DNA from: Polytrichum commune
Taxonomy: Eukaryota; Streptophyta; Polytrichopsida; Polytrichales; Polytrichaceae
Direction: 5' to 3'
NCBI GenBank assembly: GCA_950295325.1
Contig: OX485809.1
Coordinates: forward strand, 20,894,001-20,958,000
DNA: 64,000 nucleotides
Under the pieces are notes generated by a model. It saw only the letters and a program-made list of their open reading frames with translations, did no database searches and was not told where the DNA came from. Of the stretch, positions 1-64,000 are shown piece by piece (the first letter of the stretch is position 1; each line of letters starts with the position of its first letter). Position numbers and translations under genes: made by a program.

Positions 1-226
1 TGCATGAATTGTGTGTTGCGTATCCTACAAGAAGTGTGTGAAGAGCCAGAAGTGTCCATTTTAAGGCCTGCTTATGCTTGGACTGGCAGCTAGACATACG
101 GGATGCATACAGTTGGACTGCTAACAAGAAATTAATGCAAATTGCCTTCCACTAAATCGTGATGGTGCAGGCGTACCTGTCATGAAACAAAGAGGTGACT
201 GCAAATGTTAAGGTATGTGAGGATAC
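1..226 (-). other. Start of intron 2 of the MSL-like gene
   Basis: Left of the GTATCC donor at 226 the minus strand shows no continuation of the channel's conserved block. It reads as intron up to the window edge. Confidence 0.5.
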
Positions 227-508
227 CTTAACACCCCAACCAGAGATGAGGCGTCCTGCTCCAGCTACGAAAGCAAGGGCTAGCCATTGCCAGAATGCAA
301 AGCCATACCAAATGATTTCATGAAGCCTTGTGACATGCACCGCACAGATCAATAATATACACGTGGTAATAAAACCTGCCCATTGTGCATTATGCAGTCT
401 AACATTCTTGATCTTTTTCCACTTCTGGTACTGTGGTATTGAGGAGTCGTCGAGGGGATCGAGCTGCCCACATCCCATATTGCACCCACAACAAACTGAA
501 TTAAGTTT
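227..508 (-). CDS. Probable MSL mechanosensitive channel, exon 2 (first membrane segments); gene continues off the left edge
   Basis: The exon is 94 codons in phase 0 with exon 1. It follows a TTTGCCAG acceptor at 509 and ends at AAG before GTATCC at 226. It encodes a Cys-rich linker, then one hydrophobic segment (WAGFITTCILLICAVHV), then a second containing WYGFAFWQWLALAFV and GRLISGWGVK. The W-x-G-...-W-x-W ... G-R-L-(I/V)-S-G-W pattern is how I recall plant MSL4-10-type channels just before their IERNFLLRK block. That block and the MscS pore helix are not in the window and must lie to the left. These channels open under membrane tension in the plasma membrane or organelles. Other acceptors nearby, such as the TTCAG at 498-494, would give a different phase. 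Recognition is by eye from one motif, so moderately sure. Confidence 0.62.
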
Positions 509-1255
509 CTGGCAAAGCATGCACCCAGGGACACACCAATCTCATGTGATCAAAAGTGAAATGGGTTTATTGGCTGCATGAGTATGGACTCTTATGTTCA
601 AACATGTCAAATCAAGGTGTGCAAACACTGTATTTTGACTCTGGAGAACATGCACTCACCAATGTGCCAGAGCAATTTTATCTCAAGTTCAAGACAAAGC
701 CTACTGTGGGATTTAGCTGTACATAGCATGAAATAATGTTGCAAACGGCACAGGTGATAGGTAGAGCTGATATTTAGGTTTGAAAATGTCAAAAGGTGTC
801 CAAAGAATGTGTACTTTGATTCTGATTCACATGCACTCACCAATTTGGAGGAGAAATTTTATCTCAAGCTCATGACAAAGCATATGGAACATAGATATAT
901 ACCCATAGACATACATAGCACGACTTCATGTTGCAAATGGCACAGGCAATGGGTAGAGCTACTTCATAAGTCTAAACATTAAGACCACCCATAGATATAC
1001 ATAACACGATTACATGTTGCCAATGGCACAGGCGATGGATAAAGCTGATTCATATGTTCAAACATGTCAAGTTGAGATGTCCACAGAATGTATACTTTGA
1101 ATCTGTAAAACATGCACTCACGAATTTGCAGAAGCAAATTTATCTCAACTTCAAGACAAGCCTACTATGAAATGTACCCATAGACATACATAGCGTGATT
1201 TCATTTTGCAAATAGCAGTACAGGCGATGGGTAAGTAAAGCTGGAATCAACATAC
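509..1255 (-). repeat. Intron 1 of the MSL-like gene, filled by a ~183-bp tandem repeat
   Basis: About 580-1240 holds three to four diverged copies of one unit. Each contains CATGCACTCACCAAT, then TTTATCTCAAGTTCA, then a block ending CACAGGCGATGGGTAGAGCT. The CATGCACTCAC landmark recurs near 648, 829 and 1109, so one unit is shortened. The array is inside the intron and does not disturb the splice sites. It contains no usable ORF on either strand. Confidence 0.75.
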
Positions 1256-2446
1256 CTCCGCCTCCTCTACTTGCTTCGGTGCTGTATGAGTGGCAAGAAT
1301 AGAAGCCAGGGATCTCGTTTGATGCTTCTTGGACTTAGCAGCAATGGGCAGAAAATATTCCTTGAGATTTTTCACGAGTATTGATCTTGCTGATTGTTTC
1401 GACGTATTTTCCCTGGTTAATTGAACCCTGCCATTAGGGGTGAAAGTCGAAGGACCGAATCTGGAAACTTGAGCCTCGAATGCAGCCAATGTAGGGGGAC
1501 GATCTTGAAGGCGAGACTTTACACGAGTGTAGGTGGCCATAGGAAGCCTTGGCACTGGTCCCAGTTGCTTGGGTCCAGCATTAGGGCTTGCGTTTGGAGT
1601 TATACTTTGCAACAAAGTCTCTACACCAGGGACAGGTACAAGCAAAGTCTTCAGATTAGGTAACAACGATTTCATGTCTGCAAACATTCTCTGTGCTTTT
1701 TCAGTTAGGAAATTCCTCGAAACTGGAACTTCGGTGACAGAGGCAGGTGGTGTAGTAGTAGTAGTAGTAGGGGTTAGGGCTGGGATTGGCTCTAGTTTTT
1801 CATTAGCTATGACCTTCTCCACCAGAGCTTCTTTAAGCGGTATGGCTTCTTTCAGAGCAAGTGCTTCTTCGAGAGGAAGATCTTCTTTCAGATTCAGTGT
1901 TTCTTTTATATCCAACGTATCTTGAAGAGCTACAGCCTCTTTCAGAGCAATTGCATCTTTCAGAGCCTCTTCCTCTTCTAACAGTGTTTTTGTATCATAA
2001 AGGTCGGCTGTGATGGCTGGGGCATCAAGCTCCCCCCAGCTGTCTCTCTTGGCACGAAGATCGTTCCGAATGGTTTCAAGTCTGTATAAATCGATTTTCG
2101 AAGCTCGGACGTTTCCTACACCGAATTCACTATCAATTAACTCCTGTGGAACAACTTCAGCCTTCGGAGCCTCCTCCAGCTGCAAGGATCCGGAATGTCT
2201 CTCTGGCGAAGAAGTCTCTGCAGAAATGGGGGAATTGGGACTCTCCATCGAGAAGCTTCCACTCTTCTCATCCACGTTATGATCATTTGGTGAGTATACC
2301 CAGTGCAATTCCCAGTTCTGGGGGTTCGTTCCCGGACCTAATTCCCTGTCCGAGGGAATCCAATATCGATCCCAATTGGTATACTCAGACATAGCTTCTG
2401 CAGAATTGAAGACCTGTACCAACTGCTCTTGCAAATTACTAGACAT
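1256..2446 (-). CDS. Probable MscS-like (MSL) mechanosensitive channel, exon 1 (cytosolic N-terminus)
   Basis: The open frame runs 397 codons from an ATG at 2446 to GAG at 1258-1256. There it meets GTATGT, a strong plant 5' splice site, and a stop two codons later, so I end the exon at 1256. The product is acidic and probably disordered. Residues about 160-212 are a run of six-residue repeats of type (I/V/L)xLKEx, followed by six Thr and Pro-Pro near residue 227, and a basic C-terminal part. No transmembrane segment is present. Plant MSL proteins have a long, poorly conserved soluble N-terminus ahead of the membrane domain, which fits. The assignment rests on exon 2; alone this exon would be an unknown protein. 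The start is the first ATG and is preceded by a purine-rich GAAGAAGAAG. Confidence 0.7.
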
Positions 2447-2560
2447 CTTCTTCTTCTCCTCTGACGTAACAAGTTGGATTGAGCTTAAGCGGTTTGTATA
2501 ATGATTATCTTCCTGATAGTGTCGTCAAGTATTCAGTTCAAGAGAATGGAAATGCGGTGA
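2447..2560 (-). promoter_or_regulatory. Candidate 5' UTR/core promoter of the MSL-like gene
   Basis: Read on the minus strand, a TATACAAA sits about 50 bases upstream of the ATG (2500-2493). A TTACGTCA (TGACG-type) motif lies between it and the ATG. A CT/GA-rich leader directly precedes the start. These are common plant promoter words but short, so this is only a suggestion. Confidence 0.3.
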
Positions 2561-3830
2561 AATCATTCTTGAGTAAAAAAAAATGTCAATCAGATATCAT
2601 TCAATTTCTGGGAGTTCCTGATAAGTAGTAGACATGTGACGCGCTGTGCTCTCTTGTAGGCTTCTCTTGATGCCTTGTCTTTGGTATCCTTGACAGATGT
2701 GGGGAAGTATCAAGACTATCTTGCACGCAGCCCTGAGTGATGACGATGCTTGGGCGTCCAAATGAAGGCATCAATGGCCATCCTCAGCATATATTTCGAG
2801 TTCCTCCAACTCTTGATTTATGCATTGCATGTCAGGTCCGCTTCCCAAGTGAAGGCCCATAGTGAAGTCTTAAGATGTTGTCAGTCAAGTAACAAGGTCA
2901 ATCTCCACCTCTCAATCTCGACACTGCTCCGGATCGCACAGAAATGCGATTCACGGGAGAAGTGTTGCCATCAAGACAGCTATTATTACATACTGCACAA
3001 GATGGTGTCAAAAGGTGAAACCACGACGGTACAACAAGCAAGGACGATGAGTGTCCAATTTGCAGAAACTTCGATTCCACCACATTAGGACCACATTCTT
3101 GTCAAGTGACGCGGCGTGCTCACTTCATCAATTGTTCCAGAGGATGAGAGCAGCAATTACGGTCACAGTCCCTCACGATAATTTCCTTAAGAGAGCCTCA
3201 ATTCCATTTCAAAGCTGTAATGGCAACATTATGGTAATTGATCGGCCAATAATAAATAGGAATCATCTCGAGAATGCTGCTGTTGCAGAATAAGGCATCC
3301 AATCCTCGAGGTCCTTCACGACGTTCTAGAGGATCTTCAATTCCGTTTCAAAGCTTTTCATGCCGATGTCATGTCAATCGATTCGCCAATCAAGAGGACA
3401 TCTTCTCAAGCATGCTGCGGTTGCAGACTAAGACATCCGACCGTATGCTCGCATTGTCAGCTAAGTTCAATCTACGTAGCATCCTCTCTGCTTTGCAAAA
3501 CTCAGTGTGACCAGTTGCATGCTTGCGATGTGGAACACATTGATTTCAACATGGACACAAGAACTAGGGCTTGCTGCCCACGAGCATGCAAGAAGCATGT
3601 TAACTGCTTCACCAATGCTCAACTGTGCTACAAAAAGCTGTTATCACTCGGACCAGCATCGCTTTCCCTTTTCTATTCTTTCCATCGGAGTCTCGCATCC
3701 TCCTGTAGCGAAATTCAGACCCAAATCGAAGCGTTCTCTTCGATTTTTTCCTACCAAATGCCTGTGGATTGAGGAGCCCATGTACGTAGGGTTTGGCGAA
3801 GGCGGGACGCAAGGGAAGGAACATGGATGA
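2561..3830. other. Upstream intergenic DNA, no recognised gene
   Basis: This stretch is less AT-rich than the rest and has several overlapping ORFs of 60-130 codons on the plus strand (2750-3088, 3371-3772, 3507-3830). None shows a recognisable domain, and the ones at 3051-3772 cross an internal repeat. It may include an upstream exon or promoter of the channel gene, but nothing in it can be assigned. Confidence 0.4.
3198..3475. repeat. Degenerate tandem repeat, period about 139 bp
   Basis: TCAATTCC(A/G)TTTCAAAGC begins at 3198 and again at 3337. Both are followed at matching spacing by a GATCGGCCAAT or GATTCGCCAAT block, then CTCGAGAATGCTGC or CTCAAGCATGCTGC, then GTTGCAGA-TAAG-CATCC. This is two copies with clear but eroded identity. 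Confidence 0.65.
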
Positions 3831-5396
3831 ATGTTTGAACACCTGGATGAAACTCATACAGTATCAAACATCCATATTACATTCATCCAGGTTCTCTTGA
3901 TGGACCAATGCTGGTCAAAGGATATCAAAGAACCTACCTGTGGGTATCGAAATTGTAATACCAATCAAATATTGATATTTGGTGGGTATCTCAAGGTGTG
4001 AGAATTTTTGCACACTTAAGTTTATTATTTGTGTCAATACCAGTCTAAATCATGTTGATATTAGTGCGATATTACTTAGGTGTGAAAGTTCTTGCGTTGT
4101 ATATAGCTCTGAATGATATATAAATATATATATATATATAACATCAATTATGCATATCCTATTGGTATCAAAAAAAGAAATGGAATCCTCATTATAGATA
4201 CTCGCATAGTATAAAAGAAAAACGATGCTAGTCCAACATTGGAGCAAACCTCTCATTCTTCCATGTTAAAACATCTCCCCGTCAATTCATCTCAAAAGCA
4301 TTTCACTGCACTAAAGGGTGGGGCTTACACCAAGGTCCAAGGCAAAAGAATTTGAATATGATATGGTGATCTAGTATAGATTGGTAGAAATTTGCAAGCT
4401 CAATCTTCAAGTGATCAAGTACTCGAAATGTCTCATGAGATGTTAGCACTTCATAAGATATAGAGGGAAACCATTCATTCAGAAGATTTTTCATTCATTC
4501 TACATTTTACTTTCCTAGGTTTCTAACAGTGGACCCTACTTATCAATATCCCACAAATATTTGGAGAACGGAAATTCTAAGGAGGCACCACATCATTGGA
4601 AAGGTGACTACGTTTAGTCTAACAAAAGCCATTACAATCTACCTCATCTCCCTCCTGAGTTCTTCCATCATTTCTTCACCTCCTCCATTCTTTGTAATTC
4701 TCTCCTCCACTCTCTCATCATCCTCTATTGTGCATTCCTTTGGGTCTTCCCCTTGCCCTTGTTTACATTATGTTCATGTAAGATCTCGTAAAGGTGCAAT
4801 TCCATGTGTTGGTCGTTATGGCAAGGCACAACAGAGTTCGCCAACATCGTTGAAGTTTTTACTGGTATTTTCAAGCATCTTGTTCGTTGAAAACTCCCCT
4901 GTGTAGTTGGCCAAGGGGGTTTGCAACATATGAGAGAGTAGATTTGCCTTGTTGTCTATCATGCAAGTTGGAATGAATGTTACATGAGTGGATTTATTGA
5001 ACTTTATATCATGACATTATTAAGAAATGACAATAAGTATAACAGGAAAACATGGTGCAATAACTAATAAGGTCCTATTGATTGTTTCAAAGTAAACAAA
5101 TTATAAAGGTATCAAGCAAAAAAATTAGGTGTTGGAAATTCACTTTGAAAATATACCAAGATTATTGTAAGAATTTTGATCAAACATGTGAAACATCCCA
5201 CAAATATCCAAATTACTTCATAGACCCCTAAAGACACCCATTTATCCCATGTCGGTTCATATCTTAACAAGGGAGTACCCCCCCCCCTTCAACGTGCATG
5301 TAGGTGAGAGGTTGTCATATGACACTTGGTATTGCCACATGACAAGTCATTAAACAACTCAAATTAACATGGCACAATTAATTCCACATAAACCAT
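3831..5396. other. Intergenic, AT-rich, with simple repeats
   Basis: A short inverted repeat CCTGGATGAA/TTCATCCAGG lies at 3841-3892. A (TA)n tract lies near 4125-4140 and a C10 run at 5278-5287. A 125-codon plus ORF (4529-4906) is Ser/Leu-rich from a CT-rich stretch and is not convincing as a gene. Confidence 0.4.
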
Positions 5397-5752
5397 ACAC
5401 ACCCTCACCTCCCTAATATCATGCATGTGGCAACCAACGTGCATGTGATGTCAAGGAGGTTTGTAGTGTTTACATGGATGTGTGATATTAGAGGATAAAT
5501 GGAACGTTTAACAACATGGAATAACACAAAGTCAACATTGCAACAATGACAATAATGATGACAAATGATGACAACGTGAGGCATGCAAGCATCTGGTTTG
5601 AATTCTTTGGTGGATTCTTTTGATGTCAGAGCGCATGATATATGGAAGGGATATGTGACAACAAGGAGGGAGATTTAAAATGAGCACGTCCATTTCCTAG
5701 GACTTTGGAAGAGACATTACAGAGGGTGACATTACAAAGGTTAGGGTGTATA
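5397..5752 (+). mobile_element. TIR element, family A, copy 1 (diverged)
   Basis: It begins ACACCCTCACCTCCCTAAT and ends with the inverted counterpart (…AGGTTAGGGTGTA). The interior aligns by eye with 28804-29293: GCATGTGGCAACC, TTTGTAGTGTTTACATGG and GGGAGATTTAAAATGAG blocks occur in the same order. It has no ORF. No target duplication is clear, so the superfamily is open. Confidence 0.6.
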
Positions 5753-6944
5753 TAGTGTACTTAACACAAGAGAACTACATCAATGACTCTCAGGGAGGTC
5801 ACTAGCAAAAATTGTAGAAACAACGTGCAATAAAAAATAGGGTTTAAGATATTCATTGTAGATAAATTTTGCAAAAAAAATGTACATATAGTATAGGGGG
5901 TGTTAAAATAATGAATTTCGTTTACATGTAAAATACCATCACATATAATGGCTTTTTTTATCTAGTTAGTGCATGTAAAATAGCGTGGAAACAATTATTA
6001 GGGGTAGCAGGTCTAGGGTAGATCTATGCTGGTGGATAAAAAGAGGTAATTTTCTGTTGAAAAAGCTTGGATGAATGACTTCGCAGGCTGGTTGGCTTGA
6101 ACATTATTAAACCAACGTATCCAATGTAGAGTTAATGTTCTCTACCCACGTGCCGGAGGGTAAATTTCAACGCGTTATTTGAATTGCAATCTTCTTTTAA
6201 ATTTTCTTTTGCAACATAAGTAAAATAGGGTATTTTTAAATGCTTCCCCCAAAAAATTATAATTACTGATAGAGTGTATTAAAATACAAACATTTACCTA
6301 TATTTAAAAAAATACCATACCTTATAATATTTACTGCAAGGTAAAAAAGTGTTATAGTTTGTTTGAAATGAGGATGTTAAAAATGTAAAAATATCAAACT
6401 GGATTATATTTAATCTGGTGGTAACTTACATTAATTTTTAATAGTTTTACGCTTGTGTGATTTAAAATTTATGCAATTTTGATAGCATACGGTTGGCTTG
6501 TAAGAAGATATATATGGTATTTTTAATTAAATACAGAAATGATAAAACGCTTGAATTACAATTTAACACATGATAGATGTGAAATATCAATACCATGAGC
6601 AAATAGATATATGGAATGGACAACATGCAAATGTAATCAATCATATGCCAACAAATGCTCAAAATGATGAGCAGCAATAAGGCAGTCAAGACACGCTACA
6701 CAATTTACATGAAGGGGCCTACCTCCAAGTACGATGAAACACAAAAAAATAAAAAATCTCAAGATAGATGGAAGGATTTTAGAAACAAGTAGTCAACAAT
6801 TCTATTCTTCCAATTTGATAGTATATTTTTGGGCTATAACAACTTTATTAAATAAGATGGATGCTATTATGGTAGCATTAATATAGAAACTATAGTCAGT
6901 TACTCATGCATATCAGATTCAATGTCCATATCTTGAAATTCTAT
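5753..6944. other. Very AT-rich intergenic DNA
   Basis: I see only long A/T tracts, short minus ORFs without domains, and a GGGGGTGTT motif at 5896. That motif resembles PIF/Harbinger termini and could be the left end of the element carrying the transposase at 6945-8135, but I found no matching right end. Confidence 0.3.
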
Positions 6945-8135
6945 GTTTGATTATTATAAATTTTTATTTTCCATAATAATTTGGCTATTTCTTCATATAT
7001 GTCTCTAGCCTCCAGTAATAAATTTTCATTTTCTTTATTCTCTTCATGAAAAAAATTCAATTTCTTTGTCAACCTCCTCACATCTCTCTAGACTATTCTT
7101 TGTATTGATGACACCTCTTACTTCACCTATATCTGCCATTACAACCCTCATCTCTTGATCTTCTCTCATTGAGCTATACTTTATTATTTTTTATAATTAT
7201 CTTTCTACTTCTTCTTTTCATTCCCTATCAAACTTTCCCTTGCTAATTGTACACATATTATGGAGCACAATACATGTAGCCACTATATCAATTATATGTC
7301 GCAAAGGTACATCAACATTTCTCATAATAAATTTTTATCCTCTCTTTAGAATCATGTAAACACATTCTACACACATACGAGTAGAAATTTGAATGAAATT
7401 GCAATTAGCTTTATAACCTTTTGAACCCTATAAAACAACCCTTTGAATGTATTGTAAATCCAGGGCCACGCTAGATATGTAAAATCTCCGCTCAACTTAT
7501 AACGTAAGAAATTGTTTTTTTATGCAATCTCTCGAACTTTGGTTAGGGAAACAATGTCCAATCATGCGTGCTTCGTGCCCATTTGAATTCATAATCCCAT
7601 ATTCACATATTATGTCAACAATTCCTTGTAGTAAAGCCGAATGCAATGACTTTTGACAATAGTAATCTACTCCCCCAATCACAAGTGCAAGAATTGGAAT
7701 ATGAGATCCATCATGAAGTGCCTCAAAAATTTAAGCTAAATTTCTTCACAATTTCTAAAATTATACTTTCAGCCATCTTATATCCCTCTCCTACAATACA
7801 CAAGGTATTTACATCCCAAGCCTTCATAATGACATCACAACTCTACTTTTAATTGAAATTACCTCTCTCATGTGTGTATTCTTTCTCTACAAATTAAAAC
7901 CTAATAAAAAATACATCTCACAAAGAAACTTGAATTTATTATAAGATACATGAGTTCCTGGCTTGAACATTTTTTTCGTGAACGAACCCAATAATAATCT
8001 ATCAATAAGCCATACATTTCTACGATCGCTCATGTTCATACTCTCAAAGCAAATGTTGAAAATCAATGCATTCTTTTGTTCTCCATTGCGTGCCAATGCT
8101 TGCATTTCAAGCACATGTTGCACAATCATGTACAA
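6945..8135 (-). pseudogene. PIF/Harbinger-type DDE transposase, broken
   Basis: Read on the minus strand from 8135 down, pieces of a PIF/Harbinger nuclease appear in order. First SDRRNVWLIDR and a helix-turn-helix-like part (FKFLC). Next GEGYKMAESIILEIVKK. Then DGSHIPIL with the first catalytic Asp at 7712-7710, then GVDYYCQKSLHSALLQGIVD, then GHEARM where the family normally has HDAR. Then RMCVECVYMILK with the catalytic Glu, and VPLRHIIDIVATCIVLHNMC. Stops and frameshifts interrupt it, including a stop after ILKRG. With the second Asp replaced by Glu and these breaks it cannot make a working transposase. Recognition is by the family's known motifs and I am fairly sure. Confidence 0.8.
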
Positions 8136-8604
8136 GCACCAATCACTATACCGTATTTGTTAATTTGAGACTTTCTCTTGTCTCAAATTAATATATGGAC
8201 CATAACAACATGGTCTAATGTTTGGGTCGTCCTACCTAAACCATCTTGATATGAGTTCTTAATTGAGTTCTTGATATGAACACCCGCTTCAAAGTATTTG
8301 CATCTTACAACATTCTCCAATATCTGTGTGATTTTATCCATGTTCTTATATTTGTAACTGTCTCAAAATGCCGAAAAAGTCCCAAATTAACAAATATAGT
8401 GATACCAATATAAAGCCATCGCAACAAGAATCCTCCCTCTACTCTGAAGCAAATCAATCATGCTCTTCTTTCCTTTGTCACCAATGCAAAACTCAAAGAG
8501 AGAGTGAAAAAAAATGTAGATATATAACGAGTGGGTTAGGATTGCCCCTCTTTCTCCACAAATAAAAACTTACAATGGTCCCTCAACGTGGTTCATTGTC
8601 ACTT
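8136..8604. other. Region upstream of the broken Harbinger transposase
   Basis: It is AT-rich. The minus strand keeps some open stretches that could be the eroded N-terminus or first ORF of the same element. No motif is readable. Confidence 0.3.
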
Positions 8605-8738
8605 CACATTATGTTTGAGGGCATGTGACTACACAAAATGGGTGACCAACACCCATGGTACGGCCTTTGGAGGAGAATCAAGGGCCCTCACCATTACATG
8701 GTCACAACCCTTGGCTCCTATGCAAAGTGGCCCTAAGA
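8605..8738 (+). mobile_element. Fragment of hAT-like family E (3' part)
   Basis: Blocks TTGAGGGCATGTGACTACA, ACGGCCTTTGGA, CATGGTCACAACCCTTGGCT and AAAGTGGCCCTAAG match the right third of the element at 43008-43460. The 5' part is missing. Confidence 0.6.
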
Positions 8739-8819
8739 TATCCCCTGACATGTCCCGAATGTTTTTGGAGATAACCAAGGCTCACCAGACTTTGGCACAC
8801 ATTTGAATCGTGTTACCAC

Positions 8820-9000
8820 AATCATAGACACTCGTACACTAAATACGAACACATACACTAAATATCAATAACGAACACAAATGTACACAGATATGAACAC
8901 GATCATAGACACTAACTATCTTATTAGTGTACGAGTGTTCACAAAATACGAACACAATCATAGACACTCGTACACTAACTATCCTATTTAGTGTACTCTA
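8820..9000. repeat. Degenerate direct and inverted repeats around GACACTCGTACACTAA
   Basis: CATAGACACTCGTACACTAA occurs near 8823 and 8963, and its inverse TTAGTGTACGAGTG near 8930, so the first two form a foldback. ACGAACACA recurs between them. The CACTAAAT words resemble the ends of family H elsewhere in the window. Confidence 0.55.
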
Positions 9001-9928
9001 TAACATACTCTAATGCATGTATACATACATATTCAAGACTGACATGTACATGACCCAAAGAGAGCCATTTAAGGATATTCTTAGATGGTTAACCTTTGCT
9101 CCAGAAATTGTGACTCCCAAACAGATGGATGAAGTGTAAATAGATGAATGAAGTTGGCCACATTTAGTCCATTTTAATGCATGTGTACATGTTGACAAAC
9201 CCAGCACATCACCCCAGATTTGGATGAACTTGAAAATGGATGAATGTAGTACCATGTTACCATACCAGGCCCGCACCCCCAAACTTACTTATTAAAATTT
9301 TAAAATCAACTATAAAAAAAATGATAAGTATCATTAAATTTTGCACTATACGAGCTTAGTTGAACTGCTTTAAAAATCTGCCTTGGGCTCTAAGTAAGCT
9401 TTGGCATCTAAGACCTTTCCCTACATGCCCAACTATGTGATGCTCCAATGCCCACCGGTTTTCATCAACCACACTAAATAATGATTTATGTAACTATTGA
9501 CATGATCAATCCTTTGTGAGCTTCATTCTACTCATACATAGTGATTGATGTTTAGATTACATTGAATGTGTGATCAAAAGCGGAAGAAGATAAACTCCAG
9601 TTTTAGCGCAAAACAATGAAAAGGTCGGAGTGAATAGAGTGTTTGCTTATAAACATCCACTGTCACACCCAAGGGCCAATGACATAGGATGTAAACTACT
9701 TCACTTTTTTCAAGGAGTAGACATTCTGTTAGTAACAAGTATCTAGTAGGATACATGTGGAATATTGGAATGGATATGGGTACAAATGGGTTTGGCATTG
9801 TAACGTGGCTTGTGGGTATAGGAATGGTGTCATCCATCAGTTTTATCGTAAAGCTACGTGTCCAATGTTTTAGTGAGTTATTAAAACAAGCGATGTGTGT
9901 GTTACCCTATTCTTCTCGTTTTGTTGAT
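9001..9928. other. Intergenic, nothing recognised
   Basis: Short ORFs only. Words such as TGGATGAA recur (9124, 9237), as in other intergenic parts of the window. Confidence 0.4.
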
Positions 9929-9971
9929 CTAAGGTAGATGAGGCTGATGTGGACACCTCTAGCTCTGTGGG

Positions 9972-11964
9972 TGTGAGGCCAAACCCCCCACCCTTAAGCG
10001 TCCGTAGTCCGAGTAGTGGGTTTGGGCTCACATTCCTCCGCGGTATTGGATTTGGACTTGGATGAGTCCATAGTGCAAGGTTCACCCTTCAAGTGGTCTT
10101 GGATTTAACTGGAATTTCACTTTTAACAACTCAATGTACGATTTCAATACGTATGTGGAGAATGCACAAGTTAACTATGTTATTTTAACCTCCTTATGCT
10201 CGGGTGCTATTTTGTCTTTGTTTGCTTCTAACGTCCATCCGGCTGCTTTAGCTACACAAGCCCTTAAGGATATCCCTCTCCTAAATGGAGTCCGTGCCGT
10301 TGACTCTATACTACCACTTGAACTATCACTTGTGTATTCCGTATCGCTACTATAAGAGGTCTCACTTGGTGTCTCCATACCGTACATAAGCCTTTAAGTA
10401 TTAAGAAATACTTATGTGACTTATGTCAATCTCTCCCTCGCACCTTTGGTCTTTGCTTCCTTTGTCTTGCCATCGCGAGAGTGCTCCACATTCTCCATTA
10501 AGTTGTGCACGTGGTTTATTTTTAAAGAGAGGATGCAAGTGTTAAAAAAAATACTATTCTCTATAGTCAATCTCAAATACATTTACTTGTGAAAGCCACA
10601 CATAACACTAACTAGCATAATGTAACTAACTACTTGTCTATGAGCTAATTAGGTAGGCTATCTACTAAGCTCCTTCATGAACCCATCTCTTTACTTTCTA
10701 ATTACATAAACTTAGCTCCTTCATAAACCCAGCTCCTTCATAAACCCACAACTTTGTAGTTGTAATCCCCAACTACCTCACTAATTATTCAAGCCCTTAA
10801 CTAATCTTCCTACCTAATTTCCCTAATTCTACTAGCAACCCCTTTCTAATCACACAATTCTTCTCTAATCCTAAAATCCTAAAATCCTAGAGAGGAGAGG
10901 GGGAGAGAGAATTTCCTAACTTCACTAAGACTAACTAATCCACACAAGTATATTTTTGCACTCATCACAACATCAAGTGCTCAACTCTTAAACATGGAAC
11001 TTGCAACCACGTGTATTCAAAACATGAACTTTAAGTACCACAAATTGGAATCATTAATTAACTTTAAAATCCTTCACGTCAACACTAATTCTACCAAGAG
11101 GTCAAGCCCTCTTCAAGGCTAACAAGCCTTGGCTCTCAAACTAAAAACTAAGCACACACATGTGCTCCAATATGGCTTCCCACACCCACACTTATAACTC
11201 GTGGGGTGCCTTGGAGCACAAAGGAAAGAGAGGATGAGTGAGGGAAGAATGAGGGATTATATAGTAAGCTTGAGGGGGTGAGCACCCTCAAGGCTCACGA
11301 TAAGCCCTTGAGATTTCCTCCTACTTAGTAGGCGCCAATCCTATCTTCTAAGTCTTCCTCCCTCAAATGATCAACAAGGATCCTAATTCGAACATTTAAC
11401 TAGCCTTGGCTTTCTACCTACCACACTTTACCAAACTTGGGATGCTTCAACCCAAACTTAGCCTCCTTCGCTTTCCGCCGCCATAACTTTCTCCCCTTAC
11501 TTTCCCAAATCGTCGCTCACCACTTAATTCAAACCACGATGCTTAACTCGTGATTTGATTGGTGCTTTGAGAATTTGCTTATCCTCCACCTTGCATTCTT
11601 CCTTGGGCCTTCCCCATTAAGTGGCCATGATGAGGTGGTCCACTTGTGCGCTCCATGTGATCCTCCATTCATCCCAATTCGAATGCACTTGCCTCTTGAG
11701 TCACTTTGGTTGTCTCCATCCATTTGTACTAGCCTACTCACTAACTACTCAATCCAAGTTCTCCTTACCTATCCTCATTCACTCAAATCCTTCCGAAGGT
11801 AAAAACACAATAACAACTCACATCCTAGCCTCTTACAACATGGTACTTCTAAGACTAACATTTCACTCTTTTTATATTTTTGTGAAGTAACATGCTACTT
11901 CAAAGTGCATCAACTAACGTTTCAAGGGTCTAAGACTAAATGTGGGCACCCTTTTGGGCTCACA
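9972..11964 (-). mobile_element. Probable solo LTR (1,993 bp) of an LTR retrotransposon, inserted in family B element
   Basis: It runs from TGTGAGGCCAAA to TTTTGGGCTCACA (TG...CA with short inverted ends) and is flanked on both sides by GTGGG (9967-9971 and 11965-11969), the 5-bp duplication typical of LTR elements. The sequence interrupts an otherwise continuous family B copy, which fixes its borders. On the minus strand CTATATAATCCC near 11256 could be the LTR promoter TATA box. A second TTTGGGCTCACA at 10022-10033, preceded on the minus strand by a purine tract, leaves open a compact element with very short LTRs, but I could not match two LTR copies. A 70-codon minus ORF (10175-10387) is Ser-rich and unrecognised. 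Confidence 0.7.
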
Positions 11965-12396
11965 GTGGGATTCTTCAACCAATGGATTCAAGCCTTAGAA
12001 GCTTGAGCAGGTTAGCGATTGCTATTCAAGACTAAAGAATTTGATATTGCTGAAATCGCAGTTGAGGAAGGTGTTGATCTAGGCTCTGGAATCACAATTT
12101 TTTTGCTTCCCAATTTGGTGTTACAGGGGGTACCCTTTATCATTTAATGTTGTGTTAGTGAAAGACATCATTAATAGATTGTACATGGGTCATTTGTCGA
12201 TGAAAAGCAAGTTTAATGCCAACATTGGTTGTGTTATGTCTCTAAAATGTTCACTGGTAAGATAAAATGTTGTTGAATTGGCTTTTCATTATAGAATACC
12301 CATAATACAAGTTGGTCGGCACCTCACAGCCACATGCCGCATCCTAAATTGCCCGAATTGCCACCTTCTAATTTGCCCACCTTGCCCTCAAAAATC

Positions 12397-12470
12397 AAAC
12401 ATGTTGTAGCACAGTGGATAGCACTCTTAAGTGTGGAGAATGGTGAGTGTAGTTTGATTTTTGCCAAGGT
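12397..12470 (+). other. tRNA-like pol III promoter boxes inside family B (copy 1)
   Basis: TAGCACAGTGGATAGCACT resembles a tRNA A box (TRGCNNAGYGG). AGTTTGATTTT, about 45 bases on, resembles a B box (GGTTCGANNCC). The same pair is kept in copy 2 near 34644 and 34690. There is no full tRNA fold. It may be a captured SINE head or chance. Confidence 0.35.
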
Positions 12471-12671
12471 GATGAACCCAAATATCATAAAGGCGGTGGC
12501 TAAATAGCCATGTATTACTCACCCATAAAATAAATTAAAAAAACGATTGTACCGCCGATAAGGAGCCCAAAATAGGTGTTTAATTAAGGAAGCAAATTGA
12601 ATTAGCCTCACCTACCCCATGATGGATCTTGGAGGTCAGAATCTCTTATCAAGCCTAGTGACATTGGTTAA

Positions 12672-12996
12672 GGGTCACTTCACACATGAGCCAAGAGCCG
12701 TGACCATGAAATTGTGAGAGCCCAAAAGAAAGTGTCCAAAGGCCGTCCCAACTTGCCTCCAAAATCATGTAGTCTGGTCATGGACCCTCAAGTGTAGTGT
12801 GAAGTCATATGTGACCGGGCCCTCAATCAAATGCTATATCAATGAAATTCTATTTTTGCGTGTCCTCACACATGATAGACTAGAATAAATCAACAGTTGT
12901 GAGCATTCGGAATGCCATGGTCTCCTGGTTTTGTGTTAGGCCTACCTCCAAGAGATGGTTTTTGAAAATAGTCCAAGTGACCATGAAACATGATCC
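12672..12996 (-). mobile_element. hAT-like family E, truncated inverted copy
   Basis: GGGTCACTTCACAC at 12672 is the E terminus. What follows (GCCGTGACCATGAAATTGTG, AAAGGCCGTCCCA, GACCGGGCCCTCAA, GTTAGGCCTACCTCCAA) is the reverse complement of the right two thirds of 43008-43460. Homology ends near 12996, so the other terminus is lost. Confidence 0.7.
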
Positions 12997-13076
12997 ATCG
13001 TCTTAAGTTGATAGAGACATACAAATTCGAGATGCTTTAGCCACAAACTGGCTATAGATTGTCAAGATTCTAACTG

Positions 13077-13475
13077 GACATATAAGAGGTGCACTCGTAT
13101 GCAACAATTCCCTCTTGGTTGTAAGGTAGACATGCCTAACTCCAACACAACAATATTTTGGACACCTATATTTGAGTTGTATGTGGTTAGGTATGGATCC
13201 AAGAACAGATACCAAAAAGTCATGTGTTTAAAGTAGATTGGACTACATGCTCAAAATATGTTAACGATCCTAGGTCTAATAATCAACATGATTGGGGGGA
13301 CCTATATGACCACTTAATGAGCACAAGAATCTTCACTTTGATGACAAATGAGATATTCATATGAGCTCCAAAATTTATCAGGCAAATAGTTATGAGCACG
13401 ATTTGGATTTGCTAGTTATCTCACATTGATTGCGTATTTCATATCGTACAAGAAGCAGGTGTACATATAAAAGTG
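13077..13475 (+). repeat. Dispersed repeat family G, copy 1
   Basis: It shares, in order, AAGGTAGACATGCCTAACTC, CACCTATATTTGAGT, a CATGTGTTTAAA block, GACCACTTAATGAGCACAAG, CTTCACTTTGATGA and a CGTATTTCATAT...AGAAGCAGGTGTA block with 45516-46305. It matches parts of 46890-47120, 55310-55850 and 63655-63805. No termini or coding motifs were found. This copy lacks the hairpin insert seen in the 45-kb copy. Confidence 0.65.
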
Positions 13476-13951
13476 TCCAAATTACGCACACCTACCTTAG
13501 ATGAGGATTAGACATAGGTATCGTATTGTTTCAAAAGGAGGTTCTCAAATAATGACTTGCAATTAAAATTATTTGAAGATAGGATGAGAAGCATGATATG
13601 GGAGTGTTATTGGAGCCATTTTATGAATAAAATATTTGACACACTGGCTACCATCACATGAGTCCTAGGCAACCATCATGCATATGTGAAAGAACTATGC
13701 ATATCTCTCATAGGATTAGATTTGCATGTTTTATGGTGACATGGGACAAGTTTCTAGTGAGGCATGATTACAACATGCATCCAAGGCTCCATCCACACTG
13801 CTACCACTCAAAGCCTTCTAATCCTTAAAACACATTCCAACAAAGTCCACAAACCAATGGAAACTTTCTCACAAATCTCTAATCGATACCTAACACGTGC
13901 ATCATCCTAACTAAACAAAAACTTGAGAAGAAACGAGCCCTTATCCCACTA

Positions 13952-14736
13952 CAGTGTAACCTTGTTAATACAACACCCTCGATATTATGACACATTTTTG
14001 TGAGACCAAACATTTTACTTCAAAACTCCCTCTTTTATATGACTACGACACTCGATAATGCAACATTTAGAATCGCCGGTTTGTCATATTAAAGAGGTAG
14101 TTAATATTAAAATTCCAGAACTTCGTCTATGTTATGAACATCTAAAATACATCCATTTTCACTTGGGAACTACTTAGGAACTTCACTAATCATTGGGAAC
14201 TTGGTGAGAATTAGGGTTACTAGTGTAGAATGGACATGGTTTGGGAACCAATTATGCACAAGACTTTGATCTTAATATGGATATGCATTCAGTAGATGTG
14301 GATGATGTTGTTTCACCTACTATAAACTTAGTGATGCTAAACGTCATGCATCATTGTTGTCTAGTTTTTTATTAGTGAACTCTTTTATATTTTGGTGTTA
14401 ATGAGATTATTAGTTTTCAAAAGTTATTGGGGAATTTATAAATAAGATGACAGTTGCTAACTTGGGTAGGCAACACCGAATATCTTTGGACTCTTATTTC
14501 AAGAGTTCTTGAGAATATTTGTATTTTTTGGAGTTATAAGTTATTATTTTATATCATCTATATTGCTTAAACTCATTATACATATTTTTAAGCTCATATT
14601 ACTTATATTTTTGTATTCCCTCAATAATACAATAACTTTACGCCTTTTGTCATAGTAATGAGAAGACAACAACTCAATAATACGACTTTTTTTGTGTTTC
14701 CCAAACGTGTCATACTAAAGAGGGAGATCAATAGAC
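13952..14736. mobile_element. Candidate pogo/Tc1-mariner-type MITE or fragment
   Basis: A TA followed by CAGTGTAACCTTGTTAATAC, then CCCTCGATATTATGACA and TTTTGTGAGACC, resembles the widespread plant elements that begin CAGTRAAACCTC and carry such repeated CTCGATAAT words. Inverted words (CATATTAAAGAGG at 14083 and CATACTAAAGAGGG at 14711) lie further in. The right end is not exact, so borders are tentative. Confidence 0.4.
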
Positions 14737-15506
14737 TAACCACCTTCCTCCCTCACCAAACTTCATGTAAAAATAACTACAAATCAACAACGAACCCTAG
14801 GTCCACTTATTGAAAATAGGCACTAAGCCACCCCCGTGCCTCCCATGCCCACATCACATGGGTAGGAGGTGGTGAACATGCATCACATGCCAATGTGCAG
14901 ACATTGATATTTATTTTCTTTCTTTCTTTCTTCTAGTGATGCATGATAGGTGCCTAGAACTCGTAGGCTTGTATTAACTTCAAGAGAAATATAACACAAA
15001 ATTGGACATAAGTTGGTGCCAAGGATTCAATCCCTAAATGCCTAAGCCTATTCCCAAAAAGTCAAAGCAATGCATATGAGTAATGTTTGCTTATTTGGAG
15101 GAGGAAAAAGTCATTGTTGAATCCTACATAAGTAGGCAAATGTATATTGAAATTCTAACCAAATACTAACACATGATTGGACCATATTTGAATTGATTGA
15201 ATTTTAGCATGTAAAAATGATTGAAATGAAAATAAATACATTGTAAGCATGAAATCGTATCCGAATTTCACTCGTGTTAGAGATAATATGTATTCATTAA
15301 TAAGTAAGAACACTAAAAAGGAAAAGTTACAAGGGCCACATTATAAAAACACCCCTAGAAAATGATATACACTTTGAACTCGCAAGTTCGAACTTTCTCG
15401 ACGATGTAGAATTTACAAACTGGGCGTTTGGCTCAATCCCAACGGTCCAAAGATGCATCGTATCCTAACTCAAACATCTTCTGAAAGGAAAATCTCCAAC
15501 ATAAGC
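14737..15506. other. Intergenic, nothing recognised
   Basis: AT-rich, with a short (TTCT)n tract near 14916-14934 and no plausible ORF. Confidence 0.4.
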
Positions 15507-15885
15507 TAGGGGTGGCAATTTCCGTACGGGTCCTAAAGTCGACCCTATGTCGGAAGCACCTTTTAAGGTGCTTTTACCTAGGTTTACAAAAGCACCTATC
15601 AAGGTGCTTTTACCGTTCACAGCGCTGCCAACATTTCATTGGCTGCCATCGGTTGGTTTTAGAAATCTGCCCTGTGGATATACCACGTACCCTATGTGCG
15701 AGTGTTGGTCACTCTACAAGGTTTTCCTTTAAAAATTTGTAGGAAATCATAAACATGCCGGAAATTTTTGATTTTTTCATAGTTGCTTTTGTACCAGCTT
15801 TGCGGAGCGCTCAAAATTTATAAAAAAATAATTTCAGCATCCCAACTAGGCACATCTGAAATTTGGACGGAAATAGCCACCCCTA
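15507..15885. mobile_element. hAT-like MITE with TAGGGGTGGC termini
   Basis: It starts TAGGGGTGGCAATTTCCGT and ends ACGGAAATAGCCACCCCTA, an 18-of-19 inverted match. TAGGGGTGGC is a common plant hAT terminus. The 8-bp flanks (ACATAAGC, CCTTAGGT) match only half, so the target duplication has decayed. Inside, AAGCACCTT...AAGGTGCTTTTACC palindromes occur twice (15555-15615). It has no transposase. Confidence 0.7.
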
Positions 15886-16695
15886 CCTTAGGTGTGAGAA
15901 TCGATGGTTTGGCCTATTGACGAGAGGTAGACCACGTTGATGTTAAGCATTAAACACTCTCCCAAATGTTAGAGTGTTTGAATTGGTCATTTGGCAACAA
16001 GTTTATTTTGCAATAAGTCACAAGCCGTTGGCGCCCGACATCAAAGTGGGGCCGGGTGGGGCGTGAGGTGTGAAGTCACCGTACCAACACTTGTGGTCTC
16101 AAGGTACACCTCCGAGTTTTGGAGCTTGTCCAAAGGAAGGACACCATGGGACTTGGCTTTCCAAGGGATTGCGCAGTCCACTAAGTTATCTACCTTTGTG
16201 AACTTTGTTGGGCCATGCTTTAAAGTAGGTCATCACATCCACTTTTGTGGTTGGCCCTCACCTTTGAGCATTGAGTATATCTAGTATTATTGGATTGATT
16301 GATATTTTGTCTAATCTTCTTGTCAATGGTTGAGAAGGGATTCCGATGCACCAAGAAATGTGTTTTTTGAATTCCGTGCATGTAAAAATCTTAGGGGTTT
16401 AGAATTTCATTTGTAAATTACCCAGTATCAAACGCGATTGCCTAATGTTTACGTGGTAGACGTTCTCAAAAGCAATATGTATTTAGTGTGCATGATTATA
16501 AGGCATTGGTTTTGGGTGGGATGATGGTTTTTGCATGCTCTATCTTTACGTTAGGCTGAGGGAGCTGAACTTACGAATGAACTTATTACATTGAACATGT
16601 GCTTTCATGTGGTCATACTGTTCATCGTCCCACGTCCCGCGTAAATGATCTTGCAATTATTGGGTGGCAATTGGAAAAGGTGGCTTGAAACACTT
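15886..16695. other. Intergenic, nothing recognised
   Basis: A 97-codon plus ORF (15991-16284) shows no domain and is probably chance. Confidence 0.4.
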
Positions 16696-17590
16696 CAGAC
16701 CTTGGACAACTGCCAAAATAACTAAAGTTAACTAGATTTTTTTCAAGGCATTTTAGGGAACAACTATAGTTAACTAAAAAAAATTCAAACCCATTTGAAA
16801 AACAACTAAAGTTAACTAGAAAAAATCAAGACCAAATTCAAGAACAACTATAGTTAACTAGAACTTTTTTTAACAACTATAACTATGTATCTAACTATAG
16901 GTAACTAAAAAAAACTTCAATAAAAACTTTAGTCAATTGTAGTTATGAAATATAAACATCAAGCCTCATATTCTTCATCTGCCTCAATAATGTTGTCCTT
17001 ATCTTCATCGTTGGTGTCGTATTCCGACATAACTGGTCGCTTAGGAATAAAATTCTCCCATTGCGAGTCAAGCTTGACTACCTCAGATACGTCAGAACAA
17101 AGTAAATGCTTGTTCATCTTTAGGAACATGTTGACTTCAATTAAACTTGCTCGCAAAGAAGATTGCTTTGGAGCAATGACATCATTCATACCACCAAGAT
17201 TCACAAGAGTTTGAAGCCTAATCCACAACCACATCGATGACTTGAGTTAGTTGACACAATAAAGCATAGATACCTTGCTTGCTCCAGATTGTCGAGTGTG
17301 CTCTCAAGAGGCTTCAGACCAAAAGGAGGAGAAGCTTCAAGATATAATAATTATTTTGAAAACCATTAGCCTTTAGCCCCTCATTCCTCGTCATCCTACC
17401 ATAATTTCAGGTTGCACTTAATGTTAGTTAACTAGATATAACTATAGTTAACTAGATTTTTTGGTAGTTTGAATTCAAAACAACTATAGTTAACTGGATT
17501 TTTTGACCGGTCAAATCGTGAACAATTGTAGTTACGAAGGGCAACTAGTTAACTACTAGTTGATTTAGTTGGTTAGTTGTCCAAGGTCTG
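16696..17590 (-). mobile_element. Internally deleted hAT transposon with 8-bp target duplication
   Basis: The ends are CAGACCTTGGACAACT and its exact inverse (16 bp). AAACACTT flanks both sides (16688-16695 and 17591-17598). CAG-type ends and an 8-bp duplication are the hAT signature. Both subterminal regions carry many copies of AACTA(T/A)AGTTAACTAG, as hAT subterminal binding repeats do. The middle keeps a piece of transposase on the minus strand. At 895 bp it is too short to be autonomous. Confidence 0.88.
16959..17234 (-). pseudogene. Remnant of hAT transposase C-terminal dimerisation region
   Basis: The minus frame reads LVNLGG..., then SSLRASLIEVNMFLKMNKHLL, then an acidic tail ending EADEEYEA. 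LGG followed by R-x-SL...E-x-x-x-FLK-x-N is how hAT C-terminal domains usually finish. The catalytic RNase-H part is absent, deleted with the rest of the gene. The frame is still open for 91 codons. A domain search is needed to settle it, but its place inside an hAT element supports the call. Confidence 0.6.
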
Positions 17591-19394
17591 AAACACTTGT
17601 TGCCATATGATGGGGCATAGAGACCTTTTTTTTTCTTAACACAACACACCAATTTTAACCCACACTAAATCCATTTAGATAGCGTGGTTCTTAACAATGT
17701 GAGTACTTTGAGTAAGGTCCTCACTTTATCAATTCTACATATATTTGTGTGTGCACCATTAAATTTCTCTTTTCCAAATTAGTGTAGGTGATCCAACCAT
17801 TTCAGGTGGAACAAGAGAAAGCATGAAATTTTGGATGTTCCATGACAACATGGTCATGAAGAATAGTGGACACATGTTTGTGTTTTGCACTTCCATCCAC
17901 TATTTAAAAATAATAAATGAATGTGATCCGAAATATTTACCATCCACACTAGTATGTCATCCCTACTAATTACACAACTAGTTTTAGTGCAAACGGCAAC
18001 TACTTGAACATGATAGAGTGTCCCCAAGATGGTTGCCAAAAGGGCACAAGGAACCACATGTAGACTTGAACTTTAGAAAGCTCATAAGTGCAGTCTCCAA
18101 TCTTGTGGAACAAAAGCGGCATCCACAACAAGAGCAAGTTTAAGGTATGTGGGTGTTATTTAGTCCGTTTTCATGTTCTCCAACTTCTAGCGATTAGATG
18201 TACAAAACAAAACTCGTGTTGCATTAGCATGTGTAAGATGAAACCTATCCAAAAGTTGGATTGAAAATTGGACCTCTCATGTTTTAGTTATGGTTATCGA
18301 AAGTGCATGTTCATTGATTTCTTAACTGGAAACATGGGTCCTCCCGATTGTGTTCATTATTGAGTGTAGAGTAGTTATTAGTATATGAAGACATAGTCCA
18401 ACCTCTTTTAAACATGTGTCTTTATGATTTTTGCTTGTCGATCTCACTGAACCACACAAACCAATCAAACATAGGAGTCCGATGAAAAAAATGAGCCACT
18501 TGAGACCCATCTACCTTGATCAAGGGAGATCTTGTACATTGACCGTGACCAACAATTATAAAGGTCGAAGAACGAGTACCTAACATGTGGCATACAAATA
18601 TATATATTCTTTCGAATAGAATGAACATTTGCCACTTCACCGTGAGAAGAAATGAACAATATCATACTAGAAGAAGAATCACAATAATTACAATGAGCCG
18701 AGGCTCATATACTATACTACATATATATGAGCCACATCCTTTACAACTATTCATAGCCGACGTGTCTTCGTGACCACTCTATTGTGGTCCACGCAATGCC
18801 CATATTGGCGAAGCTAGCCTCCTTGCTTAGCCCCCCAACATGTGGCCCATTCCAACCCACTTGTTTGTTTGTGTGTGCGTGTGTTTTGAGTCGTGTGTGA
18901 AGACTTACTTCGTTGCCATGGGAGTCAAACAAAATGGTGTTAAGACTTATCTTGCTTCATTGAGTGCTTCATGGTGTGGCTCTTTCACATCACACATGGC
19001 AAACCCAAACCCAATCCCGTTTGCATTCCTCACGAATATCGTGAGACACATGGCAAGTGTACCCACCACAAAAGGTGGTTACGGAATGTAAAATAAGCCT
19101 TTTGTATGGGGGTCGGGCTTTGGGACTAGTGCCCGAGGCCGGGAGCCGGATGGCACCAAAATATCCCCCCAAAAGACCATGCACGTTGCGCACTCCCCGC
19201 TTTGAGGTCGTTGGCAACTCGTGAAGTATCTCAAAACGTGAGTATACTTCTATTATTTTACACATCCATAGCCGATGGCCGTTGGCCATTCAACTAAGGA
19301 GCACTTGTGACTTCTATACGATAGCTTGTAGTTTGTGGACTCATGTGCACACACATGAAGAAGCCTTGTAAGTTCCTAGAAATTCGTAATCTAA
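17591..19394. other. Intergenic, nothing recognised
   Basis: Short ORFs only, and a small (AT)n tract near 18720. The 18,780-19,290 part is less AT-rich and has overlapping ORFs on both strands with no domain. Confidence 0.4.
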
Positions 19395-19885
19395 GGGTGG
19401 GGTTACAATAAAGTTAGGGTGCGGAAAAAACTTGGGGTTCATAAGAGCCCTTACATGGACCTTATTTTTTAGATTCAATTTTTGGATTTGAGCTTGAAAT
19501 TTTTTTCCTAAACTTAGAGGAGTATTCTATGAAGTTGGAACGACAAGATTTGACATAAAAAGTATGACGCATAAGCGTCCACTTCATTATTCCATACTTT
19601 GAACTTGAATCCTAGTGTACACTCTTCGGGTTCATGATTTGGCTTCTCTGAGCAACATGCACATTTAAGTTAGGAAATTCTTTGGCCTTGGATCATAATG
19701 CAACCCACCCTTAATGTGGCATCATTTTCTTGCTAAATCTTGGTCCCATCTCGGTAGGTTCAACTCAAGGAAAATATTCCTCTTACTCTGAGAAATCGAT
19801 CTTCAAGCTTGGGTCCAATCTTGAGTTCAAAAGTAAAGTCCATGAAGGGGTGTTTGAAACCCTAAACCTTACTGTAAACCCACCC
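19395..19885. mobile_element. Tourist-like (PIF/Harbinger) MITE, family L, with TAA duplication
   Basis: Inverted ends GGGTGGGGTTACAATAA and TTACTGTAAACCCACCC continue as similar sequence for about 50 bp (AGGGT, then CATGGAC in both arms). TAA lies on each side (19392-19394 and 19886-19888), as expected for PIF/Harbinger. It is 491 bp with no ORF. Half-copies occur at 37600-37793 and 52730-52930. Confidence 0.8.
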
Positions 19886-19917
19886 TAAAGCTCTAGATGA
19901 CTGGATTGTGAAAAATA

Positions 19918-20245
19918 CACTAAATACAATATTTAGTTTCATATGGTAATTTTATGTCATTGTGGTAAATTTTCTAGTGATACTTCATATGTATAAGTTG
20001 ACAAATACTATCGTCCCAACTTACTTCGAGTTCGTCCAAATGCTAAGTATTCAAACAAAGTCGGGTATATTTTGTATCTTGACATTTACGTGGTGAGAAA
20101 TTGTCCTGTATGATTGAAAGTTGGATGAGAAATCACTTAATAAGTCACAATTATTGCAACATTGTAAATCTATAATAATGTTAGGTTTACAATTCGTGTT
20201 GAGCAAAACGAATAGAATCGGTGACACTAAATGCAACATTTAGTG
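19918..20245 (-). mobile_element. TA-flanked MITE with palindromic ends, family H, inverted copy
   Basis: Both ends are themselves near-palindromes: CACTAAATACAATATTTAG on the left and CACTAAATGCAACATTTAGTG on the right. TA lies outside each end. The interior is the reverse complement of 24264-24634 and 39924-40314 (AACCTAACATTAT, AAGTGATTTCTCATCCA, CATAATGACATAAA-type blocks). It has no ORF. Confidence 0.72.
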
Positions 20246-22937
20246 TAGTACCATCCACGACCTTCCTAGATAATCACTCCCCGAATGTTGTGAAGGCCAA
20301 GCTCCCGTGCAACGCATTCCGAGCGTAATTTGCCTCTCGGATGTGGGACTTCATCGCAACCCATGCCTCCTTTAGTGCACGGATATTATGAGAAGGAGGG
20401 ACTCATGTCTTCCTCCCATGACGTTGGAGCCCATGAGCTCAAACTTAATATCCAAACTTGATGCAATCGAGTGCAAGGGATGCACAAGAATAAAACTCTT
20501 GACACAATATCCCACATACTTGTAACTTGCCTCCCAAGTTCGGAGGCTCATAATAATGTACTCCGGTGCACCGTCACCACCTTTTACAAGCGATATTATT
20601 TTGAACTCATCACTCTGAGTGTTGGAGATGCCGGCGCTCTTTGAAACTTAATATCCAACTCTCCCATTGTTCCCAATCGACTCTCCCTTTGTCGACGATG
20701 CAAGTGAGGAAGATAAGTCTTTACACAATAAGAGTATTTTAACATGGCGACACACGATCTACATAACTTTTGTGGGCTTTGTGGGCTTTTGTTTTGCTAG
20801 AAGCGGAGACTAATACATGTGCATGAACTTGAGTGAGGTTTGAGATAAGATCCTTATGGCGAGTGATCCACACAAAAGCATATGTATCCACGTTGAGCCG
20901 ATCTTCGTGTTGATTCATACACAAAGATATTTTGTACATGATTTGCGTATGCATCAAAACCACGTTTTCATGCATGAGCTAATCAACAATATGCTTGGTG
21001 AAAGTAGTTCAACTTCAATGCCCATGACGACTTAATGAATGTGCACATTGCCTACCCTAATGATCCTAGCTAGCTTCCATACCCCCCTCATTGCCCCTTG
21101 CTCTCATTGGTTGTTGCGATTCGATTCAATCCTAAACACCAATTCAATTCCCACACTAATGGCCCAAACGGAGCGTGGTAGCATTACGAGTACACATGAC
21201 ATGCCCATAACTTATGCATACCTCAAAGGTCCTTGATGTATACACATGGGGCACATACACGCTTACATACATACCATGCATGCCTATCTTATGCATGATC
21301 ATTGATTGTGGATGAATGTAGTGCGTTGAATATCAACTTCTTTTAAAAAGCTTGTCAACTTTGATCCACCGTCATTTGAAGAGTCCAAAGACATTTCAAA
21401 CCCACGAACGTAGTTTGATAAGTAACTTGAAGGTGGAACTTGATGTGGTAGGTGGGAAGGTAGCGGACCACTTTTGTGAATGGTTTTGAGACTTGGCATG
21501 ATGCTTTAGCATTTAATATTCAATTATATGGATATTGACAAGATTTTATTTATTTTTTGATACTATGATGCTCATCTTTCGTACTCGGTCTCTATCCAAA
21601 TGGTATCAAATTCTAACAAAACTAACGATATCGCACATGCAATCTTCAAGTTCGGAGTTCTATATGTTACATTGAGAGGCCAACGTACTAACAAGTGTTC
21701 GTCCAATGTCATTTTATTTTGATAGCATTTGGGATTCGGGTATTTATAATGATAATTCTAAATTTTGATTCCAATAGGGTACGGGTAACTGACATTTGTC
21801 TTTTTTCAATAAAAAAATCAGGTTTATATATCATGTAAGATTCTTCATGCCTGGGCAAAATCGCCTTGGTATCAATATGGTTTTAAATGGCACTGGTCCA
21901 AATAATAGCTCAGGTATACAAGATTCTCTCACCTTCACACACCCACCAAGTATTACATATACTTGACTAATATTACAATCTTGATACCCACGGGTAGATT
22001 CATTGATACCATTGTTTGAGGTTGATTGTGGGTACAATGCATTCACCTATACATGAGACCAACATCGGTACGAACCCAAATTCAGATGGAGTGAATCACG
22101 CACACTATCATTCATTTTAAACTTTTGTTTTGAAAACTTGTGGTAGCTCGTGGTGGTGGTGGTAAGGTAATAAGTGGGTCTTAAAATAAACATTTCTTAG
22201 CTCAATACCCACTTTCGTAGGATGAAATATGCAATTGGTGTGGGATGATTACCTCGTGAAAATTTGGCATTCATATGTATATCTTGATCATTGTCCAAGT
22301 GATTATCCTTTTTGTTATTAGATAATCATACAGGCCTCCCCCCCCCCCCAATTATATATTGACTATTGAACCTAGAATGGTTAAATCTCTTTCAAACAAA
22401 TCTCCTTTTTGGTATCCACTATTAAATACACACATGACCACTCCAAAATTAGGCCTACATTCCTCATTGACTAATAAAATTCCCATTGTCCATTTTATAT
22501 TTTGTTGGTTCAATGTCCCCACCTTGGAGAAAAGAAAAAGAAAAAGAAAAAGAAAATTAAGCAATGCACATGTTTCTTAAATGCACAATGCACATACAAA
22601 TGTACCATTCATCTATCCAACATAGAACTTGACCCCCCATAAATGACTTGGACTAGACTAATTCGGGGTCTTTAAAGCTAGTACAAGCATCAAGTCAACC
22701 GAACAACGCAACCTTTGGGTTGCATGCTATTTAAGGGTTTTTATGTTGGATGAATGAGAGGTACGCTCGTATGTGATAATACCCTCACTCTCCATGGCAT
22801 ATTTATTGGCTATGTATGTAGGATAGAGACTATGCATCAACTTCTTTGTTTCAAGAGCAAATTTCCTAACCACTTTGCGTTCACACTTGGATGTTACTTG
22901 TTCCTGCTATTTTTGGTTCAGTTCATTTAATGCGAAT
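20246..22937. other. Intergenic, nothing recognised as a gene
   Basis: Scattered degenerate words only (GGTATCAA-type around 21,590-22,020), a C12 run at 22338-22349 and an (AAAAAG)n tract near 22520-22550. ORFs are below 80 codons and carry no domain. Confidence 0.4.
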
Positions 22938-23029
22938 GTTAACTATAGTTATATATATTTAATTAACTATAGTTGCTCCCTAAAATGCATCGAAAGAAAT
23001 CTAAATAACTATAGGTATTTTGGTAGTTC
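22938..23029 (-). mobile_element. Fragment of the 16.7-kb hAT family
   Basis: AATTAACTATAGTTG, CTCCCTAAAATGCAT and ATTTTGGTAGTT are the reverse complement of the first ~140 bp of the element at 16696. The terminus CCAAGGTCTG itself is missing. Confidence 0.6.
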
Positions 23030-24263
23030 TTAATTATTTATTTAAAACAATTTGGGTGATAAATGAGTAGCTTTAGTCCTTGACCCGCATCTGAAAAGAA
23101 GGTGCACAAAATCCCAAGAAAAACTTGGTATAGTAAATAGCCATGGACTGACATGAGCAAAATGGACAACTACAATTGTAGTGTTTCACAATAAAGGACA
23201 GAGCCTCACGGTTCTACCGTTTTCTTGTTAGATTGGAAGAAAGCCCGGGAGGAGAAGGTATAAGAAAGCCCGTGACGTTGTTAAGGATGGATGATGTTCT
23301 TAAAGAACTTTGACTCTATTTTGTGTGCTAAGGATCTCATTGCTCATAGGAGCAAAATGCGGATCACTTAGTACCCAATTGGTCCATATATGAGGATCAT
23401 CATCACCTAGTCCCATCGAGAGTCTCGTTTTCGGGGGCATCCTCTCTTGGGGTTGTTTTTCTATCTTATTGAATCTTTCAATTTGTAATTATCCTCTTAG
23501 AACCCGAGGGAAAAACCAAACCAAAACCAAAACTTCAAAAAACTATATAAAAACTTTGGGCGTGTGGGATTTTAAGTGGACATGTCATCCCCGAAAAATG
23601 TCACGGTCTCTAGCCTAAGTCCAATCCCATTTGGACTGCAACCTATTTCTCAGCCAATCACAACTCCAAGCATTTAAGTGGTCCCTTCCTCTCTCTCTCT
23701 CTCTCTCGTATAAAGTGCAAACTACCCTCTTAGTATTTCTTGCTCAAATAGCTATGATGTGCTAAATTACACTTGTTTATAATGACAAAGACCCTTTCAA
23801 TGGTAAGTCACAAAATTTATAACCTCAGTGCTAATGAGGGTTTTGAAATATTTTTGGCTTCCAAGTTAATTACATGCTTCATTAAAGGTTTCACTTCGGA
23901 TATGAAATCTCAATCAATTGCTTATTACTCAATGGAAGTGAACATATATATTGGATTTTGGACCTTGAAGGTGAAGTGCACTCAATATGGGATTTGGGGA
24001 TAAGTGGCTTTCAAGAATGCAAGGGCAATTTTAATTTTCAAAATTGGGCGGATCAGGCATGGAGCATGGGCTTCATCCGGGCAGTGAAGGGGGCGTGCTT
24101 GGGGCGAGGCCTAGCCTTGGGCATATATGATCTAGCCCAGGACGTTAATAATGGCGCGGCAATGCACAACTCCTCTAAAGTATGCGGCTCTATTTGTGGG
24201 CACTTCTAATTCCACACACCCAAAAACGAAATTTGGATTGAGAATTTACTCATCCAATTAGTT
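23030..24263. other. Intergenic, nothing recognised
   Basis: A (CT)n tract lies at about 23690-23708. Plus ORFs at 23773-24003 and 23958-24209 overlap in different frames and show no domain. Confidence 0.4.
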
Positions 24264-24634
24264 CACTAAACCCTTTTTTAGTGTGACCAATTCTATTTGT
24301 CTTGCTCAGAACAAATTGTAAACCACCCGTGTAGTGTCACCAACACTAAATGTAAACCTAACATTATTTCCATTGCTTGTCAAAAGATTTGGGCATTCTA
24401 GATTCACAATGTTGCAATTCACTTGCTAAGTGATTTTTCGTCCACGACAACATTTCATTACCTAATTGTTAGGATGTAGAATACACTAAACTTTGTTTCA
24501 ATAGTTGGCATGGATTCCATCCACAGTTCAATCATCCATGACAATACTTGTAAAGTTATTCATAAGAAGTCTCATTCAAAAAGTCACCATAATGACATAA
24601 AACACCATATGACACTAAATAAAAACATTTAGTC
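24264..24634 (+). mobile_element. Family H MITE, copy 2
   Basis: It begins CACTAAACCCTTTTTTAGTG and ends CACTAAATAAAAACATTTAG, both palindromic. The interior shares CAATTCTATTTGTC, ACCACCCGTGTAGTGTCAC, ACCTAACATTATTTC and CATAATGACATAAA with 39924-40314. The flanking TA is not kept here. Confidence 0.68.
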
Positions 24635-25650
24635 CAGTCCTATCATTGTGGACCAAAGTAATTCTCTAAAGCGCAGACCAATTGAGAATGAATGTAGACC
24701 ACATCAATTTTCCAATCTCATCACAACATGTGCGTTGGAGCCTCCAAACTTGCCATTGTATGTATGTCACACGAATAGAGGCACCTATTGAAGAGGGACC
24801 ACATGGAGGCCCACCTACCTTAGTGGACAAATAACCAACTAACTACTTGAAAGTGTGTGCTAAATATCCTAGTGTGTGTGTGTGTTGCTTGTGTGTCGTG
24901 TGACTCGTGGTGGCTCTCGTTGAAACTTACGACACCCACCGGCCCGTTTGGTGAGTCGGTGGCCCGGCCCGTACCAATACTTGGGCCATGGCACATGCCA
25001 CCCACACATATTTGTAAAGTGCTTGAAAACACACACACTAGTTTATAACGAACCTAGCTATTTGCCCTAAGGGGCACAAACACAAGCACACGCACACACA
25101 ACGACACATGGCACGGGTCGGTACGTGAAATGCCAAAAATCCTTGCGTCAAGGTTTCCTTCTTGCGGCTCGAAGTGAGTCAAAAAGCTCAAGTAGTTTCG
25201 GACTTGGAAAAATGAGTGACTCGGAGGGAGGGGATAGTGTGTAGGTTGGAGCGTGACAAGTGGCGCTATTGTGTGCATCGTAAAATCGACCTTCTCCAAG
25301 TTTGTGGTTCCGGTATTATGAGGCACACCCGAAACCATAAAGTGAACCACAAACCAACACTAGGTACAATTGGAATCCTAGATGTACGGTCAAACCTATG
25401 CTATGTAACGTGGTTATACATGGGCATACGTTTGTTTGGAGACCCAAATGTATGATATGTGGTTCATATTATGTTGGTGGTGAATCTAGGCATTGCACGT
25501 CTTATATGGAGTTCTTGGTCATTTTCACGACTTCACTATGTAGTGCATTATCTTATGTAAACCCCGATGTTAGGGCTAGGACACCTAGCAACGGGGTTTG
25601 GTTGAGCTAGGGTTGAATTGAACCCTTGGTAGCATTATCGATGTACATGG
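24635..25650. other. Intergenic, nothing recognised
   Basis: GT/CA-rich simple stretches near 24870-24900 and 25025-25110. ORFs on both strands are short and overlapping. Confidence 0.4.
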
Positions 25651-25948
25651 CAAGGAGTAAATTTGAAGGGCTATTACCCTTATTTTGGGGTCCAGCCCTT
25701 CACTTTCCCTTCAAAATATTTTGCAACCCTTCAAAAAGGAAGGGTTAATTTTCTATAAACCCTTCAAAATGAACGGCAAAAAAAAGTAACCCTTCAAAAA
25801 AAAAGTAAACATGATAATGTGCACTTTCAACAAAAACTTCAATACATACATGAAGGGCAATTTTTGAGGTAACCCTTCATTTTGAAAGGGAAAATTTTGA
25901 GTTACCCTTCCCTATGAAATACAAGCAACCCTTCAAATTTATGCCCTG
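25651..25948. mobile_element. hAT MITE with GTACATGG duplication and repeated AACCCTTCAAA motif
   Basis: The ends CAAGGAGTAAATTTGAAGGG and the inverse of CAGGGCATAAATTTGAAGGG match at 17 of 20. The 8-bp GTACATGG occurs on both sides (25643-25650 and 25949-25956). Inside, AACCCTTCAAA or its inverse recurs about ten times, a likely transposase-binding array. It is 298 bp with no ORF. Confidence 0.85.
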
Positions 25949-27069
25949 GTACATGGGTTCTAGTAAAAACATGACCCTCGTAGATGTATAGTTGATTTAA
26001 CCCTTAAGAGCTCATGCAATCTGAAATGGGTCGCCACCTAATATTTTGGTGGGGTTTGGGACCCACTAGGTGTCAATCTATGTGGATGGGAGGTATCTAC
26101 TAGTGCAGGGTGGTGCCCACTGCCATGTGGGTTAAAATAACATATTAAAAATGTCATGCTCCAAGCAAGTAGGATTTTTTTTGTTAGGTTGGCATTCGCT
26201 TGTTTTGGGAGGTGGTCCCATGAGTTGCCCATATGTAGGAGCCAAATTTAGGAGCCAATATCTTTCACATGTGATGCCCAATTTGGGTGGGGTTTTTCTC
26301 TTAGGACAAGGTGATGGTTGTGCACAACTTAATAGGATGAATTTGGGGGAAAAAATAAATTGCACATGTTGCTTGATTCATGAAAAAGTGAAAATCTCTT
26401 AAAAATGATCTCATGTGACCCTCCAACTTTGAGGGTGATGGACTTCACCTAAATTTGCTCAAAAAACCCCAAATGTTTGGGAGTAGCTCATTTGTCATCC
26501 ACATAACATATTATGGGAGTGTTGCCAACTTTCTAAAATTTGTGACATGACCGAAATGGTCATGGAACAAAAAAAATCAAATTATTCTCTAGCTGCCACC
26601 CAGATAAAGGCAATGTTCACATGTCAATGTGGGCTAGAATATGTAGTCCGATTGACTTACAATTTTCACAAAAGGAACATATTGTAGTCTAGTCCACATT
26701 CCGTATGGTTGGATTTCAAGAAAATATACTCTATTTTGCTATATAACAGAAAGTTTCAACATTGGTGCTGGAAATACCCGAAAATGGAATGGAAAAGCTT
26801 GAACGTTTAGAAGTTAAAAAGAAAAGCAAATACTATAATGTATTTGACCTTGGGTGATGTTGGCAGGGCTTAACTTAAAGAGGTGGGTGTCGAGCCCTGA
26901 TTCATTGCCACAATGAACTTAACTTACTTGAGATCAGTCATGGGAGTCGATCCCATTGCATTAGGAATCTCCGATGAGACCCACTTTCATTATTGCCATG
27001 CAACATTGATATTGGAGCTGAAAACTATCTCCTCCATGCCTATCCCTTTGATAATCTGAATCCCACAAT
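25949..27069. other. Intergenic, nothing recognised
   Basis: Opposed ORFs at 26132-26365 and 26151-26402 are mirror shadows of one sequence and neither has a domain. GCTTAACTTAAAGAGGTGGG near 26870 resembles a word that recurs at 37473, 54660 and 54860. Confidence 0.35.
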
Positions 27070-27772
27070 TTGAGGGAGGTCTCTCGTGCTAATTGCATCG
27101 GTGGAATATGCTCAAAAACTTCCTTTCAATATTCCATTACACTCACTTACCCTAGGGAATCAATCTTTGTGACACCATCTCGATGTACTTTTAATCCCAC
27201 AAGCTTATCGGTTTCTTATAGTTTTAAATCAATTTCAATCCATTGTAATTTCATCCCAACTCTACTGGACCCACTTTTTGGGGAGGGGGAGGGAATCATT
27301 GTAGATGAATACCTCTCATCCATTCAACAGAAAAATTTGAACCCTATAGATTTGTGCCCATGTCATTTTAATTACAAAGACTCAATTGATCCGGGGTATA
27401 TAAAGCTAAATCCGGTATCAAAACAATTGAAAATTGTTGATGAATAGACATAAACACTAAACACTAGTTGCGACATCCCATGGTTATATTCTCAAGGTCC
27501 AGATGAACGAACACACAATGCGTAATAGTGTTATGACCAAAAGAAGCACGATTTCAATAGCTTTTCAACAATGTGTAGATGAGGAAGATCGGATCGTCAT
27601 TGACCTCAAAATTTGTAAAAGTAGATCATTGTCTAGAAATCAATTGTTGAAACGTAACATGCCTTCAAATGCTCACAACTCTACCAATACAACTCGCGAT
27701 TGGACAAAACTACCACCTAAAGAAGTGAAATTTCAAGATTTTTTCAACAACATGCATATCAAAGCAATCTAA
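27070..27772 (+). CDS. Two adjacent unrecognised ORFs (125 and 89 codons)
   Basis: 27070-27447 and 27503-27772 lie on the same strand in different frames, 55 bases apart. The first is rich in Ser, Thr and Ile and includes FNPTSLSVSYSFKSISIHCN. The second is basic (KRSTISIAFQQ, KICKSRSLSRNQLLKRN). Neither resembles a family I know, and no splice sites clearly join them. They could be a decayed gene or chance. I keep them because two long plus frames in a row are unusual for this AT-rich stretch. Confidence 0.2.
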
Positions 27773-28384
27773 TAAATGTTGAGTTCAAAACGCTCGAAAA
27801 AAAAATTGTGCACCTTATTTTGGGGTTTAGGTGGAAGATTGCGAAAGAGACAAAAGCTAATTAGTCTCTTGATTAGGCTAAAAATACGTTTTCTTACTTT
27901 ATACTTATATTTAGAACAAAGGCTATTACAAATTATCAACCATGTAGCCATATGTATGTGCAATAGCTGAAAGTGTGGGTTTAAGCACCCTCTACCTTAT
28001 GTACGTCGATGCCTCAAACAATACCCCTTCTTACACTCACATTAGCTCGTACATGGTACGAAAAGTCCCCCCCCCCGGCGGGGACAAGACATTATTGAGC
28101 ATGCACCAGGGTGGTATTCCCCAAGGGCTGGGAATTTTGAAAATTTATAAAACACAAAGAACATGCTTATGTTGGGCCACCCTTGCAAAATGGACAGTTT
28201 TCAACATGAGTATAGTTCATTCTACATGGGCAAACCCACAAATGGGGTTTAGTTATTGGCTAGTAAACGGGGCCCATGGAGCAGGGTCCGTGTTGATTCT
28301 TTTTATACATAGACAGCCAACATGCTCTATTTGACGCGCAAAACCCTGACATAGTTATTGCAGACTCCCACTAGCTTACCTCGT
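27773..28384. other. Intergenic, nothing recognised
   Basis: A C10 run lies at 28067-28076. The 119-codon plus ORF at 27975-28334 has no domain. Confidence 0.4.
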
Positions 28385-28680
28385 ATAGTAAAGGGAGCAT
28401 TCATTGCAATGATCGAGGATTCGAGGAGAACCCGCATTTAGTTACAAATGAACCAGTTGACTTTGTGGAATAACCAGTTGAAGTTGTTCAAGACTGCATG
28501 AAAATTACCGATCGTTTTAGAAGGAATTTATAGAATTTACCCCAATTTAATGAAAGGAAACCAAAGGATGTCAAATTGTGACTGGTTGGACTTGCAAACA
28601 CTAGGATCTCGACCGATTATGTCCAAAAATCTCCCCGATCACTGATTCAGTGTAGTTTGAGTAAGCTTATGGAGCCAAAT
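28385..28680 (+). repeat. Dispersed repeat family F, copy 1
   Basis: AATGAACCAGTTGACTTTG, ATAACCAGTTGAAGTTG, CGTTTTAGAAGGAAT and GTCCAAAAATCTCCCCG match 43620-43925 in order and, inverted, 32155-32300. Translated similarity (CPKISP, W-x-KH) between copies 1 and 2 hints that the source was coding. Confidence 0.65.
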
Positions 28681-28803
28681 TTCAATTCGTGACACTTCAC
28701 CATGGGGAGCGTGGTGAAATCTTGTAAGACTACATTAACATCATTTGATGTATATGTGTATGTGTATCGAAAGATAGATAGATAGATAGATAGGCAGGCT
28801 CTC

Positions 28804-29293
28804 TCGGGTGTACACTCTAAACTCCTTAGTATCACACATGTGGCAACCGAAGTGCACGAGATATTACGGAGTTTTGTAGTGTTAACATGGATGCGTGATA
28901 CTATAGAATGAGTGTAGCATGTGACATTGTGGAATACCACAAAGGAGATGTGAGGACAGTTTGAATTCATTTTCCCATCACCGACGTTGGTGTGGTCCAC
29001 TCCACTTGGCCTTCCTGGGTGATGTGACGGACGCATGCACCGACATTCAACAAGTGGCAGAAGAAGAAGAAGAAGAAGACACTCCACATGTTGACACATG
29101 GCACAATGCGAGGGTGTGGTTGATTTCTTTGGTGGTTTGCATGAATGACAAATTTTGTGATATAAGGGAGAGAAATGTGACAATAACAAGGAGCGAGATT
29201 TGAACTACGAACATCCATTCCCTAGAGTTTTGGGATATTAGAGAGTGTGTGACATTATGGAGGTTGATATTACGGAGTTTAGGGTGTACCCGA
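28804..29293 (+). mobile_element. TIR element, family A, copy 2 (best preserved)
   Basis: It starts TCGGGTGTACACTCTAAAC and ends GTTTAGGGTGTACCCGA. The inverted match extends about 35 bp (ACTCCTTAGTATCA against ACTCCGTAATATCA). It is 490 bp. A (GAA)n tract near 29055 gives a poly-Glu shadow ORF. The 180-codon minus ORF that crosses it is not a gene. The flanks show no duplication. Confidence 0.7.
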
Positions 29294-31398
29294 TGGAACA
29301 AAAACAACCCACAATAAGTAAACAACCTATAGATGACTAGTTAAGCCCACACTAGGGGCTCTGGTGTTCCCAATGCATAGTCCTAGTGTTGTCTTTGTGG
29401 TAGAGAAGTTTGTTCCCTCCCCATGCTTCATCATAATTTTGCAAGCCCATCATCATATAGCAACCTTATCCGCAACTTTACGGGCAATGTCCCAAGCACT
29501 TCTAGCATATTTTAGTAAGCTTGTCCAAACCATTTATTGCATTCTCTTAATTACCACCCCATCTATTGTTGTTGAATATAAGGTCGGTTCTTATTGCCTA
29601 GATGGTCCACGATGTGATATGTCTCAAAAGTGGCCAAATTCTTGAGTTTGCTTAGTGAGGAGGGAACGTTTTTTTTTTTTTTTAAACACAAAACTCGTGT
29701 TGCCACTCAAGAGATCTCCAAGGACCCCGGATCTCATACTATTATTCAGCTTGTTTGGAGTGTATTATTTCCATGGAAAGAGAAAAATTGTGATTAGAAT
29801 TAAAACATAGATCTATACTAAATGGGACCGCGGTGGAAAACAATGCTTGTGGCTTGGCTAGAAATGCTGAGAATTGGCATTTTGTGGGAACCATGCCTAG
29901 CAATAACTTGGTAGATGGGGGGCATAGTTTGTGGTCTAGTGGGTAAGTGCAAGGGAGTGAGGAGGCCCCAACTTGGAGAGTTTTTGTGGTAAGGGTCCGA
30001 GGTAAGGTAGTTGAGACCACAATTTGAACATCCTTCGTTTGTTTGTGGATGGATTCAACTCATGTTTACGTGATTTCGGACTTTTGGGTCAATTCCAAAC
30101 TAGCATGCCGTTTGCATGCTTGTTTTAATATCTTAATACGGTGTCATTTGTTTGCGCACATCACGTTCATGGTCTTTTAGTATACAACCACCTACATAAT
30201 GGCTACATGGCAAGTACATATAACAACACTTGAAGTGCGAGTGTTCACGTTTTCAAAAACAATTTGCTTGTTTCCAAACGCAACAAAAGTTTGGGATTAC
30301 CTTACTATCATTTAATCCGATTTTCAAATATTGTGTTTCATGAAGAGAGTGTGCAGGGTTGAGGGTGTAGTTGGAGCAACAACAACAATAACAACAACAA
30401 CATTATTTTTTTAGTTTTTTAAAATAAAAAACATTTTAAATGCACATGTAATTTTATTGGGGTGGGATGGGCATCCAGGGTTTGGATGCAATGGGGGGGG
30501 GGGGCTGTGGCAAAGCAACCCGTACACTGGTTCCTTGGAGACAGGGTTGCAGTCATCCAACAAGGAACCAATGTATGGGTTGGTTTGGCCTTCCCACGGG
30601 GGGGGGGGGGGGAGCTGGGTTGGCGAAATGCATTGAAGGAAGTGGATTGCAAAGGAATCTACATGTGATTAGGGGGTGGTGCCTTCTTGGGCGATTGTGG
30701 CAAGGAGTTATGCCCTTTGGGAATTCAGCAAGGAGCTCCGAGTTTGCAACCTAAGCTCCAAGACCACCTCAATTGTTTCCCCATGTGGGTGCATCCACTC
30801 TTGTCTATACCTTGAATTGCTTGGGAAATTGCAGTGAAAGGAACCGACCTCTCCCTCGTTCACATCTTCCTGCAATTCCATCGAGGCCTATGATTCACCA
30901 TGTTTAGAGTCCACTTCGGGTCCTTCATTGCAAGTATGCCCTATCTGCAAGGAATGGCAATGTGGTATACTTTAAATTGGGATATGAAATCGATGTTGGT
31001 CATCTTATGGTTTTGTTAATTCCAGTTAAGGAGAGGGGTGTGAAGTTCGTTGCATTATGCGTTAGCATGGCAGGCCCTTCTGGCTGCTCCATTGGTCTAG
31101 TTATCTCATCTAGATGGGCTATCGATTTCCATCAATTTCCCTTCAATTTATTCTATTTTGCCTCAAATGTGTGGTCACAACTACAAGTTTATTCTGCCAC
31201 ATATTTGGGTGGCTTGACTCCGAACATACTCCAAGTTAAGGTCGAAGCTCAAGGGGGTGGGGGGGGGGGGGGGGGTTAAGGCCCTTATGGATTCGTGATT
31301 CGGTTTGAAATGTGGCTGCAACTGTATGTTTAGGCTGGTAGGCCTTTATTGCTTCATGATTTCCAAACAAGCATGTTAGGATTCAGTATTGGGGCTTA
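29294..31398. other. Intergenic with poly(G) runs, no recognised gene
   Basis: A T-tract lies at about 29667-29683, (CAA)n near 30377-30400, and G runs at 30493-30504, 30598-30612 and 31259-31275. Plus ORFs at 29364-29645, 30462-30754 and 30962-31279 are interrupted or extended by these runs and show no domain. Confidence 0.45.
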
Positions 31399-31896
31399 GG
31401 GCCACCACATACAAGACTGAGAGCCCATGTCCATTACACTTCAAGCACTCTCATTGGTGGAAAAGGCGGAGCCGGTCAAGTTCGCTTCACACTACGCTTG
31501 AGGGACCAACGAAGTATGTGAATGCAAGATGGATGTAGAGTCTACATGGATTCCTACGTGGCATCCAATGGAACATGTTTCATGGTCACTTGCACTACTT
31601 TCAAAACCCACCGCTTGGAGGTAGGCCTAACACAAAACCGGGAGACCATGGCACTCCGAACACTCACAACCGTTTTTTTATTCTATTTTGTCATGTGTGA
31701 GGGCCCGCTTGAATAAACAATCCACTGCAATAGCATTTGGTTGAGGGCCCGGTCACAAATGACTTCACACTACACTTGAGGGTCCGTGACCACACTACAT
31801 GATTTTGGAGGTGTCTTGGGACGGCCTTTGGACACTTTCTCTTGGGCTCTCACAAATTTCATGGTTACGGCTCTTGCCTTGTGTGTGAAGTGCCCC
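31399..31896 (+). mobile_element. hAT-like family E, copy with both ends
   Basis: Left end AGGGCCACCACATAC, right end GTGTGTGAAGTGCCCC. The interior matches 43008-43460: CACTCTCATTGGTGGAAAA, GGCGGAGCCGG, GGTAGGCCTAACACAAAACC, ACGGCCTTTGGACACTTTCT. The 8-bp flanks differ (GGGGCTTA, GTAGCCCT), so it is probably older than the 43-kb copy. Confidence 0.72.
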
Positions 31897-32154
31897 GTAG
31901 CCCTTCAAAGTTGGATGTATGAGTTGATCACGTGTGTGGCTTTTAGTTTTGGTACCCCCCCCCCCCCAACGCGGTCCTTCATAGATTTGGTGTAGTTGTC
32001 AAGGGCAGTCATGGCTCAAGTGAACCAAGGGAGCAACAACATTGCCAAGCGTGTGTGGATAATTTCACTTGACCTTTTTTTCATTTTTCATTTTTTTTTT
32101 GGGGGGGGGGATGTGGTGTGTTTGCTTTTTCTACTTTGTTGTGGTTGTTGTGCA

Positions 32155-32300
32155 CAATGCCCGGGAAATTTTTGGGCATAGTTGGTTACATGTTGACATC
32201 TTCTGGTTTTGCTTCATTCATTCGAGGTATATTCTATAGATTCTTCTAAAACGGTCGGCGATTCTCCTGAAGTCTCCAACTTCAACTGGTCACATTAATC
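32155..32300 (-). repeat. Dispersed repeat family F, inverted fragment
   Basis: The minus strand reads GACCAGTTGAAGTTGGAGAC, CCGTTTTAGAAGAATCTATA and GCCCAAAAATTTCCCGG, matching copies at 28.4 and 43.6 kb. It abuts the pogo-type pseudogene. Confidence 0.55.
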
Positions 32301-32319
32301 TCTCACTTAAGTAGGCACT

Positions 32320-32795
32320 TTGAACCGGAGTTGTTGGTGCACAGTTAGTTGGCAGGTGCGTACATTACTCATATCGTTTTGTAGACCCTCTGATTCGACG
32401 AATCGCAATGGGAAACAGATGAAACTTGAGGCAACCTGCTTGACCGAAGCCCAACGATGTGAAACCGTTGTAAAGTTCAGCAAGCTGCATGCGCTGGGGC
32501 GGGAGTTTGAAGTCAGTGAAGGTGCCTTTCGGAAAGTTTGGGACGATTGGGAGAACATACTACAACGAAATCCAACCTATTGAGACATTCGCTAAACTTG
32601 AAAATGCATTGTCCTCAACATCGACGACCAATTGCTCTGATCCGATGTTCAAACGGAAGCTGGACATATGTACGATGAACTGCGACGATCGTTTGAGACG
32701 TTTTAGCAAAATGTTAACAGCTTGACATTTCATGTCAAGCATAAACAAATCATGCATTCGCGGCAAATGATTCTGCATGAGATGTTCAAACAATA
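32320..32795 (+). pseudogene. Remnant of a pogo/CENP-B-type transposase (HTH region)
   Basis: One plus frame reads LTEAQRCETVVKFSKLHA, then LGREFEVSEGAFRKVWDDW, then ENILQRN before a stop at 32581. This is the CENP-B/psq helix-turn-helix pattern (LTxxQRxEIVxKL...REFxVSEGAxRKVW). The next frame continues ETFAKLENAL, like the F/ELEDxL that follows in these proteins. A third frame carries YDELRRSFETF and QIMHSRQMILHEMFKQ. At least two frameshifts and several stops are needed, and the DDE catalytic domain is not present. The family call is from recalled motifs. Confidence 0.58.
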
Positions 32796-33268
32796 GAGTT
32801 ATCCGTAAAGTGAGCTTAAGAGAGGGTTTTGGGCCTGGATTTGAGAAAATTGTGTGACAGGCCCTAAAAGTGGAGCAGGTGTCTATAGCTATAAAAAAAC
32901 ACAGGCACAAATCTTTTGAGGGACCGGAAATGGTGAAAGAAAAAATTTTGCTCCTGTGTTGCGAGCGCGCCCCGGGAATTTAGCGTCGCTTTGTCAGAGG
33001 GCCCTCTACTGTTTCGCCACCAAAGAAGATCCACTGACAAGGCGGGGCGAAGTCAGCGGGGACAACCCCAAATTTGTCGCAACCTAAATCCGGAGAAACT
33101 AAAGGACTGCAGACCAGCTCCAAAAACAAGCAGACCAGCTCTGACCCTAAATCCTGGCCTTGTGTATTATGCCCCGGAATTCAAGAGCCTTACTTTGCGT
33201 TTCCATGGGTTTGTGTGAATAGTGCACTCAAAATCTGTCAAAACACCAGCTCACTTTACGGATAACTC
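32796..33268. mobile_element. TA-flanked MITE (Tc1-mariner/pogo type)
   Basis: The ends are GAGTTATCCGTAAAGTGAGC and its inverse, an exact match over 21 bp, with TA on both sides (32794-32795 and 33269-33270). It is 473 bp, relatively GC-rich, with no transposase. It starts at the last readable codon of the adjacent pogo-type remnant, so it either inserted there or derives from the same element. Confidence 0.85.
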
Positions 33269-33270
33269 TA

Positions 33271-33637
33271 ATAACCCTGATTTTTGTTTAAAATTTTGCT
33301 CACACAACTGGGATGCATACTTAATTAAGCAAGAGATTACTGTATTTCTCAACCTCAACTGGTTCAACTGTAACTGAACAGTAGTACAAACTTACACATG
33401 CTTGTCAGTGTTAGTACTTGACCAAGTCCCAATGCGAGGAAAGGGATGGAGTTATTACAAACACGAAGACTATTCAAAGGTCACACCATTGGCTGTGATG
33501 AGCAGGTATATATGCAACGCCGATGCGTGCTCTTAATTGCATGCTCTTATGGAGTCAAAATATTTTCTAAGAATTTATTTTTGGCTACAATAATAATCAT
33601 AGACACTAACTATCATGTGTTATCCTATTAGCATGAC
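33271..33637. other. Intergenic, nothing recognised
   Basis: CATAGACACTAACTATC near 33598 recalls the repeat at 8.8-9.0 kb. Otherwise featureless. Confidence 0.4.
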
Positions 33638-33639
33638 TA

Positions 33640-33857
33640 CACTAAATGTGGTATTTAGTGTTACTTGCTATTTGAAATTACACAATGCTATACCTATTTA
33701 TTGCATATTTCGTATTTTACTAATGAATGTTAGATTGATTGTTTGGACATTATAGAACACTCACAACTTTACTTGGTAAAAAAATTACATCGATAGTACC
33801 AAGATATAGCACTATGTGAATCTGAATAGTAAGTCACACTACATATCATATTTGGTG
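33640..33857. mobile_element. Short TA-flanked MITE with palindromic ends (family H type)
   Basis: It starts CACTAAATGTGGTATTTAGTG and ends CACTACATATCATATTTGGTG. The arms match inverted over about 30 bp and each arm is itself palindromic. TA flanks both ends. At 218 bp it has the same termini as the larger family H but a different interior. Confidence 0.68.
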
Positions 33858-33864
33858 TAGTTTT

Positions 33865-35990
33865 GCGCGTATCTTAAGCGAATTGGTTGGGCCTACTTCA
33901 AAGAGGGAGACTTCTATCACCGGCCCACTCAACACACTCTTGACAAACACAACACAAAATCGGCGTGCCACTCTATTTGTGGGACCCGTCCAAATTCATG
34001 ATCTCCATTGGTTTGTGGTTAACCGAACCCAAATGGGGTCTCTAATGTTAATTATGTAGCTGAATCAATTGTAAAAAACGTGTGTTACAATAATATCCTT
34101 AAGACTACTTTGCATGAAGATTAGGTAAGATTGGTTGGGGCCCATCACAAAGAGCAAGGTGTCTAGGTTTGGCCCACTAAACATACTCTAAAGTAGACAA
34201 GGTTAATGTGGACACCTCCAGCTCTATGGAAGCATCTAGCCAAAAGATTTGGGCACAAGAAGCTTGAGCATCTTAACAATTGCGAATCGGGACCAAAGAA
34301 ATTGAATTCGTTAAAATTTGAGTTGAGGAAGGCGTTGATCTAGGCTCCGGAACCAAAGATTGTCTTCTTCCCAATGCGGTGTTATTGGGGGGAACTCTTT
34401 TATCGCTCAATGTTGTGTAAGTGGACAACCTCATTAGTAGAGTCTGCATGAGTCATTTGCCAATGAAAACCAAATTCATTATCAATATCGGTTGTGTCGT
34501 GTCTCTAAAGTGGTCACATGCAAGATAAAACGTTCTTGAAATGTTTTCATCACATAATTGCCACAATACAAGTTGGTCAACACCTTACAACCACATGCCG
34601 CCTCTTAATTTACCCAACTCGAACACAAACATCAAGCGTGTCATGGCTCAGTGCATAAGCGCTCCTTATCATAGAGGATGGTGAGTGTAGTTTGACTTTG
34701 GCGAAGGTGACTGACCCAAATATCATCAAGGCGGCAAGCAAATCACAGTGTATTACTCACCCGCCAATCAAAGTGACTGTACCGCCAATTAGGAGCCAAA
34801 ACTAGGTCTTTGATGAAGGAAGCTAACCGAATTAGCCTCGTCTACCTTAGATAAAAACATAACAAGATCGGTGTGCCATTCTATTCATGGGAACCTTCCA
34901 TGGACCCGCCCAATTCATGATCCCCATTGGTTCGTGGTTAACCGAACCCGATTGAAATCCCACCACACCAATTCATGCTCTCCTTGCGTGAATCATGGAG
35001 TCAAACCGTTGAAAAAGTGATTCATGTGTTATAATAATCAAAGTCAAGACTACTTTCCTTGCATAACTTTGGTAAGATTGGTTGGGACCGGCTTGAAGAG
35101 CAAGACATCTAGCAATGGCCCACTTGACACACTCTTCACAAAAACAAGACAAAATTGGTGTGCCATTCTATTCATGGGACCCTCCCATGGACCCACCCAA
35201 TTCACGACCCCCAATTGTTTGTGGTAAACCGAACCCGATTAAATCCCACCCCACCGATTTGAGCCCACTTAGTAACACTAAATATGCTCTCGAATCGTTT
35301 ACAAAGTAATTCATGTGTTATGATAGTAGAAGTTAAGATTGCTTTTTTGTTTATCTTTAGGTAAGAATAGTTGGGGTCCATCTCAAAGAGCAAGACATTT
35401 GAGCCCCACTTTATACTTGGGGTCGCACTGAGGGCCAACCCAAACTCTTAGAATTTCAACCAATAAGTTGGCTCGGTTTCATCAAATTTGGCCAATGTGC
35501 TTTATAGTAGAGTCGGGCCCAAACATTTTACTCATCCTACGTGACATCCTAAGTGGAATTTTTTTGGCATCAAAGCTTTGGACCGAGGGTTTCCTTGGTT
35601 TAAACTCTCAACATGGGGCAAGATTGGACTCATCTATTGGTTAATGAACACCTCTACCATCGATCCGTGAAAAGCTAGTTCTCTTTACTAAACTCTCTTC
35701 TCAAGAACATCAGGACCTAAAATCATGCCTCATCACTTTACATGTGACAAGGTCAGGGCCCGATTGTATTTGATAAAGGTGGGCCGGATTGAGGGGGCTT
35801 GTTGCTTGAGAATCGGGCCGGCCCAGGCCGTGTACAAAGTCACCTTAACACAACCCCACTCAACACACTCTTGACTTTAAAAAAAAAAAAACAAATCCGG
35901 TGTGCCATTCTGTTGTGGGGCCCTCGGTGGGATCCACATACCACAAATTCAACGTGTGGGGTCCTTCGCGGGACCCACCCCATACAAATC
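33865..35990 (+). repeat. Tandem array, unit about 290 bp, family C
   Basis: TTGGTTGGG followed by CAAAGAG..GACATCTAG, CACTC(A/T)ACACACTCTT, ATCGGTGTGCCATTCTATT, TGGTTAACCGAACCC and a TTATGATA/ACAATAAT block recurs. Unit starts are near 33883, 34131, 35078 and 35368 (spacings 248, 947, 290), with a partial unit from about 35843. The 947-bp gap equals one unit plus the 663-bp insertion at 34188. Between 35440 and 35840 the unit pattern is lost. Confidence 0.75.
34188..34850 (+). mobile_element. TIR element, family B, copy 2, inserted in the tandem array
   Basis: Ends CTAAAGTAGACAAGGTTAAT and the inverse of CTAAGGTAGACGAGGCTAAT match inverted at 17 of 20. The interior is the same as copy 1 around its LTR insert. 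It interrupts a family C unit between ACATACTCT and ATAAAAACATAAC, which neighbouring units show joined. No exact target duplication is visible. Its tRNA-like A/B boxes lie near 34644 and 34690. Confidence 0.75.
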
Positions 35991-37599
35991 TAGTATCTAC
36001 TGAACAGGGCCGTTAATAGGGCCCACCCCAGACGAATATAAGGCCTCCCAGATAAGATTTGTTCCAGTCGTGCAAACAGGATGCCACGTCACCCTGCCTG
36101 GCCATGCTGGCAACATGTGGACAGGGATTGCGGAGCCACAAACATAATAATAAGCTAAAGTAACTGCTGCCTGGCGGGCCCACCCATGCCATGTCATCAC
36201 GGAGTCACACAGATAGATAATTATACATATATGCATTTCTACATGTGTTCGCCTGTGTGTGTGTATATATATAAGGCTAGGGATTTGTGGTGTCTATGTA
36301 AACTCATCCATTGTGGAGGTGAAAACGTGTTGAATAACATTATAGCTTGTAAATTATAGATGTGAGATTTTTTGACTCCGAAATAACATCAGAGGACCCA
36401 AGTTATTCTACATTGTTTATGGTATTTGGTGTAATGTGGCCAAGGGTCTAGCTACACTTCCTGGTTAAAGCTATGTTTAGGGTAAGCAACCACTTAGTTA
36501 TATTGTGCATGCACTGTTTGGTTAAAGGAATGAGCTAACACACGAGGTAGCTCACCTACATGACGAGCTAATCAATCTCACAGCTGCACCACCTAGGTAA
36601 AATGAAGCTTTAAATAAGCATTATTGAACTAGAAGTTAGCTACCTTTTGGGACCTTACTTTTGTGGACAAATCTTGATTCATCCATACCCCGAATGCTAA
36701 CAAACTTTTACCAATGATTAGCCAAGTTTTCATTCTTGAATGCACGCCTCTCATTTTCCCATCTCTTCTCCATTCCACTGCGAGGTGAACCACACTAGTT
36801 CTTGCATCATCCTAAATTAGCATACATTTAGTTGTGATAAAATAATATTTGAGTGATATGTAGTTTTAAAATATAATGCAAAAATGATCACCTGAAACAC
36901 CCAAATATGCTATGGTGAATGTCATAACAAAAATGATTTTGCACTTCAAAATGTTACTTATATTGGCAAGTGTTGTCATGTTGACAAACAGAGGATTTGA
37001 CACTACTAGACCCCTCCAAAAATGGTTACACTTAATGCCATAAACAATCCAAGGGACTTTAGTTGAATGAATCGGCCTCAACCTCGTAGGAGACTTGTTT
37101 TTACTAGAGCCCTTGGATCCACAATGGATGAGCTTACATAGATGCCATGAACCCCACTTATCTCACCATTGTACGAGTATGCTACACGAGTTTTTCTTCT
37201 CTTTAGTGTGGGCTTTATTATTTCAAAGTTTTGTCACTAATGTGAAGTGGGTTTACATGGTTAGTGTACACATTGACCTCTTTGAGAGGGGCACCCATTA
37301 GCATTATCCATTGTGAAAACACCTCTAATTAGATTATTACGTGTTTTCTTTTTAGAAAATTTGACCTTGGCATTAGCATAAGAGGCCTCAAATTGGTCTT
37401 ACATAACCAACTTGAGATGAATTGACCACATATCTATGGGGTTTAGGTTTTAGTAGACCTAGGTGGGGTCCAATTCAAAGAGGTGGATGTATAGCCTTTG
37501 TCAATTTATATTAGGGTTCAAGACCAAAGAAACTTCAAAATCGAGAAATCTTATTGGTTGATAGTATAATTTTGGACCCAAGGATTCTACACCATGGTC
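35991..37599. other. Intergenic, nothing recognised as a gene
   Basis: A (GT)n(AT)n tract lies near 36255-36272. CATTGTTTATGGTATTTGGTG (36410-36430) resembles 61222-61240, and TGTGGTGTCTATGTAAACTC resembles 44560-44580, so another faint repeat family is present. ORFs are under 80 codons. Confidence 0.4.
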
Positions 37600-37793
37600 C
37601 AAGTCCAAAATATGAGAAATGGAAGTCACACTAATGTGGCTCCACTGTCATGTCAAATTGTTTCAATCCCAACTCAAAGATTATTCTATCTAATTTTAGA
37701 AACCAAACCTTGAGCTTGGGTCCAAATGCAAGGTCCATTAAGGGGTGTTTGTACCTGGACCCTAATGCAAACCCACCATTAGCCACTTGATTT
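37600..37793 (+). mobile_element. Family L (Tourist-like) right half
   Basis: TAATGTGGC, CCAACTCAAAGA, CTTGAGCTTGGGTCCAA, GGTCCATTAAGGGGTGTTT and GCAAACCCACC follow the right half of 19395-19885 to its terminus. The left half is missing. Confidence 0.6.
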
Positions 37794-37799
37794 GATGGG

Positions 37800-39042
37800 C
37801 TTCACATTATAGTGCAACATCACACAATTTTGCAAAACATACAAATTTGGATGTGTAGTTAGTATGCTAGACATTATATTTCATTATTTAACATGAGCGT
37901 AAGCATGCATGAATATGGCATTATTAGAGGCATGCATCGTTCATTTTGAAAGTGGTGGCAAAACAATCAATTTTTCATCAAAATTTTGAGAGCATCATTT
38001 AGCTACCTCAAAAGTTTGCCACAAAATTTGTTTTCACATAGACGTCTTCTGGCAAAAGTCAAATGTTTGCCTTTCAATTCACAAAAAACAAGGGCTTCCG
38101 ATACCACTTGAACACTCCTTCAATACTAAAAAACGTCAAAAGTGGACCAAAACTCCCTACCAAAGCACGAGTTTTTGAGAGACGTCAAAACTAACGGCGA
38201 AATATAGTTGAAAGTGTTTAGAATTGAAGAGTTTGGTATTTCCATGTCTCACGTAGTTGGAAATGGTGGTCCATCTCTATTTTGTATCTATATGTTTAAA
38301 TCAAGTTTCAAAAATTGTATGGGCATAGGCAATACCAAGATAAACATGATCTACCTATAAAAATAAAAATAAAAACTTGAAATTTGGTGTATGGGACATG
38401 ATGTCACGCTTTCGAATACAACAAACAATGTAGATTTTGAGAAGTTAGGGGTATAGATTGCACGATTTTATTCTTCCATGGTTGTAACTACAGCCAACAA
38501 CGTTTTGGCTACCCAATATAGAACCCACCTCGGAGTAGAAGTAGTAGCCCACAGGGGTCTTGGAGAGAGAGAGATAGCGATTGAGAAATTTTCATACCAT
38601 AATTTGTCCCCAACACAATCTTTTCTTTTCTTCTCATAGCTCATATTAGAATCATTCAAAAAGTCTAAGGGTGAAATTTGTGAAAGTTGGACATTGAGTT
38701 TTTGCATAGAGTGTCCTAGGTTTCAACTTGCATGTAAAAAAGGCCACCAAACCCATTGACCTAATGAATGAGACCCAATTCTCAACTTGTTGAGCTAGCA
38801 TTCACACGGTCTCACATTTGAAGCCTAATATTGAGTTTCGTAAATGGGTTGCGACACACATAACATTTAGAAGTTAATGGCCATGTGTTCTCTTGCCATA
38901 AGCAACCAAATATTAATAAACAAATGTATTGCATGATGTGTGTCACCAAATTTAGACTCTAAATCTTGCCCCATGAAGATTTCTACACAAACGATTGTGG
39001 CTTAAAATCCACTTTAGAAACCACAACAAACATCAGTGAGAG
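37800..39042. other. Intergenic, nothing recognised
   Basis: AT-rich with short ORFs. A GAGA tract lies near 38562. Confidence 0.4.
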
Positions 39043-39163
39043 GTGAATAATGATATGCAAAACCCTCCGATGAATGTTTAATAGGATTATTCATCAAAGA
39101 GGCACTGAACTCTTTATTTGGTACCACAAGATTGAAGGGTTTTGCATATAACATTATTCTTCG
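39043..39163. repeat. Inverted repeat (about 25-bp arms, 65-bp loop)
   Basis: GAATAATGATATGCAAAACCC and GGGTTTTGCATATAACATTATTC pair with a two-base bulge. The pairing continues outward as AGGTG and CACCT with three to four unpaired bases. It could be a small MITE; no duplication was found. Confidence 0.55.
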
Positions 39164-39255
39164 CACCTTGCTAATGTGATGTATTTTAGTGGTACTTTGA
39201 TCTATAGAAACCGATTGATTGATTGATTATTGAAGAATGGTGATTAACCCATATT

Positions 39256-39605
39256 TTGTCGTACTTAGCATGTGAGAAAATGGTGATTGGAGTTAGACAA
39301 CTTCAAAGGAAGACACGGGTTAGACAACCCGTAAATGAATTGCACACAACGATTAGACAACCCATAAACAAATTGTGCACGGAAGTTAGACTGCTCATGA
39401 TAGAAGATCTTTACGATGGAGTTAGAGAATTGCAATTGGGAGCTCGACAACTCCCAATGGATAATTTTTGTGTTGGAGTTAAACAATTGCAACTAGAAGA
39501 TATGATTGAAACTAGACAACTCCCAACAATTGAATGATGTTCATCAGAATTAGATAACTCTCAATGGATGGATGAATCAAGTTGGAATTAGACAATTCCA
39601 ACTGG
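39256..39605 (+). CDS. ORF of tandem 11-residue repeats (VRQLPxxxLxx type), then out-of-frame repeats
   Basis: 39256-39537 is open for 93 codons. About ten DNA units begin GTTAGACAAC or a close variant near 39293, 39319, 39351, 39385, 39421, 39444, 39478, 39512, 39549 and 39587. Several spacings are 33-36 bases, so the plus frame gives an 11-12-residue repeat: VRQLQ, VRQPVNELHTT, IRQPINKLCTE, VRLLMIEDLYDG, VRELQLG, RQLPMDNFCVG, VKQLQLEDMIE, TRQLP. A stop at 39537 cuts it and the last two units lie out of frame. It may be a decayed repeat-protein exon or a minisatellite. No family is known to me. Confidence 0.35.
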
Positions 39606-39923
39606 AATAACGTGATAAGGCCAAAAGGACAAAAAATGGCAGAAGATTCATAATAGAAATTAATAAAAATCTACGAAGAGAGGACCTGCACTATACTTGA
39701 TATAGAAAGTAAAAGTAGTGCTCGGCATAAGAAGAAGCTCGAGGTAGAAGAGGAAGATCTTTTGTCTCTCTCCTATGGTAAGGTGGTTCGAGCTTATAAC
39801 AAATCACATAACTAGTTGTTAAGCTTTTGTAACATGCAAAATTTCAGAAGTCCATTATTCTAGTGTCTCGTGTGAATGTGATTGTAACATTTCAGTGTAA
39901 AAGATGAACTCGCGTGACAACTA

Positions 39924-40314
39924 CGCTCGGTATTGATTTAGTGTCACCAATTCTATTTGTCATGCTCAATACTGATTGTAAAACCACCCGTGTAGTGTCA
40001 CTAACACGACATGTAAAAACCTAACATTATTTCTCATCTCTTATAATAGAAGCATCGGGCATAATGAATTGACAACATTGCACATGTTGCCACTCACTAA
40101 GCTCTTCTTCATCCAAACTTCATTCATTCATGACAAAACCTCATTCACAAAAATATCCGGATGCATAATGCACCAAACTTTGTTATAACGATTGGCATTA
40201 GAATGAACTAAAAGTAAGTTGAGATTGACAACATTTGAAAACTTATTCATAGGAAGCGTCATTCGAAAAAAGCCACCACAACGACATAAACACACTAAAC
40301 ACAAATACTTAGTG
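39924..40314 (+). mobile_element. Family H MITE, copy 3
   Basis: The left end is eroded (CGCTCGGTATTGATTTAGTG). The right end CACTAAACACAAATACTTAGTG is followed by TA, and TA also precedes the left end. The interior aligns with 24264-24634. Confidence 0.68.
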
Positions 40315-43007
40315 TAGTAAAACACGACGTTGCTTGTTATACTTTGAATCTCCCCACGGTTTTCCTCCCAAGGAGAGAGACAAAGGGACCGACACTCATT
40401 TTTACCCCGGGGTAAGATTGGTGGGGGCCCCAAAGAGCACTCAAGACACCCCTCTTGCCACGGCCCTAATACAAGGAGTGGACTCATGACGACCTCGTCT
40501 TGTGTGTGTGTTTTAATTCGATGGTTTCCGGAGGCCGAGGGTGTGGTGTGGTGGACCATGCGCCACCGTTGATTGCATGCTTCTCGAACCATGGAGAATT
40601 TATTTCGGGACCGAACGAGAGGCCTAGATTTCATGGTCCCGAATCGGAGTCGTTACCTTATGGGCGGGGGATAAGTTAAATATATAAGAGGAGTTATGGG
40701 GTTTCAACTTGCTTCAACTTCATCATCTAGTGGTCAGCATTCAAAGGTGGGTGGGCCGAGCTTACACTTAGTTATAGTATTGGGCGGAGGATGTGGATGA
40801 GGGAGCCGATCTACATGGGCCCTACAATGTGGTAGTGGATAATGATGCGGATGATGGAGAGGTTGGAGATAGGTAACCTAACATCATCTAATGTATATAA
40901 CCCATTACCCAACATTATGACCTAAAACCAACACCATGTATCACAAACTATTATCATGCATACGTTTGGGGCTTCAAATGTACGATGATGATGATACGGA
41001 TAAGGTTTTTGGGTCTCAGAGTTATTTGTAAAGGAGATGAAACCACGCGTTTAGTCACAAACCTTGAGTTTATGAGAATTAACATAAAGCCATCCAAGTT
41101 TTTTTTTTTGGTTTGTTAATGCTTTAGATTATCATATGTAAAGAGTGGTGTTGAGTTAGTAAGAACTAGGATTCCAGCTTGTCCTACTAGGATAAGTGGA
41201 CCAAGCTAGCCTTGTGTAGGTTGATCCAAAATTTAGGACAACGGGTCCCATGCGCATACCTATTTTAGATCCTCAAATTCTTTCAAAGTTTGAGAGGTAA
41301 GAAGAAGAGGTCCCAAAATCTTCACCCAACTTTTTTTAATAAGTTCAATGTATGACGAAGTTTAGTCTCTTAGTGCAAAGTTTTCTCTTCTTTGAGGTTT
41401 TGTCCCTCTTTGAAGGATGTTACGGATAACTATATTATGTGGTTGCCTTTTTTTTTTAATTGGACATATGTCTTGTAATGGTGTGTGGCATGGCTTTAAA
41501 GTGATATGTGCAATTAGGTTGTCCCACACTAAAACATCGACATTCCACATTATTTAAAAAATATATTGCAATAGTGACAAATTAGTATAGACACGGTTTT
41601 ATTTATTTTTAAATCGTGATTGGTATATGTATGATCATGGACATGATTTGCAAGTGTTGGCTAGATCTTTGTGGTCGTGATGACGGGTGAAGTATCACTC
41701 ATTCATTGGACATTGTCATGTCTTTCTCTCTTTCGATGCTAAAGAAAGCGGTGCAAGAGGTATAAGAGGTGTTTAATGATGTGTAAACAATACACTCGTG
41801 CAATATAAGTTACAAAGTTTGGTTTTCTAGTCAATCCCACCCAAAAATCCAACAACACTGGACACCCCCATCCCCCCAATCTAGTGGTTAAAGGATCGTT
41901 TTTGATAGTCGCCTTTGCCATGGGTTGCACATAACCTACTAGATTGTTCATTTTCAAATTTTGTTCTTAGTAGGTTCATTACCCATTTGCAAATTTGCGC
42001 AAAGCCAAATCACATTTTCCTCTTTTGGTAATCCCTTGGAAGTTGAACACATTTGTAGACATGCGTAACGTTATTTGTGAAAAATACTCATTTAGAGTGA
42101 GTATTTGACCACATTGCTTCTCAAAAGCATGTATAAACAAAGTTTCTATCATAAGCTTCTAGTTCCTTCCCCAAATAATTTGTTTGACAATGTACATGTT
42201 TTGACAACCAAAAACCCCTTCCCATGTGTTGTTATTATTTTTGGACAAGTATTTTGTCCATGATAACTTATATCCTAGTTCCATATAATTATGTTGGAGC
42301 ATTTAAATATGACATCAATCAATATCATGCACTTTTAATGAAAGATTGGCATTCCATTTTTTTCAAATAGTGCGAATATATCATATGGAATTGCGCAGTG
42401 CTTTGATTTCTTATATGTGTTGTATTTTTTTTTTACTATCAAAAGTTTTCATTAGTGTCATATAAAGTGCATGCTATCTTTTGTGTTCTACTTGTAAAGC
42501 ATCATATCATGAATAACATATTTTAAACAGCCTCTTGCAAAAGGTGGGTCCAAAGGGTAATCCACACTAATTAAGAAAATAAAAAATGTGCAAAGTGGAA
42601 TGGAGTGAAGGAACTTTCATTAATTTTAGATGCTCTTGATTAAGTATAATGAGTCGAATGATGGATCTAAACCTTAGCACTGGATCAACATCCCTATTCA
42701 ACATTAAGCTTCAATGAGAACAATGAAGTTTAGAGATTTTACTTGCAAAGGTTGATTCGATACCTATTATTAAGATAGTTTCATCTAGTTTCATCAGTGG
42801 CCTAATTTTGACACCAACTGCATTTACCTCAAAGTGGACAACTAAATGCTTCAAATGAATACAAATAATACTAATTTAAGGACCAATATCACAACCATTC
42901 AACAATTTAAAAGAGGCAAAAAGAAGAATGAACACTCAACAATCATAATATGCTTTCGGGAGGGCATATGCTTAATGCATCCGTTGTAGGTGCTTCTACC
43001 AAGCTAA
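40315..43007. other. Intergenic, nothing recognised as a gene
   Basis: The 168-codon minus ORF 40128-40634 overlaps the H element and adjoining G/C-rich DNA and has no domain. T tracts occur at 41101-41109, 41450-41457 and 42427-42434. The rest is plain AT-rich sequence. Confidence 0.4.
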
Positions 43008-43460
43008 GGGCCACTTCACACAGGAGACTGAGAGCCCGTGACCATTACACTTCAAGCACTCTCATTGGTGGAAAAGGCGGAGCCGGTCCAAGTTCGCTAC
43101 TTCACACTACGCTTGGATTCTTAATATGGCATCGATTGGATCATATTTCATGGACACTTGGACTATTTTCCAAAACCACCTCTTGGAGGTAGGCCTAACA
43201 CAAAACCGGGAGACCATGGCACTCTGAACGTTCACAACCGTTGGTTTATTTTATTTTATCATGTGTGAAGACCCACAGGAATAAAAATTCATTGAAATAG
43301 CATTTTGTTGACGACCCGGTCACGTATGACTTCACGCTAAACTTGAGGGTCCGTGACCACACTACATGACTTTGGAGGTGTCTTGGGACGGCCTTTGGAC
43401 ACTTTCTCTTGGGCTCTCACAATTTCATGGTCACGGCCCTTGGCTCGGTGTGAAGTGGCC
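43008..43460 (+). mobile_element. hAT-like MITE, family E, intact with 8-bp duplication
   Basis: It begins GGGCCACTTCACAC and ends with the exact inverse GTGTGAAGTGGCCC. The arms continue to match for about 40 bp (GCCCGTGACCAT against GGCCGTGACCAT). CAAGCTAA flanks both sides (43000-43007 and 43461-43468). The 8-bp duplication points to hAT. It is 453 bp with no ORF. This is the reference copy for the E family at 8.6, 12.7 and 31.4 kb. Confidence 0.85.
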
Positions 43461-43619
43461 CCAAGCTAACTTAGTTCCAATCGGGTTAGAATGCAATTTG
43501 GAATGAAGATCATAATCATTCTCGTATTCCATTATTCCACAAGAAACCCAACCCAACATAATAGCCAAAGTGGATAAAGTTGTTCATGCCTCCGGAATAA
43601 AACAAGCTTGGACCCATTT

Positions 43620-43925
43620 TGGGAAGTATATTATATCGTATCTCCAAAGAACGGGGAGAACCACGCGCTAGTTATTACTGATGAACCGGTTTAGTTTGAG
43701 AGATAACCGGTCGAAGTTCAAAGACTTTGGGAAAGTTACCCCTCATTTTAGAGAGAATCTATGGAATATACTTCAAATTGATAAAGAAATGTCAGGAAGA
43801 TCACAACATGTAACTGATCGGACTTGGAAACACGAGGATGTTGGCCTTTTGTGCCCAAAAATCTCCCCAAAGAATTCGGACAATAAGATATTGAGAATTG
43901 ACTTGGGGGTATGGAGCTTATGACC
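43620..43925 (+). repeat. Dispersed repeat family F, copy 2, with an 80-codon ORF
   Basis: Same blocks as 28385-28680. Here one plus frame (43681-43923) stays open and ends near CPKISPKNSDNKILRIDL. In copy 1 the matching peptide has stops but keeps LCPKISP. This suggests a formerly coding element of unknown kind. Confidence 0.55.
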
Positions 43926-44069
43926 GGGATCTGTTTGGGAAATATCTTGGTGAAGAAAAGAAAAATAGTACTTTAAAAATATACCAATTAGTGAGGGAGG
44001 GTGGGAAGTTAGTGAAGGTGATACTAAAGCTTTTTTAGACGCTAGGAAATAGTGCCACCAAAAGATCTA

Positions 44070-44230
44070 GGAAGTATTGTTCATCTTGGCTCTTGGCACT
44101 TGGCACTATTCACTTAAAGTATTGGCACTTGGCATGAATGTATGCACTGTTCATTAGAGTACCGGCACTTGGCACTGACCATCAAAAGTATCAGCACTTG
44201 GCACTCTTCGTTGACAAGCATGTGGCACGC
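44070..44230. repeat. Minisatellite: GGCACTTGGCACT units, 30-40 bp
   Basis: GGCACTTGGCA recurs near 44093, 44123, 44164 and, as AGCACTTGGCA, 44193, separated by TTCA-rich spacers and AGTAT. Four to five units. Confidence 0.7.
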
Positions 44231-45515
44231 ACTGATTCTCTTAATATCGATGGTAAATGAGCATAGAATTTATTGTCTTCATGAATTTAGTGTCACTCGG
44301 TAGCAACTTCGACCCTCGTTAATTTTGAGATTTGGCTAGACTATGCATGTGACTTGAATTAGAGTACCACCCTCACTAATTGGTACATTTGGTGTAGTAG
44401 GTATGTAATGTCAACGGCCCTGGGACTAGTCAACACCAAAGTTCGCTTCGATGATACTAGTAATGTTGTATCTATGAATCACAAAATGCTCTCTACCAAT
44501 ATTTAGTAATTCAATTATGCATTTTGTCTACACATACCTAACACAAGGACTCGGGGCTTGTGATGTTTATGTAAAACCTATCCATTATGAATGAATGGCC
44601 CTAGTAAAGAGAATTCTCTTATATAATGAGGGCCGATTCATTCCAACTAAATCATGTGAGAGTCCTTGACATCATTTATGAAACCAAAATTGCCTACAAC
44701 TATTCATTACCATGTTATAGATCAGTTCATTGCATCTTCACCATTTTCGTATATGAGTTTATGTAGACATCATGTACACACAAATATTGTGGAGTATTCT
44801 ATGATATGATATAATGATGATGATGTTGTTATGGTGTTCCTCATGGTTAATGACTAACATTGTGCACAAATTCACATCTTCAAAAATCAATGTACTTAAC
44901 GTGGGAGGTATGATGTTGTAATGTTGGTTAGAGCCAAATTTTTTATGTTATTTAAGTCCCTTGATTTGAATCATAATGCAAATTATTCCATTAAGCACGT
45001 GTTATGGACAATTTGAGCATTCCAAGACACATAGGAGTTAAATAATAGAATCAAAATCACATGAGCATAATACCAAATCCAAATGAGGTTCACAAAAATT
45101 GAACTTTCTATTTTTGGATTCCATTTTCAGAATTATAGAAATGGAACTTATATGTCATCAATAATGGCTTTCTTTCAAGCAAATACTCGTAAGCTTAAAA
45201 TCACTCTAGATCTTTGTGCATTTTAGGTGTATCGTGTACCACCTTACTATTTAATGACATACCTCAAACAACATTTGTCATTTACAAGGTGTTATCTAGC
45301 CTTGATTTCTCAAAATTTTAAAGTAATACCTCGCAAAAATAAAGCCAAGTGATTAGAGTTATCCATTAAGTCCACTACATATGTGGTTGTTCAACGTACA
45401 TAACTTTCCCATGTTCGGTAAGTTTTTGGTGCATGCTTGGAGTTTGTGCGAAGCTTCGAATGGATAACATTCTATGTTGGTTAATCAGGGGCCACACTCA
45501 GATTCTATATTGGTT
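44231..45515. other. Intergenic, nothing recognised
   Basis: A weak inverted pair around TGATGTTTATGTAAA (44562) and TTTATGTAGACATCA (44758) may mark another decayed TIR element. No ORF of note. Confidence 0.4.
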
Positions 45516-45897
45516 TAACACACAAGTTTACTAAACATGGAGATGAGTTGTGACCAACACTCCGTTGGAATTAAGGATCAACTCTATTGCACCAAATTTT
45601 ATGTGTGCATCGCCATGAATAAGGTAGACGTGCCTAATTCCAACACAACAATCATATGGACACCTATATTCGAGTGGTGTGTGATTAGGTTGGATCTAAG
45701 AATGAACACCAAAATGACATGTGTTCATAATAAACCGAACTATGTGTTGGAAATACGCTAACCATTCCAGGCTCGATGGTCAACAATGATTGGGTAGGGA
45801 GGAACCTATACGACCACTTAATGAGCACAAGATTCTTCACTTTGATAATGAATAAGATATTCATGTGAACTCCAGAATTCATGAGACAAATGTATTA

Positions 45898-46011
45898 GGT
45901 AACTGTTTTATTGGAACCGGTTATCGGTGCAAAACCGGTTCTGTCAAGGTGGCGAGCCAGCTGGACAGAACCTGTTCTGCACTGATGACCGGTTCCAATA
46001 AAACGATTACC
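45898..46011. repeat. Strong hairpin: 48-bp arms, 18-base loop
   Basis: Arm 45898-45945 (GGTAACTGTTTTATTGGAAC...) and arm 45964-46011 are inverted copies identical at 42 of 48 positions. In a plus-strand transcript three of the six differences are G:U pairs, so only three positions are unpaired. Arms and loop have the size of a plant microRNA or small-RNA precursor, or of a foldback element. Confidence 0.85.
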
Positions 46012-46014
46012 GGA

Positions 46015-46205
46015 CGTAACCGGTTGGCCGCTTTGTTGAGCCGCGCAGGTGACCTAAACAGTGGGTCACATGTCGTCTTCTTCAACATATCCGATTTAGA
46101 TGATCATAACCGGCTGGGATGTCGAGGTTATCGTCTGCAAACCTGTGTGCTCAGAGCCAATCGTGTAGTGCCACCTCGGCGAAACAAAGCGGCCAACCGG
46201 TTACG
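46015..46205. repeat. Second hairpin: exact 23-bp arms, ~145-base loop
   Basis: CGTAACCGGTTGGCCGCTTT at 46015 onward and its exact inverse ending at 46205 pair over 23 bp. A bulged inward extension follows (GCCGCGCAGGTG against GCCGAGGTG). It starts four bases after the first hairpin ends. Confidence 0.8.
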
Positions 46206-46305
46206 ACTACAAACACAATTTGGTTTCGCGAACCATCTCGCGCTACATAGTTGTGTGTGTTTCACATCCTATGAGAAGTGGGTGCCGAGAGAACATGCAT
46301 CCAAC

Positions 46306-46889
46306 TAACAAACGTCGACCGTAGATTGGAAACGGCGTAAATCGTGTGGGTGTGTAACTTGTTGCTCACGGCCACAAGTTAGAGTGTTGAGTCCCCTTTC
46401 TCTCGCCGTCACTTGTCACCCATCGGTGGTTGGCACATGTTCAATCGGCGTTTCGTGACCGTATAAGTTTTTAAGTTTGGTGTGGGTGGGTGGGTGGGGA
46501 AGTCCATGGAACAAAATGTAGTGGTGTGGACCACATCATTGCATCCGAGGTTGATATCTTGGATGTGACTATAGTTTTGTACTACTTATACATGTGGAAC
46601 ATGTTCAAAGGATTATCGAGCTAAATGACAATCTTTCCTCTCTCTCTCGCTCTCTCGCTCTCCCTCCCATCTGACATGTCAAAGGGGCTCAATTTAACAT
46701 ATTTGTTTGTCTACACATGAACATTCTTCCATGAATCTTGTGGCCATGATTGTCGTGGGTCCACTAGCGGCGAACACCCACCACTACAATTGAACCGGGA
46801 GCAATTAGCTCATGCTAAGTCACGTGAGGTAATTGCGGGCCTAATTGAGTTGCTTGTCTTGAATTAAAAAAAAACCTATATTGAAGTGT
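46306..46889. other. Intergenic, nothing recognised
   Basis: A GTGGGTGGGTGGGTGGGG stretch lies near 46483 and (CT)n near 46638-46662. No ORF of note. Confidence 0.4.
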
Positions 46890-47120
46890 CACATAGTCGA
46901 GTGTGGATCTAAGAACGGACACCAAATAAACGTGTGTTTAAAACAAATCGGTCTATGCACTCAATGTTTGTTATCCATTTTTCCTTTTTGAAAACAAAAG
47001 AATAATCTCAACTTTAATAATAACTAAGATATTTGTACAAGCTTCATAAATTACTAGGAAAAGGAATATGAACACAATTTGGATGTGCTTGTCATTTTAT
47101 ACTAGTATTTTGTTTCAAAT
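46890..47120 (+). repeat. Dispersed repeat family G, diverged fragment
   Basis: GTGTGGATCTAAGAACGGAC, CGTGTGTTTAAAACAAAT, AATCTCAACTTTAATAATAA, GATATTTGTACAAGCTTCA and ACACAATTTGGATGTGCTTG follow the order in copy 1. Confidence 0.5.
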
Positions 47121-48529
47121 CTTACCCAAAAAAAAGGTGCATGATTGTAAATGTTTGCTCAAGATGTAATTATCTTAATGTGTGAAGAAAATGTTACCTC
47201 TTGCATTTTGTGTTATTCAAGGAATGATTATCTCATAACTCCATATCTATAGATAGATAGATATGTATATAGACATATATATATAGACATATGCGTGAAC
47301 GGTAGCATGGAGTCTCACCAACACCCATGATGTGTCCCCCATAATGGGAAATGTATTTTAAGATGAGAATCTCAAGTTTACCTTGAAGTCTATTTGACAA
47401 CGCAACTACAACCACCACCACGTCAGTCCATGGGAATCTTGAGCCACAAGCTTCAAATATTGTGTGGACTAGATCCCTCCCGTGACCATGAGAGGTGCTC
47501 TCCTACTCATTCCCACTCATGTTATTCTTCTTGCATTACGAAAGCTCCGACACGTGGCGACCGGAAAGTAGAAGCAAAAGGCAATTTCCACACCCTCCCA
47601 TTAGTCTAATAGGAATCTCGTTGCCATGGAAACCCATTAAATACGCCCATTGGATATGTTTGGTTAAATATGAACCCGTGGTCCGGCTTGTAGTTGCCAC
47701 ATGTACGAATATGTGTATGTATCGGTGGTTATTATGTCATGGATTCCTCCTTGCCACTAGGCGACCGCAAACTTAACCAATAATTGACACTCGTATGTGC
47801 ACGAATCTTGAAGACTACTCAACCCTTGAGGGACTAGGCCACCAAAATGAAAAACCATCTCTTGGAAAGTGGCATTTCTAGAGTATAAAATATATCCTCT
47901 TTCATAAAGATCTATTATACACCTATTAAAACGGCAAAGCTCCAACCAATATCTCCAAGCATCTTGTTGGTCGAGCAACTTTGTGAGGAGGGGGAGGGTT
48001 GTCCTATAGAAACATATATTTTATAGGTTTAGGACTATTTTGTCCCAAGTGAACTTCACTAGACTTCATTCATGGACTTGATGTTCATTTTAGAATCATA
48101 TATGCTCCAAAAAAAAAACTCCTCAAAACTGAAAGATGTTCCCAACATTACTAAAATATGATCATTTTGATGTGTGGAAAGGGTTGTGGCTCTAATATTG
48201 TGGGCACGTCCAACTCCATGTACAATGTTGAATGTTGGAATGATACGGAATCGATTCATCAAGGTAGCAATTTCCAATCAAGCAAGTGATGAGTCCAAGT
48301 TTCATGATTGGCGTTGAGATGGTAAAGTTATAAGAAAGTTTGAAATGTGTTAATGTGCGGACCTAAAAGCGGTGCTTTCATTTTAAGCACATGGTTCAAT
48401 CTCAACATGACATATGTCTTCTTTGTGTCCATTCTTGCCTACATACCTTTGCCATGTACCACCACACAAAATGTAGACGTCCAATCAACAACCAAAAGGG
48501 TTGGATGGCAAGTACTTACATAAATACCA
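47121..48529. other. Intergenic, nothing recognised
   Basis: (GATA)n near 47250-47264 followed by TA-rich DNA. ORFs up to 93 codons overlap in several frames without a domain. Confidence 0.4.
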
Positions 48530-49050
48530 CTTTGAACACTTGGCAAGTTTACCAACTCCTCGGCTCCAACTATGACACTTGAACTAACTATTTACTTGAT
48601 GGGCACGTTGCTATTTGGATGAGACAATGCCCGATTCAATCCAACGGCTCAACAACCGTTGCATGTGAAGTTGGACAACTAATAAGCACCCATAATACGA
48701 GGGCCACAAACACCCCTTTCCACGCAAAATAAAAATCACAAACACCCCTTTCCACGCAAAATAAAAATGGTTAGATGACAACTAACTAACTAGCTTACAT
48801 ACATGAACGTCACAACCTTGCCACTTTGGACTCTTGTAACTCTACCAACTCATCGACGCCAATTATGAAACTTGAATCGATAGTTTACTTGATCAACAAT
48901 CACGATTTGGATGAGACTATCCGTGATTTGATCCAACGGTCAACAACATTGCTTGTGAAAGTGGACTACCACAACAATAATAGGCCCACAAACAACCCTT
49001 TCCACACAAAATAAAGAATGGTTGGGTGATGGGCTAACTTGCATACATCT
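48530..49050. repeat. Tandem duplication, unit about 285 bp
   Basis: Two units share ACCAACTC.TCG.C.CCAA, TTTACTTGAT, GATTTGGATGAGAC or near, ATCCAACGG..CAACA, and CCCTTTCCAC.CAAAATAAA. The first also carries a ~35-bp internal doubling around ACAAACACCCCTTTCCACGC (48706-48768). A related stretch lies at 55100-55190. Confidence 0.65.
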
Positions 49051-50150
49051 TAGGGTGAGTTTCCACGTAGGCCGCTTGCCCACTAGATTCTAAAAAATTG
49101 TGGGTCGGAGGCGTTCGCATGTACTTCAACACGAGCCGCCATCCATCCACATTTTGGCAGTCCGCTAGACTTCTATGCGTCCACTAAAGAATCCTTAACC
49201 TATAAGTGTTGGTCACCAAATTTTTTGAAGACTAGTTTAGAAGGAGGAGCCGTGTGTCATCGAGGCATTGTGAATGGAGGGTGTGTGGTTGTGGGCAAAC
49301 CACATCCAAGGATATTCACAAAACCCCATCCTACACTCTACGAAATTGCTCGGGCAACCCGAAAAAGAACTTCTCGACGGATGGAATTTGGCGGATGACA
49401 AATCGATATTTGCAAGATGAAGGGGTTGATTGTTCATCCAATCCGAGGTGAACTCCATTGGGAACGTAGGGAACCCTCTGGGACCTTCAAAAACCCCACA
49501 CAAATGCCCTCATACAATTTCATTTCATTTCAAAGTTGGTCATCAAAAGGGGCTTGGAGTTGATGGCTTGTGCCCTTGGTTCGACCTTTCAGAAGGAAGA
49601 GGTAGGAGTTCGAAACCCCCCTGCCCCCCCTCCCGGTGGGCATCATCTCGTCCACAAGTCCTTTTAACAAAGGACTTCGTTTGGAAAATTTCACCCAAGA
49701 TTTGTGAGTGGACGGAGGTGGAGATTTCATCAAACGTGAAGTTTTTCAAGCTCTATCCATAGTACGGGAAGAGAAGCCAACAACCAAGGCATCATAGGAA
49801 CCTTCAGATCTCTTAGATTGCAACCGACGGCCGAGATCTTCCTACCCACACACGGGAGGCATTCAACACACCCAACGATACGGTCAAGGAAGGAAGTTTG
49901 TTCGTGAACCCGGATTTGACAAAGATGGAAGTAGCTAGTTGGCACACACGAACCCCACCCCACCCCACCCCACCCCATTCCCTCTACAGTTAAACAAACG
50001 TATCCTTATTCCACACTAAAATATGGTGGGTGAGCGACCTCCATGGAACCTCACCCTACCATCTCCATAACTAAGACGGCCCTCCGAAAGCCTAGCCATC
50101 AAAATATGGAAAACTCATTTCTACTAAATAACACAAAATAGGAGAAGCAA
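49051..50150. other. Intergenic, nothing recognised as a gene
   Basis: Plus ORF 49430-49762 (110 codons) and opposing minus ORFs overlap and have no domain. A (CCCCA)n tract lies at about 49954-49977. Confidence 0.4.
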
Positions 50151-51170
50151 GGAACCTGACTGACTCCCAATTCAAGCTCGTTTGCATAGGGCCAGGCCAG
50201 GCCAAGCCAAGCCAAGCCAAGCCAGGCACGTGACAGGCGGCAGGCGCAGACCGCAAGCAATTGAATAAAAATAAGCCCCAAGATCATGAGTAGCTCAAGA
50301 CTTGGACGCCCTAGCCCAGCCTAGCCCAGCCTCCAGTGATGACTCCAGTGATGACAGGAGTGTCCGGCAGGCAGGCAGGCAGGCAGGCAGGCGGCATGGC
50401 ACTTATTATTATTATTATTATTATGATGATAGTATATAGTAATGAGAGCCTCCTACAGCCAGCATGCATGCAGTTAACTAGTTAGCTAGTAGAATTGAAG
50501 CAAAGGGAAGGAGCAGGCTAGGGCAGGGCAGGGCAAGGCAAGGCAAGGCCAGCAAGTGTAATGTGAGGTAGAGTAGGTGATGTGTGGGTCGCTATAGGCC
50601 ACAAGCCCCGGGAAGTGGTGGGGGGTGGGGGGGGGGGGGGGGGCTTCATGTGGCTCACAATGCTCGGGAGCCCCGGGATGGCCACCAGATCTGTTGGGCC
50701 CTCCCCATTGGCTGCCAAGTTGCCAACCCCCTCCCACAGATAGATATATATCCGGATACTTCCCGGCCTCTAACAGCTCGCCACCCCCCCCCCCAACACA
50801 CCCCCACCCCACTAGTTCAATGCTCGATCACTGTACATGAATCGACATGATCTCCGGTGGTGGTGGGGAACGAAGTGAGAAGAGAGTCCACGGGAAACTC
50901 AACCGAGCCCACCAGCCGAGTGATGGAACCCGACCGAAATGAATGGGAGAGAGAGAGAGAGAGGGGAAGAGGGGACCCAAAAGAGTGTGGAAATATCCCG
51001 GTCGTAAACGAGGCATGGAAATCGTTCGGTTTCCGATGATAGAGGAGGGGGGGGGGTAGGGAAATGGTGGAGGGTTAATAGGGTGGGTCTAAGTGCCATT
51101 TGATGGGTGACTAAGAATAGAGGAGAGGGGTATAGAAAGAAAAGAAAAAAAACTGAGCGGAAATAAAGTG
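50151..51170. repeat. Simple-repeat-rich, GC-rich block
   Basis: It contains (CCAAG)n/(CCAGG)n at 50190-50226, (GGCA)n at 50368-50394, (TTA)n at 50404-50423, (GGGCA/GGCAA)n at 50518-50549, G17 at 50627-50643, C11 at 50784-50794, (GA)n at 50948-50962 and G10 at 51047-51056. It is the densest microsatellite cluster in the window. Long overlapping ORFs (50486-50840) arise from the repeats. It could be a promoter-proximal region of a gene, but I cannot identify one. Confidence 0.7.
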
Positions 51171-52729
51171 ATTGCTAGTAGTGAGGATTTTTCACGATCC
51201 ATTGGTTTATGTAGAATCCATTTGTTAGGTGTATCAAAATACATTATCTTCACAACAACAAAAAAGCCAACCCAACGTTTTATTTTTTCCCCTTCTTATT
51301 GGGTTTACCACACAACGAAATATCACGGATTTTTTGGTTCAAAACTATTATGAAAGAAGCTATCTTAACAGCCTCTACAGGTTCTTCTCTTGCCAAAATA
51401 ACAAAAAATTATGAAAACTTTGTGTGGTTGTTTATGTAATTTTATTCAAATGGCCTTTAAAATAGGAGATATCTAAAACTTTTCATGTGATTCCGGGTTC
51501 TATTTGGTTTAGTGTTAAGGTTCTTTTCATTATGTTTGTCTATATATGGGTCCATGTAGCATTTCCACGTACGTGGTAAGATTTGTGCACGTTCGAATCT
51601 TACTCATGTTCAATGTTATGAATTGTTGTTTTGTTGAACAACGGAAGTTAGGAAGTAGTGCATCCGTCATTTGGTTGTTTCTGTTCCCAGTCCGAAAACA
51701 AATTTCCCCATTGTTTTGAAGGTTTTGGCATGAATCGCTCTACGCCGCCGTCTTAATTCATGTTAATTGGCAGGCGGCCTTTTGATGGTTTTAGTTTCCA
51801 CGGGGTTTCAAGGGATGGAGTATGTAGAAGCGCCTTCCGCGGTTTTGAAGCTCTAAAAATTGAGTGTGTGTCCCACCCATGTTTTCGGGTTTTTTTAGGG
51901 CAAGGTCTCTCGATTGGACTGGAACGGCGTGAAATTTACCCCAATGTTGGGTTTCTAGAGTATTGGGAGGGTATAATGAGCCTTGTCCCGTTCAAAGTTC
52001 AACTCGGTTTCAAGTCATCATACTAAACCTAGGTTGATTTGTAGGTCAGTCCATAACATGAGGCTCGAGTAAGTTTTGAGCTCATCCATTTTTAGATGGG
52101 TGGGGCAGTCTAAAACCAGAACTTGATGTGGGCATCCATTTTTCAATTCATTGTATTCATTGGTGGGAATGTTCTAAGGGCATGACCACATGTTGTATGA
52201 TACACCAAACACAAAGACAAACACACACGTGGTGGTCAATTGGGTAATAGTCTTTTAGAGGGGAGTAGTCTCATTGTATGTCCCACACATTCCCACTATT
52301 GTGAGGTCCATAAATTGTGGGCCCCGTGGTCGAAACTAATATCTCACAATGCACAAGGCCTTACTTAGAAATAGTTGAAGTTGAGGTTCTCTTTGATCAA
52401 TGATTGTGAGGTGTTAAAGCATTGAGTCCCCCATGGAGGAGTTGGAACTCACATGAAATCGAGGCTTCACATAGAGCTTCCCAATTGTGTTAACTATTGA
52501 ACCTACAATAGTTGATATATTTTGAGCACATAGTCTGATCTCATTGCAACACGTGTTTTATCCGGCATCCATTCTTAATAGCAAGCCTTCCCATGTACCG
52601 CTCAAATATAGGTGTTTAACTAAGAAGAGTGACCCCCAAAAGGCCCATACCTTAATATTGTTGTGGGACTTTGGAGAAGCATTGAAAGGACATAGGTTGT
52701 GTTTGGGGCTTATGTGGCCACTCTTCTAA
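51171..52729. other. Intergenic, nothing recognised
   Basis: An 88-codon plus ORF (51760-52026) encodes LIGRRPFDGFSFHGVSRDG and so on, with no known domain. Confidence 0.4.
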
Positions 52730-52930
52730 GGGCAGGGTTACATTAGCCTTGTCCATGACCAAGTTGGGGTCCAAAACACCCCTTAGTGGACTTTACGTTT
52801 GGACTCAAGATTGGACTTGAGCTTGAAGATTAATTTCTCATAATGAGAGTATTTTCTTTACCATGGATTGATGAGATTTGGTGGGAAAAACGATGTCCCA
52901 TTAACACCATGTCATTTCCTTGTACCGTGC
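52730..52930 (+). mobile_element. Family L (Tourist-like) left half
   Basis: TAA, then GGGCAGGGTTACATTA, AACACCCCTTAGTGGACTT and ATTGGACTTGAGCTTGAA match the left arm and part of the interior of 19395-19885. No right end was found. Confidence 0.6.
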
Positions 52931-54640
52931 CCCATTATAAACACATTGGTTCAATTCTTCGCTCTCGACCAATAGGATCGCTTAATTTTGGAGGTTATTT
53001 TGCATTTCATGTGTTTTTAATGTGTGGATTGTATGTCACGAATCTAATGCAACGAAAGATGTGGTGAGGTCTTCAAGTGAGTGTTGGTTTGTTTAACTTA
53101 TCATTTAGGTGTGTGTTGTCATCTTTTGGCCATCATTGGGGTTGGAAATGTGCATTTTAAATTTGGATATGTACCTATTTGTTATCGATCATCATAGGTC
53201 ATTCTCCCATATTCGATATACCCATATTCTTCATATATATGTTTGTGTTGTGTTTTTATGAGCTCTTCCTCGGAAGTCGTGTGACCACGCAAAAGTAGTT
53301 CAATTGGGGTGAGCATGCCTCATATTGAGCCACTTGCCAAATATGTAGCAATACATATCAACGATGTTTATTTTCAATCAAATAGACACATTGTAATCCA
53401 GAATGTGGACCTTCGGTGTGATATACTGTGGCTTGGTGAATAGTTTGCAGCCCTAATGTTATCCCCAATGTGGATATTTTGTTAATTTTGTTTCCAATAA
53501 TCAATTTAGTGATAAATGTTAAATTCAATAATTAGAGACTTTAAAAAAATCTCAAAAACCCATGTATTGATATTTTGCAATGCCAAGATTGATGAGTGTA
53601 GATAACATTGAAAGTGACGAGAACTTCAAGTTTTGCATCCTCGAAAACTCCAATGCGAAGAATATAAACATCCCATAAACAACAATCTCAAAATATATCA
53701 AGCATGTAAAACATGACCAAACTAGTGCACAAAACACAACGTTGCAATAAAACTAAAACATGGGTTGGATTCGTACGGAAAAAAGATCAACATGTCCCAA
53801 GTGAAGCTCTAAATGCAACAGAGCTTGGGTTCCATGTAAAAGTTCGTGGGTTAGTTGCCAAATCGTAAGAATCCCGGGACGAAGTTTTAGAATCTTGATA
53901 TGAGCAGCAACTCATGTTCAAGCGTGCTCAAAGTCATAATATGTGAAGCTACAAATTCGTCAAGTATACAAGAAGGCCCTACTATTCTTTTTAGTGTTGT
54001 TTTTTGAGTTACGAATCATCAAATGCAATGGCAAGGTTCCATTGAGGTTGGTTTTACCAACCGAATTCCACACGAAGTGACTCTACCAACTAACCCAACA
54101 ACTCCACAACAAAGTTAACATTTGCACCCATCAAATCCCCATCAAATGTGCATCACACGTACATTTGGGTTGTGGATTTCGGACATTTGGAGTTTCGCGA
54201 CAGGTGTGAACCTCGACACGGCTTCGGAACTCGAGATCTCCCCACTTGAAAACTCCTTGACTTATACCGAGCCCACAAAATATCCCGAGGTTTTATCTTA
54301 TCTATTCACGAACCCGGTCTCACTCATTGGCATCATTTCATGCCTCAGAGTGGGATATTATATCGGGCTCGGATATTTGTGCTCCCTTGGGGGCCCGCCA
54401 CCCAATCGCACAACCACTTCGTCATTCGTGGTGGGCCCGACTCACGCTTGAGCCACTTATTTGCAAGCATAACCCTAATGCAATATGGTCGTAACAAGGC
54501 TTTGTGTGGTCACCCAAGCTCTCATTGATCGGACCCCTACTAAGTATGCTATTCGAGTGGCATAGGCCACGGCTTTGTTAGTCAAGAACGGACACGGAAT
54601 CATAGACACGTGTTGCAATGGATTAGGGCCTACTAAGTTA
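52931..54640. other. Intergenic, nothing recognised
   Basis: A 109-codon plus ORF (54122-54451, MHPSNPHQMCITRTFG...) shows no domain. Confidence 0.4.
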
Positions 54641-54895
54641 GATGTGATGTCCCAACTCGAAGAGGTGGGACATCTAGTATACGGACGTATGTTATAGTTC
54701 CAACACGAGGATTTATTGTTTGAGACGATTTGACCCCGGAAAGAGCGGCGAAGGTGTCAAATTGGTATAGAGGTGTGCACTCGAGCTCAATCAGCCACAA
54801 CCTTACAAGGGTGAGATTTTTCATTGTGTTTTTTATTTGTTTGGTACCTTGGTGATAATGTTGGGGACCCAACTCAAAGAGGTGGACATCTAGTC
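54641..54895 (+). repeat. Two copies of a CCCAACTC.AAGAGGTGG.ACATCTAG word
   Basis: The word occurs at about 54651-54677 and 54867-54894 and, more loosely, at 26870 and 37467. It resembles the start of the family C unit (CAAAGAGCAAGACATCTAG), so these may be single diverged monomers. Confidence 0.4.
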
Positions 54896-55309
54896 CTGAA
54901 TGTTACGATGAGATACGACGTCGTGTTTAAAACACACACAACATTCTAGGTTCAAGATCAAACACATATTGGGGGGGCTTATGTGTGATGTGATTGTTTA
55001 AGAGTAAACATAATCACCACTTTGACATTTTATGGCTTGCATATATCAACTCTAGTTCTAAAACTTTCAAATGATTGCAATCTTCTCGGATCTCAACTGC
55101 TAATTGAATGAGATGATTACCGAGTTGATCCAATGGCCCAAAATACACGTGGAGTTGGAAATGCCCACGAGTAGTGCCACACACCCTATGTGAAGGTTTT
55201 CAATGTTTTGTTTAACATCTATGCTTATGATTTCCATTGGCCTTGGAAGTTGGATAAATTTGGGCCTAGATATTTATCCTTAGGGCCATGGATACCCAAT
55301 CACACACTA

Positions 55310-55850
55310 TCTAAGATAGACTTGACTAAATTGAACATAACAAATATTTGGACACCTAAATTCGAGTGGTACGTGGTTAGATGAGAATAATAACAATCGA
55401 GACTAAAATGACACACGTTTTGAAAAGATTGGACTACATGCTCAAAGCATACTAATCATTTTAGGTTCAATAGTCCACACGATTTGGAGACATGTATGAT
55501 CACTTCATATGAATTCTAACTAATGTGAGGCAAATGGCTACGGACACGCTTCGGCGATAGATAACACCCTTGAGTCAAGGTGCATGAGAATGATGGCTTG
55601 CCCGAGGGCAAAGCCATTATTCATGACATGCCTTGACCTAAGGGGGTTATCAAACATAAAGTGCATTCTAAGAAATTTTGTCCCACATGGATCAATTTAA
55701 TCCCACCTGATAGTCCAAAGCGCATTTACGCAAAATCAAGGCCCCGCCAATTACACACATTCATTTGTTGGAGGGCTTTACGATTTGCTAACCGTCTTGC
55801 ATTGAATGCGTGTTTCATATTACACGAGAAGCGGGTACAAAGAGGGAAAT
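55310..55850 (+). repeat. Dispersed repeat family G, copy with a hairpin insert
   Basis: GGACACCTAAATTCGAGTGG, a GATTGGACTACATGCTCAAA block, AATGTGAGGCAAATGGCTA and, after about 220 extra bases, CGATTTGCTAACCGTCTTGC, GTGTTTCATATTACACGAGA match copies 1 and 2. The extra segment includes the hairpin at 55560-55651. Confidence 0.6.
55560..55651. repeat. Strong hairpin: ~44-bp arms, 2-base loop
   Basis: GATAACACCCTTGAGTCAAGG...GATGGCTTGCCC (55560-55603) is followed by GA and then GGGCAAAGCCAT...CCTTGACCTAAGGGGGTTATC (55606-55651). Pairing is nearly continuous with a few one- or two-base bulges. Confidence 0.82.
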
Positions 55851-55870
55851 ATCTCATTCACACCTTAGGT

Positions 55871-57985
55871 AGTGCATGTCATTTTGGTGGGCTACTATCA
55901 CCTCGAAGCCAATATTCTTGAAAGAAATCCCAAGAGGTACATTTCGTAATGATATTTGCACTTTGCAAGGTAATCTCTACACTAACAAGTCCTATAGGCG
56001 TGGGCCACAATAAACTCTCTAGAACAAACCCATGTTAAATTTCAACCACATCAAAAATTTAGTTCAATATGTTTGGTTTACATCGATTGATTTTCTAGGA
56101 ATTTGATGCTAAATCAATGTGGGTGATTGTTATATTTTATGCTACTTTTATCCATGAAACAAAAATCCAAGGTGTTGGTCGGAAGTCTCACGAGAGATTG
56201 AAGGAAAGACTTGAAGCCTCCAACATTAACATACTTGGAAGTGTCTATGTAATCACTCAAAGAGAAGAAGAATTTTTTAAAATAAAAGACTAGTCTTATC
56301 TCTCGTAACTTGTACTCCATCTTCTTAACATCGATTCTTAATTCTTATTCTCAAAACGACTATCTTCGCAATTTGCAATGGATGAAAGCACGAGGCAATT
56401 TACCAAGCCAACCCAACGAACGTAGATGATGAATGTGGAGCTGGAGATGCCCACAATAAGATCACACACCTTGTTGATTTCCATGTCACGTCAGCTACAT
56501 TTAAGTTCCACATGAATATCTTATGGATTCTTAAGAACCATAACTCGTAGATGGGCCTATAACGGTTTCTTGCGGATTCATAGATTTCAGGATAAGGGAT
56601 GTACCTAGCACACACATAAAAGTCCGTAAAATAACTCGAGGTCGTCGTCCACGTTAGACGCGTGACCCAATTAGGATGCCTTCTATATTATGCCTTAGGC
56701 GGTTTCCCAAAGACTTTTAAATTTGAATATTCTCACATATCCACAATACTTTACTCCCAAAATGATGTAGAGCCCGATGTTTTTATTGTTATTTTAATTA
56801 CTATGTTTTTCGGTTATCATCATCATCATCATCATCGGTGCTTATCCACCAATATAAACCTCCGGCCTCCCGATTGGCCCTCCCGTTGGATAACATTTGG
56901 CGTGAGATACTTCCCCATTGGTGCCTCGCCTTACGTGTCAACGTCTCCCACCCACACAACACATAACCCCATAGCCCTCCGATTACTCATCACATGATAC
57001 CACTACACAATTGGTTTAGTAGTGCTCTCCGTGCGTGGAGGCACTCGTATTCCCATGGATCCCGAAAAGGAATATCCATCCAAGGCTTGGGAAACAATAA
57101 CATTAGTAATCGGGATACGTATCTTTAGATGTGGAACTCTCGGGAATCAAGAGAATGCCTCACGGAAAGCACGGCGTAAGCGCCTAATGGCGGAGGTAAT
57201 AGTACTACTAACATCCAAACTCATTTTGGAGATTTTTATTGCCATATAGCCATTATGCATGGATACACATCAAATGATTCGATCCTTGTTTGCATGCTTT
57301 CTCTCTCTAAGGATAGATATTTGGTTTTCAAGCGTTCAATAACACCTATAGAGGGGGAGTGTAATTAACGTTGACTCGTTACTATGGAAAAGGTCAAGGA
57401 GTGCTATTTTATCCAAATAAACCCCCAATTTGGAGTCGGAAACTCTAAGTTATTGTTAATGAGATTAGATGGGGATGAATCAACCACGCATTTATAGTGG
57501 ATGTAGTTTTACCACCCCATTGGTGTTGTGAACCAAAATTCCTTGTTTGTTTGTTTATTTTGGGAACAAGGTAATTACCTTATGGCAACCACATCACAAT
57601 AGAATGGAAGTTGGAGGTACATGATAGGTTACCACGTTTTATTTTGACCAACAAAATGTAATTTTCAATTATTTCTATCCATCCATGAAATTACACCAAT
57701 CCATTCATCCATATGTAATTAGGATCATATTGTGCGTTATGGTTTAGGGGATACTTCATATTGAAAGCTTGATTAAGAAATGATTTATTGTTTCCACAAA
57801 TTAGTCCATTTTCATCATGCATGAAACACATCATCAAATTATTCCATCCATGCAGGCATAGTTAATTATCTACCGTGATTGGCTCGAAAGCTTGGATATC
57901 TATGGGCCCAGAGACGTGTGCTCCCTCAAATCTCTCTCCTTACGGGTTTGCGGTTTCCCATGCACAATTCCCTTGGGCCCATGGC
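55871..57985. other. Intergenic, nothing recognised as a gene
   Basis: A (CAT)n tract lies near 56816-56836. ORFs at 56662-56997 (111 codons, crosses the tract as poly-His) and 57022-57249 have no domain. Confidence 0.4.
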
Positions 57986-57989
57986 TACT

Positions 57990-58260
57990 ACCCAATCCTC
58001 AATGTTCGTTCAAATAATTAATGCATGCTTGTTGGCGAGAGGGGAAGAAGTTGTTGCATGCAAACGTACCTCTAATTTCTACAATGAAAAAAACAACTCC
58101 CAATATAATACGTAGCATGGATGTTAAGGTACTCCCTCTTAGTTTGTTGGACAATGAATTAAGAGTTAGAGACTCCATACTAGTCTAGTGAAAACGTATG
58201 TGGTCTATGAATTTAGCTTCAAACACTCCAAATTAGTCAATTGAAATGCATGAAGATGCA
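57990..58260 (-). repeat. Diverged upstream copy of part of the 58.4-58.6 kb sequence
   Basis: GAGAGGGGAAGAAGTTGTTGC, AAACGTACCTCTAATT, AGCATGG.TGTTA and CTTCAAACACTCC follow the order of GAGAGGGAATAATAGTTGCA, AAATGTACCTCTCATT, AGCATGGAGGTTA and AAAGCCTCCAAAC at 58,415-58,550. A direct repeat about 400 bp apart. Confidence 0.5.
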
Positions 58261-58287
58261 TTGATTGTTAATTTGTGGGTCCAGATT

Positions 58288-58812
58288 CTAGCATGCATGG
58301 ATGAAAGTACGTTCATATACAACAAACCCCTCTTGCCCATGTGCCTTATTGAGCCATGTGTGAAGAATGGAGTCACGAGTGTGTAATAAGCTTAGGATGT
58401 TCCGTGCACCCCTTGTGAGAGGGAATAATAGTTGCACACAAATGTACCTCTCATTCTTCCAACGAAAAATATCCTCAAGATGATCCGACATAGCATGGAG
58501 GTTACTCCTCATAGTTGAATTACCATTGAGCTTTAAAGCCTCCAAACAATGCAATGAAGCACGTTGAGATGAATAAACCATAAACCCTATAGGTGCCGCA
58601 TGTGAAGAATGGAACCATGAATGTTTGATATTCATGTAGCTTTTGGTGATTTGTGCACCCTTTGAGTTAGATGTACGACTTTGATGCCCTAGGGGTGAGG
58701 AATCTTCAAAGACGTGTTCTAAAGCAATATTTGGAATAGGTTTCTCCATAATTGTCACTAAAAGGAAGTTGCGACGGATTGTCAAAGGATCCCATACATA
58801 CATCAAGAACAC
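58288..58812 (-). CDS. Unrecognised 174-codon ORF
   Basis: After exon 1 of the channel gene and the 180-codon shadow frame in family A, this is one of the longest open frames. It starts MFLMYVWDPLTIRRNFLL and contains CLEALKLNGNSTMRSNLHAM, HLEDIFRWKNERYICVQLLF and SLLHTRDSILHTWLNKAHG. I see no known motif. Part of it (58400-58580) is similar to 57990-58260 in the same orientation, where the matching peptide is interrupted. This suggests one half of a duplicated, partly decayed coding unit. It could equally be an exon of a larger minus-strand gene or chance. Confidence 0.3.
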   Translation of the reverse strand: MFLMYVWDPLTIRRNFLLVTIMEKPIPNIALEHVFEDSSPLGHQSRTSNSKGAQITKSYMNIKHSWFHSSHAAPIGFMVYSSQRASLHCLEALKLNGNSTMRSNLHAMSDHLEDIFRWKNERYICVQLLFPLTRGARNILSLLHTRDSILHTWLNKAHGQEGFVVYERTFIHAC

Positions 58813-61460
58813 AAAATATTACTTTGGTCTTCCCATAATGAACCTTGAAGTAAAAAAAAATCATAATCATAAATTTTGTTTTTTAGATGACAATTATGAT
58901 AGGATTCCTTGTAATTTACACAAATCGTAAATCGACGGAGGGTTACAAGCATTTTGAAGTGATGAGGAAGTGATCCACCTATTGCTTGATGTCTCTTGAG
59001 ATTTGAATGATTCATGATCATTCATAAAATTGAATTCTATGATCAAGCTTCTAGGAGTGATAGATAACTTCAATAGCAATGTTGCATTACTATTATTATC
59101 CTAACATTTAACAATATTTGATTGGTTAAAATTTGCGAAGAAGCCATTTCAAGCTTTTGAACATGGTTCGGGAGATTTTTGAGTTCAACCAGCTAAAATC
59201 TCCCCCTTCATAACTTCTACCGGTTTTTTTAGAATTTGATCGGTTGCAAACTTGTTGCCATTAATTTGGACCGACCAATATCCTATATTTGTTTTTCAAG
59301 TGCCAGCTAATTTCCTCTTAATTGTAATGACAACCGGACCGGTTTCACATCCTTCACTTTTCCAATTCAACTGGATTTTTCACAAAACCAACCGGCTGCC
59401 ATTACACCAAGTACTGGTTCTCCCCAAACATTGCTCTTGAAGGAACCAACATGTCGTTTTCAAGTATTTGCAATACAATTCATTTACCAAGGTTTAGATG
59501 GTGGTCATTGGAACATAACACCTTTTAGAGTAATTAGAGGGCGGGATTGGAGATGGTTTTCGTAAGCATTAAATTTTAAATGGTCAAGCATACTACTAGT
59601 GGATTGTGGGGTTATTAACACCTAATTTTCCAAGCAACCATTTTGGTTCGATGGATGATTTCTTCCCTATATTAATCCCACCTAACTCATTCGTGAGCAA
59701 TCAAAATAATTATAAACATCAAGCTAACATGAAGATCTACCCACAGACACAAAAGCTGTATAATTTGAAGATGATTAGTTTGTGGAAAGAAATGTTTTGT
59801 TACATTGGGGGTTCATGCGAGGGTGTTGATTCCAATCAATGATTGCCGCTCTAATGCAGATTTTGCTTGAACATCAATGATGTTTGATTTGGTAAAAGTG
59901 GTGTTTTATTTATTTATTTATTATTTATTTTTGGGTGTGCAAGTAGAATGGCCTTTGTGCTCACATCGATCATTCAATTCAACATTTGGGCACCCTCTAG
60001 GTTTTAGGAAATTCTTTGCACATATATGTGGGACGATCTACACACTCCAAATGCAAAGGTGGCTAGCCTAATGTGGTTTGCACATTTTGGCATGAGAATT
60101 TATTAGGGTGCTCAACTATCAGGTTGTTCCCATCTAGTGAATCACATAAGCGTTATGCTCATTTTTCCAAGTGAATTTGATTGGCCAGACATTTTTTTTG
60201 GGGGGGGGGGGAGATAAAATATGACATTTTTGTGTGCATTCCTTTCTTCAATTGCTATAATCAAAGAATTCCAAAAAACAATTCATGCTCAAACTTTTAC
60301 CTTGAAATAGCTCATCTTCCATGGTTCAATATCCTATGGATAAATCCTAATTCAACCTTAAATTTGTCCATGAAAATTCCACAACCAACATGGAGTGAAA
60401 TGCACTCACAACAACCCTTTCATAAGCTTGGGAAGCTAAGGGTTAAAGTCCACATGTTGTAGTGGGCCACAAATATATTATTCTCACTTGCTTTGCGACG
60501 AATTGTGAGCCCTATAACTCAAGTCTCAAATGTGTCCGAGTGTGCATGGAGTCGACCGATCATTGATTGACCACCATGTATTCAAGTGCAAAATACAAAC
60601 TCGATACCAAGTTCCAACCATATATTCCAAACTTTGAATGTGAGGCTCTCTCTTAATCACAACGTCTTTCTCTTCAAACTTTAGGAGTAGTGCCAAGTAC
60701 GGTGAGACGAGTTCCACGAGAAGTATTGAACTCGTTGGGTTCCAACAAATGTTGTACATGGATCTAGATTCAATCCGGGTATCAAGAAGTGTATATGTAC
60801 ACGGGTATACATATTATACCCCACACAAATTGTATCCATGTAGTCCTTTACATATCAATATTGAATCCCTCTTGATTTTTCTTTTCTTTTCTTTTCTTTA
60901 AAAATTTTCCACCCCTCTTGGTATTTGCATATATATATATATATATATCGTTGTAGAATCTCATAGAATTGCCACTACGTTTTTAGACATCGTTATCGAA
61001 ACCCATCGTGTCTATCTATAGTGCAATGAGAGAAGGAATCCAAGAAGTTCATCCATGTTTCAAAATCAAGCTATGACACAAGAAGCTCCGAAAAGCCAAT
61101 CAAAGAAAAGTTTCTTCAAAGGGAACACATACTCCTTGCTTTGCTTTGGTGCCTCTTTGAAGGACTTTGCAGTTAACTCCGTTTAGTTGCTATGGATTTT
61201 TGGATCATAAGAGTGCGATCCTCGCTACATTGTTCATGGTATTTAATGTCACATACACTATTTACGAAGGGTCTACACTAGGTGCATGGAAGTCTTAGAG
61301 TGTCATGTCTGTTAAATGTCAACATGATATTATTCGTCAGCCTAAGTGATTTTTTGATGTGGAATATTATATACATTGTGACATTCAACGCAACACATTG
61401 GGAGACTTTGAGATGATAAATTTTGCGGTTTTGGTATGTAAGGGGAAGATATTACTAAGC
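58813..61460. other. Intergenic, nothing recognised
   Basis: It holds (TTTA)n near 59908-59930, G12 at 60200-60211, (TTTTC)n at about 60880-60899 and (AT)n at 60930-60948. ORFs are below 95 codons, including one on each strand around 58.8-59.1 kb with no domain. Confidence 0.45.
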
Positions 61461-61720
61461 ATACTAATGCCAAGTGTCATTTTTATCATTCTAGCATGCA
61501 AGAGGAAGACATTTATTGCGTATGCTAATGTCAAGTGTCATTTGTGTAAACTTTAGTCAAGTTGTAGAGCATCGTGAAACATAAGCATACACCTCATAAC
61601 ATTATTGAACATACTCATGCCAAGTGTCATTTGTGTAAACTTTAGTCAACTTGTAGACCATTGCGTAACACAAGCATACACCTCGTGACACTATTAAACA
61701 TACCCATGCCAAGGTCGTAG
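61461..61720. repeat. Short tandem array, units 60-90 bp
   Basis: ATACTAATGCCAAGTGTCATTT or variants start at 61461, 61521, 61611 and 61700. The last full units share TTGTGTAAACTTTAGTCAA, TTGTAGA.CAT.G and CAAGCATACACCTC or near. Confidence 0.75.
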
Positions 61721-62176
61721 TAAGCTCACTAATGGTGAAGTTGTTGATCATCATTGTAACCTAGCATAGACCTAAAAATAGGGTAAGTGACCCTCTTATG
61801 CATGTGACACTAATTACCATAAATGGTGTAATAGAATAATGGTAGCCAAACAACTTTTACTAAACGAATTCTTGTAAAATTAACACAAGAAAATTTACCA
61901 AAGAAGTTGAGATTCAACGTGTTGCTTTACCAAAGTTTTGGAAGTTTGGAACCTAGTGGTTGGGTACCACTCTTTTTAGTATACTAAATAAGCATATCGG
62001 TGTGGGTTACCATTGAGAGTTAATTGTTACTATAACTTGTTAATGAGATTCTCAATTTTTACTTAGATAAGATAAACAACTACTTTAGTATATGTGTCAA
62101 TAAACACAAAATAACTTTGGTAAAAAGCTATCGTGACATGTAACTCCAAATTTCAAGCCACGCAAATAGGACTATT
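61721..62176. other. Intergenic, nothing recognised
   Basis: AT-rich; no ORF or repeat of note. Confidence 0.4.
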
Positions 62177-62683
62177 TAGGGTCGCTTCACACTATGGCCG
62201 AAGGTCAAGAGGCCGTCGATTTTCACCAATCAGTTTGCAAGAAACCAAGAATTTGGCCTCTCAATCCTTTGCACCATAGGCCAAAGTCCAAAGGCCGTCG
62301 CTCTTTGAAATGCCTACATGGTAGTACTTTTTGACCAAGGCGACGGACTCTCGAAGGAAGTTTGGGTTGGACAAGAATGGAAACCCAAACTATGGTCGAG
62401 AGGTTGTTAATTTTTTTCAAAAATAAATCACAAATTAAAAAGTTATCGGCCGTTAGATTGGAGGGGTTGTTTTGGGCAGGAAATAAAAGTGGGATTCTCC
62501 TTCTTCCTTAGGTATGGGTTTGGATTTTGGGCTTGGCCTTTGGAGGCTTCACACTATGCCCCCCCCCCAAGGCTCCGATTCCTATAGTTTATTGGCTATT
62601 TTCAGCCCATTTCTTTGGACTCTTAACAAAGTTTGGCCATTCAATCCCACGGCCTCTCGACTTGGACGGCCATAGTGTGACCG
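62177..62683. mobile_element. TIR element with CTTCACACTATGGCC termini, hAT-like
   Basis: It begins TAGGGTCGCTTCACACTATG. Towards the right end GGCCTCTCGACTTGGACGGC, CATAGTGTGACC is the inverse of the left arm (CACACTATGGCCG...GTCAAGAGGCC). The outermost bases resemble family E (GGGCCACTTCACAC). The right tip is damaged and no duplication is seen. An extra CTTCACACTATGCC at 62548 suggests an internal duplication. A C10 run lies at 62559-62568. Confidence 0.55.
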
Positions 62684-62684
62684 T

Positions 62685-63073
62685 GTGTTCAAGATTCAAG
62701 TCTTCAATGCCCTTCAAACGCGATTTGGCCCTTCAAAACATACCTCTCTCAAAGTAACCCTTCAAAAAACAACCCCAAATTGAAAATGAAGACGTCACTT
62801 AAAGTCCTCAATATAAGATGCTTGCCACAAGAACCAACGAGCATAAAACATTGTCGCTACAAAGAAGCGGAGTTACACGGTTGATTCTCAATTCTTCGCA
62901 TTGTCTTGGAAACACATACCATATAATTCGTGCACAAGTTGAACATGGATTCTGCATGTCATTTCTATATTCTTGGATCGACGTCTTAGATTCTAACCAG
63001 CCCGTCAACTGAAAGGCTAAAATTCGAGAGCCCTTCAAAATGAAACTCATGCGAGGGCTTCAATCTTGAACAC
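62685..63073. mobile_element. Candidate TIR element abutting the previous one
   Basis: GTGTTCAAGATTCAAGTC at 62685 and its inverse GCTTCAATCTTGAACAC ending at 63073 pair with two mismatches or so. CCCTTCAAA words repeat inside both ends, as in the 25.6-kb hAT MITE. Two short opposed ORFs inside are shadows. No target duplication is visible. Confidence 0.45.
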
Positions 63074-64000
63074 GAGTGCACGTACATGCGAACTCAAACC
63101 CACTAACCTCATATATATATATATATAGAGAGAGAGAGACGAAACACACACCTATCACTCTTGTTAGTTCCAAGGCCCCCGAGCGAGGCTTAGCTTGGTC
63201 CATTAGGCCACCATAGTGGCCACAAACTCATTGGTGGAGAGCAGAGCCTCATGTAAGTGCCGCGCACAAGAACACACAACCAACATCTGGTTGGATTACG
63301 TGCCACGTGGAGCCCAACGATTGGCCGCTTGGCTCGCACCCCTTGTATGGACGTGCTAGTGAGAAGGGAATTCGAATGACCCGTGGCGCCACATATACCT
63401 AGTAATCCACTACAGAGAATATTGACTTCTTTCGATCCACGAAATACTTCCGAATTAAAGAAGGACGTTCCCGAGCTACATAGATATATATGTAGATAGA
63501 GAAGAAATCCGAGATGGGTGCTCACAAAAGGAAGTTGGGAAGGCTCGAATCCAAGGCTCCTACACATGTGGGCCTTCCTTACTTATGTGGCCACGCTTCT
63601 TGATTGGTGGGACACGTATAGTCAAGTGGGTGTATGGGAAAGGCGTAACGATACTTAAGAACATACACTTAGAGGACACATGTTACAATGCGATTGGACT
63701 TTGTGCTCATACTAATGTTCAAATCAAACGTTGTAGGTTCAATAGTTAACCATGATCGGGAGGGTCTACGTGACCAGTTATTGAGAAAGTTAATCCTCAC
63801 TTTGGTTCCTTCAAAACTTTTGGCGTCTCGGGGGTCCGTCTTGGGAACTTTAGATGACAATCTTTGTGCCCAATCCGATCCAATGGTCAAGATTGTTCGT
63901 GGAGTTCGTATTGCTCACAATAAGGTCGCATCATAGCTTAGGTTTGTGATCGATCAATCATAAACACTAAGAGTTTCGGTTTTATGAATGTTTTGTTGCT
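63074..64000. other. Intergenic to window edge; (AT)n(AG)n tract and a family G fragment
   Basis: (AT)n followed by (AG)n at 63111-63140. 63655-63805 carries family G words (GCGATTGGACTTTGTGCTCA, TAGGTTCAATAGT, CATGATCGGGAGGGTCTACG, AATCCTCACTTTG). A 125-codon minus ORF (63190-63567) has no domain. Confidence 0.45.

Follow-up and report, generated by a model that had tools for sequence, protein, structure and literature searches.

Among described mobile elements, the Cryptons and the DIRS1-like elements come closest to the locus reported here. The 2011 Crypton survey recorded hosts among fungi, oomycetes, a diatom and animals and included nonautonomous derivatives such as CryptonI-1N1_RPro and CryptonA-1N1_OL (PMC3212892). 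Cryptons go unmentioned in a 2022 review of land-plant transposable elements and in a 2023 plant annotation guide, and among open-licence papers we found no report on Crypton in moss, Physcomitri- or land plants, although an earlier report or Repbase entry may exist. In DIRS1-like elements, internal complementary regions (ICRs) complementary to both ends meet at the circular junction, and integration uses a 3-bp match and leaves no duplication (PMC3266345).

Here, we analysed a window of 64,000 nucleotides from the moss Polytrichum commune (contig OX485809.1, positions 20,894,001 to 20,958,000), which contains a compact double hairpin. Judged from sequence comparisons, this segment is very probably a short, nonautonomous (MITE-like) deletion derivative of a Crypton-like tyrosine recombinase (YR) DNA transposon. 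We use "Crypton-like" for likeness by published Crypton features rather than for membership of a named Crypton group.

The double hairpin and its empty site

The features of the element and its surroundings are as follows (window positions, with the strand in parentheses).

45889..45891 (+): left flank and target half-site (AAT); family consensus T (70%), A (88%), Y (98%)
45892..46204 (+): very probable nonautonomous Crypton-like element, 313 bp, GTATTAGG...AACCGGTTAC; from the alignment of 30 copies and the flanks of 57 insertions
45898..46011 (no strand): hairpin 1, left end plus internal inverted copy; 42/48 in the arms, 18-nt loop
45950..46067 (-): inverted copy of the joined ends (R-L junction), core TAAT changed to GG; alignment score, 69.5
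46015..46205 (no strand): hairpin 2, internal inverted copy plus right end; 27/29 in the arms, 23 exact
46086..46087 (+): junction left by the deletion when compared with the parent, where the 5' part meets the final 118 bp; from BLASTN against the C3 and C4 long copies
46205..46205 (+): right-flank G of the target site; G in 52/57 insertions, A in 5/57
13380..13400 (+): empty paralogous site in the other copy of the host repeat; caggcaaat^agttat versus caaat[element]gactac, ungapped

The original prediction described two strong hairpins set back to back, four bases apart, in a segment of ~314 bp that is missing from another copy of the same host repeat at 13.1 to 13.5 kb. It took the segment to look inserted as a unit and to be possibly a small-RNA locus or an unusual foldback element. 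Both hairpins were recovered as claimed, with the arms of hairpin 1 at 45898-45945 and 45964-46011 and those of hairpin 2 within 46015-46043 and 46177-46205, where the outer 23 bp pair exactly. The hairpins do abut, but the gap between them is three bases (GGA) rather than four. The exact element ends at 46204, as the G at 46205 may be counted as part of the target. Its absence from the other host-repeat copy was borne out by an ungapped alignment across the site (about 70% identity), which places the empty site between 13387 and 13388. The prediction was right both on insertion as a unit and on an unusual foldback element: the segment is mobile, its borders are precise, and many copies share them.

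When the region 45880-46220 was folded as RNA, as had been suggested, the free energy was -167.5 kcal/mol (z = -11.4); 100 shuffled sequences averaged -100.0, and none of them folded as well. DNA folding of the same region gave a z of -10.8. Across the copy alignment, the arms of hairpin 1 are perfect or near perfect in some subfamilies. The sole long open reading frame (ORF) of the window lies elsewhere (1247-2446, minus strand, 399 amino acids); a Pfam scan of it gave nothing above the cut-off (best match, LED_rpt; E = 0.058).

Dispersed copies and their insertion sites

We searched the host genome (408 Mb in seven large sequences) for the ends of the element. The pattern search revealed a dispersed family of over 200 copies with sharp ends: the left end, GTATTAGGTAATCGTTTTATTGG, had 221 matches when up to two mismatches were allowed, and 414 were obtained for the right end, AAAGCGGCCAACCGGTTAC, when up to one was allowed, while the reversed control pattern had 0 in each case. 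The right-end count amounts to two per element because hairpin 2 repeats the right end. The search for further copies with identical borders, which the original prediction had named as its own test, therefore found many; at least 40 further copies were scored elsewhere in the host genome. Similarity among aligned copies drops sharply at GTATTA and at GGTTAC, and the short copies range from 250 to 411 bp. One copy (L084) has a variant left end, TGCAATAGGTAATCG...CGATTACCTATTGCA, with a longer hairpin and different outer bases. Across 57 copies, the mean difference was 5.5% between copies and 3.5% from the consensus, and 334 of the 595 differences from the consensus were C to T or G to A. The host genome is depleted of CAG/CTG and CG, as would suit a plant that methylates CHG and CG. 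In keeping with a moss host, the genome contains LEAFY-family exons, and the one that was read is closest to PDB 4bhk, the Physcomitrium (moss) protein, with 109.5 bits against 83.6 bits for the Arabidopsis PROTEIN LEAFY, 2vy1.

The flanks of the 57 insertions define the target as WAY^R, with TATG being the commonest site. On the right, the flanking base is G in 91% and A in 9%, and TAYG occurs at 34 of the sites against 0.5 expected. In 56 of the 57 insertions, there was no target site duplication, i.e., no sequence common to both flanks. Paralogous repeat copies without the element represent simple insertion sites, as in cctatat^gaccac (L042) and aatac^gactt (L051), and further clean empty sites were aaaat^gtgtc (L058) and gtgat^gccca (L008). 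At most sites, a 1-bp duplication would look the same as none, since the element starts with G and the target usually has a G at this position; the copies with A in the right flank argue for no duplication.

Long copies and a likely tyrosine recombinase

Long copies were reached by searching the genome with internal sequence from the longest of the short forms. Two loci, C3:58736659-58739865 (3,207 bp) and C4:47809761-47814199 (4,439 bp), keep the right end and extend upstream. Both begin with GTATTAGGTAAC and finish with CCAACCGGTTAC, the same termini as those of the short copies. Their flanks differ, and the two are 96.5% identical over 2.7 kb, with the C3 copy carrying a 1.2-kb internal deletion relative to the C4 copy. 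The first ~158 bp and the last 118 to 119 bp of the long copies cover the window element at 89 to 99%, except at the apex of hairpin 1. In BLASTN, element positions 76-195 correspond to parent positions 39-158, and element positions 196-313 correspond to the parent's last 118 bp. At the level of sequence, this coverage of the ends, about 150 bp on the left and 220 bp on the right, shows derivation from the parent and not mobilisation by its recombinase.

The long copies likely encode a YR; we keep to "likely" because the match is weak. The C-terminal piece matched PF00589 (Phage_integrase) with an E value of 7e-5 and 23.2 bits, below the curated cut-off of 27.1, and a PHROG integrase with an E value of 4.6e-5. 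What we take, from the family pattern, to be tyrosine recombinase boxes I, II and III read RGNTELWKL, KSGR and TGHKNMKSIERY. A search of solved structures with the YR piece matched nothing real, and the Crypton-related model PF12012 (DUF3504) matched nothing in the genome, nor did it match the controls. Among the larger ORFs of the 4,439-bp copy, the Pfam scan found no reverse transcriptase (RT), helicase or Rep domain and no DDE transposase.

No intact autonomous copy was seen: in the best full-length copy, at C4, the reading frame breaks between YR coding pieces one and two, close to an A6 run. The same copy has a 114-bp GT-AG interval before the catalytic piece, which is likely an intron. 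In relatives of the YR (42 to 55% identity), the N- and C-terminal parts persist in adjacent open frames, about 245 to 253 bp apart on C7 and C6. Related genes at C7:30498939-30500100, C7:30531131-30532292, C7:38122488-38123650 and C6:44093463-44094617, with 44 to 55% identity, probably represent further families of like kind; two of them, separated by 32 kb, appear to be near-identical copies.

Long copies with the same ends as the window element thus likely encode a YR and have no detected RT or helicase, and it is on these grounds that we assign the window element to the nonautonomous Crypton-like derivatives. The likeness to Cryptons lies in the YR-type gene found without RT, in the lack of long terminal repeats and target duplications, in the short core matches at the termini and in short derivatives that outnumber the long ones and keep only the ends. 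In contrast to Cryptons, no DUF3504 or GCR1_C match is shown by the moss element, and an inverted copy of its joined ends gives rise to two large hairpins. Such DIRS-like internal complementarity is not known from Cryptons. The host also differs, being a land plant here and fungi, oomycetes, a diatom or animals in the survey (PMC3212892).

Inverted joined ends and alternative readings

In the window element and in the C4 and C3 copies alike, the reverse-complemented R-L junction aligns continuously just inside the left end. The window score exceeds the best of 200 shuffles (19.0), and the C4 and C3 copies score 68.0 and 62.0, with shuffle maxima of 17.5 to 23.5 over the three elements. The only mismatch region of the inverted copy is the altered core. 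This inverted copy of the joined ends accounts for the pair of hairpins: one of its halves pairs with the left end of the element to give hairpin 1, and its other half pairs with the right end to give hairpin 2. The joined-end description restates the abutting hairpins, and its new content is the register across the junction. The R-L junction in head-to-tail form occurs six times in the genome (control, 0), as head-to-tail insertion at TTAC^G would predict. At C2:9663889-9663978, the left-end motif is found in both orientations, 67 bp apart, with a right-end junction directly before it (C2:9663877); by its sequence, this locus is one of tandem or rearranged copies.

We propose that the recombinase of the long copies would excise or copy the element in circular form and that the joined ends of this circle, TTAC|GTATTA, would exchange with a chromosomal TAYG-like core and leave no duplication. 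The left junction would then retain the Y of the target and the right junction the C of the element. Short copies would be mobilised in trans by the same recombinase, and the hairpins may be a by-product, or the recognition architecture, of the internal inverted junction.

On this evidence, the chances seem about even that the moss harbours a Crypton-like lineage that unites coding of the Crypton type with an internal complementary region like that of DIRS elements and spins off a swarm of double-hairpin MITEs. If so, this lineage would be a structural intermediate between two classes of YR elements. The inverted joined-end copy connects the anatomy of DIRS elements with Crypton coding and is relevant to the origin of DIRS-type ends. 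In addition, YR transposition in plants becomes testable, as the family is multicopy and sharply bounded, has a defined target core and encodes a recombinase (likely a YR).

The same complementarity could mark a derivative of a DIRS-type YR retrotransposon, with the inverted joined ends as its ICR and with reverse transcription supplied in trans. As in DIRS1-like elements (PMC3266345), an internal region inversely complementary to both joined ends is present in all three elements, the core is short (3 to 4 bp) and no duplication is left. The 4.4-kb copy, however, has space for a YR gene only, and the RT-RNase H-methyltransferase pol of DIRS1-like elements was not found there; the Dam methyltransferase model matched nothing in the host genome, although it did match in E. 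coli. The moss element has no long inverted terminal repeats, and its complementary region is near the left end rather than the 3' end. The likely intron in the YR gene (the GT-AG interval at C4, and gaps of ~250 bp in the relatives) would be unexpected after reverse transcription of a spliced RNA, and land plants are reported to be without DIRS (PMC9033089). Taken together, these points make a DIRS origin improbable.

Duplication-free insertion, asymmetric ends and hairpins near both termini could also suggest a nonautonomous rolling-circle element (Helitron, Helitron2 or Replitron). Helitron2-type, noncanonical Helitrons have asymmetric inverted repeats with hairpins at both ends and leave no duplication (PMC5148889), and the genome has Helitron Rep genes (34 PF14214 matches, several with long open frames). 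A Helitron/HUH element was in fact favoured first, on the clean insertions, and was dropped since long copies with the same ends likely encode a YR and not a Rep-helicase. The ends are GTATTA...GGTTAC instead of TC...CTRR, the target is WAY^R instead of A^T, and among the 5' ends listed, none was near a listed Rep match. Replitrons (HUH endonuclease, short terminal direct repeats) have a reported duplication of 2 to 8 bp (PMC10741241), compared with none here, and were rejected on this and on the YR coding. We consider a rolling-circle origin highly improbable.

Selection of the hairpin as a small-RNA (microRNA-like) locus would account for the very strong fold, whose stem would be a dicing substrate if transcribed, and for three compensatory double changes that maintain hairpin 1 pairing between lineages, in the long copies. 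Most substitutions in hairpin 1 within the family, however, break or weaken pairing (68 broken and 35 wobble versus 3 compensatory), and the hairpin is borne on dispersed copies with transposon borders. No Rfam family reached its gathering threshold (mir-39, 26.7 bits against a gathering score of 62; E = 0.022). This half of the original prediction hence found no support, as the Rfam match is subthreshold and the inverted joined-end copy explains the hairpins better; selection for a small RNA appears hardly credible, and small interfering RNA may arise incidentally from hairpin copies. The small size, high copy number and strong foldback would suit an ordinary MITE with terminal inverted repeats, or a foldback element, whose target duplication is hidden. 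This reading has next to no likelihood, as the outermost ends are inverted repeats for a few bases only (GTA..GGT) and the duplication is missing from 56 of the 57 insertions and from the empty sites, on which the reading was rejected.

The Crypton-like reading accounts for loci rich in hairpins, which annotation pipelines could mistake for microRNA genes or terminal-inverted-repeat MITEs. The hairpin element often lies beside or within an older dispersed repeat rich in ACCGGTT, which occurs in the window at 28.4, 32.2 and 43.7 kb and includes the AACCGGTT at 43684.
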